Shown one piece after another: positions 1-64,000 of a DNA stretch of 64,000 nucleotides. The translations under genes and the position numbers were made by a program. Below the pieces are notes generated by a model. It saw only the letters and a list, made by a program, of their open reading frames with translations, searched no databases and was not told the origin of the DNA. Position 1 is the first letter of the stretch, and every line of letters starts with the position of its first letter. Source of the DNA: Spartinivicinus poritis (GTDB lineage: Bacteria > Pseudomonadota > Gammaproteobacteria > Pseudomonadales > Zooshikellaceae); the NCBI RefSeq assembly GCF_028858535.1, contig NZ_JAPMOU010000008.1, positions 1-64,000 on the forward strand. Reading direction: 5' to 3'.

Positions 1-2
1 AA

Positions 3-79
<77 letters not shown>

Positions 80-355
80 CCAACGCTGTGAGGGTGCGAA
101 CTATATTGGTTGGTGATGTTAATGTCAATCTTTTTTGAATAAATGATGAATATTTGGACCACTAGCTGTAGGTATTAATTCTTAGTTGTGGTTAAAGTGG
201 ATTGTATCGTTCTTAGATAAGTACAAATGTAACTTAAGTGATGAAATGTAACTGACTTTATTAAAGCTAGCTAAGCGGTAAAACTATCTAAGAACTAGAG
301 GTATCTAAGAGCTTTAATTAAGAGAGGGAAGAAAACAGAGTAAGTTTTTATCAAC

Positions 356-385
356 AAAAAAAGCCATCCGTTATAGGATAGCTTT
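356..385 (-). terminator. Rho-independent terminator after fMet tRNA copy 2
   Basis: On the minus strand AAAGCTATCC and GGATGGCTTT pair with a single mismatch around a 6-nt loop, and a run of seven T follows. It lies 10 bases past the CCA end of the tRNA at 395-471, so it should end that transcript before the first tRNA copy. The two tRNA genes are therefore probably transcribed separately. Confidence 0.8.
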
Positions 386-394
386 ATACTTAAA

Positions 395-471
<77 letters not shown>

Positions 472-704
472 TCAATTTGGCAGCTATACTATAGGCATTA
501 CAGCTAAATGTCAACGAATGCTGTTGTGACAAAAAAATTGCTTGGCAAATAAACAGTTGTGAGGTGTTAGTACTAATACACTAGATTTATAGAGTATGTT
601 GTTATTTTAGACGTTCCATATCACAGTTTGTATATAGCCAAAGCGAAGGGTATAAAATGGAAAGTGGTCAAGGATAGAAGGGCTCATGGATAGAGCAAGA
701 GGTT

Positions 705-3563
705 ATGAATAATAAGATTGGATATATCGCCCTTGTCAGTTTGTTCATTGCATTAGGGGCTGGCTACTGGTTTAAACATCGACTGGGCTATGAAAACAAC
801 TTGCATGCTGATTTATTAATGCAGGTTGAACGAAAAATGAGTTTGTTAATGGCTCAAGATCTTCAACTATCACCCAAGCAACAGCGTAATATTAATAGCC
901 AAAGTCGGCAGTTGCAGGAACTGCAGGAGGTCATTAGCCAATATCAGCTGCATGTAAATGATTTAGATCAATGGCATGATAAAGCCAAGCACCAGCAATT
1001 TTTAACAGCTAGCTATGAGTTTTTAGAGCAATATAAGCGTTTTCATAATTTGAAGCTTGATATTGACCAGGCGTTTTTACAATACTCTCAGTTAAGTACC
1101 CAACTCAAAGGCCATAAACAGCTGGCACCCTATATTGTTCAGCTTTCAAGTAGCTTATTATTATACCAGTTACGTTTAATGCCTGCAGCTAAGCAGCAAG
1201 CACAACAGGTGACTCAATTTTTAACCCGCTCTGCGGATGAGCCAGCATTTCGTTCATTATCCAATCGCTTGTGGCAAATGGCTTCTTATACGGGTTTTTT
1301 GCTTGAAAATTTAGAGTTACAAGAAGCTCAATTAGTTAAGTTGAAAAATAATTCGATGATGAATTTGTTAGATCAAATTCTGAGTTACCATGATGAAAAC
1401 CTACAATACTATCAGCGTTTAGAAACAATAATAGTCAGTGCATTTATTGTTGCCATATTAACGTTAGTGTTATTGATTATTTTACGGAAAAATCGTGAGC
1501 TGGCACAAAAAAGCTTTCAAGCAGAAGCCGCTACTGAGGCAAAAAGCCATTTTTTAGCCAACATGAGTCATGAAATACGAACGCCAATGAATGCTATTCT
1601 TGGTTTTACAGAGTTAATTTTGCAGACCAGGCTGAATGAAAAACAGGTCGACTTTATACGGAAAATAAAAATATCTGCAGAGTCATTATTGCTTATTATT
1701 AATGATATTTTGGATTTTTCTAAGATTGAAGCAGGTAAGCTAGAAATTGATCAAGTTCCTTTTGACTTAACTAAACAACTAGATATTTTATGTAATATGT
1801 TTGCTCGTCGGTGTGAGGAAAAACAAATTGAAATGATCGTTAATGATAAAACAGATTTATCTCATCAGCTGATTGGCGATCCTTTAAGGTTAAACCAAGT
1901 ACTCATCAATTTAGTTAGTAATGCGATTAAGTTTACTGATCAAGGACAAGTAGTTGTTAAAATAGAAAAATATACTAAACCAATACATGATAAGGAAAAC
2001 CAAAACGATAAATATAGTAATGAAAATAGCGCTTATTTCCAGTTTTCTGTTAGTGATACTGGAGTAGGTATTCCGCTAGATAAGCAACATAAGCTATTTC
2101 AAGCGTTTGCTCAAGCCGATAGTTCCACTACCCGTCAATTTGGCGGAACGGGGTTAGGTCTAAGTATCTGTAAAAGGCTAGTTGAGTTAATGGGGGGATC
2201 GATTAGTGTAACTAGTGAGCCTGGTAAGGGGAGCGAGTTTAGTTTTTATTTACCATTAGAGATGGAGGTGACAAAAGTAATCAGTGAATTAGCGCCGAAA
2301 TTATCAGATAAACATATTGTTCTGGTAGATGACAATCCTTTGGTTACTGGGGTTGTGGAGCATATGTTAAAGTCAACAAAAGCAGATGTCATAACATTTA
2401 ACTCTGCGGCAGCTGCCTTGACTTATTTGGTTAAACAGCCAATGTGTGATTTACTGATTATTGATTGGTGTATGCCAGAAATGAATGGCATTGAGCTGGT
2501 TAAGCATTTACGGTTAATTCCAGTTTTTCAGCGGTTACCCGTTGTGGTTATAACCGCCTTTGGTAATGAAAAAGTGCATCAACAGGCTGCACAAGTAGGC
2601 GCAAAGGATTTTTTGGTGAAACCCTTCACTACTTATGGACTTTGGCAATCCATTACTCAAGCGATTGGCTTATCCCCTAAAGCACAATTAAGTCAGCCAA
2701 AAGCCAAACAAATGAAAAACTTGCAAGGCATAAGAGTATTATTAGTTGAAGATAATAAAATTAACCAGTTATTGGTAAAAGAGTTTTTAAATGATACTGG
2801 TGTAGCATTATCTTTTGCTTTCAATGGTCAACAGGCAGTTACAGCGTTAGAAAAGGAATCATTTGATGTAGTACTTATGGATGTACAAATGCCAGTGATG
2901 GATGGCTATGAGGCTACTCAAAAAATACGTCAAGAGCATTGTTCTGGTTCGCTACCTATTATTGCAATGACTGCTAATGCAATGAAAGGTGATAGAGAAC
3001 GCTGTTTAGCTGCGGGCATGAATGATTATTTGTCTAAACCAATAAAAAAAGATCAATTATTGGAAGTGTTGAAAAAGCAGTTAGCCGTTGTATTTCAAAC
3101 AAAGCCACAGCCAGCCCTTAGTCATGATAAGCACCATAGTCAAAATAGTGGTAAGAACAGCCCTACAGCTGAAACCTATTTTAGTAGCTCAAGTATCGAA
3201 ATTGGTGAGTTATATCCACTGATTGATGTAGAAGATGCGATTAGTCGGCTGGCAGGTGATCAAGGCATGTATTGCAATCTACTGAAAATGTTTACTGCTG
3301 ATTATGCGCAAGTGGCTGAAAAAATTGTTGATAATATCCACGCTAATGCTTTATCTGAAGCCGTAGATGATGCTCACTCATTGAAAGGTGTTGCTGCAAA
3401 CCTTTCTGCAATACAATTACAACAGGTAACGTCTATTATTGAGCATCAGTTAAGAGATGAGCAGTTACCGAGTGAGGCTACTTTATCAGCTTTGATTGAA
3501 ACTAGCAGGAAAACCGTACAGGCAATTAATCAATATTGCTGCCAGCAAGAAATTGTTCATTAG
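705..3563 (+). CDS. hybrid sensor histidine kinase with two receiver domains and Hpt
   Basis: This 952-aa membrane-bound phosphorelay kinase has the BarA/ArcB-like order TM - sensor - TM - HisKA - HATPase - REC - REC - Hpt. TM helices lie at about 5-23 and 243-261 and enclose a ~215-residue, mostly helical periplasmic sensor region without a domain I recognise. The HisKA phosphoacceptor is His289 (MSHEIRTPMN). The N-box is at 402-411, the G1 box DTGVGI at 451-456 and the G2 box GTGLGL at about 481. Receiver aspartates are Asp587 and Asp726, and the Hpt histidine is His891 (AHSLKG). All relay residues are present, so an Asp-His-Asp relay to a separate, unlinked regulator is likely. The ATG at 705 follows a GAGG motif. 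No cognate regulator is adjacent, so the signal is unknown. Confidence 0.93.
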   Translation: MNNKIGYIALVSLFIALGAGYWFKHRLGYENNLHADLLMQVERKMSLLMAQDLQLSPKQQRNINSQSRQLQELQEVISQYQLHVNDLDQWHDKAKHQQFLTASYEFLEQYKRFHNLKLDIDQAFLQYSQLSTQLKGHKQLAPYIVQLSSSLLLYQLRLMPAAKQQAQQVTQFLTRSADEPAFRSLSNRLWQMASYTGFLLENLELQEAQLVKLKNNSMMNLLDQILSYHDENLQYYQRLETIIVSAFIVAILTLVLLIILRKNRELAQKSFQAEAATEAKSHFLANMSHEIRTPMNAILGFTELILQTRLNEKQVDFIRKIKISAESLLLIINDILDFSKIEAGKLEIDQVPFDLTKQLDILCNMFARRCEEKQIEMIVNDKTDLSHQLIGDPLRLNQVLINLVSNAIKFTDQGQVVVKIEKYTKPIHDKENQNDKYSNENSAYFQFSVSDTGVGIPLDKQHKLFQAFAQADSSTTRQFGGTGLGLSICKRLVELMGGSISVTSEPGKGSEFSFYLPLEMEVTKVISELAPKLSDKHIVLVDDNPLVTGVVEHMLKSTKADVITFNSAAAALTYLVKQPMCDLLIIDWCMPEMNGIELVKHLRLIPVFQRLPVVVITAFGNEKVHQQAAQVGAKDFLVKPFTTYGLWQSITQAIGLSPKAQLSQPKAKQMKNLQGIRVLLVEDNKINQLLVKEFLNDTGVALSFAFNGQQAVTALEKESFDVVLMDVQMPVMDGYEATQKIRQEHCSGSLPIIAMTANAMKGDRERCLAAGMNDYLSKPIKKDQLLEVLKKQLAVVFQTKPQPALSHDKHHSQNSGKNSPTAETYFSSSSIEIGELYPLIDVEDAISRLAGDQGMYCNLLKMFTADYAQVAEKIVDNIHANALSEAVDDAHSLKGVAANLSAIQLQQVTSIIEHQLRDEQLPSEATLSALIETSRKTVQAINQYCCQQEIVH

Positions 3564-3583
3564 CCGACAGTTGGTAATAATGG

Positions 3584-3626
3584 TAAAAAAGTAGCGCCGT
3601 TATGGCTTAAGCACGGCGGCTACTTT
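3584..3626 (-). terminator. terminator overlapping the 3' end of the DUF99 gene
   Basis: AAAGTAGCGCCG (3588-3599) pairs with CGGCGGCTACTTT (3614-3626) with one bulged base. On the minus strand the stem is followed by six T, so it terminates the DUF99 gene, whose last codons lie inside the hairpin. It may also act on the convergent kinase transcript. Confidence 0.7.
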
Positions 3627-4194
3627 CCCCAGTTTTTATTGCTGCCCCTATTAAATGTGCAATTCGTAGCGCTTCAGGTACATGCCCTTGATCTGTCAAT
3701 TTAGCTAAAGCGTGTGCTGCTGTATCTGGCGTAGTACCCTGTACTTGAAAATAAAAAGGCGCTACGGCATGAATTGCTCCAGCGTTTTGGATTAGCTGCC
3801 AGCGTGTCTCATAGTTAGATAGATTCTGTAGTGCTTGTTTAATTGCCACTAAGTCTGGCTGTTTTCTCATTACAGCAATACAGGGACGTTCAAGCTCATT
3901 GGCTAAACGAGGTAAGTCGATAATATTAAAGCCACCAAAGGCAATACCATCTAGCAAAACAACATTGATTTGTGGGTAAAATTTACTCGCTTTTATGCAA
4001 TCAATTAGAACTTCAGTTGAATCAAAACCATCGCGGGTAATGGTTTGCCATAGCATACCTTCAAAACGTGTATTGTTGCAGATGATGCCACTGATATTCA
4101 CCTGCTCATGTGGGTGTTTACCAAAAGGAGCGTCATCGAACCCAATGGCACGAATTTGTTTGTTTAATGAGATGAGTTGTTCAAGCGTTTTCAT
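3607..4194 (-). CDS. DUF99 family protein (endonuclease V-like fold)
   Basis: This 195-aa protein resembles the DUF99 family. It opens with a conserved IRAIGFDDAPF block, followed by a VLLDGIAFGGFNIID block near the middle, both typical of DUF99. Members are mostly archaeal with scattered bacterial ones, are related in fold to endonuclease V, and have no established physiological role. I chose the ATG at 4194; a TTG nine codons upstream (4221) keeps the frame, and neither has a clear ribosome-binding site. It is transcribed convergently with the kinase at 705 and divergently from the CrbS-like gene. Confidence 0.75.
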   Translation of the reverse strand: MKTLEQLISLNKQIRAIGFDDAPFGKHPHEQVNISGIICNNTRFEGMLWQTITRDGFDSTEVLIDCIKASKFYPQINVVLLDGIAFGGFNIIDLPRLANELERPCIAVMRKQPDLVAIKQALQNLSNYETRWQLIQNAGAIHAVAPFYFQVQGTTPDTAAHALAKLTDQGHVPEALRIAHLIGAAIKTGESSRRA

Positions 4195-4376
4195 TGATTG
4201 TGAGTAATTACTGTTGCGCAAGTGGTAGATGACAAGTGTAACAGCTTGCCGACTCTGATGGGAATCAAGTGCCTCCGATAAATAAGTATCAGCACCCGTT
4301 AGACTATTACCTACTGGGATTTGTTAGATAGCTGTGTTATGTATATTGGCCATGTTTAAGCCTGATAGTTAAGAAA

Positions 4377-7300
4377 ATGATTTCCGGATGGTCGCTAGCT
4401 ACCATAACGATTTTATATGTGTCGTTTATATTCTTTATTGCCTACTTAGGCGACAGTAAGTTTAGGCATTGGCCAAAAAACCGTTGGCTGGTGTATAGCC
4501 TGTCTTTAGCTGTGTACTGTAGTTCCTGGAGTTTTTATGGTGCAGTAGGGCAAGCCGCAGAGAGTTTATGGTCTTTTTTACCATTATACTTGGGACCAAT
4601 TCTAGTTTTTTGCTTGGGTTACTCATTACTCGCAAAAATTATTGCTGTTTCCAAAACTGAAAATATTACAACCATTGCCGATTTTATTGCTTTGAGATAC
4701 GGCAAGTCCAGATCACTGGCTGTAATGGTTACACTTCTCGCAGTGATGAGTATCCTGCCTTATATTGCTATGCAACTAAAGTCGATAGTGATGGGTTATA
4801 CGATTTTAACGGAAGGAACTGCCCATGCTTCTTCAGAAAATCTAGCGGGAACCCAAACGGCTTTAATTATCACCATTATGCTGGCAATTTTTACCATTTT
4901 ATTTGGCACACGGCAGCTGGATGTGACTGAACATCATCCAGGAATGATGGTGGCGATTGCTTTCGAGTCTATTTTAAAGTTGGTTGCTTTTTTATTAGTG
5001 GGTGGCGTGATTACCTATTCTATTTATGGAGGCGTGAGCGAAGTATGGCAACTGGCTAAAACTCACCAGGTGACATCTGACTTATTTCAACAAACAACTA
5101 ATCCTGTCACCTTTACTAGTCATGTTTTATTAGCAATGGTTGCTATCATTTGTTTGCCAAAGCAGTTTCATGTAATGGTGGTTGAGCATACTTCTGATCA
5201 GGACTTGCGTCGAGCGCGTTGGCTGTTTCCACTATATTTATGTTTATTTCCACTGTTTATTATCCCGTTAGCGTTAACGGGAGCAATGTACTTTGATGGT
5301 CAAGTATCGCCGGATACATTTCTCATTAGCTTGCCAATGGCATTAGGTTATGAGCAACTGTCGTTGGTAGGCTTCATAGGTGGCTCCTCTGCTGCCATTA
5401 GTATGGTTATTATGGCAACCATTGCGTTAAGTACCATGATAAGTAATGACTTGGTTAATCCTCTGTTGTTGCGAAATCAAGTATTACGTAGCCGAGTGAA
5501 TAACCAGCATCAGCCACTGGCAATGAATCGTTTATTGCTTAATACCCGGCGTGTGGCAATCGTACTTATTTTGTTGTTGGCTTTTATATTTCAAATTTCA
5601 CTGGGCAAAGTAGAAACGTTAGCATCCATTGGATTAATTTCTCTCGCTGGGATAGGTCAGTTGGCTCCAGCATTGATTGGCATCATTTATTGGCATAAAG
5701 CAAATAAAAAGGGTGTCATTATTGGTTTGTCATTGGGAGCATTGACCTGGTTTTATACCTTAATTTTACCATTGTTTTTGAGGCAGGGGAGCACCGCGGA
5801 GACTCATTGGTGGCTTGAATTGGTGCAGCATACTTGGTTGGACCCTGATCAGTTTTTATTTTATTCCTCTTTAGATCCATTAAATCATGGCATTTTAGTG
5901 AGTTTAATGGTGAATTTATTTGGCTTTTTATTAGGGTCATGGTTTTCTATATCTGTTGTCAGTGAGCGCATACATTCACCACTCTGTTTGCTAGAACAAA
6001 ATACAAACAAGTGGCTGCCTCCAAAAATGCAAACCAGTAAAGTCAGCTCTAGTGATTTATTGGCATTAGCTGCACGGTTTGTTGGAGAAGAAAAAGCAAA
6101 TGCCAGTTTTCAGTTTTTTGAAGCTATTAATCATGAAAAATTGAGCTTAAGCCATCCAGCCTCTGTAGAGCTGGTTGCCCATACTGAACGACTGCTAGCC
6201 AGTTACATTGGTTCTGCCACTGCACGCTTAATTCTCGATTTGGCCACTAAGCGACAACATATTTATTTATCTGATGTAGCAATGATTGTAGATGAAGCCT
6301 CTGCAGCCATTCACTTTAGTCGGGAAATGTTGCATGTGGCCATAGAGAATATCAGCCAAGGTATTACCGTGCTTGATAAAGACCTGTGTTTAGTAGTCTG
6401 GAACAGTCGTTATTTAGAAATTTTTGATTACCCAGAAAGCTTTATTCATGTGGGTAAATCAGTTGCAGAGGTTATTCGTTATAATGCTGCTAGAGGGTTA
6501 TGCGGCCCTGTGGAAGTAGAAGATTATCTGATCAGCCGACTGAACTACTTTAAGAAGGGGCTCCCTCATCGAATTGAATTGTGCTGGGATAATGGCACTG
6601 TAATAGAGGTGCAAATCAATCCATTGTTTGGTGGCGGATTTGTTTCTACTTATACGGATATTACACCTTTCCGACGTGCAGAGCAGGTATTAAAGGAAAC
6701 CAATGAGTCACTGGAAATAAGAGTACAACAGCGCACAGAGGAATTATCTAAACTTAATCTTGCCCTAATGCAGGCTAAAGCAGAAGCAGAACAAGCTAAT
6801 CATAGTAAAACACGGTTTTTAGCCGCAGCCAGCCATGACTTAATGCAGCCTTTAAATGCAGCTCGTCTATTTGCTGCTATGTTAACTCAACAGTTAAAAG
6901 ACACTGAATATGAGCAAACAGCGAATCATTTGGATAGTGCGTTAAAAAGTGCAGAAGGTATTTTATATGACTTGTTGGATATTTCAAAACTGGATGCGGG
7001 GGTAACAACAGCTAACAAAAACGTGTTTAGTTTGGCTGAGTTATTTCAGGAGTTAACCATCGAGTTTTCTGCAATGGCGCAAGAAAAGCAGATAGATTTT
7101 ACGGTTGTTGTTTGTCACAGTTGTATTTACAGTGATAAACGACTATTACGACGGGTGTTGCAGAACTATTTAACCAATGCTTTTCGTTACTCCCGAGGCC
7201 GCGTACTGCTTGGTGCGAGACGACAGGGTGCAATGCTCAGCTTACAAGTATGGGATAATGGGGTGGGTATTGCAGATCATCAGCGGGATATTATTTTTGA

Positions 7301-7922
7301 AGAGTTTAAGCAGCTTAATCACCAACAGCATGAACAGGCAGAAGGCTTAGGGCTAGGCTTAGCGATTGCAAAAAGAATTGCTACAGTGTTAGAGCATAAT
7401 TTATCTGTAGACTCATGGGTTAATAAAGGCACTGTATTTACAGTTGAAGTGCCAATACAAGCTCAATGTGTTACTACTTTGCCTTCTCAAAGCACTTCTC
7501 CTAATAATTGGGCTAATACATTGGCAGGTAAGCAAGTCATTTGTGTTGATAATGACTTATTAATTTTAGAAGGAATGATGGGGCTATTAGAAAAGTGGGG
7601 CTTGAAGACAGTTGCAGCACCTAACTGGCCACTGTTACAAGAAGAGCTGGAAAGTGAATCTGACTTTGCACCTGACCTGATTTTAGTTGACTACCATTTG
7701 GCAGATTCCACTAACGGTTTGAAAGTCGTGGATAAGTTGTGGGAACACTATCAACAAGCTATTCCTGCTATTTTGATTACGGCTGATAATGATGAAGGCG
7801 TGATACAGCGGACAAAAAGTAAAGGGATTGGTTATTTAGCTAAACCGGTTAAACCTGCGGCACTTCGTGCTTTAATGGCTAAACAATTGATGGAAGCAGA
7901 AGCAGCACTGACCGTAGACTGA
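4377..7922 (+). CDS. crbS: SLC5-type hybrid sensor kinase, CrbS/MxtR-like
   Basis: This 1181-aa protein starts with a sodium:solute symporter-like (SLC5) domain of roughly 13 TM helices over about residues 1-530. It continues with a linker/STAC-type segment, a PAS-like region (about 655-760, HVAIENISQGITVLD), a coiled coil, a HisKA with phosphoacceptor His820 (ASHDLMQPLN), a HATPase with DNGVGIA near 960 and a C-terminal receiver with Asp1105. The architecture matches CrbS/MxtR, which with a LuxR-type regulator controls acetate use (acs) in Vibrio and Pseudomonas. The convergent regulator next door (7947-8621) supports this. The ATG at 4377 has only a weak purine-rich site. CbrA lacks the receiver domain seen here, so CrbS/MxtR fits better. 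Acetate as the signal is inferred from the family. Confidence 0.85.
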   Translation: MISGWSLATITILYVSFIFFIAYLGDSKFRHWPKNRWLVYSLSLAVYCSSWSFYGAVGQAAESLWSFLPLYLGPILVFCLGYSLLAKIIAVSKTENITTIADFIALRYGKSRSLAVMVTLLAVMSILPYIAMQLKSIVMGYTILTEGTAHASSENLAGTQTALIITIMLAIFTILFGTRQLDVTEHHPGMMVAIAFESILKLVAFLLVGGVITYSIYGGVSEVWQLAKTHQVTSDLFQQTTNPVTFTSHVLLAMVAIICLPKQFHVMVVEHTSDQDLRRARWLFPLYLCLFPLFIIPLALTGAMYFDGQVSPDTFLISLPMALGYEQLSLVGFIGGSSAAISMVIMATIALSTMISNDLVNPLLLRNQVLRSRVNNQHQPLAMNRLLLNTRRVAIVLILLLAFIFQISLGKVETLASIGLISLAGIGQLAPALIGIIYWHKANKKGVIIGLSLGALTWFYTLILPLFLRQGSTAETHWWLELVQHTWLDPDQFLFYSSLDPLNHGILVSLMVNLFGFLLGSWFSISVVSERIHSPLCLLEQNTNKWLPPKMQTSKVSSSDLLALAARFVGEEKANASFQFFEAINHEKLSLSHPASVELVAHTERLLASYIGSATARLILDLATKRQHIYLSDVAMIVDEASAAIHFSREMLHVAIENISQGITVLDKDLCLVVWNSRYLEIFDYPESFIHVGKSVAEVIRYNAARGLCGPVEVEDYLISRLNYFKKGLPHRIELCWDNGTVIEVQINPLFGGGFVSTYTDITPFRRAEQVLKETNESLEIRVQQRTEELSKLNLALMQAKAEAEQANHSKTRFLAAASHDLMQPLNAARLFAAMLTQQLKDTEYEQTANHLDSALKSAEGILYDLLDISKLDAGVTTANKNVFSLAELFQELTIEFSAMAQEKQIDFTVVVCHSCIYSDKRLLRRVLQNYLTNAFRYSRGRVLLGARRQGAMLSLQVWDNGVGIADHQRDIIFEEFKQLNHQQHEQAEGLGLGLAIAKRIATVLEHNLSVDSWVNKGTVFTVEVPIQAQCVTTLPSQSTSPNNWANTLAGKQVICVDNDLLILEGMMGLLEKWGLKTVAAPNWPLLQEELESESDFAPDLILVDYHLADSTNGLKVVDKLWEHYQQAIPAILITADNDEGVIQRTKSKGIGYLAKPVKPAALRALMAKQLMEAEAALTVD

Positions 7923-7935
7923 AACCAGCAGACTT

Positions 7936-7959
7936 AAATGCCCCCGTTAGGAGGCATTT
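7936..7959. terminator. bidirectional hairpin between convergent crbS and crbR
   Basis: AAATGCC and GGCATTT enclose a C-rich/G-rich inner stem with one mismatch and a short loop, between the two convergent stop codons. It overlaps the last codons of the regulator gene. T-runs are short, so terminator activity is an inference. Confidence 0.5.
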
Positions 7960-8621
7960 GCAGTATTAAGTTCAGGTAGTTTGATTGCCAGTTGCTTCAT
8001 TAAAATGACGGCTTGGGTGCGATTACGAACATTTAGCTTTTTAAAAATAGCAGTAGCATGGGCTTTAATAGTCGCTTCAGAAACCCCTAGATCAAAAGCA
8101 ATTTGTTTGTTCAATAAACCCTCTGTCATCATTATCAGCACTCGATATTGCTGAGGAGTGAGGGAGGCGAGCTTATCTGTTAAGTTATGTAGCTCTGGAT
8201 TAGTGTTAGTGGGCTGGTTGGTGTATTGCTCAGGAAGCCATATTTCGCCATTAAAAATACAAGTCAGGGCTTTATTAATCAAAGGTAAGGGCGCTGACTT
8301 GGGAATAAACCCTGCAGCTCCTTGGTTCATTACTTGTTGGATAACACTGTGATCCTCGGATGCAGAGACAACAGCAATAGGAATGGCAGGGTGGTGGCTG
8401 CGCAAATAAATAAGTCCTGACAAACCATCAGCGCCAGGCATCATCAAGTCTAATAAAATTAAATCTAAATTTTGACATTGGCGCACTAATGTTTGCAGGC
8501 TTAACATTGAGTCTGCTTCTAGTAATTTTGCCTCTGGAAAACCTTGGCTTAAGGCTTGCTTTAACGCAGACCTGAATAAAGGATGGTCATCTGCAATGGC
8601 AATTGTATAAGGAGTTATCAT
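7947..8621 (-). CDS. crbR: LuxR/NarL-type response regulator, CrbR/ErdR-like
   Basis: This 224-aa two-domain regulator has an N-terminal receiver with the acidic pair AIADDHP at 9-14 and phosphoacceptor Asp58 (LILLDLMMPG). A C-terminal LuxR-type helix-turn-helix spans about 150-212 (LTPQQYRVLIMMTEG... VSEATIKAHATAIFKKL). It is convergent with the SLC5 hybrid kinase at 4377, the expected partner. CrbR/ErdR activates acetyl-CoA synthetase genes in other gammaproteobacteria; no acs gene lies in this window. The ATG at 8621 is preceded on the minus strand by AGAGGTAAGAAGG. Confidence 0.85.
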   Translation of the reverse strand: MITPYTIAIADDHPLFRSALKQALSQGFPEAKLLEADSMLSLQTLVRQCQNLDLILLDLMMPGADGLSGLIYLRSHHPAIPIAVVSASEDHSVIQQVMNQGAAGFIPKSAPLPLINKALTCIFNGEIWLPEQYTNQPTNTNPELHNLTDKLASLTPQQYRVLIMMTEGLLNKQIAFDLGVSEATIKAHATAIFKKLNVRNRTQAVILMKQLAIKLPELNTANAS

Positions 8622-8856
8622 CCTTCTTACCTCTAATATCGTGTCCTATCGCCAGTTAGTCCATGGGTAGTGAGTTTTGCTATGGTAAGCTTAATATACA
8701 AAGGTTACTACTTATAGACTTTAGGGCACCCCTAACAACTATCAGGGTGGCCCTTTTAAAGGCATTATGCGTTTTATTTTAGAAAATAGATAGTAGTGGG
8801 TATTGGTTTGACTTTGCAACAGCTTATCGGAAACCTATCAGCTGGTAACAAGTGTA

Positions 8857-9963
8857 GTGCAACGGAAAATTATTCATTTAGATTGTGATTGTTTTTTTGC
8901 CGCTATAGAGGTAAGAGATAATCCGCGACTCACAGGAAAGCCAGTTGCTGTCGGTGGGGCTCCAGAGAAACGAGGGGTCATTGCAACCTGTAATTATGAG
9001 GCGCGCCAATATGGGGTGCGTTCAGCAATTGCCTCTGCCTATGCGAAAAAACTGTGCCCTGAGCTGATTATTATAAAACCACGAATGTCGTATTATCGTG
9101 AGATATCTGGCTCTATTCAGGCAATTTTTCATGAGTATACCGACTTAGTTGAGCCCCTCTCGTTAGATGAGGCATTTTTAGATGTGTCCAATAGCACTTA
9201 TTGTAAAGGCAGTGCCACACTGATTGCAGAAGAAATTCGCCAGCGAGTGTACGACACGCAACATATTACAATCTCGGCAGGGGTCGCACCCAATAAGTTT
9301 TTAGCCAAAATTGCCAGTGATTGGCGTAAGCCGAATGGCTTGTTTGTTATTGCACCAAACCAAGTAGCTGAGTTTGTTTTAAAACTGCCAGTGAATAAAA
9401 TATATGGGGTAGGTAAAGTGACAGCAACAAAGTTGAGTACAATGGGAATTGCAACTTGTGGAGATTTGCAACAGTTTTCGCTGGATACGTTAATTAATAA
9501 GTTTGGTGTATTTGGTGAGCGTTTATATGAACTAGCGCAAGGGATTGATCACCGGCAAGTGCAGTCTGTTAGACGGCGTAAGTCACTCAGCATAGAGCAC
9601 ACTTATCCTGATGATCTAGTCGATTGGTCAGCCATCCAGACACAGATTCCAGCATTACTGGCAGACTTAGAAGTAAGGCTGGTTCCTAAGCTGGAAGAGG
9701 GGTATGCCATTGGTAAACGACTAGTAAAGGTTAAGTTTCATGATTTTACTCAAACCACATTAGCAGAAGCTTGTCAGCCTCAATCTATACAAGAAGTGCT
9801 CACTGTTGGTGATTATCAAAGACTATTCTCTAGTGCATTTCAAAGAGGTAAAAAGCCAGTAAGGTTGCTGGGTATTGGGGTAGGTTTAATTGACTTGTAT
9901 GAAAGGAACCCTGTTGAGCAGTTGGAGTTGTTTCCACTAAAAGGGTTTTCTGAGAAACAATGA
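8857..9963 (+). CDS. dinB: DNA polymerase IV (DinB)
   Basis: This 368-aa Y-family translesion polymerase is slightly longer than the 351 aa of E. coli. The N-terminus RKIIHLDCDCFFAAIE carries the first catalytic aspartate, and the palm motif PLSLDEAFLDV carries the acidic pair. The thumb helix-hairpin-helix and little-finger domains follow. The only start that preserves the conserved N-terminus is the GTG at 8857. I see no LexA-type CTGT-N8-ACAG box just upstream, so SOS control is not evident from sequence. A hairpin follows the stop codon. Confidence 0.95.
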   Translation: MQRKIIHLDCDCFFAAIEVRDNPRLTGKPVAVGGAPEKRGVIATCNYEARQYGVRSAIASAYAKKLCPELIIIKPRMSYYREISGSIQAIFHEYTDLVEPLSLDEAFLDVSNSTYCKGSATLIAEEIRQRVYDTQHITISAGVAPNKFLAKIASDWRKPNGLFVIAPNQVAEFVLKLPVNKIYGVGKVTATKLSTMGIATCGDLQQFSLDTLINKFGVFGERLYELAQGIDHRQVQSVRRRKSLSIEHTYPDDLVDWSAIQTQIPALLADLEVRLVPKLEEGYAIGKRLVKVKFHDFTQTTLAEACQPQSIQEVLTVGDYQRLFSSAFQRGKKPVRLLGIGVGLIDLYERNPVEQLELFPLKGFSEKQ

Positions 9964-9990
9964 CACCCGCTTAGTGGCTAAGCCGGTGTC
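9962..9990 (+). terminator. hairpin downstream of dinB
   Basis: GACACC-C-GCTTAG and CTAAGC-C-GGTGTC pair around TGG with one C/C mismatch and begin at the stop codon. No T-run follows, so terminator function is uncertain. Confidence 0.45.
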
Positions 9991-10030
9991 TTGCGCAAAA
10001 AGATCTGAATAATATTACCAAAATGTGTAG

Positions 10031-10408
10031 TTACAGGTGTTTAAGCTGCTCTTCGATTTCGGTGATTTTATTGCTAACGACCTTTTCTAGGTGTTTTAAG
10101 TCTTGAAGAATTTTCTTCTTGTGATCAATTATTTCTTTGTCATGCTTGGTGACTTGATCTAATTCATCAACAACATGCCTTAAAATAGGCGAAATTTCTG
10201 TGACATCTTTATATTTGTGGGTACCGCTATCAACCAATACTGTTTTCTTTTGGCGGGGGTACTTAAATTTTTCACTACGGGCAAATAATGAGCCTTTTTC
10301 TTTTTTGTAGTAAATTTTAAGTATATCGTATTCTGCTTCTGAACGAAGGCTATAGCGATCGATATTTTCGATGGCTGTAATGCCCATGCTTTTTAAATGC
10401 TCGTACAT
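10031..10408 (-). CDS. DUF3461 family protein
   Basis: This 125-aa cytoplasmic protein opens with [10 protein letters not shown], followed by [19 protein letters not shown] and FKYPRQKKT, which I recognise as the DUF3461 family of small gammaproteobacterial proteins. The C-terminal third (about 80-125) is a charged coiled coil. The function is unknown. It stands alone on the minus strand, convergent with dinB, with a 286-bp spacer to uspA. Confidence 0.8.
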
Positions 10409-10626
10409 AACTCTACCTGATCTAATTGCTAAATTACTAAAGTTGCCCTTAATAAGTGTACTGCCTGATAGTCTTTTGTCACTCCGGACTAATACGAAAA
10501 ATCCTTTGGCGTGAATGCTAGGGGTACTTATAACGTAGGTAAGTTTAGCTAGTAAGTTGTTATTAGAGGAGGGTATTTACGAGGAATATACTTATCAACT
10601 AGGGCGCAGTCATAAGTGTTTTATGA

Positions 10627-10668
10627 AGAAACTACTGCTATCTTTTTGCAGCAAGGGCAGTAGTTTCT
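10627..10668 (-). terminator. hairpin downstream of uspA
   Basis: Perfect 12-bp arms (AGAAACTACTGC and GCAGTAGTTTCT) separated by 18 bases lie just past the uspA stop codon on the minus strand. The region 10409-10626 otherwise shows nothing coding. Confidence 0.55.
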
Positions 10669-10694
10669 ATTAGATAAAGATGAAAAGCAAGTAA

Positions 10695-11120
10695 TTACTT
10701 AATAACAAGTATGCTAGTGTTGCAATGCTCTACTACTTTAGCAGTTACTGAGCCAAGGAAAAAGTGATTTAGCTTGCTGTTATGAGTGGCAATGACGACC
10801 AGATCGATATCGCTTTGGCTGATTTTTTTAAGAATTTTTTTATAAGCTTTACCTTCAGCTACATCGACTTCGTAATTGACCCCTTCTGGTAGTTGCTGTT
10901 TTGCATACTCTTTTAGTCGAGCTTTTAAGTCAGCTAATGCTTCTCGCATCACTTCTGTTGGAAAGTGATTTGATACGATTGGCATGTTAAAGCCAGGAAT
11001 TACAGTGAACAGATGTAAAGTGGCATTATTCGACTGGGCAAGGAAAATGGCGGTATCGATTGCTTTTTGAGCTAGCGCAGTTTCATTTAAGTCGACAGGG
11101 AGTAAGATATTTTTATACAT
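10695..11120 (-). CDS. universal stress protein, UspA family
   Basis: This 141-aa single-domain Usp protein begins MYKNILLPVDLNE, with the ATP-binding-type G-x2-G-x9-G-S/T pattern near the C-terminus (HNSKLNHFFLGSVTAKV). The frame stays open 34 codons further upstream. I chose the ATG at 11120 because it gives the usual family length and has an AAGGTG site directly before it. It lies downstream of, and in the same direction as, the TRAP permease, but a terminator separates them. Many TRAP operons include a Usp gene, so a functional link is plausible. Confidence 0.9.
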   Translation of the reverse strand: MYKNILLPVDLNETALAQKAIDTAIFLAQSNNATLHLFTVIPGFNMPIVSNHFPTEVMREALADLKARLKEYAKQQLPEGVNYEVDVAEGKAYKKILKKISQSDIDLVVIATHNSKLNHFFLGSVTAKVVEHCNTSILVIK

Positions 11121-11235
11121 AGGACACCTTGAAAAACTACCTTTTTGTCGGTTTGATGCAAGTGGCACCTCACTCACGAGGGTAGTGAGATTGTCAAAGT
11201 AGAAAAACTTCTGCAATGACATGTGTCATTTAAAA

Positions 11236-11271
11236 GCCAGACTTTATTGCTTGAGGGCAACAAAGTCTGGC
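11236..11271 (-). terminator. terminator after the TRAP permease gene
   Basis: GCCAGACTTT (11236-11245) pairs perfectly with AAAGTCTGGC (11262-11271). On the minus strand the stem runs into CTTTTAAA. It lies 30 bases past the permease stop codon and before uspA. Confidence 0.7.
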
Positions 11272-11300
11272 CATGTTTTATTTACTGCTATGAAAAATGT

Positions 11301-13979
11301 TTAAGCAGTTGCTGGCTGATTCTGTTTTCGGCGGCGTTGCATTAAGAAAATACCACCGAGCAGTAACAATGCGGGGATAAACATCCACTGCTTATTTGGT
11401 CGCTCAGTATTTTCTTGCTCAATGTGCATAATTTGCCAGTCGAAGTCGACACCTTGTCTGCCAATAGCCGAGCTAAAATCAATTGAGTCAACCGTAACCG
11501 TTCCTTTTTCGTCGTCAATGAGTAGTTCTAAACCACTGGCTCGAATCATTTCCTCACCACTTTCACCTTTTGGTAAACGTAACAGAACGGTTTTTTCTTT
11601 ATGTTTGCCATCAATGGTTTCACCGCCGACTCTCAGTCGAAGGTCTTTCCCTTCACCTGCTTGCTCTGCCATTTGGTAGATTTCTTTGGCAGGGATCAAG
11701 TTAGTTGGCTCGTAGAGATAGTCCCACCAGAAGCCTGGGCGGAACAAAGTAAAGGCAACCAGCAATAAACCAACGGTTTCATACCAACGGTTTTTCACAA
11801 ACCAATACCCTTGGGTAGCGGCAGAGAAAACCAGCATAGCCCCTAGTGCGCTCAGTATAACCAGTGTCAGATCCAATGGACCGCCAATGTCTATTAACAA
11901 CAATTGTGTGTTAAAAATAAACATAAAGGGCAGGATAGCGGTGCGAATATCATAGATAAAACCTTGAATACCGGTTTTAATTGGATCGCTTTGGGCAATA
12001 GCTGCTGCTGCATAAGCTGCAAGCCCTACAGGAGGTGTATCATCAGCTAATATCCCAAAATAGAACACAAATAAGTGCACAGCAATCAGTGGCACAATTA
12101 AGCCGTTTTCAGCACCTAAGGACACAATGACAGGTGCCATTAAGCTTGATACAACAATATAGTTGGCGGTTGTAGGCAAGCCCATACCTAATATAAGGCT
12201 AATAATGGCAGTAAATATCAGTACTAATAAAATGCTACCTTGAGAAAGTAACCCAATCACCTCAGTTAGCTTTTGACCAATACCGGTTAAGGTTACAACA
12301 CCTACGATAATACCTGCTGCTGCAGTCGCCACACCAATGCCGATCATGTTGCGTGCACCAGTTGCAAAGCCAAGCATTAAGTCGCTAAAGCCAAGCTTGG
12401 TATTCTCTCGAAGCTCTTTAGCGTAATTACTAGCATTGGTGGCTGCAGATGATGCTTTTGCTTCGCGCTTGTGAGCAAAAAATACCTTCATTGGCCGGTG
12501 GGTAACCACTATAAAAATCATAAAGACGGTTGCCCAAAAAGCAGATAAAGAGGCAGATAAACGCTCAACAGTTAAGCACCAAACCAAAATCACTATAGGT
12601 AATAGAAAGTACAGGCCGCTTTTGACAGTAGGGCCAACAGGCGGCATTTCAATGACATCCTGATCTGGGTTGTCTAAATGAGGGGCGGGGTATTTAGTGG
12701 AATAAGCCACTAGTGCGACATAAGCAATAAATGTGATAGCCCCAATGACCCAGATAGCTGCATCACCCAGTAATGACTTAGACCAGCCAATGCCATAGTA
12801 CACAATCAGGCTTAGTACACACAGACCAAGAATGGTACCTATAAACGTCAGCAGTGATTGCACGAGGGTTGGTTTGTAAGGTCTTGGTAACCCTTCCATG
12901 CCGGCTTTCAGTGCTTCAAGGTGAACAATGTAAAACAGGGCAATATAAGAAATTAATGCAGGCAAAATAGCATGCTTGATGACTTCTATATAATCAATAC
13001 CTACATACTCCACCATCAAAAAGGCTGCGGCCCCCATAACTGGTGGTGTAAGCTGACCATTAGTAGAAGCAGCCACTTCAATTGCACCAGCTTTGCTGGC
13101 CGGGAAGCCGACTCGTTTCATCAAGGGAATAGTGAAGGTACCGGTAGTTACCACATTGGCAATAGATGAACCGGAGACAATGCCACTTAAACCAGAAGAA
13201 ACGACAGCTGCTTTGGCAGGACCGCCTTTCAAGTGCCCTAGCAGTGAAAAGGCAACTTGAATAAAGTAACTGCCTGCACCAGCGCGATCAAGCAATGCAC
13301 CAAAAAGAACAAATAAAAATACGAAATCGGTAGCAACGCCTAAGGCGACCCCAAATACACCTTCTGACGTAATCCAGAAATGGGAGAGCGCTTTTTGTAA
13401 GCTGGCACCTTTGTAGGCGATAACATCTGGCATATAAGGGCCGGCAAAGGTGTAAACCAAAAATACACCCGCAACAATCATTAAAGGTGGCCCAAGTGCA
13501 CGGCGGGTTGCCTCTAGTAACAGCAGCATGCCAATACCAGCTGTTACTAAGTCAGCTGTTGTTGGTGCCCCCGCACGGTTGGCTAAATCATCTTTGAACA
13601 CGACCAAGTAAAGAGTACATGCGACCCCAACCAGGGCAAAAAACCAATCTTGGATAGGGATGTAGTAACGTGGTGAACGCTTGAATGCGGGATAGGCGGT
13701 AAAGGCTAAAAATAGCGCAAAACCTAAGTGGATAGCACGTGACTCGGTGCTGTTAAATAAGCCAAAACTGAAGTCTTGGGTTATATTATTGTATATAAAC
13801 GTATTAATGCCGCTGGGTAACGGGGAAGCAATCCATAACTGGAATAGCGACCAACAGATAGGGACCAGTAACAGCACATAAGCAGGAATTCCTCTTGGTG
13901 CTCTGGCTCCACTATCAGCTTCGGCGATCATTTGCTCTAGATTTTGGTCTAGAGGAAGATCCTGGTCTTTCGAAGTCAT
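11301..13979 (-). CDS. TRAP transporter permease, fused DctQM (TAXI type)
   Basis: This 892-aa polytopic inner-membrane protein has the small (DctQ-like) and large (DctM-like) TRAP subunits in one chain. The DctM portion includes the family signature region GIVSGSSIANVVTTGTFTIP, and the last ~170 residues match the DUF3394 tail of TAXI-type permeases plus a final TM helix. It imports organic acids with a sodium gradient in known members; the substrate here is unknown. I chose the ATG at 13979 (MTSKDQ). A GTG 27 codons upstream (14060) is open but encodes an unusual Ala/Ser-rich leader. The binding protein lies 258 bp upstream on the same strand. Confidence 0.92.
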   Translation of the reverse strand: MTSKDQDLPLDQNLEQMIAEADSGARAPRGIPAYVLLLVPICWSLFQLWIASPLPSGINTFIYNNITQDFSFGLFNSTESRAIHLGFALFLAFTAYPAFKRSPRYYIPIQDWFFALVGVACTLYLVVFKDDLANRAGAPTTADLVTAGIGMLLLLEATRRALGPPLMIVAGVFLVYTFAGPYMPDVIAYKGASLQKALSHFWITSEGVFGVALGVATDFVFLFVLFGALLDRAGAGSYFIQVAFSLLGHLKGGPAKAAVVSSGLSGIVSGSSIANVVTTGTFTIPLMKRVGFPASKAGAIEVAASTNGQLTPPVMGAAAFLMVEYVGIDYIEVIKHAILPALISYIALFYIVHLEALKAGMEGLPRPYKPTLVQSLLTFIGTILGLCVLSLIVYYGIGWSKSLLGDAAIWVIGAITFIAYVALVAYSTKYPAPHLDNPDQDVIEMPPVGPTVKSGLYFLLPIVILVWCLTVERLSASLSAFWATVFMIFIVVTHRPMKVFFAHKREAKASSAATNASNYAKELRENTKLGFSDLMLGFATGARNMIGIGVATAAAGIIVGVVTLTGIGQKLTEVIGLLSQGSILLVLIFTAIISLILGMGLPTTANYIVVSSLMAPVIVSLGAENGLIVPLIAVHLFVFYFGILADDTPPVGLAAYAAAAIAQSDPIKTGIQGFIYDIRTAILPFMFIFNTQLLLIDIGGPLDLTLVILSALGAMLVFSAATQGYWFVKNRWYETVGLLLVAFTLFRPGFWWDYLYEPTNLIPAKEIYQMAEQAGEGKDLRLRVGGETIDGKHKEKTVLLRLPKGESGEEMIRASGLELLIDDEKGTVTVDSIDFSSAIGRQGVDFDWQIMHIEQENTERPNKQWMFIPALLLLGGIFLMQRRRKQNQPATA

Positions 13980-14237
13980 ATCAATTTTTGCCTTTAGATA
14001 CGAAAGAGAACAAGCTGGTAGGGCTGCTGAGCCATTGACAGCAGCACAGGGAGATGCCACATAAACTAACAGCTGCTTTATATAAAGATAATAAAATTTT
14101 CATATTTAGCCGCTATATTTTAGTCCTGGGTATCTAAAGAAATAACATTAAACGCTTTGGACTAATGCACTTCATGACATACCCAGGTTTGTGGCATCTA
14201 AATGATGCTTTCAGGCTAACTCATAAAATAGCCGAAT

Positions 14238-15218
14238 TTATTTAATTAAACCGGCTTCTTTAAAGTACTTTTTAGCACCTTCGTGCAGTGGTGCAGACAG
14301 TCCGTCAGTGACCATGCTTTCTTTATTCAGGTGAGAGAAAGCTTGGTGTAGAGAAGTAAAGTCAGTGAAGTTATTAAAAACAGCTTTAACTAAATTGTAT
14401 ACTACTTCTGGCTTGGTTTTAGTTGAGCTAACCAGCGTAGCTGCGACACCAAAGGTAGGAATATCTTTGTCATTGCCAGCATATAAGCCGCCAGGAATCA
14501 CAGTTTTCGCATAATAGCTGTTGTCAGCTACCAATTTGTCGATTTCTTTACCTTGAACGGGAACAATTGTGGTGTCACAAGTGGTAGTCGCTTCTTTGAT
14601 GGATCCACTAGGGTGGCCAGCGACAAACACAAATGCATCAATTTTGTTGTCACATAGGGCTTTTGCTTGCTCAGCTGACTTTAATTCAGACACTAAAGAG
14701 AAAGCTTTTTTGTTCCAACCGTACTGCTTCATCAACACTTCCATGTTGGCGCGTTGACCAGAACCTGGGTTACCAATATTAACCCGCTTGCCTTTTAAAT
14801 CAGCAAAGTTCTTAATATTAGCGTCTTTTCGTGCAACTACTGTAAAAGCTTCTACATGTAAAGAGAACACGGCACGTAAATCTTTGTAAGCACCTTGATC
14901 TTTAAATTGGCTGCTACCGTTGTAGGCGTGATACTGCCAATCAGATTGTACAACCCCTAAATCCAGCTCACCAGCACGCATAGTATTAAGGTTGTAGATG
15001 GAACCACCAGTACTTTCAACAGAGCAACGAATACCATGCTCTTTGCGGCCCTTGTTAACTAAACGACAAATAGCACCACCAGTAGGGTAATACACGCCAG
15101 TAACACCACCAGTACCGATGGTAATAAATTGTTGTTCAGCAGCATGGCTTGCTGATATGCCCACTACGCTTAAGCTAACACCCACTAAACCATAGGAAAG
15201 TTTTTTCAGTACGGACAT
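14238..15218 (-). CDS. TAXI family TRAP transporter solute-binding protein
   Basis: This 326-aa periplasmic protein has a Sec signal peptide ending near residue 26 ([11 protein letters not shown]). The TAXI hallmarks [20 protein letters not shown] and [20 protein letters not shown] follow. It captures substrate for the fused permease downstream. The ATG at 15218 has a GAGG site. The upstream gap (15219-15670) contains a 9-bp inverted repeat that may be an operator. Glutamate or other dicarboxylates are known TAXI ligands, but the sequence does not fix the ligand. Confidence 0.93.
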
Positions 15219-15300
15219 GTTTACCTCGTCTCTTTTACTTTTATGTAGGTATACCTTGAAACAGGTATATTGGTTGTTTTTTTGTTAAAACAGTGGCGCA

Positions 15301-15334
15301 TTGACTATACAAATACGGCTTTAACTATAGTCAA
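15301..15334. promoter_or_regulatory. inverted repeat upstream of the TAXI gene
   Basis: A perfect 9-bp inverted repeat, TTGACTATA-N16-TATAGTCAA, lies 83-116 bp upstream of the TAXI start codon. Read on the minus strand it also offers a TTGACT -35 and a TATAGT element about 19 bases apart, so it may be a promoter/operator. The rest of 15219-15670 shows no gene I can support. Confidence 0.4.
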
Positions 15335-15670
15335 GTCCTTGTCAATTGCAGCCTGTTTGACAAAAAAGGAACAATTTAATTACCAAATACCCCGTATAAC
15401 TATAAGTATTTTTACCTACATAAATGATTTTAATTGCTATCACATGATGAAAAATACTTAAAATCAAGGTAGTTAGGCCTAATTAGTGGCCAAGTAATAT
15501 TTTTTGCTGATTAATTGAACAGGCTAATAGCGCTGACCTTTTTGAATATAATTCAATCGTTTTCTTTTTAACAGAAACTTGCTTAAGATACCGCTCCACA
15601 ATGGGTGAGAGGGTGGTTTAATTGTGGACAAAAATCGGGAAGTAAAAATGTGGGGTGAAAAGCATAAACC

Positions 15671-16687
15671 ATGGCGGTGAAGGTTGGAATATATGGGTTT
15701 AATGGCCTAAGCCGACTGGCAATTAGAGCAGCCTGGGAGTGGCCTGAAGTCGAATTTGTATTAGTTAATGATGCTTCGGTTACCCCTGAGCAGGTTGCTT
15801 GGATGCTCAAACAGGATAGTAGCCGTGGCTGCTGGCAAAAGTCGATAGCAGCTGAAGAAAAAGCGATCAGAATTGATAACACCTCTGTTGCCTGTACTCA
15901 ATTTGCCAAAATATCTGAAATTCCTTGGCGAAAGCTCGGAGTAGATATTGTCTTGGTGGCTGAGCCTTGGCCTGAAGAAGTTAGCTTGCATGCTTTGAAA
16001 ATGCTGTTACCCAAAGCAATATTAACTCGTCCAGTTGAACAGGTATTGGCATTAGTCATGGGGGTTAATGACCATTTGTATTCACCTCATGATCACTCAC
16101 TTATCTCGGCCCTGTCAGCCAGTTGTCATATGGTCGCCCCAGTATTTAATGTACTGCTTAATGGGCTGGGAATAAAATATGCGTCTTTTTACTATCAGCC
16201 TGGAAATAATACGGTAAGCCATCACTTGTCACCTCAGCACTTTAAACACCGTCTGAGTTATGAAGAAGCCTCGGTTTACAGTCAGCCTACTTGGCTAGCA
16301 GATGAACTGTTATCAGTTTTTCCTGGCTTTAAACATCAACTTGCTGCAAGTGCACATTTTTTACCGAGTGCAAAGCTATCACAAGTGCACGGTACTTTTC
16401 TGGTTGAGTGCAAAACGACCGTCGCAGAAGTGAATAGTTTGCTGGATAAAGCGGCGAGAGGACGCTACCGACAACTGTTGTCTGTCAGTCATGAGTCTTT
16501 ATGGGTAAACGACCTATGGCAACAGCCTTATTCTGTCAGCCTGGAAGCAGCAGCTACACAAGTGGTAGGTAGTGAGATGGTTAGTTTGACCCTATGGGCA
16601 GATGAGCAATGGATGTATGCGCACCGGTTAATGGAGTTAGTCCGAAAAGTGGGCGCAGCAACAACAAGCCAGCCAGTTGTTACTTAA
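15671..16687 (+). CDS. divergent glyceraldehyde-3-phosphate dehydrogenase-like protein
   Basis: This 338-aa protein has GAPDH architecture and normal GAPDH length. The N-terminal Rossmann motif reads KVGIYGFNGLSRLAIRAA where GAPDH has GINGFGRIGR. The catalytic-cysteine region SASCHMVAPV keeps Cys152 in the S-x-S-C context but loses the usual T-T-N-C. The segment equivalent to the catalytic histidine (TTVHAYT in GAPDH) reads ASFYYQPG, with no His. Ordinary GAPDH activity is therefore doubtful; a changed substrate or a non-catalytic role is possible. The stop codon overlaps the end of a palindromic repeat. No glycolytic gene is adjacent. Confidence 0.7.
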   Translation: MAVKVGIYGFNGLSRLAIRAAWEWPEVEFVLVNDASVTPEQVAWMLKQDSSRGCWQKSIAAEEKAIRIDNTSVACTQFAKISEIPWRKLGVDIVLVAEPWPEEVSLHALKMLLPKAILTRPVEQVLALVMGVNDHLYSPHDHSLISALSASCHMVAPVFNVLLNGLGIKYASFYYQPGNNTVSHHLSPQHFKHRLSYEEASVYSQPTWLADELLSVFPGFKHQLAASAHFLPSAKLSQVHGTFLVECKTTVAEVNSLLDKAARGRYRQLLSVSHESLWVNDLWQQPYSVSLEAAATQVVGSEMVSLTLWADEQWMYAHRLMELVRKVGAATTSQPVVT

Positions 16688-16834
16688 GGGTACCTCATAA
16701 TAATTGCTGATGGCCTCTGTGCAAGATCCCATCAGGCAGCGCCTTCTGGTAAACCCCCACTCAGTGCTGTTGATTTTGATTGCGAATTTACCAGAAGGCC
16801 AGGGACAGCAAATAATTATTAGAAGTGCCCTTAA
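16684..16834. repeat. palindromic MITE-like element, family B, copy 1
   Basis: The ends TTAAGGGTACCTC and GAAGTGCCCTTAA are imperfect inverted repeats, with inner arms CTTCTGGTAAA and TTTACCAGAAG. A longer relative at 17435-17698 shares both ends and the inner arms in the same orientation. The left end supplies the stop codon of the GAPDH-like gene. No transposase is present, so it is non-autonomous or a structural repeat. Confidence 0.75.
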
Positions 16835-16934
16835 ATAGCGTATTTTACAGGTTTGCGATTTGCAGAAATATCCGAGTGAGTTTGGATATTTCTACAGTTT
16901 TTAAGTGGAGGTAACTAAAATCAATAAAGTCTGT

Positions 16935-17432
16935 TTAGACGTTTTGTTGTAAACAACATTTTTTATATTTTTTGCCGCTACCGCAAGGACATGGAGCATT
17001 ACGATTAATTTTTGTTTGTACTTTAAATGGTGCAGTTGGATCAATGTAGTACCAGCGTTGATCAATTTTTACAAATCGCGAGTTTTCAGATAATACCTGA
17101 GTTTTTGGATTGCTGGTCAGTTGATAATAAGCATTAAAAGAAACTTCACCTACCTCATCGGCAGCTTGTCCAGCCCACACTTTATTCACTTCCAGCTTCA
17201 CCCACTGGCATTGGTCGGCCCAGGATTTTATCGACTCTTTCTTTAAGCTTGCTTGTTGTTGGGGGTGGGTAGTAGCAATTAAATAATCCAATGCATTTAC
17301 CACATAGGCTGAATAACGAGAGCGCATTAGCTGTTCAGCTGTTGCAGCAGGTTGACTACCTTCAATCAATGGTTGGCAGCAATTGATAAAGTCTTGATTG
17401 CTTCCGCAAGGGCATGATGCAGGGTTATTCAT
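16935..17432 (-). CDS. ychJ: YchJ family (UPF0225) SEC-C motif protein
   Basis: This 165-aa protein has Cys-rich zinc-binding SEC-C motifs at both ends: [13 protein letters not shown] at about 8-20 and [13 protein letters not shown] at about 149-161. The central NTF2-like YchJ domain ([13 protein letters not shown]) lies between them. The role is uncertain; SEC-C motifs occur in SecA and other zinc-binding proteins. The ATG at 17432 lies three bases from a family B repeat whose terminal AGAGGTG reads as the ribosome-binding site. The gene is thus framed by two repeat copies. Confidence 0.9.
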
Positions 17433-17434
17433 TG

Positions 17435-17698
17435 GGGCACCTCTAATAATTGTTTATAGTCTCTGCGCAAGCTGACGGGGTCTTGAACAAGGCGGCTTGT
17501 GAAGTGTAAGGCTGGTTGCCTTTCCAAGCAAGGCAACACAGTGCAAGAGCTCGTCAGGCAGCGCCTTTCAGGGCCTTCTGGTAAACCCGCACTCGGTGTT
17601 GTTGCTTTTCAACAGGCCACCAGCATGCCTTCAAATCAACGCCTTGATTGCGAATTTACCAGAAGGCCAGAGACAGTAAACAATTATTAGAGGTGCCC
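17435..17698. repeat. palindromic MITE-like element, family B, copy 2
   Basis: The terminal inverted repeats GGGCACCTCTAATAATTGTTTA and AAACAATTATTAGAGGTGCCC are almost perfect. The inner arms CCTTCTGGTAAA and TTTACCAGAAGG match copy 1 at 16684-16834, and this copy carries about 110 extra internal bases. The left end provides the putative ribosome-binding site of ychJ. Isolated GGGCACCTCT ends also occur at 27748 and 30271. Confidence 0.8.
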
Positions 17699-17800
17699 AT
17701 TGGTTCGCTCATTTTTTAAATAATGTTTGACAATAATAACATGAATTTTAGTGAATTTTTTATTGTGATTTATTAGGTGAGGTGCTAGATTCGAAACGCC

Positions 17801-17861
17801 CTAGCTCGAATATTTCACCAGATATCAAGGATTTTATGGTCTGGTGAAATATTCGGGCTAG
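17801..17861. repeat. long inverted repeat upstream of the DUF4360 pair
   Basis: Arms of 22 bases (17801-17822 and 17840-17861) match with one mismatch around a 17-nt spacer. The core is CTCGAATATTTCACCAGA. GTTTTATT follows, so it could terminate or attenuate transcription ahead of the DUF4360 genes, or be an insertion-sequence remnant. I cannot choose between these from one copy. Confidence 0.65.
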
Positions 17862-17918
17862 TTTTATTGCATAAAACAGTTATGAAGTAATTTAGCTTTT
17901 AAAAGGACTTTGTATCCA

Positions 17919-18602
17919 ATGGAAAAAAAATATTTAGCTCACTTATTTGGAGCATCCATTTGTACCTTTGCGTTACTACCTGTTATTTCTGCATCGGCAA
18001 ATCCAGCGATATCTTTGGAAGATCCTCCGGAAAACTCAGTTTATATAGAGGATATTGTTTACGGTGGTACTGGTTGCCCTAATGGTACAGTTGGTACTTC
18101 GATAGCACCGAACGGGTTAAATTTTGGTGTGTCTTTTGATCAATATATTGCGGGTATTGGTGACGGATATAATCGAGCAGATAAAAGAAAATACTGCGAA
18201 CTAAGGATTAACTTACGCATCCCTTCTGGTTATTCCTATGCAATTGCCGATATTATTTATCGCGGTTATGCCGAGTTAGATAAAGGAGTAGTTGGTACGC
18301 TTAAATCGCGTTATCGCTTTCAGGGAGAATTACTGGAAGCTGGTTTTTCGAAGACTATTCGGGGGCAGGTGGATAAAGACTTTGCCTATGATGACACGCT
18401 GGATCTCGAATCTTATGTATGGTCTGACTGTGGAGCCACTGCACCTGTGGTACTCAATACGCAAATTCGTTTAAATGCGACACCTGTAGCAGCACCAGAG
18501 GCGGGTGGTACAATCGGTGTTGATAGTGTTGAAGGTAAGCTGACTCAGGAGTATGGCTTGGTTTGGCGTCGTTGTGGAGAAGTAGCGGGTACTTTTGAAT
18601 AA
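17919..18602 (+). CDS. secreted DUF4360 protein, copy 1
   Basis: This 227-aa exported protein has a signal peptide ending near residue 25 (SASA|NPAIS). The mature part shows DUF4360 features: YGGTGCPNGT near the start, GLNFGVSFDQYIAGIGDG, two further cysteines (KYCELRI and WSDCGATAP) and a C-terminal cysteine. Four cysteines suggest two disulfides. The function of DUF4360 is unknown. The ATG at 17919 follows AAAAGGA; a TTG three codons earlier is too close to that site. A paralogue lies 78 bp downstream, so the two are probably co-transcribed. Confidence 0.85.
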   Translation: MEKKYLAHLFGASICTFALLPVISASANPAISLEDPPENSVYIEDIVYGGTGCPNGTVGTSIAPNGLNFGVSFDQYIAGIGDGYNRADKRKYCELRINLRIPSGYSYAIADIIYRGYAELDKGVVGTLKSRYRFQGELLEAGFSKTIRGQVDKDFAYDDTLDLESYVWSDCGATAPVVLNTQIRLNATPVAAPEAGGTIGVDSVEGKLTQEYGLVWRRCGEVAGTFE

Positions 18603-18680
18603 AGTAAAACAGTCTATCGTGCTGCGTTTAGCTAAAATTAATGGCAGATAGGCTTAAAAGGAATTTGCAAGGAATTAATA

Positions 18681-19337
18681 ATGCTAACAATAAAATCATT
18701 AAGAGTAGGCCTTATCTGCAGTGCATTTTTGGTTGCCGGACAGAGTGCACAAGCAACTGATTTTGAATATGTTACCCCCCCTGAAGGTCAAGTAAAAGTT
18801 AAAGGTATTATTTATGGTGGGTCTGGTTGCCCACAAAACTCCATTGCCACATCGGTAGCGAAAAGTGGTTTAAATTTTGGTATTTCTTTTGATAATTATG
18901 TTGCGGGTATCGGTGATGGGTTTGCGCGCCATGATAAGCGGAAAAATTGTGAGTTAAGGGTTGAGTTAGCTGTGCCCAGCGGTTATTCCTATAGCATAGT
19001 TGATGCTAATTACCGTGGCTATGCTGATCTTGATAGTGGCATTAATGGTACTTTTGTCAGCCGCTATCACTTTCAAGGAGAGCTATCCGAGGCAACCTTA
19101 AACCGCTCAGTGCGTGGTCCGATTAATCGAGACTTTACTGTATCAGACAGTTTAGATGTGGAATCTTTTGTCTGGTCTGATTGTGGCGCTACGGCACCTG
19201 TGGTATTAACCACTCAGTTAAATCTGAAAAAAACGCATACGGCAGGGTCTAATGCAGAAGGGGTTGTGGGGCTGGATAGTGTTGAGGGTAAGTTAACCCA
19301 TCGTTACGGTTTGAAGTGGAAACGCTGTAACAGTTGA
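18681..19337 (+). CDS. secreted DUF4360 protein, copy 2
   Basis: This 218-aa paralogue of the preceding gene has a signal peptide ending near ...GQSAQA|TDFEY and the same conserved blocks (YGGSGCPQNS, GLNFGISFDNYVAGIGDG, WSDCGATAPVVL, DSVEGKLT). The cysteine pattern is preserved. An AAGGAATTAATA site precedes the ATG at 18681. The tandem arrangement and clear divergence suggest an old duplication kept under selection. A MITE-like element follows 45 bp after the stop codon. Confidence 0.85.
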   Translation: MLTIKSLRVGLICSAFLVAGQSAQATDFEYVTPPEGQVKVKGIIYGGSGCPQNSIATSVAKSGLNFGISFDNYVAGIGDGFARHDKRKNCELRVELAVPSGYSYSIVDANYRGYADLDSGINGTFVSRYHFQGELSEATLNRSVRGPINRDFTVSDSLDVESFVWSDCGATAPVVLTTQLNLKKTHTAGSNAEGVVGLDSVEGKLTHRYGLKWKRCNS

Positions 19338-19382
19338 GATATACCAGTCACGATTCACTTCTAGGTGTAAATTTAACAGGTA

Positions 19383-19509
19383 TATACTCACAGCGAAGGA
19401 TAATTTAGGCGAGGCCACTGAACGGTGAAGCCCCAGGAGTTTAGTAAACTAAATGACTGGGGTGAAGAGTGATGGTAACAAAGCCTAAAAATCATTCGCG
19501 AAGAGTATA
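19383..19509. repeat. palindromic MITE-like element, family A, copy 1
   Basis: This 127-bp element has imperfect terminal inverted repeats: TATACTCACAGCGAA at the left and TTCGCGAAGAGTATA at the right, with GCCTAAAAA/TTTAGGC inside. A central hairpin is CCCCAG...TTTAGTAAACTAAA...CTGGGG. A homologous 126-bp copy lies at 51082-51207. It has no coding capacity and sits between the DUF4360 genes and dinG. Confidence 0.8.
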
Positions 19510-19579
19510 AGTATTGAAGGGGCTGTTTTTAGCCTTTGCAAAATCACGTATCATCACCTTCTAGTAAAAGAGGGTGATG

Positions 19580-21769
19580 ATGTTAAATAAAGAACTCAAG
19601 CAAACCATTCAGCGTGCCTATAGTCAGTTTTTAGAGCAACAGTCGCTAAAGCCCCGCTATGGGCAAAAGTTGATGATTGCTGAGATTGCAAAATCATTAG
19701 CCGCAGTTCAAGTCGATGATGAAGGTAACCGCGAATCGGACCCTGCCGTTTGTGCCGTGGAAGCGGGCACAGGTACTGGTAAAACAGTCGCCTATGCGGT
19801 TGCGGCCATTCCTATTGCTCAACACAGTGAAAAAACCCTGATTATTTCCACTGCAACGGTTGCTTTGCAAGAGCAAATTGTCCTGAAAGACCTCCCTCAA
19901 ATTCGCCAACAAAGTGGTTTGTCATTTAACTTTTGCCTGGCTAAAGGTCGGGGGCGATATGTGTGTTTAACAAAGTTGGACTATCAAGTGCAAAGCGCTG
20001 AGGACATGCAGAGCACTGTTGAGCTGTTTGCTGAAGAAGGTTACAAGGTTGAGCTGGATAACAACAGCAAGCAACCCATTTTCCAAGACATGCTGAATCG
20101 GCTGGCAACAGGTAAATGGGATGGAGACCGTGATAATTGGCATCAGCCAGTGGATGATGATATTTGGCGAGCGGTAACCACCGATCATCACCAGTGTACC
20201 AACCGGCGCTGTGAGTTTTTTAATCAATGTGCATTTTTTAAAGCACGAGAAGCCTTGGGTAAAGTTGATGTAGTTGTTACTAACCATGACTTAGTACTTG
20301 CTGATTTAGCTTTGGGAGGAGGGGCTGTTTTACCTGCGCCAAAGGATGCTATTTATATTTTCGACGAAGGACATCACTTGCCGGATAAGGCGGTTAACCA
20401 CTTTTCCCATGGAGCAAGGATTAAAGCCACTGGGCAATGGTTAGATAGCTTGGCTAAACAATTTGCCAAATGGTTGCAGCAACATGCTTTACCAGGAGAA
20501 ATTGGACGACTGATGGAAAAGGCTGGGCTGTTAGCGCCTGAGCTACAAACGTTACTGGATGAGAGTTACCAGTTGCTGGCACAGCTGCTTACTCAGCAAG
20601 CAACCAATAATCAAGCCTCTACTGGGTATCAGAAAAGCAAACCCGCCGCTGGCTCTCAACAGCAAGAGCAGACAATTAATTATCGATTTCCTATGGGGGT
20701 GATCCCTGAACTATTAAAAGCGCAGGCAGAACAACTTAAACAGCAATTCAGTCAATTAACTGATGTGTTGGACCAAGTGGCTGAGTTATTAAAAGAAGCC
20801 ATTGATGGCAAGTTAACTGGGGTAGATAAGCCAGAGGCTGAGCAGTGGTATCCTCTGGTAGGGGTGCACTTAACTCGGTCAATGGCTAACTTGGCCTTGT
20901 GGCAGAGCTATGCCGCGACTGACCCAACTACCAGCCCGCCTTGGGCGCGGTGGCTGATAGGTATTGATATTGGTGGACGGCTAGAGGTAGAGATAGCCTC
21001 AAGCCCTATTTTGGCCGCAGAAACATTGCGTCAATCGTTGTGGAATCGAGCGCATGCCGCTGTGATAACTTCTGCTACTTTGACGGCGTTAGGGACTTTT
21101 GACCGATTTCGGATGCGTGCTGGCATTCCCAAAAACAGTGCCACACTCGTTGTACCCAGCCCTTTTGACTATGCCACTGCTGGCCAGCTAGTGGTGCCTG
21201 CAATGAAAAGTGGGCCGAAAGACCAGCAGGGCCATACGGAAGAGATTATCCAACAGTTACCGACGTTAATTAGCAAATATTCAGGTAATCTGGTGTTATT
21301 TGCTTCCCGTAAACAAATGTTAGCGGTTTACTATGGGCTAACTGACAAAGATCGGCGTTTGGTAATGATGCAGGGAGATTTGGCCAAGCATGAAATTATT
21401 AAACGACACAAGCAGGCAATTGATAAGAAGCAATCAAGCGTAATTTTTGGTCTTGCCAGTTTTGCAGAAGGCATCGACTTGCCAGGTGAGTATTGTCAGC
21501 ATGTGATTATTGCCAAAATCCCATTTGCTACCCCAGATGACCCGATAGAGTCTGCACTTGCAGAATGGATTGAAAACCAGGGGCGTAACGCATTTATGGA
21601 AATTACGATTCCTGATGCAGCTGTTAAACTAGTGCAAGCCTGTGGTCGTCTATTAAGAACTGAAGCAGACCATGGCCAAGTCACTCTATTAGACCGACGC
21701 TTGGTAACTCAGCGCTATGGGGCGATGTTGCTAAATAGCCTGCCCCCTTTTATGCGAGTAGTTGAATAA
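19580..21769 (+). CDS. dinG: ATP-dependent DNA helicase DinG
   Basis: This 730-aa XPD-like superfamily 2 helicase has Walker A EAGTGTGKT (Lys68), the DEAH-type box DEGH at 262-265, and cysteines of the Fe-S cluster region (RYVCLTK, then CTNRRCEFFNQC). The C-terminal helicase motifs are FGLASFAEGIDLPG and QACGRLLRTEADHG. DinG unwinds DNA with 5'-3' polarity and resolves R-loops and other structures. Of the stacked starts at 19574 (GTG), 19577 and 19580, the ATG at 19580 best fits the GAGG site. The gene is monocistronic; no LexA box was spotted. Confidence 0.93.
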   Translation: MLNKELKQTIQRAYSQFLEQQSLKPRYGQKLMIAEIAKSLAAVQVDDEGNRESDPAVCAVEAGTGTGKTVAYAVAAIPIAQHSEKTLIISTATVALQEQIVLKDLPQIRQQSGLSFNFCLAKGRGRYVCLTKLDYQVQSAEDMQSTVELFAEEGYKVELDNNSKQPIFQDMLNRLATGKWDGDRDNWHQPVDDDIWRAVTTDHHQCTNRRCEFFNQCAFFKAREALGKVDVVVTNHDLVLADLALGGGAVLPAPKDAIYIFDEGHHLPDKAVNHFSHGARIKATGQWLDSLAKQFAKWLQQHALPGEIGRLMEKAGLLAPELQTLLDESYQLLAQLLTQQATNNQASTGYQKSKPAAGSQQQEQTINYRFPMGVIPELLKAQAEQLKQQFSQLTDVLDQVAELLKEAIDGKLTGVDKPEAEQWYPLVGVHLTRSMANLALWQSYAATDPTTSPPWARWLIGIDIGGRLEVEIASSPILAAETLRQSLWNRAHAAVITSATLTALGTFDRFRMRAGIPKNSATLVVPSPFDYATAGQLVVPAMKSGPKDQQGHTEEIIQQLPTLISKYSGNLVLFASRKQMLAVYYGLTDKDRRLVMMQGDLAKHEIIKRHKQAIDKKQSSVIFGLASFAEGIDLPGEYCQHVIIAKIPFATPDDPIESALAEWIENQGRNAFMEITIPDAAVKLVQACGRLLRTEADHGQVTLLDRRLVTQRYGAMLLNSLPPFMRVVE

Positions 21770-21834
21770 ATGCAATTAAAGCTTACTCAGGACAGTACCT
21801 GCGTAGTTTGTTCCTATTGATAATGGTTATCCAT

Positions 21835-22383
21835 TTATTGTTCGTACATGCTTTTAAACTGCTCAACTAAAATATTGGCATTGTTTAGTTGAGCAGGGGT
21901 CATGAGCTTGGCAACTTCTTGTTGAGTTTGCTTGGCTTCAAGTTGCTTAGTGTGGGACTGATGACTAGATAAGGTGAGCCAGATATAGGCAGATATAATG
22001 TTGGCATCGGTACCTTTACCTTTTAAGTAAGCCCGGCCTAGGTAATATTGTGCTTCACCATCTTTACTACGAGAGGCTTCTGCAAACAGTTGGAAGGCTT
22101 GTTCTAGGTTTTTTTTAACACCATGACCAGATGTGAGCGCTAGCCCCATCAGGGTTTTTGCCTGAGGGTTATCTGACCTTAAAGCCTGTTTTAACCACTT
22201 GATTGCAGTTGGGTAATCTTGCTGGATATCACGACCATAGTAGTATGCTTTGGCAAGATCAAGCTGTGCATTGACGTTTCCCGCATTGGCAGAGGTTTCA
22301 AGTGTTGTGATTTTGGGGTTGGCTGCTACTAAGCTAGGAAATAATAAACTAAGTAAAACAATAGCAAAAAATTGAGCTTTCAC
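21835..22383 (-). CDS. secreted Sel1-like repeat protein
   Basis: This 182-aa exported protein has a signal peptide ending near residue 21 (LVAA|NPK). At least three Sel1/TPR-like repeats follow (NAQLDLAKAYYYGRDIQQDY, AKTLMGLALTSGHGVKK, AQYYLGRAYLKGKGTD). Such repeats serve as protein-interaction scaffolds, often in the periplasm. The start is a GTG at 22383 preceded by AAGGA at suitable spacing. It is convergent with dinG, with only a 65-bp gap. Confidence 0.85.
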   Translation of the reverse strand: MKAQFFAIVLLSLLFPSLVAANPKITTLETSANAGNVNAQLDLAKAYYYGRDIQQDYPTAIKWLKQALRSDNPQAKTLMGLALTSGHGVKKNLEQAFQLFAEASRSKDGEAQYYLGRAYLKGKGTDANIISAYIWLTLSSHQSHTKQLEAKQTQQEVAKLMTPAQLNNANILVEQFKSMYEQ

Positions 22384-22609
22384 TTGATGTCCTTGAAAAA
22401 CTATCTATGCAAAAGAGGAGAGCCTTAAGTGGGCCGCTGTTTAAATGCTATTGCTAGGAAGCGCTATTTGCAAGCATTGACTTGTTTTGGCCAAGGACAC
22501 AGTTTTGACCTGCTTGGTTTGTAAATACCGATTTGGATAAACGATTTGGATAAAACTGTGCTAGGATTTGCCGCCAGAATTAACCGTAGCGAACTACCTT
22601 AGAGTGTGT

Positions 22610-23770
22610 ATGGATAAATACGAAGAGATTAGACCTTACCACGATCATGAAGTGAGAGAAGTTGTTGATCGCCTGCTTTACGATGACGGCTTTCTTGAAT
22701 CAATGGCAAAGTTTAGGCTGGGTAAACTGGCAACTAAGCTGGGTCCTGTGATTAACCCTTGCCTGCGCTGGTTATTACGTAGGGAGCTGAAGTCGGTAAA
22801 TGATGTTACCAGTTTGCAAGATGTTGTAGAAAAATATGTAGATCGAGTCATTCATTTAACCACTACTGATGTGACTTTCTCCGGTGCTGAAAAATTAAAT
22901 AAACAACAGCAAAGCTATTTATTTATCAGCAACCATCGAGATATTGTGCTTGATCCGGCATTTGTGAATTTTGCTTTATACCATAACAATATTAAGACAC
23001 CCCGTTTGGCAATTGGTGATAACCTGTTAACTCGCCCCTTTGTCAGTGACTTAATGCGGTTAAATAAGAGCTTTATTGTGCGTCGTTCTGTACAGGGTAA
23101 GCGAGAAAAGCTGGCTGCTTATCAGCAACTTTCCAGTTATATCAATGATTCGCTAGCTGAAAATGAGTCAATCTGGATTGCGCAACGGGAAGGTCGGGCG
23201 AAAGATGGCAATGATTTTTCTGAAGCCGCCATTATCAAAATGCTGCAGCTTAGCCAGCGAGGTAAAGACATCAGTTTTAGTGATTTTATTAATAATCTGA
23301 ATCTTGTACCTGTGGCTATCTCTTATGAGTATGACCCTTGTGATTGGTTAAAGGCAAGAGAGTTATATCAGACTGAGCGTGATGGCCATTACCAAAAAGC
23401 TGATAATGAAGATGTGCAAAGTATTGTCAAAGGTATTCGTGGCTTCAAAGGACATGTCCATATTGCTTTCGGTGAGCCACTCACTGGACAGCTTGATACC
23501 CCACAGCAGGTAGTTGATGCAATGGATAGGCAAATCCTAACCCATTATCGGCTCTATCCAGCCAACTACTTTGCTTATGAAAAACTAGAAGAAGCACAGC
23601 AGCCTCTTGACTGGGACAAGATACGGGCAGAGTTTCCCAATATTGATTTAGCGGCACGACGTCAGCGTTTTGAAGAGCGTTTGGCTAGTTGTACCGATGC
23701 TTGGCGTCCATGGTTGCTGCGGATGTACGCAAACCCCGTCATTAATAAATTAAAGCTGCAGAAAAGTTAA
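22610..23770 (+). CDS. PlsC-like 1-acylglycerol-3-phosphate acyltransferase family protein
   Basis: This 386-aa protein of the glycerolipid acyltransferase superfamily carries block I as NHRDIVLD (His109), block II-like residues KSFIVRR and block III as QREGRAKDG. The His-Asp spacing in block I (H-x5-D, or H-x-D) departs from the textbook H-x4-D. This puts it in a divergent branch, so lipid substrate specificity is uncertain. I chose the ATG at 22610 (MDKYEEIRPYHDHEV) over the upstream TTG at 22568. A hairpin at 23793-23823 probably ends the transcript. Confidence 0.78.
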   Translation: MDKYEEIRPYHDHEVREVVDRLLYDDGFLESMAKFRLGKLATKLGPVINPCLRWLLRRELKSVNDVTSLQDVVEKYVDRVIHLTTTDVTFSGAEKLNKQQQSYLFISNHRDIVLDPAFVNFALYHNNIKTPRLAIGDNLLTRPFVSDLMRLNKSFIVRRSVQGKREKLAAYQQLSSYINDSLAENESIWIAQREGRAKDGNDFSEAAIIKMLQLSQRGKDISFSDFINNLNLVPVAISYEYDPCDWLKARELYQTERDGHYQKADNEDVQSIVKGIRGFKGHVHIAFGEPLTGQLDTPQQVVDAMDRQILTHYRLYPANYFAYEKLEEAQQPLDWDKIRAEFPNIDLAARRQRFEERLASCTDAWRPWLLRMYANPVINKLKLQKS

Positions 23771-23792
23771 GCTGCTTAAAAATAGACTTTTC

Positions 23793-23823
23793 GGCCCTAA
23801 CTCATGGCTTTGTGCTTAGGGCC
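23793..23823 (+). terminator. hairpin after the acyltransferase gene
   Basis: GGCCCTAA and TTAGGGCC pair perfectly around a 15-nt loop, 22 bases past the stop codon. The following TATTCTACTT is only moderately T-rich. Confidence 0.5.
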
Positions 23824-23908
23824 TATTCTACTTGCGATTATTTTTTTAGTCATACAAGAAGGTTGCTACAAAGTAACAATCCTTTCATAACAGTCACCCA
23901 GCTTATTA

Positions 23909-24214
23909 TTAGCTAAAAAAGCAGAGTCCTACGAGTATTGAGCCACCAGCCATGATGCCACAAAACAAGGCCGTCCCTGAAAATAAGCGGTTCCAGGTGT
24001 GTTGAATCGTGCTGCAATCAAAATGACTAGAGATCGGTAGGTGTTCTTCATGGCTAGTTACCATAGGAGTGACAGATGCCAAGCGGGTATTGGCACGAAT
24101 TCGCACACTTAAACTCAATAACCCGCCGAGAATTCCGTATATGGTTGCCAGAATAAATAAACTTTGTTGTGGGTTAAGACTGATGTACTCCCAGGCTGTT
24201 TGGGCAATAGGCAT
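23909..24214 (-). CDS. small membrane protein with two TM helices
   Basis: This 101-aa protein is not recognised as a named family. Hydrophobic helices lie at about 18-38 (LFILATIYGILGGLLSL) and 76-99 (ALFCGIMAGGSILVGLCFF), and a polar loop of about 37 residues joins them. The ATG at 24214 is supported by AAAGGAG at ideal spacing; the upstream in-frame codon at 24253 has no such site. It is convergent with the acyltransferase gene and flanked upstream by a ~260-bp spacer without other genes. Confidence 0.65.
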   Translation of the reverse strand: MPIAQTAWEYISLNPQQSLFILATIYGILGGLLSLSVRIRANTRLASVTPMVTSHEEHLPISSHFDCSTIQHTWNRLFSGTALFCGIMAGGSILVGLCFFS

Positions 24215-24472
24215 GAATACTCCTTTAAATACTGGCATGGCCCGCTTGGGCAAATAAAATTACTGAAATTGGGTAAAAAAAAGCCAGTATTGTAAAGGCT
24301 TAACAAAACAACTCAATAGGGAATTGTTTTTATTGATGCTTGCTTGTTCACAATAAGTGCGTGAGGCAGGAAGCAAATTGTCTGTTTTTCCTGCTGAACT
24401 TTGGGATGAGATGTGCTTCTAATATACACGCTAATTATGTGATTTTATTCATTCAAGTGAGGCTAACGGGTT

Positions 24473-24952
24473 ATGTATAGTAATGCCGTTATGTGGCGGG
24501 AGCTGATTCACCGAGGTGGAGAAGCATTTCAGCAGGAGCAATATTTATTGGCAAAAGAGCGTTTTCAGCAAGCGCTTAATTTAGCTGAAGTTGCCCTAAA
24601 TAAAGCTCAAGCAATACCTGCTTTTGTTGAACAACTAGCAGAGCAGCCAGCAGAACAAGTGGTGCAACAGTTTTTAATTGCTTGCTGTAATCTGGCCGAT
24701 ACCCACAATATGATGGGAGATAGTGAAGTGGCTGACTATTACTATCAGTGTGCCTGGCAATCCCTACAACGCTTGATCAGTGCAACTAATATAACGCCTT
24801 GCCTGAGACAGCAGGCGATCATTCAACTTGAAAAGGCTGCTCAAGAGTTTACTGAGTTGTCAAAATACCCTGTCAACTCAATAATGGATGCACCTTGGCA
24901 GCAAGCCAGTGACCATTATGACCAGTCGGAAATAGTTCCTACCTATCACTAA
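24473..24952 (+). CDS. TPR-like small helical protein
   Basis: This 159-aa soluble protein is predicted all-helical, with at least two TPR-like units: HRGGEAFQQEQYLLAKERFQ at about 13-32 and CNLADTHNMMGDSEVADYYY in the middle. It probably binds a partner protein, but I do not recognise the family. The ATG at 24473 is preceded by GTGAGG. It is isolated; the 300-bp gap downstream holds only a doubtful minus-strand frame. Confidence 0.6.
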   Translation: MYSNAVMWRELIHRGGEAFQQEQYLLAKERFQQALNLAEVALNKAQAIPAFVEQLAEQPAEQVVQQFLIACCNLADTHNMMGDSEVADYYYQCAWQSLQRLISATNITPCLRQQAIIQLEKAAQEFTELSKYPVNSIMDAPWQQASDHYDQSEIVPTYH

Positions 24953-25252
24953 ATACCCAGCTGTTACATTAATTATCTGTACTTGGCATTTGGTTGCTTG
25001 TTTTTAAAGTAAGCCGATCTAGAAAATGTTGTTACAAGTGCAGATAATTTTTCAATGGCTATAGTTTTTTTCTCAAGCAATAATAAAAAGAAGTTATCAG
25101 CATAATTTCTTACTTTGTCATAGAGTATTTTGCGGTAAGCAAAGTCTAACTCTATTAAAAGTGTTCGGTTGCTCACCCGTTTGTTGGTAATGCTGCTGAT
25201 GCTGATGAGGCTAGTAAGTCTAGTGATAAAGTAGCAAGAAAGGTATTTTGTG

Positions 25253-25711
25253 ATGAGATATGTAATAGCTTGTATTATGTCTGGTTTTTTCTTGGTGCTG
25301 ACAGGATGTGTATCAAATCTGTCAGGAGAGTCTTACTCAAGAAACGAAGTAAGACAGTTACAGACAGTAAAGATGGGAACAGTGATTGACGTGAAGCTGG
25401 TGCAGATTGAAGGCACTAAAAGTGGGGTTGGCGCTATTGCTGGTGCGGCTGCCGGTGGTATTGCTGGTTCAACTGTTGGTGGTGGACGTGGTAGCGATAT
25501 TGCCGCTATTGCTGGTGCGGTAGCAGGCGGTTTACTCGGTGGCAAAGCGGAAGAAGCATACACCCGCTCACAAGGGGTTCAACTAACAGTTGAACTATAT
25601 GATGGCTCTTATGTTTCAGTTGTCCAGCAGGTATCTCCTAATGTGCGGTTCCGTCCAGGTGATCGAGTTCGAATCTTAACTCAAAATGGCGTTTCTCGCG
25701 TTGTTCAATAA
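25253..25711 (+). CDS. SlyB-like glycine-zipper outer-membrane lipoprotein
   Basis: This 152-aa lipoprotein has signal peptide and lipobox VLTG|C at about residue 19. A glycine-zipper 2TM domain follows (GAIAGAAAGGIAGSTVGGG and the AGAVAGGLLGG segment). A small C-terminal beta-domain (LTVELYDGSYVSVVQQ) resembles the SlyB/Pcp family. The start is the ATG at 25253, with AGAAAGG upstream; the GTG just before it is less likely. It directly precedes the ECF sigma gene, an arrangement suggestive of envelope stress. Confidence 0.82.
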   Translation: MRYVIACIMSGFFLVLTGCVSNLSGESYSRNEVRQLQTVKMGTVIDVKLVQIEGTKSGVGAIAGAAAGGIAGSTVGGGRGSDIAAIAGAVAGGLLGGKAEEAYTRSQGVQLTVELYDGSYVSVVQQVSPNVRFRPGDRVRILTQNGVSRVVQ

Positions 25712-25734
25712 AGCCTAAGCGCTAACCATACTCT

Positions 25735-25781
25735 CTAGTGGTGCTATTAGCTTATTTTGCACATGTGCCACTAGCTATAAT
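25735..25781 (+). promoter_or_regulatory. nested palindromes and -10-like TATAAT before the ECF sigma gene
   Basis: CTAGTGG (25735-25741) and CCACTAG (25768-25774) form an inverted repeat that contains the perfect 10-bp palindrome GCACATGTGC (25759-25768). TATAAT (25776-25781) follows immediately. It could be an operator over a promoter for the sigma/anti-sigma operon or a terminator of the lipoprotein gene. No good -35 is evident. Confidence 0.35.
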
Positions 25782-25816
25782 GAAAGTTTTTGCTTCCTAG
25801 ACAGGTCTATTTGTAT

Positions 25817-26335
25817 ATGAAGAATAAGGACCAGCAGTTTCAGGCTTTGGTGGAGGCCTACCACAAGCCTTTGTATCGTTATGCGTATTGGCTGACAAAT
25901 GATGAATCCGTTGCCGAAGACTTAGTGCAAGAGACTTTTATGAGAGCATGGCGAGCGTTAGATAGCTTACAGAACGTTGATGCGGCAAAGTCGTGGTTAA
26001 TTACAATATTACGGCGAGAGAATGCCCGTCGTTTTCAGCGTAAATCACTGGAATATTCTGATATAGAAACGGACGAGCTACCTGATAACAGTGGCCACTA
26101 TGCTTTTTCTACTAATTTGGAAACACTCAGAAATTGTATGGGGCGGCTTTCTGAGAAATATCGTGAACCGATAGTAATGCAGTTGGTGTTAGGTTACTCC
26201 CAGGATGAAATTGCAACAGCGCTGGAGATTCCCTCAAATACCGTGGCAACCCGGTTACGCCGTGCTCGGCAGCAGTTGCAAGCAATGTTAGGTGGTAATG
26301 ATGAGCAAGGATATTCACGAGGTGTAGGAGTATGA
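25817..26335 (+). CDS. ECF RNA polymerase sigma factor
   Basis: This 172-aa sigma-70-family ECF factor has region 2 at about 10-75 (YRYAYWLTNDESVAEDLVQETFMRAW) as the -10-binding part. Region 4 lies at about 110-162 (LSEKYREPIVMQL... EIATALEIPSNTVATRLRRAR) with the helix-turn-helix. The ATG at 25817 gives the normal family start; a TTG at 25790 is open upstream. The stop codon overlaps the ATG of the anti-sigma gene (ATGA), so the two are translationally coupled. The target regulon is unknown. Confidence 0.92.
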   Translation: MKNKDQQFQALVEAYHKPLYRYAYWLTNDESVAEDLVQETFMRAWRALDSLQNVDAAKSWLITILRRENARRFQRKSLEYSDIETDELPDNSGHYAFSTNLETLRNCMGRLSEKYREPIVMQLVLGYSQDEIATALEIPSNTVATRLRRARQQLQAMLGGNDEQGYSRGVGV

Positions 26336-27087
26336 ACTGCTTAGAATTTCGGCGAGTAGTCTTGGAAGAACCACAGCAACTCTCACCAGCTCTAGCTGAA
26401 CATAAGCAACAGTGTAAGGAGTGTCTGCGTTACTATACCCAGCTGCAAGAGCAAGAAGCACTGTTAATGGAAGCGCTTGCAGTGCCAGTACCGGATGATT
26501 TGGCAGCAAAAATTATGCTTCAGTGCAGCTTTGATCAAACGTCTGATCAGGAAGTCACAGAAACGGAGCCAACAATTGTTCCTCTAAAAAGTAAAAGTAA
26601 AACTTTTCGTCAGTTTATTGGAGGCTTTGCGGTAGCCGCTTCAGTGATGATGGGAGTGGTATTCTGGCAGGCTCATTTGAACTCTGAACAGCAACAGCTG
26701 ACAGAAATGTTTGTTCAACATATGGAGCATGAAGCCCATTCTTTAGTTTTAGAGGAGCCTATCCCTGTTGGTCGTGTGGGCTTTACCTTAAATAATGTAG
26801 GGATTAAAGCCATGGCTGAGCTGGCTAACGTCACTTATGCTGCAAATTGTGTCATTGAAGACAAAATGGTGGCGCATTTGGTGGTGAAAACTGATAAAGG
26901 ACCTGTGACTGTATTATTAATGCCACACAAACAGTTTGGTGATGAGTTTGCTGAGGAAGCTAAACAATGGCAAGTGGCTTTAAACAATATGAAGCAAGGA
27001 AGTGTTGCGTTTATTGGGCCTAAATCACTTAATATGGAGCCTATTCAGCAGCAAGTGATGCAGTCAGTTGATGTACTTCAAATATAG
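26332..27087 (+). CDS. DUF3379-type zinc-binding anti-sigma factor
   Basis: This 251-aa single-pass membrane protein has an N-terminal zinc anti-sigma motif H-x3-C-x2-C at His24, Cys28 and Cys31 (HKQQCKEC). A TM helix lies at about 96-115, and a periplasmic DUF3379-like sensor domain follows. It overlaps the sigma gene by four bases, so it very likely holds that sigma factor at the membrane. The H-x3-C-x2-C motif suggests that zinc or redox state may matter. A perfect 13-bp hairpin follows. Confidence 0.88.
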   Translation: MNCLEFRRVVLEEPQQLSPALAEHKQQCKECLRYYTQLQEQEALLMEALAVPVPDDLAAKIMLQCSFDQTSDQEVTETEPTIVPLKSKSKTFRQFIGGFAVAASVMMGVVFWQAHLNSEQQQLTEMFVQHMEHEAHSLVLEEPIPVGRVGFTLNNVGIKAMAELANVTYAANCVIEDKMVAHLVVKTDKGPVTVLLMPHKQFGDEFAEEAKQWQVALNNMKQGSVAFIGPKSLNMEPIQQQVMQSVDVLQI

Positions 27088-27120
27088 AAGTGTTTCAAAT
27101 ATAAAAGGCTGAAAGTCTAA

Positions 27121-27150
27121 CAACTGGCTTCTGTTATCAGAAGCCAGTTG
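27121..27150. terminator. hairpin between convergent anti-sigma and DUF2489 genes
   Basis: CAACTGGCTTCTG and CAGAAGCCAGTTG form a perfect 13-bp stem with a TTAT loop. It is centrally placed between two convergent stop codons. There is no T-run on either side, so the evidence is placement and stem strength. Confidence 0.6.
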
Positions 27151-27194
27151 CGGTATACCACTAGTTAAATGTAATAAATTTGTATCAGGCCCTG

Positions 27195-27635
27195 CTAAAA
27201 CCGAGTTGATAGTAATTTTTTCGCAGCAGCTTTTATTGCTTCTCCATACTGCTCTTCTAGGTCTGTTCGTTCTGAATCCTGCTGGATCTTTAAACTCAGT
27301 TGCATTGCTTCACGAGCATCATGGGTCGCCATGTGTTTAGTGGCGTTATAAATAGTATCAAATACAGCTAAATCGGGTTGTTTCACTAAGTTAACATCAA
27401 TGTTATCCAGAAGGATTTTGAGACGAATGGCCCCTTCTGTGAGGTCAAGTTGGTCGTTAGCAATAGCTAATGCCAGAATTTTTACACTAGAAGCAAGAAA
27501 GTCTTTTTGTTGTTTTTCAAACTGTTTTAATTTAGCCTGATTCGCGAATACCTCACGCCATAAAATAACTGCCCATGCACTAAGCCCTAAGATAATCAAT
27601 ATGCCAAAAATAAGAAAAATATTTGTATACAGCAT
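27195..27635 (-). CDS. DUF2489 membrane-anchored protein
   Basis: This 146-aa protein has one N-terminal TM helix (about 6-26), then a helical cytoplasmic domain with QKDFLASSVKILALAIANDQ and LTEGAIRLKILLD, matching DUF2489 of gammaproteobacteria. The function is unknown. It is a single gene on the minus strand facing the anti-sigma gene. Confidence 0.8.
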   Translation of the reverse strand: MLYTNIFLIFGILIILGLSAWAVILWREVFANQAKLKQFEKQQKDFLASSVKILALAIANDQLDLTEGAIRLKILLDNIDVNLVKQPDLAVFDTIYNATKHMATHDAREAMQLSLKIQQDSERTDLEEQYGEAIKAAAKKLLSTRF

Positions 27636-27769
27636 GCGATAGTAAACTTATGTCGTAGATCGTGAAATGGCGTGGTTTTGGCTAAGAAACACTTTTTATA
27701 GGGTGCTGCACTAGGTTAGCATGAATCAACATGAAAGGGCAGTTTAAGGGCACCTCTAATGTGTTTCAG

Positions 27770-28591
27770 TCAAGCGCTCTTTGCCGTAGATTTATCGTGT
27801 CTAGCAGCATCATATTGGTTAAGAAAGTTTAATAACGCTTGGTTGACTTGGGCTGGCTGGTCTAATGGAGATGCATGGCCAGAGTCTTCAACCACCACCA
27901 GTTTGGCATTAGTTAATTGCTGACAATAGTCTGCTTTATAGCTGATGGGGGTATAGTCTCGATCACCCGTTAAAATTAAGCAGGGGCACTTGATATTATC
28001 GAGAGGGATCTGAACTGACCAGTTAATAAGGGCTTTAAATGCATTCACATAGGCTGCTTTATCATTCGTTGCCCATTTTTCAACTCCTTGCTGTCTAAGT
28101 CTATGCTGTTCTGGTTTAGGAAACAGTTTTCGCATAATAAGCTTGCCTGTAATTCGCATACCCAATAGCTGAGTAATGAGTAGCCGCTGGTATATCAAGC
28201 AGCGAATTTTCCAAGAGTGGGCAATAAGGTGAGGGCCACTGTTAATGATCGATAATGACAGTATCTGCTGAGGCTGATCGACTGCTAATTGAAAGGCAAT
28301 CATTCCTCCCATGGAAATGCCAATCAGATGGTATTGATGAAAACCAAACTGCTTTGCTAAACAACTTACGTCATCTGCTAGCATTTTAATGCTATAGGGG
28401 CCTGGCGGCTTACTGGATTGGCCGTGGCCTCTCAAGTCAAGTGTAATCACCTGGTAGTCGTTTTGTAGTGCTGGTACCTGATAAGACCAGTCTTGACTAC
28501 TTGAACCCAGGCCATGGAGAAGTATGACAGGCTCTCCTGAGCCTTGTATTTCATAATACAGCTGTTGTTGGTTAACGGTGATAAAGGGCAT
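27770..28591 (-). CDS. alpha/beta-fold hydrolase
   Basis: This 273-aa hydrolase has an oxyanion-hole motif LLHGLGSSS near 24, nucleophile elbow GISMGG with Ser93, an acid in ILTGDRDYTP and a catalytic His in EDSGHASPLDQP. The triad is therefore complete. It resembles the BioH/3-oxoadipate enol-lactonase type of hydrolase; the substrate cannot be assigned. It lies 54 bp downstream of trmJ on the same strand, and a fragment of a family B repeat end sits just past its stop codon. Confidence 0.85.
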   Translation of the reverse strand: MPFITVNQQQLYYEIQGSGEPVILLHGLGSSSQDWSYQVPALQNDYQVITLDLRGHGQSSKPPGPYSIKMLADDVSCLAKQFGFHQYHLIGISMGGMIAFQLAVDQPQQILSLSIINSGPHLIAHSWKIRCLIYQRLLITQLLGMRITGKLIMRKLFPKPEQHRLRQQGVEKWATNDKAAYVNAFKALINWSVQIPLDNIKCPCLILTGDRDYTPISYKADYCQQLTNAKLVVVEDSGHASPLDQPAQVNQALLNFLNQYDAARHDKSTAKSA

Positions 28592-28645
28592 GGGATTGCT
28601 TCATCCTTGAAGTATTATTTTTTATCGTAGTACTTGATAAAAGCG

Positions 28646-29425
28646 CTAACTATCCTTTGGTTGTGTTTCTTCTGGTAAACTTTTTTCTGCAGGCTCTTTT
28701 GCTTGTGGCTTCTCAATACTACTTAAAATCCCTCTAAGAATACTAAGCTCCTGCCGCTCTGGCCTTGCCCGGTTAAATAGGCGGCGTAATTTCAGCATGG
28801 TTTGGCCTGGGTGTTGTTTAATAATAAAACCCGTATCGGCTAGTACTTGCTCTAGGTGTTGGTAAAAATACTCCATTTGCTGACTACTGGGGTGAGTAGG
28901 CTCATTTATAGTGGGGTTATCATCAGGGTATTGCTGGGCAGCAAGATAAGCTTGGTAAATTTCATAGCTGATGGTCTGAACGGCGGTTGCCAGGTTGAGT
29001 ACAGGGTATTCTGGGTTGGCAGGGATATACGCATGGTAATTACACTGCTGTAGCTCTTCGTTGTGTAACCCCATGGTTTCACGGCCGAATACTAATGCAA
29101 CTTGTTGCTGGGGTACTTCAGCGATTACTTTTTCGCCACACTCTCGGGCACTGAGCATTGGCCAGCTGTGGGTGCGTTGGCGTGCACTGGTGCCAATGAC
29201 TAATGAGCAGTCTTGAATCGCTTCTGCCAGGGTTTGCGTAATGACTGCATTGGCTAACACGTCTTTGGCACCTGCTGCCATTGCCGTGGCGTCTGTGGCT
29301 GGAAACTGCTGGGGATCTACCAGATAGAGTTGTGATAACCCCATATTTTTCATTGCACGGGCGGCGGAGCCAATATTGCCGGGATGAAATGTATTAATTA
29401 AAACAATGCGAATGTTTTCTAACAT
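28646..29425 (-). CDS. trmJ: tRNA (cytidine/uridine-2'-O-)-methyltransferase TrmJ
   Basis: This 259-aa SPOUT methyltransferase starts [20 protein letters not shown], with [15 protein letters not shown] and the knot-forming region [18 protein letters not shown]. In E. coli TrmJ methylates position 32 of several tRNAs using SAM. The C-terminal helical extension (residues ~165-245) matches TrmJ. In many gammaproteobacteria trmJ follows suhB or precedes iscR; here it precedes an alpha/beta hydrolase. Confidence 0.92.
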
Positions 29426-29621
29426 GCTAACTACATATACCTAACGTTTTGGCCTATTATACCAAGTTTCAATGTAGGTTGCTGACCATATATTTTTTTC
29501 CAGGATACTCTTCAAAGAAGGGTAAAAGGAGGCAGAAATAGCCTTAGTGTTTGATATGGAGTAACGGGCTATTCCATCTAGCTTTTGCGATAGCCTCCAT
29601 CATTCGGATAAGGGTGAAGAA

Positions 29622-30269
29622 GTGAAAATATTCAAGCGGTTGTTCTGGTTAGGCATACTGATGATGTGCATGTTGTTAAGTATTGATCGATACATTAGCT
29701 GGCAGGCAAAAGGGCGTTTATTCATGCAGCCAGAACAGTTACCTGGCCAATCGGTAGCTTTGTTATTAGGTACTGCTAAGTATTTTCGAGGACAACCCAA
29801 TTTATTTTATAACGCTAGAATTGATGCGGCAGTTGAGTTATATCAATCAGGTAAGGTGAAAGGCTTTCTGGTCAGTGGTGATAATTCTCGACAGGATTAT
29901 AACGAACCGGAAATGATAAAAGCAGACTTAGTCGCCAGAGGTGTTCCCGCTGAACGGATTGGGTTGGATTTTGCTGGATTCCGTACCTTAGACTCAGTGG
30001 TACGAGCCAAGCAGGTGTTTGGCCTAAATAAGCTAGTGATTGTATCTCAACCCTTTCATGTTGAAAGGGCTTTATTTATTGCTGATCATTACCAGTTGGA
30101 TGCAGTGGGGTATGCAGCGGCGGATGTGGCTGTCTGGCGCTGGCACTTGAAAGTGCGCAGCCGAGAAGTATTGGCCAGATTATCCGCCTGGTTAGATGTA
30201 AAAATAATCAACCGCTCACCAAAATATCTAGGCGATAAGGAAACCTTGGAGTTTTTGGCCGGGGTGTAA
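29622..30269 (+). CDS. sanA: SanA-like DUF218 membrane protein
   Basis: This 215-aa protein has an N-terminal TM helix (about 7-22) and a DUF218 domain with ALLLGTAKYFRGQPNLFYNAR, FLVSGDNSRQDYNEP and IVSQPFHVERALFIA. This resembles SanA/YcbC-type envelope proteins; SanA affects vancomycin permeability at high temperature in E. coli. The upstream region 29500-29600 can form nested stems (GGAGGC/GCCTCC, AATAGCC/GGCTATT), possibly a structured leader. The stop codon lies one base before an isolated family B repeat end. Confidence 0.8.
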   Translation: MKIFKRLFWLGILMMCMLLSIDRYISWQAKGRLFMQPEQLPGQSVALLLGTAKYFRGQPNLFYNARIDAAVELYQSGKVKGFLVSGDNSRQDYNEPEMIKADLVARGVPAERIGLDFAGFRTLDSVVRAKQVFGLNKLVIVSQPFHVERALFIADHYQLDAVGYAAADVAVWRWHLKVRSREVLARLSAWLDVKIINRSPKYLGDKETLEFLAGV

Positions 30270-30284
30270 TGGGCACCTCTCATG

Positions 30285-32168
30285 CTAATATGCGTAAAGA
30301 GATAACGTCCGCTTAGCATTAAACAATATAATCTTCCAACGGTTTTTTGCCTCTGGTATTTGAATCGCAGGGGTATTTAAATTATTAAAGTTAGCGCTAT
30401 AGGGCACTTCATTTTCAGCAATAAAATTCAGGCGCTCTTGATTTGCATCATATTGTGAAACCAGAAAATCAATAATTTCATTGGTCAGTGGTACCCGGTA
30501 AAAGCGGATCAGGTTTTGCGCTAGGCGTTCAGCAGCTGCTGATAAATTATTTTGTACATCTTCTGCTAGGGCTTTGGCTTCAGTGACGCGCTCTTGTACG
30601 CTGGCGTCAGGTTCCAACGCATCAATTAACATGGCATGGGAACTGTAGATTGCACGCTGAATTTTGGGAGAGTGCAGCTTAGTAAATTTATCCAGCATAA
30701 TTGTCAGTTCTACTGCTAGTTCTTTCACCTTGAGTAAAGGTAATTGTTTGGCTGTGGTATCTTGTTTAGGCGATTGATTTAAAGCAAGCTTGGTTTCTTT
30801 CAGTAATAAATTAAGGATTTTAGCTAATGCAGCCTTTTCATCTAAATCCAGTTTGATAGATTGCTCAGTAAATACAATATTGCGCTTTAAGCCACCGACA
30901 TTAGTCAACATTTGTTGTTTTTTCTGAGTAATATGTTGCCAACGCTGTAATGCTCGACGGAAATGTACTAAGTCTCTTCCTAGTTTTAAATAGGCTTTGC
31001 GAGCCTGCTCATATAGCTCTAAGGCTGACTCTAGCTGTTTGGTTCGTTCCTGTAAGTTTAATGTGTACTTAATATGACGATCAGTCAGTTGCCGGTTGCT
31101 ATTGACCTCTTTCGCAAGTTGCTCAATGCCATTAATCGCTGAAGTGAGCAGTGCCTGAGCGGTTAGCCCTTCGTCTGAATGAATATCCTCGTTGACATTA
31201 CATAAGCTTAGATAGCTGGTTAATGCTTTGAGGCGGCTGAGTACTTTAGCCCGGCTAATTCGGTAATCATTGCGCTCTTCTTCTAAGCGAGAAATGGCTT
31301 TTGCAATATCTTGGGTACCTTGATACTCAATTTTTAGGTAGCTGATTTCCCGATCACAAAGCAGCTCAAGTGCCAAGGTAAATAGCTCTTCAGTATCAGC
31401 GAGTGTCATCAGCTCATAGTTATCCTGCTCAATGGCAGATAATATCCTTTCAATAAATAAGGGAGAGCGTTGCCGACCAAGCTCGGGGCTGGGAGCGATA
31501 CCTTTCAGCCGCTCAAATAGCTGATCAGCGAGTTGTGGGTAGTTGGCCCGTAATTTTTCGTTTGCTTCATTTGCCTGGACTGTTACTTGCTGAATCAAGT
31601 CTTCCATGCGTGAAAACAAACCAGCCTGTCGTAGCACTTCAATTCGTTTTGCGTGTAAAGCTAGTTGATGGTCTTCGGTCAACTCATAAACAGCCACTTC
31701 AATGCCTTCAGCACCCAAGTTTGCCTGTTGGAGTAAATAGCTTGCTGCCTGATACTTTCTGGCTTCTTCAGTAAGACTGGCTAACGACAGGTCTCTTACC
31801 TGCCATACCAGGGGGGGCAGTGACGCAATTGCTTGTTTGATTGCCTTTTGTTGCTGCTTTAGCTTACTGCCTGTGGTCAGGTGATACAGGTATTTGGATA
31901 AAATACCTAAAATACCGGCGACTACTGAATAGCCGACAAAATAGATGCCTTTATCAATGGGCATCCACGCACCATAGCCAGCATAGTAACCGGCCAGAGC
32001 TGCTAGATAAGTGACAGGGCCAGCCGTCCAGGCAAAACTGACCATAGTGATTCCCCAGGGCTCATCCTGGGTTTTGATATGTAACCGCTCTAACCAGTGA
32101 CGAGGCCGATTGGTTAGCTGAACGGGTGGACTATTACCGTTGTTCTTTGGTGTTTTACGCTGCCACAT
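30285..32168 (-). CDS. large coiled-coil membrane protein, unknown function
   Basis: This 627-aa protein has two hydrophobic segments near the N-terminus (about 40-67 and 74-97, rich in Gly and Tyr). About 500 residues of charged, predominantly helical sequence with long coiled-coil stretches follow, for example QERTKQLESALELYEQARKA. I do not recognise a family. The layout suggests an inner-membrane anchor with a large cytoplasmic helical rod. The nearest neighbours are sanA (convergent, 15 bp) and, 335 bp upstream, an LEA-type lipoprotein. Confidence 0.6.
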   Translation of the reverse strand: MWQRKTPKNNGNSPPVQLTNRPRHWLERLHIKTQDEPWGITMVSFAWTAGPVTYLAALAGYYAGYGAWMPIDKGIYFVGYSVVAGILGILSKYLYHLTTGSKLKQQQKAIKQAIASLPPLVWQVRDLSLASLTEEARKYQAASYLLQQANLGAEGIEVAVYELTEDHQLALHAKRIEVLRQAGLFSRMEDLIQQVTVQANEANEKLRANYPQLADQLFERLKGIAPSPELGRQRSPLFIERILSAIEQDNYELMTLADTEELFTLALELLCDREISYLKIEYQGTQDIAKAISRLEEERNDYRISRAKVLSRLKALTSYLSLCNVNEDIHSDEGLTAQALLTSAINGIEQLAKEVNSNRQLTDRHIKYTLNLQERTKQLESALELYEQARKAYLKLGRDLVHFRRALQRWQHITQKKQQMLTNVGGLKRNIVFTEQSIKLDLDEKAALAKILNLLLKETKLALNQSPKQDTTAKQLPLLKVKELAVELTIMLDKFTKLHSPKIQRAIYSSHAMLIDALEPDASVQERVTEAKALAEDVQNNLSAAAERLAQNLIRFYRVPLTNEIIDFLVSQYDANQERLNFIAENEVPYSANFNNLNTPAIQIPEAKNRWKIILFNAKRTLSLYAY

Positions 32169-32502
32169 GATTGGTTATAAACTACTTTGTACTATTTTTA
32201 ATTATTGCTTAGGGGCCTGCTGCTGTAAGTATTTATCCTCTGATAGTTTTCCATACTAAATGGGCTAGTCAGATGAGCTTTTACTCGCAGCAAGCCGGTG
32301 GCAAATGGGTACTTGCGTATTGTTATACGGGTAGGTTTGCTCGGCCGCTAGTCTATGAAATTATTTATATTTAAAAAGTAGTAGAGTTACCTATTTTCAG
32401 TCGTATTCCCGCAGCTAGGTAATGGAAGCCTTCTTTGGTTTGATGGGTGTGGAGCTATAGCGGGTTAAAACAATATACCCGCTGGTTTTTGTCACAGGTT
32501 CT

Positions 32503-32991
32503 TTAATGGTTAAGTTGAATCTGTCCTGTTTCGACAACTGTGGTAGAGCTAAATAAATTGCTACCTTGCATTTTTGCTTTTAACTCATAATTCAGCTGTT
32601 TTTTGGGGTGCTGTAAGACATCATTAATAAACCGAATGCTGTTGATCAGGTTAGTTGATGTTTCTACAGTAAAGTCTGTGCTGCTATAGCCAGGAACACT
32701 AGGAATTTGATTAGTAACACCTGAAATGACTTCAAAGCCTTCAAGGCTAATACTGTAGAACATTCCGCTTAGCTGTAAGGATGTGCTGTTAGGGTTAATC
32801 AGTCGTAAGCCCACAGAAAACTTTTGGGTGAATCCATCTGGCTCTAGTACTTGGATAGAGGTGATGTGGATTTTGGGTTTTTCATAGTTTGGCGCTAATG
32901 TAGCGCAGCCTGCTAACCATAGAGTGAAAGTGGAGATAATAATATAGCGAAAAAAAGCAAGGTAGCGAAAACAAGCCGCTCGATTCAACAT
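32503..32991 (-). CDS. LEA type 2 family lipoprotein
   Basis: This 162-aa exported lipoprotein has lipobox LWLAG|C near residue 28 and then a LEA14/WHy-like immunoglobulin-like fold (VGLRLINPNSTSLQLSGMFY, TDFTVETSTNL). Such proteins are associated with desiccation and stress, although the bacterial role is unclear. The ATG at 32991 is preceded by CCAGAGG; an in-frame codon at 33012 is possible. The gap 32169-32502 (334 bp) shows no gene or strong repeat. Confidence 0.75.
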   Translation of the reverse strand: MLNRAACFRYLAFFRYIIISTFTLWLAGCATLAPNYEKPKIHITSIQVLEPDGFTQKFSVGLRLINPNSTSLQLSGMFYSISLEGFEVISGVTNQIPSVPGYSSTDFTVETSTNLINSIRFINDVLQHPKKQLNYELKAKMQGSNLFSSTTVVETGQIQLNH

Positions 32992-33061
32992 AAAAAACCT
33001 CTGGATTAGCAATAGGATTACTCTCTGGTACCTTTTAAAAAAGAGAATGTTTATCGGTATC

Positions 33062-33724
33062 CTACTGACTTCGCCGCATTTGCTGGATAAATACCTGAGA
33101 CTCTCGAATGGCTTGCTGCATTGAACTTAATAGCCGATCTACGTCTTTTTGTACGGTTTTTAATTCACCTCGTAAAGCGGCAATTGCTCGGGCATTTAAA
33201 TTGTGCTTTAAGTACAAAACCTGGTCATGCAAGGTGGTTAATACGGGGGCGATGGTTTTTTCAGCGCGCCACATAGAGGCAATCAGTTTTTTATACTGTC
33301 GTTTAGTTTCTTGCAACTTGCGGGCACTGTCTCTTTTTAACGTGGCGTTGGAGTATAGTGCCAGCTCCTCTTCCCATTCTTCAAACAGTGCTTCTGCCAC
33401 ACCTTCTACTTTCTCTATATGGCCACGTAAGTTATCAGCTGTGGTTTTGCTATCTTCGTATTCGGTGTTGAGCTTGTCATAGGTCTCCTGAAGGTTACCA
33501 CCATCAAACTGAACCACTGCTTTAAACTGCTCCAAAGCATCCTTAAACTGCTGCTGTGTTTCTTGTTGAGCTTTTTGTGTGTCTTCTACGCGATTAATTA
33601 AAATATCTCGCTTGTGGTAGCCAAGCTTTTCCATGGAAGCATAATAGGCGGTTTGGCAACCAGATAGTAAGCCAAGTGTTAATAACAGCAGGAAGAGCGA
33701 ACGGACGGGAACAAATAATTTCAT
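33062..33724 (-). CDS. DUF2959 lipoprotein
   Basis: This 220-aa lipoprotein has lipobox GLLSG|C and then QTAYYASMEKLGYHKRDIL, diagnostic of DUF2959. The remainder is a long coiled coil (about 45-215), probably periplasmic. The function is unknown. The ATG at 33724 gives a classic signal peptide; an upstream in-frame start at 33751 would add nine residues. It may be co-transcribed with the LEA-type lipoprotein 70 bp downstream. Confidence 0.8.
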   Translation of the reverse strand: MKLFVPVRSLFLLLLTLGLLSGCQTAYYASMEKLGYHKRDILINRVEDTQKAQQETQQQFKDALEQFKAVVQFDGGNLQETYDKLNTEYEDSKTTADNLRGHIEKVEGVAEALFEEWEEELALYSNATLKRDSARKLQETKRQYKKLIASMWRAEKTIAPVLTTLHDQVLYLKHNLNARAIAALRGELKTVQKDVDRLLSSMQQAIRESQVFIQQMRRSQ

Positions 33725-33847
33725 TCTAGCCTCATAGCAAACAGGAAACACAAGTTTGCATTATGGCTGAAGTTATAGCGCAAAGCCAACGAGATCAATG
33801 TTTGACCCTGTTGGCTGTTAGGCTTGATAGGAGGTGTTGCACGGCAG

Positions 33848-35083
33848 TTATCGAATATTTTGTAAGGACTCTAGGGGAGCACCGACTAGCTTTTCGGTAA
33901 TTCTTTGTGCTTCTTGTAGGGTGATAGGCACGTTAGGGTTGGCTAATAATCTAATCACATTATCTAAGCTGGCTTTATTGTGGGTTCGCTGACGAATCTC
34001 TTGATCAACTTTATATAAAATACCAACTGCTTTGGCTGTGATTGGACCGTAAGAGCGATCTACTTTTAGTTTGGATATTTTTTTTCCTCTACTGACTTGC
34101 TCTTTAATGGATTTTTCAAAACGTTCCTGAGTAATGGTGCCTGATCGACGCATTATTTCTAGCGAGTAGTATTCCGCAAGCCCTTCAACTAACCAGTCAT
34201 GACCAGGCTCTGCACGAGCTGACATTGCAACATGAATCAGCTCGTGAATGGGAGGACTGGTGCCATCTTCGGTGATTAGTGGTCTGTCTGCATGAAGAAA
34301 CAAAGAGCTGGGGCCAGATAGAGCACCTCGCCACATTGGGTCATTAGCACTGACAATATTAATGCGTTTCGGAAAGTCAGGAAATATATCGAGAAAAACA
34401 GGCAGGTTCCAATTCAGTAAGGCTAAAATATCGAGTCGTCGAGCAGACTGTTTTTTCGGGGCGCCCACAGCTACTTTAATGCCTTTAATCGTTTCTCGTT
34501 TAACCCCTATATCACCTGCGACTATCCATCCTTTTGGCCGGTCAAACGCACTCTTAGGGTGGTCTACTTTATAAGCGCCGCTGGTATAGCGAATATAGGG
34601 AGTGGCAATTGACCAGCCTTTTGGCATTTTAAAGTGAAGCTTTGCCTTAGACTCGGTGCCATCCTGCATGTCGATACGGAGTTGTGGAATAACATCGAAC
34701 CCTCTGAACAGCGCCCAACTATCAGTAATGATTGAATCATAGCGACCTGACTTACGCTGATGGTTCATTTTAACTGTGTAGGTTAAGGAGCCTGGTTTGC
34801 CATTGGGCTGCCAAAGCACGAAGTCTTCCTTTACTTCTACTTGTCCTGAGCCTTTAAAGTCAAGGTAGCGTTGTGAATCAGTTTTAAGCCGGATTGAGCG
34901 GATGAATTGGGCATTTTTATTCAGCTTAATAGCTACTTGTGCAGTTTTGGTTGCTGGCTGGAGATTAACCTCATAGTCAACATAGTAATAATGATTATTC
35001 TTTGAGGCTGTAGCCACTAAACTCCAGGTGAAAAAGAGTATTCCTAAGATAACTCGATGAACAATTAAGGAGGTCAGTTTCAT
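33848..35083 (-). CDS. M61-like exported metallopeptidase
   Basis: This 411-aa protein has a signal peptide ending near residue 26 (LVATA|SKNN). An N-terminal beta-rich domain precedes a gluzincin-type zinc site: HELIH at 280-284 and the downstream glutamate in WLVEGLAEYY (about 300-304). This resembles M61/aminopeptidase-N-like peptidases, and the zinc ligands look complete. It is the last gene of a compact four-gene set (29 bp after the ATP-grasp gene), so it probably serves the same process. Confidence 0.75.
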   Translation of the reverse strand: MKLTSLIVHRVILGILFFTWSLVATASKNNHYYYVDYEVNLQPATKTAQVAIKLNKNAQFIRSIRLKTDSQRYLDFKGSGQVEVKEDFVLWQPNGKPGSLTYTVKMNHQRKSGRYDSIITDSWALFRGFDVIPQLRIDMQDGTESKAKLHFKMPKGWSIATPYIRYTSGAYKVDHPKSAFDRPKGWIVAGDIGVKRETIKGIKVAVGAPKKQSARRLDILALLNWNLPVFLDIFPDFPKRINIVSANDPMWRGALSGPSSLFLHADRPLITEDGTSPPIHELIHVAMSARAEPGHDWLVEGLAEYYSLEIMRRSGTITQERFEKSIKEQVSRGKKISKLKVDRSYGPITAKAVGILYKVDQEIRQRTHNKASLDNVIRLLANPNVPITLQEAQRITEKLVGAPLESLQNIR

Positions 35084-35112
35084 AATAGGGTTTGTGTTTT
35101 TTAGAGAAAAGT

Positions 35113-36060
35113 TTAAAGAATGCCAAATTGTTGTTGAGAATACTGAACTCGTTGATCGACGGAAAAGCCATGCTTTTTCATGGTTTCGATATGCTTAAGC
35201 CTGGGTTCCAAACCAGTATTATTGGCAACTTGTATGGCAAGCCCTGGTCTTGCATTCAACTCCAACAATAATGGCCCAAGCTGTTGGTCTAGAACAATAT
35301 CTGCACCAAGATAGCCAAGCCTTGTCATATCATAGCAGGAAGAGGCTAAATGAAGAATTTTATCCCAGTGTGGAACCTGCAATGTCTCAAAATGGCTGCC
35401 TGTATCAGGGTGTTCATCAACCGGTCGGTTGCTTTGTACTGCGCACAATGCTTTACCATCGGCTAGATTAAGCCCAACCCCAACAGCACCCTGGTGTAAG
35501 TTGGCCTTACCATCTGACTCATGGGTTGATAAGCGGAGCATAGCCATTACCGGAAAACCCTTAAAAACAATAACCCGAATGTCAGGTACGCCTTCATAGC
35601 TGTACCGATCGAATACCGGGTCAAATTGAACCAGTGCTTCAATCATGGCTACATCAGGTTTACCGCCTAAACTATGTAGCCCGCTTAAGATATTTGATAC
35701 GTGTCGTTTAATGTCAGATAGGGTGAGTGTTTCGCCGCTGGGCTTAAAGAAACCTTCTGCGTTTCTTTCTGTGATTACTAGAATCCCTTTACCGCCACTT
35801 CCTTGTGATGGTTTGATGACAAAGCCATCATATTGATTAACAACATCACCCAGCTGTTTAATTTCGTGTTGGTACTCAATAGTGTGCAGCAGCCGTGGGG
35901 TGGATACCTTGGCTGTTTCAGCAACCAGCTTAGTTTTTAATTTATTATCAACCAACGGGTAGAGGCTACGTGGGTTGTATTTGGCAATATACGACACATT
36001 TCGCTTATTCATGCCGAGAATGCCTTTTCGCCTTAATTTGCTAGGTTTAGCAAAAAACAT
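35113..36060 (-). CDS. alpha-L-glutamate ligase-like ATP-grasp protein (RimK-related)
   Basis: This 315-aa ATP-grasp enzyme has nucleotide-binding segments GFVIKPSQGSGGKGILVI and DIVLDQQLGPLLLELNARPG, the latter with the Mg-binding Glu/Asn pair. It matches the RimK-related group annotated as alpha-L-glutamate ligase-like, expected to form an amide bond between an amino acid and a carboxylate. The N-terminus is basic (AKPSKLRRKG). It starts five bases after the stop codon of the UUP1 gene, so tight coupling is likely. The substrate is unknown. Confidence 0.85.
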   Translation of the reverse strand: MFFAKPSKLRRKGILGMNKRNVSYIAKYNPRSLYPLVDNKLKTKLVAETAKVSTPRLLHTIEYQHEIKQLGDVVNQYDGFVIKPSQGSGGKGILVITERNAEGFFKPSGETLTLSDIKRHVSNILSGLHSLGGKPDVAMIEALVQFDPVFDRYSYEGVPDIRVIVFKGFPVMAMLRLSTHESDGKANLHQGAVGVGLNLADGKALCAVQSNRPVDEHPDTGSHFETLQVPHWDKILHLASSCYDMTRLGYLGADIVLDQQLGPLLLELNARPGLAIQVANNTGLEPRLKHIETMKKHGFSVDQRVQYSQQQFGIL

Positions 36061-36065
36061 CGTGA

Positions 36066-37589
36066 TTAATCCTCGGCTAGTGGTTGAAACCGGCGTAACT
36101 CTGTTAGTCGATAGCCAGTATATTGGCCTAACAGGATGATACAGCCTAATAGCGCTAGCAATAGTTCAGGGAAGTTGAAGGTTAAATGTTCAACATACTG
36201 ATTGGTCATCAGTAGGTAGGCAAGGGTTGCTACCAGCAAGCTACCTCCTCCTTGAGTAAATACTTCTTTGGGGCCTTCTTCCTCCCATAAAATAGACATT
36301 CTTTCTATCGTCCAGGCAAGAATGATCATGGGAAAGAAAGTAACTGACATAGCTTCACTGATACCCAGCTTATGACTAAGAATACTCATACCAGCCATAA
36401 TACTGATTACCACTATAACGACAGCGGATATTCGTGCCACCAGCAGCAAGTTGAGCCGACTTAAATAGGATCGAATAAATAAACCAATACTGACAATCAC
36501 TAGGAAAATAATCAGGCCAGTAAATAGGGTTGTTTCAATGAACGCAATGGCAATCAAAATCGGCATGAAGGTGCCAGACGTTTTGACCCCAACTAAGATG
36601 CGCATTAATACCACAACAATAGCGCCGATGGGGACTAGCAAAATTGACTTGAAAACGTTTTGTTGCTCAATGGGCAGGCTGTAAATCGAAAAGTCGACCA
36701 GGGCCGCTTGATTTTCAGCACCATGCAAAATAGCAAAAGACTTAGCTGGTTGGGAGTTTTTAATAATTGAAAAGGATACTTTAGAGTTCTCGCCGCCTTC
36801 TACATCAAGCAGTGAACTGCCTCCTCGTTGCCAAAGAATGAAGTTGTCTGGCAACCCTTTTTGACCTGTTTTAGGGTTTAAGAAGACCCAGTGGTCAGTA
36901 TCAAAAATCTCAATTAAGGTTGTAAGCTTTTGATTGCGGCGGCCATCTTCTAATCGCAGACCTCTGGCGACCCTGGCAGGTACATTGGCTAATGCCAATG
37001 CATTTAAAGCCAGCCGCGTTTTGCTCAGCCCCTGATTACCCAGCAAAAGCTGTACATCTTCAATTGGTTCTTTGTCATTGATTAGACGTATTAGCTCTGT
37101 AGCAAATGTTGTGTTGTCAGCAGAACGATTATATACATAAGTGACTAACTGGCTGATAGTGGTTTTTAGGCTAGGAGACAGGTCTGGCACTTTGGTTTCA
37201 GTTGGAGGGATGTCAGCTTCAACTTGAGATATACCTGACTGTTGGAAAACCTGTACCTTGTAGAACAAAACCTGCTTGCCTTTGGCCTTTCGTTTGGCCC
37301 ATTGTGCTCGACGCTCTTGCTGGTTGCTGTCCCAGCCAAAACCATAACCTGAGGCGGTAAAGTCTTCATCTAAAATACCCATTTCTGGTGGGTTATGAGG
37401 CAAAGCAAAAGAGACAGTGACAGGTTTATCGGTGGCTTTAAATTCTATTTTTGCTTCCACCGTCCAGATAGCTTTGCGCTCACCTGGCAACAATGGGAAC
37501 TCAAGCTCTGAGTTCTTGTAAATGGTAAGGCCAATGCCAATAAAAATGAAAATGAAAGATAATAAATAAACTTGTGCTCTTGATGACAT
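36066..37589 (-). CDS. UUP1 family membrane protein (inactive transglutaminase plus 7 TM)
   Basis: This 507-aa protein has one N-terminal TM helix (about 7-24). A periplasmic transglutaminase-like domain follows (about 50-270, ALALANVPARVARGLRLEDG) without an obvious catalytic Cys. About seven TM helices from 305 onward complete it. This is the layout of proteins annotated as inactive transglutaminase fused to 7 TM helices. The start overlaps the stop of the preceding gene by one base (TAATG). It is always discussed with a RimK-like ligase and a retropepsin-like protein, as here. Confidence 0.85.
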   Translation of the reverse strand: MSSRAQVYLLSFIFIFIGIGLTIYKNSELEFPLLPGERKAIWTVEAKIEFKATDKPVTVSFALPHNPPEMGILDEDFTASGYGFGWDSNQQERRAQWAKRKAKGKQVLFYKVQVFQQSGISQVEADIPPTETKVPDLSPSLKTTISQLVTYVYNRSADNTTFATELIRLINDKEPIEDVQLLLGNQGLSKTRLALNALALANVPARVARGLRLEDGRRNQKLTTLIEIFDTDHWVFLNPKTGQKGLPDNFILWQRGGSSLLDVEGGENSKVSFSIIKNSQPAKSFAILHGAENQAALVDFSIYSLPIEQQNVFKSILLVPIGAIVVVLMRILVGVKTSGTFMPILIAIAFIETTLFTGLIIFLVIVSIGLFIRSYLSRLNLLLVARISAVVIVVISIMAGMSILSHKLGISEAMSVTFFPMIILAWTIERMSILWEEEGPKEVFTQGGGSLLVATLAYLLMTNQYVEHLTFNFPELLLALLGCIILLGQYTGYRLTELRRFQPLAED

Positions 37590-38317
37590 TATTGCTGCTC
37601 ATCTACTGCCAAATTAGGCGTTTGCTCAGGGGTAGGCGTTTTTTGGGTAAATTGTTTGCTGACATCAACAATGGCCATATCTTTTAGGAAGTTACGTCCA
37701 ATTAAAACTGAAATGTCATAGTTGCTGCGGTCTGTCAGGCTGAACGAAATCCGCTGTTCGATGGCGCCTAGGCGAACATTCATCTTTACAATGTAAGCCT
37801 TTTGACCATCAGAGTCAGGTTGTTTAGCTTTCACCTTTTTTACAACTTGGCGACTGATTTCAGTGATTTCACCAGATTCTGGATCTTTCACCTTGAATTT
37901 AACCCACTTTTTACCATCCCGCTCAAAAGGAGTGATATCAATAGCATGTAAGACAGAAGTCGACAGCCCTGTGTCAATCCGTGCATCATAAGTAATGCCA
38001 GGTGGCGTCAAGGTTATTTTTTCTAGCTCACCAACAACCAGTTTTTGGTCAGTTGGCTCTTTTTCTTCTTCATTGGCCTTGGTTTTTTCTGCTGGCTTAG
38101 CCTGTGGGCAGTAAACAATAGTCTGCACTTTGGTTTTAGATGGGTTGCCAGTAGGCTTGACTTGTTTAGTCGATTGTTCAGTCGTAGCTGGGGCAGTACA
38201 GTTTTCAATGGTAGTAACTACGGGCTGAATGGCCTGTTCAGGCCCCTCCTGGCCAAAGCTGACTGAATTGATGCTCCAAATAACTGATATCAATACCAGA
38301 CACTGCAAATATTTCAT
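37589..38317 (-). CDS. exported retropepsin-like protein (putative ATP-dependent zinc protease family)
   Basis: This 242-aa protein has a signal peptide ending near residue 22. A Pro/Lys/Glu-rich linker (about 30-90) precedes a retropepsin-like domain with the aspartic-protease motif IDTGLSTSVL (Asp115) and the late hydrophobic VLIGRNFL. The family is called ATP-dependent zinc protease or RimB-like, although the fold is that of retroviral aspartic proteases. GGGAG precedes the ATG at 38317. It is the first gene of the set running down to 33848. Confidence 0.8.
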   Translation of the reverse strand: MKYLQCLVLISVIWSINSVSFGQEGPEQAIQPVVTTIENCTAPATTEQSTKQVKPTGNPSKTKVQTIVYCPQAKPAEKTKANEEEKEPTDQKLVVGELEKITLTPPGITYDARIDTGLSTSVLHAIDITPFERDGKKWVKFKVKDPESGEITEISRQVVKKVKAKQPDSDGQKAYIVKMNVRLGAIEQRISFSLTDRSNYDISVLIGRNFLKDMAIVDVSKQFTQKTPTPEQTPNLAVDEQQ

Positions 38318-39453
38318 ATCACTCCCTAGTTGTAGAGATGAATGGCCTTATTATAGGTGTTACTTAAGGTTGCTAATGCATATATTCTTCACGAATGACT
38401 ATAGACAACCATTGCTGATCTTAGGGCTTAAGCATACTTACTATTTCAACAGTAGACTAATAAAGTATTACTCAGACCGTGTGACTGTTTAATCAGTTCA
38501 GCGAATCAGCTCTCATTATTATCAACTATTGTATGGCTTCCCTTAATATCAGAGCTATCAGTAATTGCCAGGGGGGAATTTTGGCCAATGAGGCTCAGTA
38601 CCCTAGACAGTTACTTGCACTGGCGCTGGATAGCTTGAAATATATCAGGCAGTCCAGCCAAGGGGAGCTCCTCTTTGATGGGTAGGAGCTGCTCAACCAT
38701 GTTAGATGATAAATGAAGACGGAAGTATTATGCAGGGTTTTTGTAGCTAGAGAATCCTAAAACCTTGAGTTTGTGATCTTTTAGCGGCTTGGTAAGTACT
38801 TCAGGTGTGCACTTGTGAACAATATCTAGTCGATGAAAAGAAAGTTTTTGCACCTCTGGTGTGTGCTTATTGACAGAGAGGCTAGTTTGGTGATTGCACT
38901 ATTATAGTTATTGTCGGTAATTAGGCTGAATAGTTTTTATACGATATCCAGTTACTGGTATCAGAGTAGAGTGCCTGTAAGTGCATTTTAGTGGCTGACA
39001 CTATTTATTTTGCTCATGACGTTACGCTCATAGCCTTTGGTTTTTTTCCACAGGGGTAATCAAGTAAGCAGGACTGCTAATGTAGTCGGTATCTTGTAAA
39101 TTAAAAATTAGCTATGCGTATTTTCCGAAATTTTTTTAAGGTATAATCTTTAATTATAGATGCATAATAAAATGTCATCTGTTAATTGTTCCACCATCTC
39201 TACGCTTAGTATATCCTTCTGCTTCTTTTCTTATTTATCATATAAGACAGTTGAGTTCTGGCTTGTAACTGGCAACTTTACCTAATAGGGTAAACCCAAA
39301 GAGTAGGAAGGGTGGTTGTTTATTATTCAGTATACTGCTAGGTAATAGTTACCGTTAAATATTTTAGGTCATATTCGCTAATGGTGCATGCGTAAAGTCG
39401 TTGCCTTATTTATTTTTCGTATGGACCACTCGTTATTTAGGTGAGTTATTAAG
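38318..39453. other. 1.1-kb intergenic region, largely non-coding
   Basis: No convincing gene or repeat fills this gap between divergent genes. The only protein-like stretch is a 50-codon frame at 38533-38685 (reads ...IRAISNCQGGILANEAQYP...) with no ribosome-binding site, perhaps a gene fragment. The 3' part (39100-39200) is strongly AT-rich with AAATTTTTTTAAGG and GGTATAATC, where a promoter for the antiporter gene could lie. Confidence 0.5.
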
Positions 39454-40812
39454 ATGGAAAAACAAACTGGTAGTTTTATAGCATTACTACCTATATTGCT
39501 ATTTTTAGGCATATTTATTGGTAGCGGGGTTTATTACCACCAGCAAGCAGTAGATTTTGCTTTTTATCAGATCAAAGCGCCAGTAGCTATTTTACCGGCA
39601 ATAATTTTAGCTTTTATCCTAGCGAAAGGAAAAACCAATAGCAAAATTGAAACCTTTGTTAAAGGTGTCGGTGATCAAAATATAATCTTAATGTGCCTTG
39701 TGTTTTTGCTTGCAGGCGCATTTGCCAGCGTCACAAAATCTATTGGTGGTGTAGATGCAACTGTCAATATTGGGCTGAGTGTTATCCCTGCTAGCCTGTT
39801 ACTGCCCGGTATTTTTATAATTTCAGCTTTTATTGCCACTGCGATGGGAACCTCCATGGGGACGATAGCGGCTGTAGCGCCTCTAGCATTACAAGTGGCA
39901 GTAACAGCTGGGTTGCCTGAAGCTGTCTGTATTGGTGCCGTTATTGGTGGTGCCATGTTTGGTGATAATTTATCCGTTATTTCTGACACCACCATAGCAG
40001 CGACACGAACTCAAGGATGTGATTTAAAAGATAAATTCAGAGAAAACATTAAAATTGCAGCACCAGCAGCCGTACTGACTATTATTTTATTATTTGTGAT
40101 GGGTGAGCCAGGTCAGGCGATAGAAGCTAAACCAGTGAATGGGTGGCTGGCTTTACCTTATCTTATTGTATTAGCCCTCGCGGTCATGGGGTTGAATGTA
40201 TTGACTGTATTAATGATTGGTATTGCTGTTTCTGGTGTCATGGGAATGCTGGTTACGCCTGATTATGGCTTAGAAACGCTTAGTAAAAACATTTATGCAG
40301 GTTATGAGGGGATGCTGGAAATTATGGTCTTGTCCATGTTGATTGGTGGATTGGCCATGATTATGAAACAGCAAGGTGGCATGCAGTGGGTTATTGATAA
40401 GATTACTCGGCTAGGCAAAAACACTGCTAATAAAAGCCAAAAGGCTGGTGAAGCATCTGTTGGTTTATTAGCCGCTATTAGTGGTATATTTACTGCTAAT
40501 AATACCATTGCGATTATTATTGCAGGGGGGGTAGCGAAAGATGTCAGTCAGCACTATGGTATTAGCAGTAAGCGAAGTGCCAGCTTGTTAGATATCTTTG
40601 CTTGTGTAGTGCAAGGTTTATTGCCTTATGGGGCGCAGATTTTATTGGCGGGATCAATTGCAGGACTTTCTCCCTTGGCCTTAATCGGTAATGTTTATTA
40701 TTGCTGGGTATTGGGTGGCGTTGCTATTTTGGTGATAGGACTAGGCCTGTTTTCCAGTAAAACAGCTGTTACCCAGTCTGAGGCGTTAAAAGAACAGTCT
40801 GTTTCATCGTAG
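39454..40812 (+). CDS. NhaC-type Na+/H+ antiporter family protein
   Basis: This 452-aa protein has about 11-12 TM helices. Sequence blocks typical of NhaC are present: FLLAGAFASVTKSIGG, ATAMGTSMGTIAAVAP and GGAMFGDNLSVISDTTIAA. The last contains the conserved polar/acidic residues thought to carry ions. It exchanges Na+ for H+ or an amino-acid-like substrate in known members. It is a single gene, closed by a perfect hairpin at 40847. Confidence 0.88.
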   Translation: MEKQTGSFIALLPILLFLGIFIGSGVYYHQQAVDFAFYQIKAPVAILPAIILAFILAKGKTNSKIETFVKGVGDQNIILMCLVFLLAGAFASVTKSIGGVDATVNIGLSVIPASLLLPGIFIISAFIATAMGTSMGTIAAVAPLALQVAVTAGLPEAVCIGAVIGGAMFGDNLSVISDTTIAATRTQGCDLKDKFRENIKIAAPAAVLTIILLFVMGEPGQAIEAKPVNGWLALPYLIVLALAVMGLNVLTVLMIGIAVSGVMGMLVTPDYGLETLSKNIYAGYEGMLEIMVLSMLIGGLAMIMKQQGGMQWVIDKITRLGKNTANKSQKAGEASVGLLAAISGIFTANNTIAIIIAGGVAKDVSQHYGISSKRSASLLDIFACVVQGLLPYGAQILLAGSIAGLSPLALIGNVYYCWVLGGVAILVIGLGLFSSKTAVTQSEALKEQSVSS

Positions 40813-40846
40813 TTTTTCTTTTTGATTATTCTTCCATGCTAGCGAA

Positions 40847-40872
40847 AGATACCCGCCATTTAGCGGGTATCT
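40847..40872. terminator. hairpin after the antiporter gene
   Basis: AGATACCCGC and GCGGGTATCT form a perfect 10-bp stem with a 6-nt loop, 35 bases past the antiporter stop codon and 137 bases from the end of the convergent RND gene. The flanking T content is modest. Confidence 0.65.
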
Positions 40873-41008
40873 CATCCGATGTAGACTCCAACCCTTTTTA
40901 AACTTACCCTACTATCCACCACGGACTATTATTTGTAGTTATTAGAGCTTCCCTTTATATTGTGTTGCTGCAAGGTGGACCACTTGTGCTGTTGCTTCAT
41001 TCATACCG

Positions 41009-44000
41009 CTATTCACTTTTGATTTGTTTTTCTGAGACGCTTGATTTTAAGCTATTTGCTTTCAATGCTTTGTCTAATTTGCGGGCTGTGTCGCCAGGGG
41101 CTCCAGTAAATCTTGCCAATAGATTATAGGCAACAGGAATGACGAATAAAGTAAATACGGTGGCAACTGTTACTCCAAAAAATAAGGTAATCCCCAACAC
41201 CTGACGGGTTTCAGCACCTGCTCCAAAAGAGATAATCAGTGGGATTGAGCCTGCTGTGGTGGTAATACTAGTCATGATAATTGGTCGTAATCGTACTTGT
41301 GCTGCTTCGGTAATGGCCTCTTGTATGGTTGCCCCTTGGTCGCGCATTTGGTTGGCAAACTCCACAATAAGAATGCCATTTTTAGCTGCTAGGCCAATTA
41401 ACATGACTAAACCGACTTGGCTGTATAGATTGAGGGTGTTGTCAGTCAGTATTAGCCCAATTAATCCGCCTGCAATGGCCAATGGCACAGTGAGAGTAAT
41501 GATAAAAGGATTGATATAGCTTTCAAATTGCGCAGCCAGTACTAAAAACATCACTAAAATACCTAAGCCAAAAGTGAAATAGCTGGCACCACCAGATTTT
41601 TTGTAATCCAGTGATTGGCCTTTGTAATCAAAAACGGCATTATCTGGAAGCTGCTTGCGTACCAGGTTTTCCAAATAGGTGAGAGCATCTCCCAGGAGTA
41701 AATGGTCTTCTAAATTGGCGTCAATAGTAATTGCACGGGTGCGGTTATAGCGATTTAAGGTTTTTGAACCTGCATATTCTGCCAACTTAACCAGGTTTGA
41801 AAGGGGGATCAGTTGGCCAGACCGTTCAGATCTCACGTAGATATTGGTTAAATCATTAGGGCTATTTTGTTGGTCCCGCTTGCCTTCAACCATTACATCA
41901 TATTCTTCTCCATCTTCTATATAAGTTGTCACACGCCGTGAGGCGAGCATACTCTCCAAGGTGCGGCCAATATTTTGAATGGAGACGCCCAGCTCTGCTG
42001 CACGGTCGTAATTAATCATGACATGAATTTGTGGGCTGGTTTCTTTGTAGTCACTATCAATGCCAATAAACCCAGGATTATTTTCATTGATTTCAGCAAA
42101 CAACCTGTTACGCCACTTAGCGAGTTCTTCATAAGTGCCGCCACCAATAACAAATTGGATGGGTTTTGCTGTACGGCTTCTGATGCCTTGCCGCATGATA
42201 GGGTATATTCGTACTCCAGCAAGGTCAGCGGTATTTTTACGGATTTCTGCCATAATTTTCCAGGCTGAGCGGCGCTTGCTCCATTCACTGAGTACCATAA
42301 TCACTATACCTGAATTAAAACTGCCTCTGGGGGTGCGAACTAATATTCTTTCAGCCTCGCCTTTTTCTGCTAAGGGCATCAAACGTCGTTCAAGTTCATC
42401 CATATACTCTTTCATATAAGCATAGGTGGCACCTTCAGGACCATTGACCAAAATAAAAAATGCCCCTCGATCTTCTTTAGGCACATACTCGGTAGGAATT
42501 TTATTAGCTAAAAATACGGAAAGCCCAATCATGACAATAAATAATGAAATGACAATATAAGGTTTTCTGAGGCAGGCTAGTATCCAGTGGTGATAGTGTT
42601 TTTTAAACCAATTAAAAAAACTATCGACTTTTTTAACCAGAAAAAAAGAGCCGTTTGCAGGCTTTAATACCATTGATGCTAAAACAGGAGATAATGTTAA
42701 TGCAACTAAACTGGAAAAAACCACAGCAGCGCTCATGGTGACTGCAAACTCTGAAAATAAACGGCCTATGTCTCCTTCTAATACAGTAATAGGAGCGAAT
42801 ACCGCCACTAAAACCAGAGTAGTGGCAATCACCGCAAACCCCACTTGACGAGTGCCTTTAAATGCAGCGACTAAAGCAGGTTCATTGTACTCTTCCATTC
42901 GGCGATGAATATTCTCTAATACGACAATAGCATCATCTACCACTAAACCAATAGCCAGCACTAAGGCTAGTAGAGTTAACAAATTTACTGTAAAACCCAT
43001 TATCATCAGTACAATAAATGTAGCAATTAACGAAATGGGTACAGTAATGGCTGGCACTAACATGGCGCGAACACTGCCTAAAAATAAATAAATGGTAAAA
43101 ATAACCAGTGACATGGCAATAGAAAGGGTTTTATACACTTCGTTAATGGCTTCCTCTATAAATACTGAAGAGTCATAGCTTTGGTGAATATACATGCCTT
43201 TAGGTAGGGTTTTATTGAGGCGGCCTGCTTGTAGTGTTGCTGCACGTGCTACTTCGATAGTATTGGCTGTTGACTGTTTGGTAATGCCAATACCGACCAT
43301 ACTTTCTCCATTGCCACGAAACAGGGTGCGATACTCGGTGGTGCCTTTTTCAACAGTGGCAACATCACCCAAGCGCACTAAATATCCATCATTACCGCGA
43401 GATAATACTAATTGCTTAAAGTCATCTGGCTTAAGAAATAGCCGTTTTACTCGTACAGTAAACTCTTGGTTAATCGACTCGATACTACCAGCAGGTAATT
43501 CTACATTTTCTGAGCGTAGTGCTTTCTCTACATCATTTACCGTGAGATTGTGGGCTGCCAGTTTGGCGCGATCAATCCAAATCCGCATGGCAAAACTCTG
43601 GCCCCCACCAACACGTACCCGTGCAACGCCTTTAAGAATCGAAAAGCGGTCCATAAGATAACGCTCTGCATAATCGGTTAACTCAGGCACAGATAGACGG
43701 TCACTGGTTAAATTAAGCCACATAATCACATCTTCATTTGAATCAACCTTTTGGACATCCGGCACTTCGGCTTCTTGAGGAAGGTCATCTAGAATGCGTG
43801 ACACTCTATCGCGTACATCATTGGCTGCTGCATCAATATCACGGGTTAAATTAAACTCGATATTGATTTGTGAGCGCCCATCAGAGCTATTAGACTCGAT
43901 GTATTTAATTCCTTCTAAACCAGAAATACGGTCTTCAATTAACTGAGTGATTCGGGTTTCTACGACATTAGCGGCAGCGCCTGAATAGCGAGTATCGATT

Positions 44001-44137
44001 GATACAATTGGTGAGTCGATATCAGGGTATTCCCGTAACGGCAATCGTTCAAAGGCAATGATGCCAAAGGCGATGAGTAATAAGGAAATAACTGATGCAA
44101 AAACTGGTCGTTTGATACAAATATCAGATAGGAGCAT
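41009..44137 (-). CDS. RND efflux pump inner-membrane transporter (HAE1 family)
   Basis: This 1042-aa, 12-TM AcrB/MexF-like transporter begins LLSDICIKRPVFASVISLLL and LPLREYPDID. It carries the proton-relay aspartate pair in TM4 (GLVVDDAIVVLENIHR) and the usual large periplasmic loops. It exports drugs or other amphiphiles using proton flow with the adaptor encoded 8 bp upstream. No outer-membrane channel gene is adjacent, so it probably uses a TolC encoded elsewhere. The substrate is unknown. Confidence 0.95.
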   Translation of the reverse strand: MLLSDICIKRPVFASVISLLLIAFGIIAFERLPLREYPDIDSPIVSIDTRYSGAAANVVETRITQLIEDRISGLEGIKYIESNSSDGRSQINIEFNLTRDIDAAANDVRDRVSRILDDLPQEAEVPDVQKVDSNEDVIMWLNLTSDRLSVPELTDYAERYLMDRFSILKGVARVRVGGGQSFAMRIWIDRAKLAAHNLTVNDVEKALRSENVELPAGSIESINQEFTVRVKRLFLKPDDFKQLVLSRGNDGYLVRLGDVATVEKGTTEYRTLFRGNGESMVGIGITKQSTANTIEVARAATLQAGRLNKTLPKGMYIHQSYDSSVFIEEAINEVYKTLSIAMSLVIFTIYLFLGSVRAMLVPAITVPISLIATFIVLMIMGFTVNLLTLLALVLAIGLVVDDAIVVLENIHRRMEEYNEPALVAAFKGTRQVGFAVIATTLVLVAVFAPITVLEGDIGRLFSEFAVTMSAAVVFSSLVALTLSPVLASMVLKPANGSFFLVKKVDSFFNWFKKHYHHWILACLRKPYIVISLFIVMIGLSVFLANKIPTEYVPKEDRGAFFILVNGPEGATYAYMKEYMDELERRLMPLAEKGEAERILVRTPRGSFNSGIVIMVLSEWSKRRSAWKIMAEIRKNTADLAGVRIYPIMRQGIRSRTAKPIQFVIGGGTYEELAKWRNRLFAEINENNPGFIGIDSDYKETSPQIHVMINYDRAAELGVSIQNIGRTLESMLASRRVTTYIEDGEEYDVMVEGKRDQQNSPNDLTNIYVRSERSGQLIPLSNLVKLAEYAGSKTLNRYNRTRAITIDANLEDHLLLGDALTYLENLVRKQLPDNAVFDYKGQSLDYKKSGGASYFTFGLGILVMFLVLAAQFESYINPFIITLTVPLAIAGGLIGLILTDNTLNLYSQVGLVMLIGLAAKNGILIVEFANQMRDQGATIQEAITEAAQVRLRPIIMTSITTTAGSIPLIISFGAGAETRQVLGITLFFGVTVATVFTLFVIPVAYNLLARFTGAPGDTARKLDKALKANSLKSSVSEKQIKSE

Positions 44138-44145
44138 AATTAGCG

Positions 44146-45252
44146 TTACTCTTGTTTATCTGATGAAAGGGATTGGGGGGGCGAAGACCGTTGATTTAAA
44201 AGTTCGGTGATTGGTTGTTTATCTTTGGCTTGCTGAGCCAGGATTTTTACCGAGCTACCGTTATTTAATCGCATTACGCCGTGGGTAACGACTATTTCAC
44301 CTGGTTGTAGCCCGCGTTGTACGACAATAGCGCCTGGGCGTCTGGCGCCTGTCATTAATTTGCGTTTTTCCACAGTTGGAGGATTAGTGGCTGTATTGAC
44401 AACAAAGGCATATTTATTAAAACCTTCTTGTACTAAAGCCTCTTCTGGTAACATCAAGCTTTCTTTAACAGGCTTACGCAATTCAACCATCATTAACATA
44501 CCAGGCTTTAATCGTTGTTGCTTATTGGGTAATACTGCGCGCACGATAATTGAACGGGTGATAGGGTTGATACGAGAATCGATGCTGATAATGTTACCTT
44601 GAAAAATATTATTATTGACTTCTCTGGATTTGGCCGTGACTTCAAGACCAGGCTTTAAAGTACCTAAAAAAACAGCAGGTACAGTAATATCTAATTTCAT
44701 TACACTGTCATCATCAAGTGTGGTAATTGGGTCGCCAGGTGTGACCAGTGAGCCAACACTGATATTGCGTAAGCCTACCACACCATTAAAAGGGGCAATG
44801 ATTAAACGATCAGCTAGACGTGATTGAGTGGCGTGAAATTTTGCTTGTGCTGTTTCATAAGTCACGCGTCGTTGATCCAGTAGTGACTTGGAAGCGAGGC
44901 TGGAGCTTACCAGTGATTGAACACGCTCATATTGTCGTTTAGCTTCTTCCAAAGTGGAGCGAGCCTCTTCCAACTGGGCATGTTCTTCAGTGCTAGTCAT
45001 TTCAGCTAATACATCGCCTGCTTTAACTCGCTGGTTGTCATCAAAATGAATAGCCGTAATGGTTTCAGTGACGGTAGAGGAGAGTGTGACAGCTTCATTA
45101 GCTCTTAAGGTACCTAATGCTTCAATTGCCTCAACAAAAGGCTCTAATTGTACTGACTTGGTAAACACAGGAATAGGTGCTGAGTTGGCGTTTACTTTAA
45201 AGAGGAATAACCAACTTATGATAATTATGTTGCATACTGCTTTGTAATGCAT
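44146..45252 (-). CDS. RND efflux periplasmic adaptor (membrane fusion protein)
   Basis: This 368-aa adaptor has an N-terminal signal/TM segment (about 6-23), a lipoyl-like half-motif near VEAIEALGTLRANEAV, and a coiled-coil hairpin (about 90-140, EEARSTLEEAKRQYERVQS). A second lipoyl half (IAPFNGVVGLRNISVG) and beta-barrel domains follow. The ATG at 45252 is spaced correctly from AAGGATG; the ATG three codons earlier is too close. It forms an operon with the transporter. The 500-bp upstream gap lies between this operon and the JmjC cluster. Confidence 0.92.
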   Translation of the reverse strand: MHYKAVCNIIIISWLFLFKVNANSAPIPVFTKSVQLEPFVEAIEALGTLRANEAVTLSSTVTETITAIHFDDNQRVKAGDVLAEMTSTEEHAQLEEARSTLEEAKRQYERVQSLVSSSLASKSLLDQRRVTYETAQAKFHATQSRLADRLIIAPFNGVVGLRNISVGSLVTPGDPITTLDDDSVMKLDITVPAVFLGTLKPGLEVTAKSREVNNNIFQGNIISIDSRINPITRSIIVRAVLPNKQQRLKPGMLMMVELRKPVKESLMLPEEALVQEGFNKYAFVVNTATNPPTVEKRKLMTGARRPGAIVVQRGLQPGEIVVTHGVMRLNNGSSVKILAQQAKDKQPITELLNQRSSPPQSLSSDKQE

Positions 45253-45518
45253 GAAAAGCATCCTTGGTTTGTCGTGTCAGCTTATAAGATAATCTAGCGT
45301 GGCTCAATAGAGCATAGATGATGAAAACCAGGGGATAAACTACATAGTAGAGGCAACTATATTAAAAGGCAGCCTTTGTATGACCAGAGTTAATATAAAC
45401 GACATGATAAGATTATGTTACGACAACAGCAGCTTATGAGCTACTTAAAATAAAGTGATAATTTAATTATTTTATCTGGATTATATAAGCATCACTTATC
45501 CTATACCCATCATGGATC

Positions 45519-45572
45519 ATAGTGGTTTGGTACAGATATCAGTTTTATACTGATAGTGGTTTTATACAGATA
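45519..45572 (+). promoter_or_regulatory. paired 20-bp direct repeats upstream of the JmjC cluster
   Basis: ATAGTGGTTT-NNT-ACAGATA occurs at 45519-45538 and 45553-45572 (18 of 20 bases equal), with a 34-bp period. Between and overlapping them is the inverted repeat TATCAG-N7-CTGATA (45537-45555). It lies 220-270 bp upstream of the small-protein start codon. A binding site for a regulator is the simplest reading. The rest of 45253-45791 shows no gene. Confidence 0.5.
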
Positions 45573-45791
45573 GTTATTTTGTTGTAACATAGCGTAACCA
45601 TGGTTGGTTTTATATTGACGACTAAATAATAGTAAACTAACTTTGTTGCCCTGCTTGTTTGTATTGCTTTGTGCAAGTAATGCCTTACTTAGATAAGTCC
45701 TGCATTTTAAATGTAGAATTTAGGTGATATAGGGTGTATAGGGTAGATATAGTAGTTTAACATCATGACTAAGAATGGAGGCTTAAAACCA

Positions 45792-46172
45792 ATGAATGAT
45801 AGTCAGTCAGTGTTTGGTAATGAGATAGAGTTAGACGGTGTGCTTTATGTATCTGTAAATTTTCTAAAGCAATATCCCGAGTATTTGGATAATGAATTTA
45901 ATGACAATGTTGATGCGGCAAATGATGCTGCAGTAAGTATAGAAGAAGGAATGCCAGAGGAGGGTGATGACTCACCCAGTGTCCATAAAAGTGAGATTGT
46001 ACTGAATGGTAGTACTTATTTGGCAGCACCTATTTTGCGAGCTAATCCCAATTATGTTGAGTTGAAATATAACCAGCAGATAGAAGTTGCTTTGCCGCAG
46101 TTCATTCCCAACAATGTACTTGATGAAGGTAAAGTGGCGACCTCATTCTATCGTCGTCGTCGATCTATATAG
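45792..46172 (+). CDS. small duplicated protein with Arg-rich tail, candidate substrate/precursor of the JmjC enzymes
   Basis: This 126-aa protein has no recognised family. Residues 6-38 and 63-95 are an internal repeat (pattern SV-x3-EI-x-L-x-G-x2-Y...L-x3-P-x-Y...), with a 57-residue period. The linker (39-62) is strongly acidic. The C-terminus ends SFYRRRRSI. There is no signal peptide or TM helix. GGAGG at 45777-45781 lies 10 bases before the ATG at 45792; an earlier in-frame ATG at 45765 has no such site. It is the first gene of the cluster, before a strong hairpin and five JmjC-like domains. A modified substrate or RiPP-type precursor is my inference; an adaptor protein is the alternative. 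Confidence 0.6.
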   Translation: MNDSQSVFGNEIELDGVLYVSVNFLKQYPEYLDNEFNDNVDAANDAAVSIEEGMPEEGDDSPSVHKSEIVLNGSTYLAAPILRANPNYVELKYNQQIEVALPQFIPNNVLDEGKVATSFYRRRRSI

Positions 46173-46218
46173 AAGAAGCTCTATTTTATCGTAAATAATT
46201 GTTAAAAATGCCCTTATG

Positions 46219-46243
46219 CCGCTAAAAATGTAATTTTTAGCGG
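46219..46243 (+). terminator. strong hairpin between the small gene and the first JmjC gene
   Basis: CCGCTAAAAAT and ATTTTTAGCGG form a perfect 11-bp stem with a 3-nt loop, 46 bases past the small-gene stop codon and 95 bases before the next start. TGTCTAT follows rather than a clean T-run. It may be a partial terminator or RNA-processing/stability element that raises the level of the first message relative to the enzymes. Confidence 0.6.
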
Positions 46244-46338
46244 TGTCTATAGTTGGTTGAAGACGACCCCCTATTTATAAACATACCCATAGTAAATTTT
46301 TTTAGTGAAAGCTCGTCATACGATTTGGAAAAACTGAC

Positions 46339-47409
46339 ATGCAGTATAAGGAAATTATTGAGTTTGACACAATCAGTGCCGATGAATTTTATGAAAATTA
46401 CTTTCTAAAAAATACGCCATGTGTTGTTAGAAAAGGAGCCACTCACTGGCAAGCCACGAAAGTGTGGGAGGATGATAACTATTTGCGTAAAATAGCAGGT
46501 AATCGCCAAGTGTTTCAGACCACTTCAGTGCGAGGTGATTTAGGTTTTGATCACCAGTCGCCAATCAGTCAGGTACGTTTTTCGGATTTTTTGGGTGTTT
46601 ATCAAGAAAATCCACGCCTTTATGTAAATGACTCCAATATGCCATCTATTTTAGTACAAGATTTAGGCACTCACTCTATGCTGGAAGGATTTAAAAAAGT
46701 CGAGCCTTATGAAATGCGAGTGGGGATGTTTATGGGGGCAGGAGAGCAGCTGGCACCACTTCATTATGATGATGAAGAAAATATTTATGTGCTGATTAAT
46801 GGGCAGAAAGAATTTTTATTGTTTGATATTGCCGATTTTAACAGTATGTACCCTTGTGATAATGCATTTTTACCTGATTTTTCCCTAGTAGATCTTGATA
46901 ATATTGATTATAAGCGGTTTCCTGCTTTAAAAGCAGTAAGCTGCTATCAAGTGAAGCTTAATGCAGGGGATATATTGTTTGTACCTGGGTATTGGTGGCA
47001 TGCAGTAAAAGCACTTGGGCGCTCAATCGCATTATCCTGGGTGCGTCTGGATCGGCGTGGTCAGTTTATGGCATTTGAAAAATTGGTGCGTAATGATGTA
47101 TTTCCTACGGATAAAAAATGTTTGGAAAATATGTTAGATAATCCCGATGAGACAATTATCAGTACATGGGCTGCACTAGGTACAGACTCTATTTTAGAGA
47201 ATGATTTGTTTGAAACCTACCTTAGATTAAGTTTATTGTATGTCCATTCTAGCCAGCAGAAAGAAGATGTATACCCTATAGAACAAGAATTCCAGCGTCT
47301 GCGTCAGCCTGTGTTTGATATATTACGACGCAATGAGCATAAATATAGCTATCCTGTTCTGTATTTAATGCAAAATTTCTTTCGTGTCAATCTTGGTTTA
47401 TTTAATTAA
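46339..47409 (+). CDS. cupin-8/JmjC-like Fe(II)/2-oxoglutarate oxygenase 1
   Basis: This 356-aa protein has the FIH/JMJD5-like cupin-8 pattern. The N-terminal blocks are NTPCVVRKGATHW and the DFLGVYQ region. The iron motif is H142-Y-D144 (PLHYDDEEN), then NGQKEFLLFDI and the distal ligand His221 in GDILFVPGYWWHAVKALG. Such enzymes hydroxylate protein side chains using 2-oxoglutarate and O2. The C-terminal ~100 residues are a helical extension. It is the first of four consecutive paralogues, with the next gene starting five bases after its stop codon. The substrate is not known from sequence. Confidence 0.85.
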   Translation: MQYKEIIEFDTISADEFYENYFLKNTPCVVRKGATHWQATKVWEDDNYLRKIAGNRQVFQTTSVRGDLGFDHQSPISQVRFSDFLGVYQENPRLYVNDSNMPSILVQDLGTHSMLEGFKKVEPYEMRVGMFMGAGEQLAPLHYDDEENIYVLINGQKEFLLFDIADFNSMYPCDNAFLPDFSLVDLDNIDYKRFPALKAVSCYQVKLNAGDILFVPGYWWHAVKALGRSIALSWVRLDRRGQFMAFEKLVRNDVFPTDKKCLENMLDNPDETIISTWAALGTDSILENDLFETYLRLSLLYVHSSQQKEDVYPIEQEFQRLRQPVFDILRRNEHKYSYPVLYLMQNFFRVNLGLFN

Positions 47410-47413
47410 AATC

Positions 47414-48379
47414 ATGCTAACTAAAATACCTATTGCAATAGATGAAGTAACAGACATACAGCCTGCAGCATTTAAAAGCCAGTATGTAGATGGCCATCGA
47501 CCATTGATTATCCGTGGAGGAGTGAGTCACTGGCCAGCCATGCAGTGGAACAGTAATGAATATTTGCTAAAAATAGCAGGTGACCAGAGAGTGAAAGTAG
47601 ATGTTTTTCCTTTATCTAAACAGGGAAAAATACTATTAGAATCTGGTAGTGAAGAAGTAATGTCAATAAAAGACTTTACTATGAAGTTTTTTCAAGAAGA
47701 CTGCTATCATTATATATCGGATCAAAATTTACCGCCACCGCTTTATCAAGATCTAAATGAGCACTGTGTTTCCTCCGTTTTTCCTGTTGAGCGGCGGCGG
47801 ACATTTTGGTGGGGTAAAAACGGTCAGAAATCATTCCTTCATTATGATGATAATGAAAATTTTATGTGTCAGTTTGATGGGGAGAAGGCATTTTTACTAT
47901 TTGATATTACAGATTTTGACTATTTGTACCCCAAAGATGAAACTGAATATCGCTCCTTAGCAGATTTGGAACAGCATGATTCTAACCAATTTCCTCTTTT
48001 GGCAAAGGCTACCCCTTATGTAGCACGTATAAGCCCAGGAGATGTACTTTATGTACCCTGTTATTGGTGGCACCAGGTTAAGTCCTTTGGCCGTAATATA
48101 GCCGTCTCTTACATTATTAATGAGTCGATGGAGCAGCGGGTACGAGTAACAGGTAAGTTAATTGAAGCAGGGGCATTGCCAGTATCAGATTCAATTCGAG
48201 ATGATCTTCTTAATATTATTGGATTAGATGAAACGCCTTCCCGGCGAAATGCATTGTTAAAGAAGTATCATAGAGAATACCAACAGCAACAAGGGAAATC
48301 CTATTATCCTCATAGTATTTTTCACCGCCTAATTGAAGAAAACTTATTAGATATTCTTTATGGACATGCAACTTACTGA
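47414..48379 (+). CDS. cupin-8/JmjC-like oxygenase 2
   Basis: This 321-aa paralogue of the preceding gene has DGHRPLIIRGGVSHWPAM near the start. The iron motif is H143-Y-D145 (FLHYDDNEN), followed by GEKAFLLFDITDFDYLYP and distal His220 in GDVLYVPCYWWHQVKSFG. The triad is complete. I chose the ATG at 47414, four bases after the previous stop codon; an upstream GTG at 47384 overlaps gene 1 in another frame. Little ribosome-binding sequence is visible, so translation may be coupled to gene 1. Confidence 0.85.
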   Translation: MLTKIPIAIDEVTDIQPAAFKSQYVDGHRPLIIRGGVSHWPAMQWNSNEYLLKIAGDQRVKVDVFPLSKQGKILLESGSEEVMSIKDFTMKFFQEDCYHYISDQNLPPPLYQDLNEHCVSSVFPVERRRTFWWGKNGQKSFLHYDDNENFMCQFDGEKAFLLFDITDFDYLYPKDETEYRSLADLEQHDSNQFPLLAKATPYVARISPGDVLYVPCYWWHQVKSFGRNIAVSYIINESMEQRVRVTGKLIEAGALPVSDSIRDDLLNIIGLDETPSRRNALLKKYHREYQQQQGKSYYPHSIFHRLIEENLLDILYGHATY

Positions 48380-48402
48380 ACTCACAATAGGGAGTTATAT
48401 TG

Positions 48403-49350
48403 GTGTTAAGAGTCAGTGATTTAAATATTAAGGGATGTAAGCTGGAACCTGTAGATAGTGTTAACACTATTTCAGCGAGTACATTTAATCGAGATTATAT
48501 CGCTCAAAATCGGCCATTATTGATCAAAGGAGGGGTTGCTCACTGGGATGCGCTGCCATTATGGAATAATGAATACTTAAACAGAAATGCCGGCCATAAT
48601 GTAGTTGATATAGAAACATCCCGCGATCAATTTGAAGGGCGTTTATTTGATGATGCAGAAAAAGTATGGATGCCTTTTTCTCGTTTCCTTGAGCGTTTAA
48701 CATTGCCATCAGGGGAAACAGACTATTTTGTAGGAAGCTGGTTATTTCCTACGCTTGCTGCTGATGTACCAGATATTTCCGCCTTTAAAGCATTTAACAT
48801 GGCTATAAAGCGTCGGATGATTATGTCTCGTGGTGGAAATAGGATTGCGTTGCATTATGATTGGTATCAAAATATGTTGTGTCAGGTGGCAGGATACAAG
48901 CGCTTGGTGTTAATAGATATTGTTGATACTCCATTTCTCTATCCTCTCAGTAGCCCTGTTAACTACTCACCTGTTAATGTACAAGATGTTAATTGGAGCA
49001 CTTATCCTGAGTTTTGTAATGCAACCATTTTTCAAGCTGACATAGAGCCTGGTGATGTATTGTATATGCCTATGCTTTGGTGGCATGCTGTTGAAAGTAT
49101 TGATCGCAATATAATGATTTCCCAATCATTTTATGATACTGATAGAGACTTACTATTTATTCTGAAAAAAATGCTAGCACTTGGACGTTTAAACCTTGCA
49201 GAAAAACAGATGAATGATGTATGGGCTGTATTAGAAAGTGATCTCAATGATAACGAGAAAATACGTGCTGTTCGTCGTCAGGCAAATAACCAGTCTTTAG
49301 GTGACGTGAAAAGAATATTTGCTCATCGTCAGTTGATATTTAAAAAGTAA
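48403..49350 (+). CDS. cupin-8/JmjC-like oxygenase 3
   Basis: This 315-aa enzyme has the same plan as the two before it: NRPLLIKGGVAHWDALPLW, H151-Y-D153 (ALHYDWYQN), GYKRLVLIDIVDTPFLYP and distal His228 in GDVLYMPMLWWHAVESID. The iron triad is intact. The acidic run after HYD found in enzymes 1 and 2 (DDEEN, DDNEN) is DWYQN here, so the substrate groove may differ. The start is the GTG at 48403 (or TTG three bases earlier), behind GGGAG at 48390-48394. Confidence 0.82.
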   Translation: MLRVSDLNIKGCKLEPVDSVNTISASTFNRDYIAQNRPLLIKGGVAHWDALPLWNNEYLNRNAGHNVVDIETSRDQFEGRLFDDAEKVWMPFSRFLERLTLPSGETDYFVGSWLFPTLAADVPDISAFKAFNMAIKRRMIMSRGGNRIALHYDWYQNMLCQVAGYKRLVLIDIVDTPFLYPLSSPVNYSPVNVQDVNWSTYPEFCNATIFQADIEPGDVLYMPMLWWHAVESIDRNIMISQSFYDTDRDLLFILKKMLALGRLNLAEKQMNDVWAVLESDLNDNEKIRAVRRQANNQSLGDVKRIFAHRQLIFKK

Positions 49351-49379
49351 AAAGTGTATGTTTGAAGTGTATTGATAAA

Positions 49380-51095
49380 ATGAAAAATAAAAAAAGTAAC
49401 ACAGGGAATATCGTTAGTAATAAAGGCCTGGATATTCTCAATTGCCTGTATGGTGGTCATGAAATCTGCCGTATTGACATGCCAGTAAAGGGAGACAGGC
49501 TTACTCAACAATACCTTCTTCCCCGCCGACCTGTGATTGTGAGAGGGATAACGACACAATGGCCTGCATTAGAAAAATGGAGTTTTGAATGGTTTGAAAA
49601 ATGCTTTGGTAATATTTTTACTAATATGTTTGCCAATGGTAACGAAGGAGAAGCTAGGCAAGTACGGCTTAAGCATTTATTTAGTCGGATGACGAGTGGC
49701 GAAACTTTATATTCTAGTCTTTATGTAAGGGAAATGCTGCCTTTAATTAGCCAAGATTATCCTATAGAGAATAGTTTCTTGGGTGATCACCAATTCAACT
49801 GGTTGCTTGATTTGCCAAAAACTATTCATGGTGAGATGAATGTAATATTCATTGGTAATAAAGGCACAGGCATTAAAAACCATCAAGACAGTATGGGAAC
49901 CCATCTGTGGTCGGCACAAATCTGTGGGCGTAAACGTTGGTTGATCAGTCCTCCTGAAATGATGCCTTATTTGGCTGAAGGGGAAGCAAGCTGGTTAGAA
50001 AGAGAACAATCAATAGCAAAATACCCTGAGTTTGCTGAGGCTGCCTGCTTGGATTTTGTGCTAGAACCAGGTGAAATTTTATTTTTACCTGTGGGCTGGT
50101 GGCATCAAACAATACTATTGGATGATTCTATTTCCATTACGCAAGACATCGTTAATGAATCTAATATTGATCATTTTGAGTATGAGTTAGAGCGCAGTTA
50201 TGGAGTAGATCCAAAAATTGCAAACTTTCATAAAGCTAGTACAAATTTTCGGTGTAAGTGGCAGCAGCAATTACCTAAGCGGGCTACCCAATCCATTGAG
50301 CGTATGAGTGGTGATATTAGCTTTGATCAATTCCTGGAAAACTATCTTATCCCTCATAAGCCTGTTGTATTACAGGGCTGTATTGATGAGTGGCCTGCAC
50401 TGTCAAAATGGAATGTGGAATACTTTAAGAAGCATTTTGGTAGTGTATTTATTCAATACTTTCAAAACCGTGATGATCAAAACAAACATATACGGTTAAA
50501 GAATTTTTTTGAGACACCATTTGATGTCCCTCATTATGCTATGTGGTGCTTAGATGACTTTGTGAGATTACTTAAGGATGATTTTAAGCCCTTATCATTA
50601 TTAGATAATAGCGAAAAAGACTGGACATTTGATTTACCTGAAAAAGAGCGTAATGCACTTACATGGCTATTCATGGGATTAAAAGGTTCTGGTATTGGTA
50701 ATCACAGTGATCGTTTGGGTCAACATGTTTGTTCTGCACAAATTGTTGGTCGTAAGCGTTGGCTGTTACACCCTCCTGAGGATTACCGGTGGCTGAATTA
50801 CAGTGATAAAAGTGTTGATTTGGTTAACCCAGACTATATAAACTACCCACTTTATAGAAATGCTTCACCCGTAATAGATTTTATATTAGAGCCGGGTGAA
50901 GTACTTATTTTACCGGATGGCTGGTGGCATCAAACAGTAATTTTAGAAGACTCTATTTCTTTAAGTCATGACTTTGTTAATGCTTCAAATATTGACTCAT
51001 TTATTAAGCGTTTGCGTGAAAGAAAAGGAGATGAATATTTAAAAACAGTAGAAATACAACCAATATTAAATAAATGGAAAGTATACCCAATGTGA
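49380..51095 (+). CDS. tandem double JmjC-domain oxygenase (JMJD6-like motifs)
   Basis: This 571-aa protein contains two complete cupin-8/JmjC domains in tandem. Domain 1 (about 30-280) has H168-Q-D170 (IKNHQDSMGTH), CGRKRWLISPPE and distal His242 (LPVGWWHQTILLDDSISI). Domain 2 (about 300-560) has H442-S-D444 (IGNHSDRLGQH), VGRKRWLLHPPE and His517 (LPDGWWHQTVILEDSISL). The GRKRW..PP and GGWWH-type blocks are closer to JMJD6-type enzymes than to oxygenases 1-3. Both sites look active. The ATG at 49380 is chosen over a TTG at 49362. The last codons lie inside the terminal repeat of a family A MITE-like element. Confidence 0.85.
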   Translation: MKNKKSNTGNIVSNKGLDILNCLYGGHEICRIDMPVKGDRLTQQYLLPRRPVIVRGITTQWPALEKWSFEWFEKCFGNIFTNMFANGNEGEARQVRLKHLFSRMTSGETLYSSLYVREMLPLISQDYPIENSFLGDHQFNWLLDLPKTIHGEMNVIFIGNKGTGIKNHQDSMGTHLWSAQICGRKRWLISPPEMMPYLAEGEASWLEREQSIAKYPEFAEAACLDFVLEPGEILFLPVGWWHQTILLDDSISITQDIVNESNIDHFEYELERSYGVDPKIANFHKASTNFRCKWQQQLPKRATQSIERMSGDISFDQFLENYLIPHKPVVLQGCIDEWPALSKWNVEYFKKHFGSVFIQYFQNRDDQNKHIRLKNFFETPFDVPHYAMWCLDDFVRLLKDDFKPLSLLDNSEKDWTFDLPEKERNALTWLFMGLKGSGIGNHSDRLGQHVCSAQIVGRKRWLLHPPEDYRWLNYSDKSVDLVNPDYINYPLYRNASPVIDFILEPGEVLILPDGWWHQTVILEDSISLSHDFVNASNIDSFIKRLRERKGDEYLKTVEIQPILNKWKVYPM

Positions 51096-51207
51096 AGGGT
51101 TTTTAGGTGAGGCCATCAAGTGACGAAGCCCCATGAGCCTATATTAATAGGTGATTGGGGTGAGGAATGAAGATAACAAAACCTAAAAATGATTCGCGAC
51201 GGGTATA
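51082..51207. repeat. palindromic MITE-like element, family A, copy 2
   Basis: This 126-bp relative of 19383-19509 has terminal repeats TATACCC...TTTTTAGGT and ACCTAAAAATGATTCGCG...GGGTATA. The central hairpin reads CCCCA...CCTAT-ATTA-ATAGG...TGGGG. The stem sequence differs from copy 1 but pairing is kept. Its left end encodes the last residues and stop codon of the double JmjC gene and separates it from the oxidoreductase gene. Confidence 0.8.
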
Positions 51208-51257
51208 TATAAAGATAAGTCTATGTTCAAAGATGAAAGTTTAAAAGGTGTTGTAAA

Positions 51258-52385
51258 TTGAATGTAGCTATAATAGGTGCTGGCATTTATGGATGCCATT
51301 TGGCATTAAGTTTAAAAAATAATAATATCAATATAGATCTATATGATATGGCTGATGATATATTTGCCGGTGCATCAACGTATAATTCATTTAGAATACA
51401 TAAAGGCTATCACTATCCACGTTCAAGTAAAACTAGAAATCTTTGTAAAAAAGATGAAGCGGAGTTTGTTGCTCGCTATGCTGAGTTAGTACAGCCTGAA
51501 TCGACGAACCCAAAGATATTTTGTGTTGCAAGTGATAGCTGTACACTCATTGATTTTGAAACAATGAAAATTATCATGAGGGGTGCTGGACTACCTTTTG
51601 ATGAGTTGTCTTTACAGCAACTTAAATACTATGGTTTTGAAAATATTGAAGGGGGCTTCATCGTAAATGAGTCTATATTGCTTGTGGATAAGGCAAAAAA
51701 ATGGTTTAAGGATCAATTAGAAAAAGCTGGGGTTTGTTTAAAACTGAATACTTACCTCAGTGAGGTTCAGCAGAGGTCTGCTATTGAATTAGAGGTTGCA
51801 GGAAAGGTATATGACTTTGTAATTAATTGTACATATAACCAGTCCATCCATTATAACTCACTAATGTATAAATACCATTATGATTTATGTTTTTCTTTAG
51901 TCGTTGCCAGTAAGCTTAATGAAGTATATAAAAAGCCATATAGTTTTGGAATATTTGATGGGGCCTATCCAAGTTTAGAGCCTTTTGGTTATAATGATTT
52001 GCCAGATAAATATGTCAGGTATACAGGAACTAATTTGTTTCAACTATTTCATGTTAAATATACTAGCATTAAAAAATACAATAACATTCATGAGGCAAGA
52101 AAAGCATATAATAAGCCGCTTAGTTCATCAGAGCTAAAGGCTGTTACAAAAAAAATGTTAGATCATACCTGCTATTTTTACCCAAAATTTAATCATGAGT
52201 TTGAAATTATTGATTATACTCTTTCTTTAAAAACAAAAGTTGATGACCTTTCAGATAATCGGCCGCTCATTGTTTGTCAGGATTTCTCGAAACATCGCCG
52301 GCTAATTCAAGTTTTTTCATCCAAGCTGACTTCTGTCATAAGTGCAGAGAGAGCTGTTAAGAATATAATTACTAAAGAATACTAA
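51258..52385 (+). CDS. FAD-dependent oxidoreductase (DAO-like)
   Basis: This 375-aa flavoprotein has an N-terminal dinucleotide-binding motif GAGIYG at 7-12 with the acidic residue after the second strand (DLYDMAD). The DAO-type block FRIHKGYHYPRS is near 50, a second nucleotide-contact segment (YDFVINCTYNQS) lies mid-chain, and C-terminal LSLKTKVDDLSDNRPLIV completes it. It probably oxidises an amine or alcohol. The start is a TTG at 51258 with AAAAGGTG upstream; no in-frame ATG precedes the FAD motif. Codon use is more A+T-rich than in the flanking core genes. Involvement in the JmjC pathway is inferred from position and strand. Confidence 0.75.
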   Translation: MNVAIIGAGIYGCHLALSLKNNNINIDLYDMADDIFAGASTYNSFRIHKGYHYPRSSKTRNLCKKDEAEFVARYAELVQPESTNPKIFCVASDSCTLIDFETMKIIMRGAGLPFDELSLQQLKYYGFENIEGGFIVNESILLVDKAKKWFKDQLEKAGVCLKLNTYLSEVQQRSAIELEVAGKVYDFVINCTYNQSIHYNSLMYKYHYDLCFSLVVASKLNEVYKKPYSFGIFDGAYPSLEPFGYNDLPDKYVRYTGTNLFQLFHVKYTSIKKYNNIHEARKAYNKPLSSSELKAVTKKMLDHTCYFYPKFNHEFEIIDYTLSLKTKVDDLSDNRPLIVCQDFSKHRRLIQVFSSKLTSVISAERAVKNIITKEY

Positions 52386-52617
52386 ACTTTATGCCTATAT
52401 GAAATCACTGTAAGAGGCACCTATAGTTAAATGTAACGATTAGAAAGTTACTGGATCAGCTTATAGTACCTTGGTACTGTAAGTGTGCTTATTTTATTAG
52501 ATGTTTTGAGTTTCTTATTGATAATAAGTTGGTTATAGGTATGATAGTCGACTGTTTGAAAAAAGGGTTAGTCGGTAAAGCCAGTACTTGATTAAGTGGA
52601 AGGACTTGAAAAGTCAA

Positions 52618-53223
52618 ATGAAAAAAGCCCCAATACAGCTTGCAGATCGTCCTGAAAATCCTGATTTATATTGGGATTTATCAGCACTACATAATAAGAA
52701 AAAAGCAATTAGCTTTTTTAAGCATGTTTCTACAGGCTTTTGTGTTTATAGCCCTTCCGTTGCAAAGCTATATAGTAATTTTGAAGTGATACTGTCAAAT
52801 ATGGATCGAAGTGGTTTGATCGTGTTGCCTAATCCTTATGCATTTCATGATACGTTTAACCGAGTCAGCGACGTTTCAATTAAACAAACAGGTATTTCGT
52901 TATTTCCTGGAGAGGCGATTAATAGGGCAGGGTTTATCGTTAGCATTCCTGTTGGTAAGCAACGCAGAAATCATCATTTAGAGCTAGAAGTTGCAGTAGG
53001 ATTTCTCGATAGACTATATAAAAAGCGTTATGGCACGCCGTTTCTGCCTGTATTGGTTAATGGTGACTTAAAAGAATTTAGGTCACAAACGCCTTATTTA
53101 CACCTACATCGATTTGACCCCAAATCACTTACCGAGTTTAGTGAATTTGAACGTAATGATATCTGCAGTACGATTAGGGATCGTTTTTCAGATATTATGG
53201 TTAACAGTGCATACATTAAATAA
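52618..53223 (+). CDS. unrecognised 201-aa protein at the end of the JmjC cluster
   Basis: The protein is soluble, mixed alpha/beta, without signal peptide or TM helix. Motifs include RPENPDLYWDLSALHNKK near the start, SGLIVLPNPYAFHDTFNR in the middle and TPYLHLHRFDP towards the end. I cannot assign a family. The ATG at 52618 lies 13 bases after GGAAGGA; a TTG at 52588 is in frame. The 232-bp gap from the oxidoreductase gene contains no repeat or gene. It shares strand and A+T-rich composition with the oxidoreductase. Confidence 0.6.
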   Translation: MKKAPIQLADRPENPDLYWDLSALHNKKKAISFFKHVSTGFCVYSPSVAKLYSNFEVILSNMDRSGLIVLPNPYAFHDTFNRVSDVSIKQTGISLFPGEAINRAGFIVSIPVGKQRRNHHLELEVAVGFLDRLYKKRYGTPFLPVLVNGDLKEFRSQTPYLHLHRFDPKSLTEFSEFERNDICSTIRDRFSDIMVNSAYIK

Positions 53224-53264
53224 AGTTATTTCACTTTATATATACTACTTGTACAGCTTCGTTA

Positions 53265-54812
53265 TCATTGCTTTGGTTGTTTTATCTGCTCGGAATGATA
53301 GGAAAACAGCTTTTCTATCAAAGCAGGATCATCAAAATACCGTTCGCCAATAAATGCAGTGGCATGATGCCCCCATTGGCGCATAGTGCCTGCAGAGGGT
53401 ACCCCTGATGGCCAAAAGAGCCAGCGCTCTGGGCGTTCAGTCCCTTTGATAAACCCTGCATTGTCAAATAGATTTTTTCGTTGTTGAGGGCTAATCGCTA
53501 GGCTACGCAAATTGTCGTATGGTTTGAGCTGGTAAGTATGCATTGCTGATATAGGGAAGTGGCCTACCCCAAGTACCCAGTGATCAATACTATTAACTGC
53601 TACAACAGCAGATTGTAAAGTAGTTGATGATAATTTGTGTTTAACTGTGGGAATAGTGTTAGTTGGCTTTTGAATAATTAGAGGAGGCTCTAGCTGACCG
53701 GAAGTTGGCTTGGCAACTAATCGGTCTGATACTGGCATGAATGTGTGATAACAGCCACAGGAATGGATGGTGTCGTATAATAGAGGGATACCATCTGTAT
53801 CAAGAGTTACCCGCCAAATTACCCCATCAATATTGCCTGCTAGAATATCAAACCAGTGATTTGCAGGGCGCTCAGAAAACCAAATAAAATAATTGAGTTG
53901 CAATAAATGCTGCCCTTGTATTGTGGTATAAGATGGGCGCCAATAAACAGTGGTTTTTTCTGGACTAATAGACCACTGGTTATTTTGCCACACAGGGGTT
54001 CCTGGTAAATCAAACTGGCCTTGCTGTTGAATAGCCCAATGGGGGGCAAAAGATTGGGCTAGTTGCTCCAGTTGAATGGTAGACAGTTGTGGTAACTTTA
54101 ATGGATGCTGTTTGCTTGCCTTAGTTAGCCATTGCTTTAATCGCTTTGGGTTGATGGGTTGGTGATTTTTACTTCTAGGTTGGCCAGAGGGGTGGTTGGA
54201 TAAAACAGCAGTCGCACTTGGCTCAGGGCTGTAAACCTGCATTGCTCCAGTTAACGGTTGGTTAAACTGTTGATGAACATCTTCATGCCACTTTTTTATC
54301 CCTGGCACCAAAAAATACTGAGTAATCGGATATATTCCTGCAATCTGAGCCCATTGTTGATATGCATTGGGTGGTACCATTTGTGTTAACTGAGTGAAAA
54401 AGTACTGATTATTCACTAGCTTTTCGGCATGTTTAGCAAGGCAGCTATTTACATATTGATGCCAAGGGTGAGGGGTTTGCCCAGTTAAATTAGCAATTTC
54501 TACTTGCCATTTGGTTTGATTAACCCTGATCAATTCATTAAGCCAGGCCTGTTGCTGAGTAGGTGTTTTTATATGTGTAACAAGGCTTAATAGAAAGCGG
54601 TTGATACCTAAATAGGCTGTGCCTGGAATGGGGTGCAACTGTGCATCCTGAACATTAGCTTGAACAACTTGCTTATGTAGAAGGGCTAAGCCTGCCTCAC
54701 AGGTCAAGCCAGCCAACTGAACATCAGGCAATGGTTTCACTGGCTGAGGCTTAATAGCTGCACAGCTAGTAAGAGTTAATAAGGTAACCAGAAAAAAAAC
54801 ACGACACCACAT
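53265..54812 (-). CDS. lipoprotein of unknown function (515 aa)
   Basis: The lipobox LLTLTS|C is near residue 17. The mature protein has a helical N-terminal half and a beta-rich C-terminal half with HSCGCYHTFMPVSDR, which contains a Cys-Gly-Cys and histidines that could bind metal. A C-terminal RPERWLFWPSGVPSAGTMRQWGHHATAFIG-like block lies in a Trp/His-rich region. I do not recognise the family. I chose the ATG at 54812 behind CAGGTG; an in-frame ATG at 54833 lacks a site. It is convergent with the JmjC cluster and marks its right border. Confidence 0.7.
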   Translation of the reverse strand: MWCRVFFLVTLLTLTSCAAIKPQPVKPLPDVQLAGLTCEAGLALLHKQVVQANVQDAQLHPIPGTAYLGINRFLLSLVTHIKTPTQQQAWLNELIRVNQTKWQVEIANLTGQTPHPWHQYVNSCLAKHAEKLVNNQYFFTQLTQMVPPNAYQQWAQIAGIYPITQYFLVPGIKKWHEDVHQQFNQPLTGAMQVYSPEPSATAVLSNHPSGQPRSKNHQPINPKRLKQWLTKASKQHPLKLPQLSTIQLEQLAQSFAPHWAIQQQGQFDLPGTPVWQNNQWSISPEKTTVYWRPSYTTIQGQHLLQLNYFIWFSERPANHWFDILAGNIDGVIWRVTLDTDGIPLLYDTIHSCGCYHTFMPVSDRLVAKPTSGQLEPPLIIQKPTNTIPTVKHKLSSTTLQSAVVAVNSIDHWVLGVGHFPISAMHTYQLKPYDNLRSLAISPQQRKNLFDNAGFIKGTERPERWLFWPSGVPSAGTMRQWGHHATAFIGERYFDDPALIEKLFSYHSEQIKQPKQ

Positions 54813-54880
54813 TCTATACACCTGATATTGCATTGTTAGGGCACTATACCTGAAAGATTAACTGGCGTTTGTTATTTCCA

Positions 54881-55528
54881 TCAACCGTTATCAGCCAATA
54901 ACCAATAGTGGATTAATGGCCAACCTGCTTTATCTGCTGTTTCACCAAAACTGATTAACCCATCTTCATGGCCTAGCATGCTAATAATACCCTTAGTTTG
55001 TACCTGTTTATTATTAATGATGTTGGCAATTGCTGTTGCCATGGCTGGGGTGCCATAAGCCAAGCTAGCAGGTATGCAGGGTATAGCAAGCTGTTGGCTG
55101 AGCTGCCAAATAGTTGGGCAATGAACATGAAAAACAAAATTGATGTGAGGCAGTGTTTGATAGATGACCGCATGACTTAATGCTTCAGAAGAAGGGGCAG
55201 ATAACCCTTCTGCTGTCAGCTGGTTTTGTGCCGGGTGGGCTTTAGTCACCAGGGCATAGTCTGCCGAGCTGAGGTGAGCTAAAGCCCCTGTTTGGGTACC
55301 AGTAATCAGAAAACAGTTTGGATTATGCGTTGTAGTGAAAGTTGCTAAGCGTTGACTGAGGTTGCCAAAGCCATAACCCTGGTACCGATTGGGTACTTGT
55401 CCTATCATTTCCAGTTTCTTTAAAAGTGAGCGCCAGCGATTCAGCGTTTGAATGGGTGGAGAAGAAAGTGGCTTGCTGAGATGATTCAGCTGGTATTTAA
55501 TAACCCCTTCGGTAGTCTGGTCGCTCAT
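54881..55528 (-). CDS. class II aldolase/adducin family protein
   Basis: This 215-aa protein of the zinc-dependent class II aldolase fold has GFGNLSQRL and FLITGTQTGALAHLSSADYA. The metal-binding HVHCP motif sits near residue 139 and a second histidine in MLGHEDGLISFG. Family members act on sugar phosphates or related compounds, e.g. fuculose-1-phosphate aldolase and MtnB. The substrate is not assignable. AAGGAT precedes the ATG at 55528. Confidence 0.85.
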   Translation of the reverse strand: MSDQTTEGVIKYQLNHLSKPLSSPPIQTLNRWRSLLKKLEMIGQVPNRYQGYGFGNLSQRLATFTTTHNPNCFLITGTQTGALAHLSSADYALVTKAHPAQNQLTAEGLSAPSSEALSHAVIYQTLPHINFVFHVHCPTIWQLSQQLAIPCIPASLAYGTPAMATAIANIINNKQVQTKGIISMLGHEDGLISFGETADKAGWPLIHYWLLADNG

Positions 55529-55625
55529 CCTGTATCCTTCTGGTAAAACAATAAACTATTTTGCCAGACTACGCTCAACTCGTCATTTGCATAACTAGGG
55601 GATAATGCTTAAAGCCGTCCAAAGT

Positions 55626-56123
55626 TTAATGATAATAAAAACGGCCATACGGTTCTAATTGGGTAATCTGGTCATGCATTAGACCTTCCATTAGTAGAGC
55701 AAAGTCTTCTTTATGCAAATGAATCAATACCTCATGGTCACCACCTTCTAAATAAACATCATCCAATGCCAGTAGCTTGTCATCGACAATAGTGTCCATG
55801 TGATAAGCTTGACCAACAGGGGGAATTGCACCTAGCTCACAGTCACGAAAACTGGCTTGTAATTCGCTTTCTTTGGCTAGATGAAATGCATGCTCAAGCA
55901 TTTCATTAATTATCTTGACTTGCAGTTTGGATTTGGCAGGAACGACAGCCATGACATAATGCTGAAATTGATTTTTCAGGATAACTGGCTTAGCAATTTG
56001 CATCGGTGAAACGTGAGCAAGTAACGCAGTTTGGTAAGAGGTTGCTGATGAAGGATGCCACTTCATTTCATAGCGAATATGACGAGAGGCAAAGTACTGT
56101 CTTAACGTTTCTGACATAGCCAT
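55626..56123 (-). CDS. YbaK/EbsC-type aminoacyl-tRNA deacylase domain protein
   Basis: This 165-aa protein matches the YbaK/ProX editing-domain family: AKPVILKNQFQHYVMAVVPAKSKL, then CELGAIPPVGQAYHMDTIVDD with the conserved GxxxP segment and the late DDVYLEGGDHEVLIHL. Members clear mischarged tRNA in trans. GGGAG lies seven bases before the ATG at 56123. Confidence 0.85.
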   Translation of the reverse strand: MAMSETLRQYFASRHIRYEMKWHPSSATSYQTALLAHVSPMQIAKPVILKNQFQHYVMAVVPAKSKLQVKIINEMLEHAFHLAKESELQASFRDCELGAIPPVGQAYHMDTIVDDKLLALDDVYLEGGDHEVLIHLHKEDFALLMEGLMHDQITQLEPYGRFYYH

Positions 56124-56466
56124 GGCTTAACTCCCTGATTAAGGAACAAAGCAGTTCCTTACCTCATTTATAATCTCTTTCATTATTATAGCTTAGGGCA
56201 TAGCCTCCTGAGGGTTGGCTTATAAGAAAAGATTCCATAACCCACTGTTAATATTGCCTGGTGCATGTGGTTGTGCAATAAGGCTTGCAGCTGAAAAATA
56301 AAACCAAGAAAAGCGAAACAGGCTATACTGTTGTACAGAACCATGTGTGCAGAATGATGCCTGTTAACAAGGTAATTCAGCTTCATTGGGCTGCATGTAA
56401 ATAGTCATTGTGGTTTTAATGGCAGCTTAAGTCTATGTGGTAATTGGCAGTAAAAAGGCAACTCAA

Positions 56467-57453
56467 ATGGCTAATGCCATATCAGATCATCCCCCTTTAA
56501 ATGATGCTGCAAATACATCAACTAGTACCCTTGATATAGAGAAAGAGCTAGGTTATTGGCTTGATAATAGTCAACCAAAAACCGAGGCCAGTGTTAAGGA
56601 GCGCCTGGAGCGTTTTGCGAAAACAGGCCATAGTATGGCTGGGTTTCAACTGCAATCTGCTAATTTAGTTGATGTTGATTTGGTGAATAGGGGGGCTAAA
56701 AAGGGGCATAACCTTTCAGATGCAGATTTTTACCGGGCCAATCTTACCCATGCGCATATGTTTAAAATTAATTTACGTGGCGCCTCGTTAATGAAAGCGA
56801 AGTTGGTTAGCGCTAATTTGCATTGTGCTGATTTAGAAAATTGCAACTTGTTAGGGGCTGACTTTACCAATGCTAAGTTAGAAAACATTAATTGGGGTGA
56901 TCATATTCTGCAAGAGAACAAGGCTGTTCAGGCAGAGAAAGCCGGGGATAAAGATAAAGCACATATGCTTTATCAGGAAGCAGAAGAAGTATATCGTAAT
57001 GTACGTAAAGCTTGTGAAAATCAGGGACTTTTTGAGAATGCAGGCAAGTTTTTTTACCGTGAAATGACCATGCGTAGGAGGCAATTGCCAGTTTTTTCTC
57101 CCCACCGAGTACTTTCTAAAACGGTTGATTTATTTTGTGGTTATGGTGAAAAGCCATTACGAGTGGTGGGCTTTTCCTTAACGCTGATCGCACTATGTGC
57201 CTGTTTGTATTTTTTGTTTGGCATTGAAGAGGATGGGGGTATTACAGGATTAAACACCAGTTTAGGCCTATGGGAAAACTTACGACAGTTTGGTGGTTGC
57301 CTTTACTTTAGTGTGGTGACGTTTACTACCTTGGGCTATGGCGATATTACGCCATTGGGAATGGCGAGACCCATTGCGGCTATTGAAGCATTTAGTGGTA
57401 GTTTTACCATGGCACTTTTTGTGGTTGTTTTTGTGAAAAAAATGACCAGATAG
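56467..57453 (+). CDS. pentapeptide-repeat potassium channel
   Basis: This 328-aa protein has an N-terminal cytoplasmic pentapeptide-repeat domain (about 60-140) built on A(N/D)LxxA units such as DADFYRANLTHAHM and SANLHCADLENCNL. A helical linker precedes two TM helices and the K+ selectivity filter TTLGYGD (Gly290-Tyr291-Gly292). The fold is a KcsA-like 2-TM pore. A GTG at 56437 is in frame, but AAAAGG before the ATG at 56467 is better placed. It is a single gene. Such fusions are known, but the gating signal is unclear. Confidence 0.85.
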   Translation: MANAISDHPPLNDAANTSTSTLDIEKELGYWLDNSQPKTEASVKERLERFAKTGHSMAGFQLQSANLVDVDLVNRGAKKGHNLSDADFYRANLTHAHMFKINLRGASLMKAKLVSANLHCADLENCNLLGADFTNAKLENINWGDHILQENKAVQAEKAGDKDKAHMLYQEAEEVYRNVRKACENQGLFENAGKFFYREMTMRRRQLPVFSPHRVLSKTVDLFCGYGEKPLRVVGFSLTLIALCACLYFLFGIEEDGGITGLNTSLGLWENLRQFGGCLYFSVVTFTTLGYGDITPLGMARPIAAIEAFSGSFTMALFVVVFVKKMTR

Positions 57454-57797
57454 CCCTACTAACCTTTATGAATCATCGTGTTGCTGCAGCATTTGGTAAT
57501 TTTTGTTGTCAATAATACTGACATCGGTATTATTTAGGCGTTTCTATATATCCCGGATAGGTAAGAGTCAGGTAGTAAGCTCAAGAATTGTTCGCTTGTA
57601 ACCCTTTTTGCTATTTGATTTCTTGTTGGTTGTTAGCTTTAGTTGCTTGCAAGTGTTTCTTGAATGTGGCCTGACTCTATTTGGATTGGGGAACCTGAAA
57701 GGTACCCTTAAGCTGTTCTATGCTGATTAGTTCTATGATGATTAATAGTTATACGACAGTTTTTTAAAACCAATTGCAGGATAAAAGTTGCAGAATC

Positions 57798-58739
57798 ATG
57801 ATAAAAATAGACAACCTGAGTAAGGCCTTTGGCAGCTTTAAAGCGGTTGATGGCATCTCTTTTAATGTAGCCGCAGGTGAAGTGCTGGGCTTTCTTGGCC
57901 CCAATGGTGCGGGCAAATCGACCACGATGAAAATGATATGTGGTTTTTTAACACCCTCTGCTGGCAGTGTGTCAGTGTGTGGGCATGATGTGGTAAAAGA
58001 GCCTTTAAAAGCTAAAGAGCTGATAGGTTACCTTCCTGAAGGTGCACCTGCATACGCAGATATGACGCCATTGCAGTATTTAAACTTTATTGCTGAAGTA
58101 AGAGGGTATAAAGGAGGCGTAAAAGCTGCACGTGTGCAAGCTGTTGTGGAGCAACTGGCATTGAAATCTGTGGTCAATCGACGTATAGATGAGCTATCAA
58201 AAGGCTTCAAACGTCGGGTAGGCATTGCTCAAGCTATTTTACACGACCCAAAAGTGTTAATTTTAGATGAGCCAACAGACGGTTTGGACCCTAATCAAAA
58301 GCATCAGGTTCGCAACCTGATAAAAAACCTGTCTAAAGACAAAATAGTCATTATTTCTACTCATATCTTAGAAGAAGTCAGTGCCGTGTGTAATCGCGCT
58401 ATTATTATTTCTCAAGGAAAATTAGTGGCAGATGAAAGGCCGGCAGAGCTAGAAGCACGCTCTCGTTATCATCATGCTGTGACCTTACAACTACAGCAAG
58501 GTGAAGATGTATTGAGTGCCCTTAAACAGCTGGATCTAGTAGAAGATGTAGAAGTGAGCCCAGAAAGTGATCGCTGTTTTATCTTAATTCCTAAATCAGG
58601 TGAAGATGTATTCCCAGCGGTTAATAACCTGATTAAAGAAAAAGGCTGGGTGGTTGAACAACTCTTTGTTGAGCGTGGCCGACTAGATGATGTATTTAGA
58701 AATGTTACCACTAGCAAACAGGCAGAGGAGGTTGCCTGA
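57798..58739 (+). CDS. ABC transporter ATP-binding protein (GldA-like)
   Basis: This 313-aa ATPase has Walker A GPNGAGKST (Lys40), signature LSKGFKRRVGIAQA, Walker B VLILDEPTDGLDP and the H-loop STH. It is the nucleotide-binding subunit of the export system encoded with the next two genes (Gld-type GldA-GldF-GldG). The ATG at 57798 is preferred over a TTG at 57774. The stop codon overlaps the next start (TGATG). The upstream gap (57454-57797, 344 bp) shows no gene. Confidence 0.92.
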   Translation: MIKIDNLSKAFGSFKAVDGISFNVAAGEVLGFLGPNGAGKSTTMKMICGFLTPSAGSVSVCGHDVVKEPLKAKELIGYLPEGAPAYADMTPLQYLNFIAEVRGYKGGVKAARVQAVVEQLALKSVVNRRIDELSKGFKRRVGIAQAILHDPKVLILDEPTDGLDPNQKHQVRNLIKNLSKDKIVIISTHILEEVSAVCNRAIIISQGKLVADERPAELEARSRYHHAVTLQLQQGEDVLSALKQLDLVEDVEVSPESDRCFILIPKSGEDVFPAVNNLIKEKGWVVEQLFVERGRLDDVFRNVTTSKQAEEVA

Positions 58740-59470
58740 TGGGTAAAATAAATATTATTTTAAAACGAGAGCTTGGTAGTTACTTTGCTACGCCATTGGC
58801 TTATGTGTTTATTGTTATCTTTTTGATGTTGACCAGTGTGTTTACCTTTTACTTGGGTAACTTCTTTGAGCGTCGTCAGGCCGACTTATTGCCTTTTTTT
58901 GACTTTCATCCTTGGTTGTATTTATTTTTAATTCCTGCAATAGCTATGCGGTTATGGGCAGAAGAGCGTAAGTCAGGAACGCTGGAGTTACTACTCACGT
59001 TACCTATTAATTTACGTGATGCTGTTATAGGGAAGTTCCTGGCCGCCTGGTTATTTACTGGCATAGCGTTACTACTCACTTTTCCCATTTGGCTGACAGT
59101 GAATTATTTGGGTAACCCTGATAATGGTATTATCATTGCCAGCTATTTAGGCAGTTGGTTAATGGCAGGTTCTTTTTTAGCGATTGGTTCATGTATGTCG
59201 GCGGTTACTAATAATCAGGTAATCGCTTTCATTTTAACGGTTGTTGTATGTTTTCTGTTTGTGGTTGCAGGTTCGCCCATGGTGCTGGATTTTGCTCATA
59301 AGCTTCCTCAAACAATAGTAGATACCATAGCTTCATTTAGCTTTCTAACCCACTTTAATGCAATTAAAAAAGGCGTGTTAGATATTCGTGATCTAATTTT
59401 CTTTTTTGTTATGATTGCTGCCTGGTTAATAGCAACAGCAGTCGTTATTGATATGAAGAAAGCTAATTAA
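58739..59470 (+). CDS. ABC-2 type permease (GldF-like)
   Basis: This 243-aa protein has six predicted TM helices and the ABC-2 permease pattern LKRELGSYFATPLAYVFIVI and MRLWAEERKSGTLELLLTLP. It overlaps the ATPase gene by one base and lies 11 bp before the GldG-like gene. It forms the membrane channel for the ATPase; the exported substrate is unknown. In Bacteroidetes the Gld system supports gliding, but gammaproteobacterial homologues have no established role there. Confidence 0.9.
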   Translation: MGKINIILKRELGSYFATPLAYVFIVIFLMLTSVFTFYLGNFFERRQADLLPFFDFHPWLYLFLIPAIAMRLWAEERKSGTLELLLTLPINLRDAVIGKFLAAWLFTGIALLLTFPIWLTVNYLGNPDNGIIIASYLGSWLMAGSFLAIGSCMSAVTNNQVIAFILTVVVCFLFVVAGSPMVLDFAHKLPQTIVDTIASFSFLTHFNAIKKGVLDIRDLIFFFVMIAAWLIATAVVIDMKKAN

Positions 59471-59481
59471 AGGGGTGGCAA

Positions 59482-61626
59482 ATGACTAAGCGATTATTCT
59501 CTGGTGCTGGCCTCATCGTGTTGGCTGCCGTCGTTTTAATCGGAGTAATGTTGGTAAATAGCTTATTTAAAAGCTTACGAGTGGATTTAACCGAAGATAA
59601 TTTATATACCTTATCCGACGGTACTCGCAATATGCTGACTAGCTTGCAAGAACCAGTGACTCTGACATTTTATTTCACCAATAAAGCCAGTGAGGATTTA
59701 CCTTTTTGGCGCACTTATGCTAAACGGGTAAGAGAATTATTGGAAGAATATGAAGAGTTGGCTAATGGTAAATTGACGTTAGAGGTGATTGACCCAGAAC
59801 CGTTTTCAGAAGAGGAAGATCAGGCAGCTGAAGCAGGCCTGCAAGCGGTTCCGGTTAATTTAGGGGGAACAGAATTATATTTTGGTTTAGTGGCTAAAGG
59901 TCAGTCTAAAGAAAGTGCTGAAGAAAGCATTACCTTTTTTCAGCCAGATAGAGAAAACTTTTTAGAGTATGACATTAGCAAAGTGATTTTTGCTGCCAGC
60001 CAAACTAAAAAACCTAAAGTAGCACTTGTCACAGGTTTGCAAGTTGATGGTGGTTACAACATGGCTACTCGTCAACCCACTGATCCATGGATGGCGGTGA
60101 GTCAACTGGATCAATTATTTGACGTTGAGCGGCTGGAAGATGATACCGTTGAAATCAGTGATGACTTCGATCTGTTAGTGGTGATTCATCCTAAAGAATT
60201 AAGTGATGATATGCAGTTTGCCATTGATCAATATGTGCTGCGGGGAGGTAATACCTTAATTTTTGTTGACCCATTAGCTGGCCAGGATACAGGTGGTGGC
60301 ATGATGATGGCAATGGGGCCAAAAAGCTCTAACCTTGAAAAATTATTTGAGGCTTGGGGTGTTACAATGGATTCGAAAAAAGTGGTTGCTGATAGTGGTT
60401 ATGCTTTATCCATTAGTCAGGGTTCTGGCAAGCGCCCAGTTCGTCATTTAGGTATTTTAGGGCTGAAGCAACAGGCATTTAATACAGAAGAAGTTGTCAT
60501 GGCAGAGCTGGAGCAAATTAATATGGCTACAGCGGGAGCTATTCAATCCATTGAGGGCGCTTCCACTAAAATGGTGCCACTGATACAGTCAAGCACTGAA
60601 GCCATGTTGATGGATGCCAGTAAGTTTGCCATGATGTCAGACCCTAAAAAACTATACGACGATTTCAAACCGACTGGAGAGCGTTATGCACTTGTTGCAC
60701 GTATACAAGGGCCAGTGAAAACGGCTTTTCCTGATGGTCGCCCAGAGAAAAAGGCTGAATCAGTTGATGAAAACGCTGCACCAGCAACTTCTACCGAGGG
60801 AGTACTGGATAATAGTGATGAAACAAACACTGATGCTGTAAACACTGATGTAATAGTGGAAGAAACGGGCGAGGAAGAGACCGTTGAGCAAACACCTCCA
60901 CCTGTGGGCTCTGAACAGGTGAAACCAGAAAGTGCTGAAATTATAGACGTAGCAGATGAAGAAAATACAGCAACAGCAGAGAATGATACTGCCAGCCCAG
61001 TAGCTGCCGAAGCGTCTGAACAAGAAGAACCGAAAAAGCCGTTACTCGATCCTGTCAGTGAGTCAAAGCAGGATATCAATGTTGTTGTTGTGGCAGATAC
61101 GGACATGCTGGCCGACATGTTATGGGTGAGTGTGAGAACTTTTTTTGGGCAACGGATAGCGCAGCCTTTTGCTAATAATGGTGCATTTTTTATCAATGCA
61201 GTTGACAATATGGTGGGTAATGCTGACCTAATCAGTATTCGTAGCCGAGGTCAGTTTTCACGACCTTTTACAGTTGTTGATGAAATTGAAAGAGAAGCAG
61301 AAGACAAGTTCCGTGTTAAAGAGCAAGAGCTACTGCAAAGGCTAAATGAAACAGAATCAAAACTAGCTGAGTTACAACAGCAAAAACAAGGGGATGATAA
61401 ATTATCCCTGAGCCCAGAGCAGCAAAAAGAGATTGAGCAGTTTCAGAAAGATAAACTGGCCGTTCGCAAGGAATTACGCGATGTTCAACATAAGTTAGGG
61501 CAAGATATTGAAGCCTTAGGTGAAACGGTTAAGCTGCTTAATATTTTCTTATTACCTTTATTGTTAACCGTATTATTAGTTATCTCGCGAACGGTTGCTA
61601 ATAAGCGACAGTACGCAACAGCCTGA
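59482..61626 (+). CDS. GldG-family ABC-associated membrane protein
   Basis: This 714-aa protein has an N-terminal TM helix (about 7-27) and an ABC_transp_aux (GldG) domain: RVDLTEDNLYTLSDGTRNML, then VVIHPKELSDDMQFAIDQYV and GGNTLIFVDPLAG. A long acidic, low-complexity insert (about 425-520, rich in Glu, Thr, Ala and Val) interrupts it. A coiled coil (about 600-680) and a final TM helix (about 688-708) follow. The large periplasmic part probably acts with the permease. GGGGTGG precedes the ATG. A textbook terminator follows. Confidence 0.88.
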   Translation: MTKRLFSGAGLIVLAAVVLIGVMLVNSLFKSLRVDLTEDNLYTLSDGTRNMLTSLQEPVTLTFYFTNKASEDLPFWRTYAKRVRELLEEYEELANGKLTLEVIDPEPFSEEEDQAAEAGLQAVPVNLGGTELYFGLVAKGQSKESAEESITFFQPDRENFLEYDISKVIFAASQTKKPKVALVTGLQVDGGYNMATRQPTDPWMAVSQLDQLFDVERLEDDTVEISDDFDLLVVIHPKELSDDMQFAIDQYVLRGGNTLIFVDPLAGQDTGGGMMMAMGPKSSNLEKLFEAWGVTMDSKKVVADSGYALSISQGSGKRPVRHLGILGLKQQAFNTEEVVMAELEQINMATAGAIQSIEGASTKMVPLIQSSTEAMLMDASKFAMMSDPKKLYDDFKPTGERYALVARIQGPVKTAFPDGRPEKKAESVDENAAPATSTEGVLDNSDETNTDAVNTDVIVEETGEEETVEQTPPPVGSEQVKPESAEIIDVADEENTATAENDTASPVAAEASEQEEPKKPLLDPVSESKQDINVVVVADTDMLADMLWVSVRTFFGQRIAQPFANNGAFFINAVDNMVGNADLISIRSRGQFSRPFTVVDEIEREAEDKFRVKEQELLQRLNETESKLAELQQQKQGDDKLSLSPEQQKEIEQFQKDKLAVRKELRDVQHKLGQDIEALGETVKLLNIFLLPLLLTVLLVISRTVANKRQYATA

Positions 61627-61643
61627 TAAAAATGGTTAAAGAG

Positions 61644-61672
61644 AAAAAACCCGGCTTTGCCGGGTTTTTTTT
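61644..61672 (+). terminator. Rho-independent terminator of the Gld-type operon
   Basis: CCCGGC and GCCGGG with a TTT loop are flanked by six A on the left and eight T on the right, 18 bases past the stop codon. This is the clearest terminator in the window. The following 61673-62150 is AT-rich, with no gene or repeat seen. Confidence 0.93.
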
Positions 61673-62150
61673 ACATTGAGTTAGTAGGTTTTTGTGATTA
61701 TGCCAACGTTGATCTGAGTTGTGTTTGTTGCTGTGTTTGAAGGTATGCGCTAACTTAATATAAAAAATAAAAAACACCGATATTATCCTTTTTGGATTTG
61801 TAAAAAAATTAGAAGAAAGTATTAATTTTTGTTGGTAGTGCTTACTTGTCTTGTTTTTTTTATTTGATGAGTCACTTTTCTCTTTCTTAGACTTTTATCT
61901 AAAACTTTATTTGAAGTAGTAATTCTTAAGTCTTAGATCATGCTTTTAGTTTGAAATATTTCTTAAACTTTAGTCTATTTTTGGTGTATGTCGCTTGTAA
62001 TATGTTATTAATTTTTAATAAAGTTCCCTTGAAGTGGTTTAAAAATAGAAAATTGGTAAAACTTGATTTACTGAATACCAGTTGATTTTCTATTTGCAAT
62101 ACTCAACTGCTTTATTGATAAATAATACTGTCTAACAAAAGGCTTTTGTT

Positions 62151-62975
62151 ATGAATTTAAAATGTATAACTGTTGCACTAGCTTCTCTGCCATTTGTGGC
62201 TTCAGCGGCTGATTACTATGAGTATTGTAATCAAATATTAGTTAATGGTACTTTGCAAACCTATCAGTCAACTTCAAATTATGAGGCAAAAATAGCTTTA
62301 AAAAAATGGTTATGTAGCCATGAGTCTAGTTCAAGTGGTGGAGGTGGAGGGTTAGAACTCAATGTTATTGATATTTTTAGTTTAGGTGGTGGTGGTCAGT
62401 CAGCAAAACAGTGGAAAAAAGAACATTGCTCTGGAACTGACTACGACTATGAAGGAAGTAAGTCTTCTCATATATTAATTCAACACAGTAATGATAGTGT
62501 TGTGAATGCATGGTCTCAATGTATTAAGGATATTCGTCCAGAAAAACTAGCATGCTATGCAAAAGAAACAGAAAACTCTTTATTAATGACTGTCGAGTTA
62601 GGGTACGGTATCGGTAATGTAGAAAAAGCTGAAGTAGTTGGTACGAATCTTAATCCTCTTACAAGTATTCCTAATCGCTTTAGACCAGGTAAGAAAAACC
62701 TACGCTATAAAATTGAAAATCCACGCTATGAAGCATATTTTGATCTAAATGGTGAAGCAGATTACATTGATGTGTCTTGTAGTTATACCATTCCATCGAA
62801 ACCTGTCTCTGAAGATGGTAATGAAGGGTGTGAAGTATTTCGACTTCAGTCTTTGAGTAAGGGAAAAATTACAGGCTATGAATATGAGTATTTACGAGAA
62901 ATGAATCAAGTACCACTATTTAGTAGTAATAATGGAGAATTGATAGGCTACTATAGTTGCTCAGAATTTGAATAA
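62151..62975 (+). CDS. secreted Cys-rich protein of unknown function
   Basis: This 274-aa protein has a signal peptide ending near residue 19 (FVASA|ADYY). The mature part holds a flexible SSSSGGGGG linker near 60, a second GGGG at about 80, and about ten cysteines in repeated spacing compatible with disulfides (e.g. KEHCSGTDYDY, LACYAKE, VSCSYTI, GCEVF, YSCSEF). No family is recognised. AAAGG precedes the ATG. It is 53 bp upstream of the Hint-domain gene on the same strand, so the two are probably co-expressed. Confidence 0.6.
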   Translation: MNLKCITVALASLPFVASAADYYEYCNQILVNGTLQTYQSTSNYEAKIALKKWLCSHESSSSGGGGGLELNVIDIFSLGGGGQSAKQWKKEHCSGTDYDYEGSKSSHILIQHSNDSVVNAWSQCIKDIRPEKLACYAKETENSLLMTVELGYGIGNVEKAEVVGTNLNPLTSIPNRFRPGKKNLRYKIENPRYEAYFDLNGEADYIDVSCSYTIPSKPVSEDGNEGCEVFRLQSLSKGKITGYEYEYLREMNQVPLFSSNNGELIGYYSCSEFE

Positions 62976-63028
62976 AAAATATAAAAAATGATTGAAAAGT
63001 GAAAAATAATTTTCTTGTGGAGAATTAA

Positions 63029-63910
63029 ATGAAAGTATCTTTATTAAAAATATTTTTGCCAGTTGCGTTGATTGGGATTTCTTCGTCTGTTTTTGCCACA
63101 GACCCTATCCGTTTTGAAAAACGCTGTGAAGATGACAGCTTAAATTCAAGTGCAGCATTTGGTCGAAATGACTGGGCGAAAAAGTGTAAATATATTAGCC
63201 ATAGAACTTGGGATTTTAATATTAATGATGATTTTGGAAAGCGACGAGGACGTCCTTTTTACCCTAGTTTTTATCAGCCTAATAATTTTGATAACTGGTT
63301 TAAAGCACCTACAGCCGGATCTGCAAAATGCGGTAGAGGAGCTGGTGATAAGTATACGAAAATATTAACTTGTTTAGCATCCTGTTATACACCTGACCAG
63401 AAATTATTATTTTCTGAAGGTGAGTTGACTATATATGATGCATTTAGCCGTCAAGTGAAAAAAATTGTAACGCTTGATGACTCAGCTAGTTTAAATAATT
63501 TACAGTATACAGTGCGTCCAGTTGATGCATATAGTGAGTCTGTTAGAGATGTGTTACATGAAATTTTGGTAATAAAAACTCAAAGTGGAGGGCAGCTTAA
63601 AGTAACTCCTAATCATCCTCTTTTAGTCTCTTCTGGTCATATGAGAAATGCTGAAGATTTAAAAATTGGAGATTCACTGATCTCTCAAAATGGTAGTTAT
63701 GATCCAGTTGTCTCCATTAAAAATACTAATTTTTTTGGTAAAGTATATAATGTTAGACCTGACTCTAGCAGTGAAGATGGCGTAAGTCTTAATGGACAAA
63801 TTGTTATAGCCCAGGGGTTTTTAAGTGGTTCAATGTATTACCAAAATACAGGGGTTTACCATGTCAATCGCTTAGTGTTGCGTGATAACTTACCAGAAGA
63901 ACTGCTTTAA
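63029..63910 (+). CDS. secreted Hint-domain (hedgehog/intein-like) protein
   Basis: This 293-aa protein has a signal peptide ending near residue 23 (SVFA|TDPI). Residues 24-118 are a Cys-containing extein-like region with an Arg-rich stretch (FGKRRGRPFYP). A Hint domain starts at Cys119 (CYTPDQKLLF, the position of the nucleophile), has the block-B signature VTPNHPLLV (Thr193, His196) and ends around QIVIAQGFLSG (257-267). The classic His-Asn intein end is replaced by Tyr-Gln-Asn-Thr at 271-274. This predicts N-terminal thioester chemistry and self-cleavage, with splicing uncertain. GTGGAG precedes the ATG. Confidence 0.75.
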   Translation: MKVSLLKIFLPVALIGISSSVFATDPIRFEKRCEDDSLNSSAAFGRNDWAKKCKYISHRTWDFNINDDFGKRRGRPFYPSFYQPNNFDNWFKAPTAGSAKCGRGAGDKYTKILTCLASCYTPDQKLLFSEGELTIYDAFSRQVKKIVTLDDSASLNNLQYTVRPVDAYSESVRDVLHEILVIKTQSGGQLKVTPNHPLLVSSGHMRNAEDLKIGDSLISQNGSYDPVVSIKNTNFFGKVYNVRPDSSSEDGVSLNGQIVIAQGFLSGSMYYQNTGVYHVNRLVLRDNLPEELL

Positions 63911-64000
63911 TATAATAATAAATTTTTATCTTCTATAAATTTTAAATAAAAATTATTGATTTATAGCACTTGCGAATGGCTTTTGTTGGCTGTTTTGTTC

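Follow-up and report, generated by a model that had tools for sequence, protein, structure and literature searches.

A small protein with an arginine-rich tail travels with four cupin-8/JmjC oxygenase genes: a candidate RiPP-like unit in Spartinivicinus poritis

A 64,000-nucleotide stretch of the Spartinivicinus poritis genome (the window) contains a small precursor-like gene followed by four cupin-8/JmjC oxygenase genes, and these same genes are kept together across three distant lineages. Judged from sequence, they probably constitute a RiPP-like unit in which cupin-8/JmjC oxygenases alone would oxidise an arginine-rich C-terminal core, with the repeats of the leader as the docking site. Features of the locus are as follows.

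45323–52485 (approximate ends), no strand assigned: stretch missing from a same-genus genome, G002 (blastn of the G002 region against the window)
45792–46172, + strand: small precursor-like protein, 126 aa (ORF and homologue comparison)
45795–45920, + strand: first repeat unit of the putative leader (internal alignment)
45966–46091, + strand: second repeat unit of the putative leader (internal alignment)
46125–46169, + strand: C-terminal tail ending RRRRSI, the proposed core (RRR invariant in 7/7 homologues; fast-changing in Moorena copies)
46219–46243, + strand: perfect 11-bp stem-loop, after the small gene and before the oxygenases (G001 and Moorena have stem-loops of different sequence in this position)
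46339–47409, + strand: cupin-8/JmjC oxygenase 1, c1 (Cupin_8 E 1.3e-39)
47414–48379, + strand: cupin-8/JmjC oxygenase 2, c2 (Cupin_8 E 1.6e-40; start set by sister-species alignment)
48400–49350, + strand: cupin-8/JmjC oxygenase 3, c3 (Cupin_8 E 3.1e-42; exact start uncertain)
49362–51095, + strand: double-domain cupin-8/JmjC oxygenase 4, double (Cupin_8 E 1.9e-51 over two stretches; exact start uncertain)

RESULTS

Linkage of the small protein and the oxygenases

Homologues of the small protein were searched for in 1,486 genomes and in one GTDB contig scan. Counting the window's own, the search identified seven genes at six loci in six genomes: the window's genome, a sister species of the same genus (G001), three Moorena-family genomes, and one 10-Mb high-GC MAG. 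Among 96 genomes of relatives, the small protein was present in two (the window's own and G001), and no homologues were found in plasmids and viral contigs. A weak match in one further genome (G928, E 0.007) forms part of a 274-aa frame. The initial annotation had proposed testing whether homologues of the small protein always neighbor multi-copy cupin-8 genes, and this held throughout: all seven genes adjoin a cupin set, and each of the six loci carries orthologues of all four cupin genes. The reverse search with the double cupin, a single genome scan, returned three loci, every one with a small-protein gene. Apart from the precursor and the cupin set, no biosynthetic gene is common to all six loci.

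Gene order is small-c1-c2-c3-double in the window, G001, and Moorena, and small-c1-c3-double-c2-c2 in the MAG, where two consecutive c2-type genes (L008:12582-14569) bring the cluster to six cupin domains. Cupin-8 homologues on plasmids were considered as further members at four places and rejected. The Eleftheria match is the end of an NRPS gene, the Streptomyces hirsutus homologue lies in a cluster where no ribosomal precursor is apparent, the Nostoc homologue belongs to an NRPS/PKS locus, and the Rhizobium homologue is an isolated cupin amid transposase genes.

The small protein

The small gene has a GGAGG motif 10 nt upstream of its ATG and a dN/dS of 0.07 against the sister species, indicating strong purifying selection. 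Its product is acidic (21 D/E versus 9 K/R), and its two halves genuinely repeat one another, with a Smith-Waterman score of 74 against a shuffle mean of 22.5 and no equal score in 1,000 shuffles. Most invariant residues sit in the repeats, for example in YPEYLDNE and NPNYVELKY. The protein ends in RRRRSI in the window, RRRSI in G001, and RRRRRS in the MAG, and RRR is invariant across the alignment of all seven homologues. The ribosome site, the dN/dS value, the shuffles, and the RRRRSI end thus bear out the original description of a 126-aa acidic protein with an internal repeat and an Arg-rich tail. The start originally given for the system, position 45519, is upstream of the small gene and non-coding. 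No family was matched in Pfam, NCBIfam, PHROGs, or PDB sequences, and confidence in the predicted structure was too low to help (mean pLDDT 45).

Stem-loops are present behind the small gene in the window, G001, and Moorena. Their sequences are unlike each other, and the structure in the window (46219–46243) is possibly an attenuator or an mRNA stabilizer. With z-scores of only -1.2 to -3.5, they do no more than hint that precursor and enzymes are expressed unequally.

The cupin-8/JmjC oxygenases

Four consecutive cupin-8 genes with five domains, each with an H-x-D motif and a distal H, had been described at this locus, and comparison with Pfam agreed: all four genes exceed the curated Cupin_8 cut-off (E 1e-39 to 2e-51). 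The H-x-D motif, the distal H, and a 2-oxoglutarate lysine are invariant in the five domains. The lysine follows the Asp by 13 residues in oxygenases 1–3 and by 15 in the double oxygenase, spacings that match those in FIH/JMJD5 and JMJD6, respectively. Across the whole 6.83-Mb genome of the window's organism, these four genes are the only Cupin_8 matches at E <= 0.001.

Orthologue identity per cupin gene is 51–60% with Moorena and 41–55% with the MAG, while the paralogues in the window are 24–32% identical to each other. Because identity between orthologues exceeds that among the paralogues, the four genes have distinct roles that have been kept. Their dN/dS values against the sister species are 0.10–0.21. 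The nearest solved relatives are JMJD5 (an arginyl hydroxylase) and FIH for oxygenase 1, and JMJD6 and JMJD5 for the double oxygenase. JMJD5 is a frequent best solved match for cupin-8 domains, and kinship says little about which residue these oxygenases target.

Borders of the unit

In G002, which lacks the cluster, blastn placed the counterparts of window positions 45322 and 52486 on either side of 278 bp. A stretch of ~7.2 kb (~45323–52485) is therefore considered to be inserted in the window. Its G+C is lower than that of most of its neighborhood, and it holds the small gene, the four cupin-8 genes, and an FAD oxidoreductase gene (51258–52385). G001, whose cluster proteins are 82–88% identical to those of the window, has the small gene and four cupin genes followed by a gene for a 201-aa protein, with no FAD gene between.

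The initial annotation had counted the flavoenzyme and the 201-aa protein as parts of the system, and neither was retained after comparison with G001, G002, Moorena, and the MAG. The FAD gene lies inside the inserted stretch, yet is absent from the G001, Moorena, and MAG clusters. The 201-aa gene (52588–53223) lies beyond the end of the insertion and stands beside the empty site in G002, where there is no cluster.

Two further observations concern this border. A terminator-like hairpin (52459–52484) is located behind the FAD gene at the extreme end of the inserted stretch; terminator-like sites here are no commoner than in shuffles. The 201-aa protein, which has no recognised family, has a homologue of 31% identity encoded on a plasmid of Teredinibacter purpureus, where it directly follows a VRR-NUC gene and is near a DNA methyltransferase gene.

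Conserved leader and variable tail

In the Moorena copies, dN is 0.007–0.033 over the first 114 residues versus 0.065–0.42 over the last 15, a tail comparison of 15 codons in four related copies. A pattern of conserved leader and variable core is thus present in this small sample. An unbroken run of four to five arginines is found in the tail of every Moorena copy. One Moorena genome has two tandem precursor genes (L010:2765-3160 and 3425-3817) with different tails (FRVRRRRSL versus FGRRRRSL). The proposal that the small protein is a dedicated, RiPP-like substrate of the oxygenases is well supported, because every homologue adjoins a multi-cupin set and, further, because the leader is conserved and the tail variable.

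Protease-like and exporter-like genes beside the cluster

The statement that no protease or exporter gene is present was correct for the window's locus, where the unit has no exporter gene, but does not extend to the relatives, in which a pappalysin-like protein and ABC transporters adjoin the cluster. The pappalysin-like protein (457/454 aa) is encoded beside the cluster in Moorena and the MAG, and the versions from these two lineages are 31% identical. It contains HELGHxFQLxH, a Met-turn-like NxMS/T, and then FTxxQAxR. Its match to the ulilysin profile has an E value of 6e-5 for the whole sequence, with a weak best single stretch (i-Evalue 0.028), and its match to Peptidase_M43 (E 0.06) is below the cut-off. 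HExxHxxQxxH is found in three of four copies and HDxxH in one. The exception is a Moorena copy (L009:9075-10448) with HDLGH in place of the HELGH of the other three; this copy may lack activity or be atypical, or the difference may come from a sequencing error. Confidence in the predicted structure was too low to help (mean pLDDT 38). No homologue of this protein was found in the whole genome of the window's organism. Pappalysins favor cleavage before basic residues (Arg/Lys) (PMC6949598).

Two ABC genes in the MAG start ~20 bp past the end of the last cupin gene and score 261 and 253 bits against the cyclic-peptide-export model TIGR01194, just under the cut-off of 286. In Moorena, an MsbA-like ABC gene is convergent with the pappalysin-like gene.

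DISCUSSION

Proposed mechanism

What remains of the original reading is the small protein, the oxygenases, and their proposed relation as substrate and enzymes; the FAD and 201-aa genes fall away. The small protein would be a ribosomal precursor whose two repeats form a conserved leader for recruiting the oxygenases and whose Arg-rich C-terminal tail is the core. The four Fe(II)/2-oxoglutarate oxygenases, with five active sites, would oxidise this core, and hydroxylation of arginine side chains is the most likely reaction. In the relatives, the putative pappalysin-like protease encoded beside the cluster would then cut just before the arginine run, with the ABC transporters as exporters of the peptide. 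For the window's organism, cleavage and export would either need genes elsewhere or not happen. Oxidation of the small protein, arginine as its site, the position of cleavage, export, the product, and any bioactivity are all things that we infer from sequence. Arginine is suggested as the site by the kept arginine run, by the Arg-directed protease family in the relatives, by kinship with JMJD5 and JMJD6, and by the precedent of biphenomycin-like peptides. None of these is proof, and the highly conserved leader repeats could themselves be modified.

Alternative explanations

Modification of the repeats is central to an alternative in which the small protein at its full length is the product or functional protein. 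The oxygenases would hydroxylate conserved positions of the repeats that are rich in Asp/Asn/Pro/Tyr, and the arginine tail would serve just for binding or targeting. Asn/Asp residues are targets of several JmjC enzymes, FIH among them, most of the invariant residues sit in the repeats, and the unit in the window lacks a protease and an exporter. We nevertheless regard this as unlikely, since repeat conservation is equally expected of a leader, the tail changes fast while the leader is conserved, and protease-like and exporter-like genes stand beside the cluster in relatives.

The small protein might instead be an adaptor, inhibitor, or regulator, with the oxygenases acting on another peptide, a protein, or a small molecule. 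Linkage alone is no proof of a substrate relation, and some cupin-8 relatives sit in non-ribosomal or other small-molecule clusters. However, the two tandem precursors of one Moorena genome, which differ in their tails, and the fast-changing tail fit a substrate better, and the six loci share no further biosynthetic gene, which leaves this explanation a little less likely again than a full-length product. That the genes are mere neighbors in an inserted island, with no shared pathway, would be consistent with the lower G+C of the inserted stretch and with the unshared FAD gene within it, but is already contradicted by linkage kept in three lineages at 41–60% identity and by purifying selection on the small gene and all of the cupin genes. 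We consider it highly improbable.

Novelty and significance

Oxidation of the Arg-rich tail by the linked oxygenases is thus the reading that we prefer. RiPPs and JmjC oxygenases are both known kinds, the latter mainly as single modifiers of cellular proteins, and the unit described here is possibly a new class of RiPP. Such a class would be made by cupin-8/JmjC oxygenases alone: a two-repeat leader would guide dedicated oxidation of several arginines of the run, and a protease of an Arg-directed family would release the peptide. We put this forward tentatively. In the open-access papers searched, we found no description of such a unit, nor any peptide produced solely through the action of JmjC-type oxygenases on a single precursor. 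The unit combines five active sites with one substrate and naturally varying tails, and could serve as a testbed for how JmjC enzymes divide neighboring residues among themselves. The two-repeat leader could also be used in genome mining to find a family of oxidised, arginine-rich peptides from bacteria of marine and other origin.

Comparison with known systems

The biphenomycin-like RiPPs (pbs, bpm) also start from a small ribosomal precursor, and their cupin/JmjC-type hydroxylase acts on a former arginine: the cupin-like PbsQ and the JmjC-type BpmG hydroxylate Arg-derived ornithine (PMC12257519). These systems differ in adding an MNIO, a recognition-element protein, an arginase, and a B12 radical SAM enzyme, where the clusters of the window and its relatives have four cupin-8 genes instead; none of these four additional components was recognised among the neighboring genes read or scanned. 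The alphaKG-HEXXH RiPP hydroxylases (PflC, PosC, and BpmH) oxidise several neighboring residues near the C-terminus of their ribosomal precursor, as proposed here, and can shorten the backbone (PMC12636437). They differ in having a zincin-like fold, in being one enzyme rather than five domains, and in acting on a Gln string rather than an arginine run.

The 457-aa protein of the relatives, found in Moorena and the MAG and not in the window's genome, shares HExxHxxxxxH, a Met-turn-like segment, and a following FTxxQAxR with the pappalysins ulilysin/LysargiNase and mirolysin. It differs from them in being a distant match only and in having Gln in place of the usual Gly of the motif (HExxHxxGxxH).

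JMJD5, JMJD6, FIH, and the RoxA-type protein hydroxylases resemble the oxygenases of the window in sequence family, iron ligands, and lysine. Those proteins are single enzymes with cellular protein targets, whereas here four specialized paralogues travel with one small protein.
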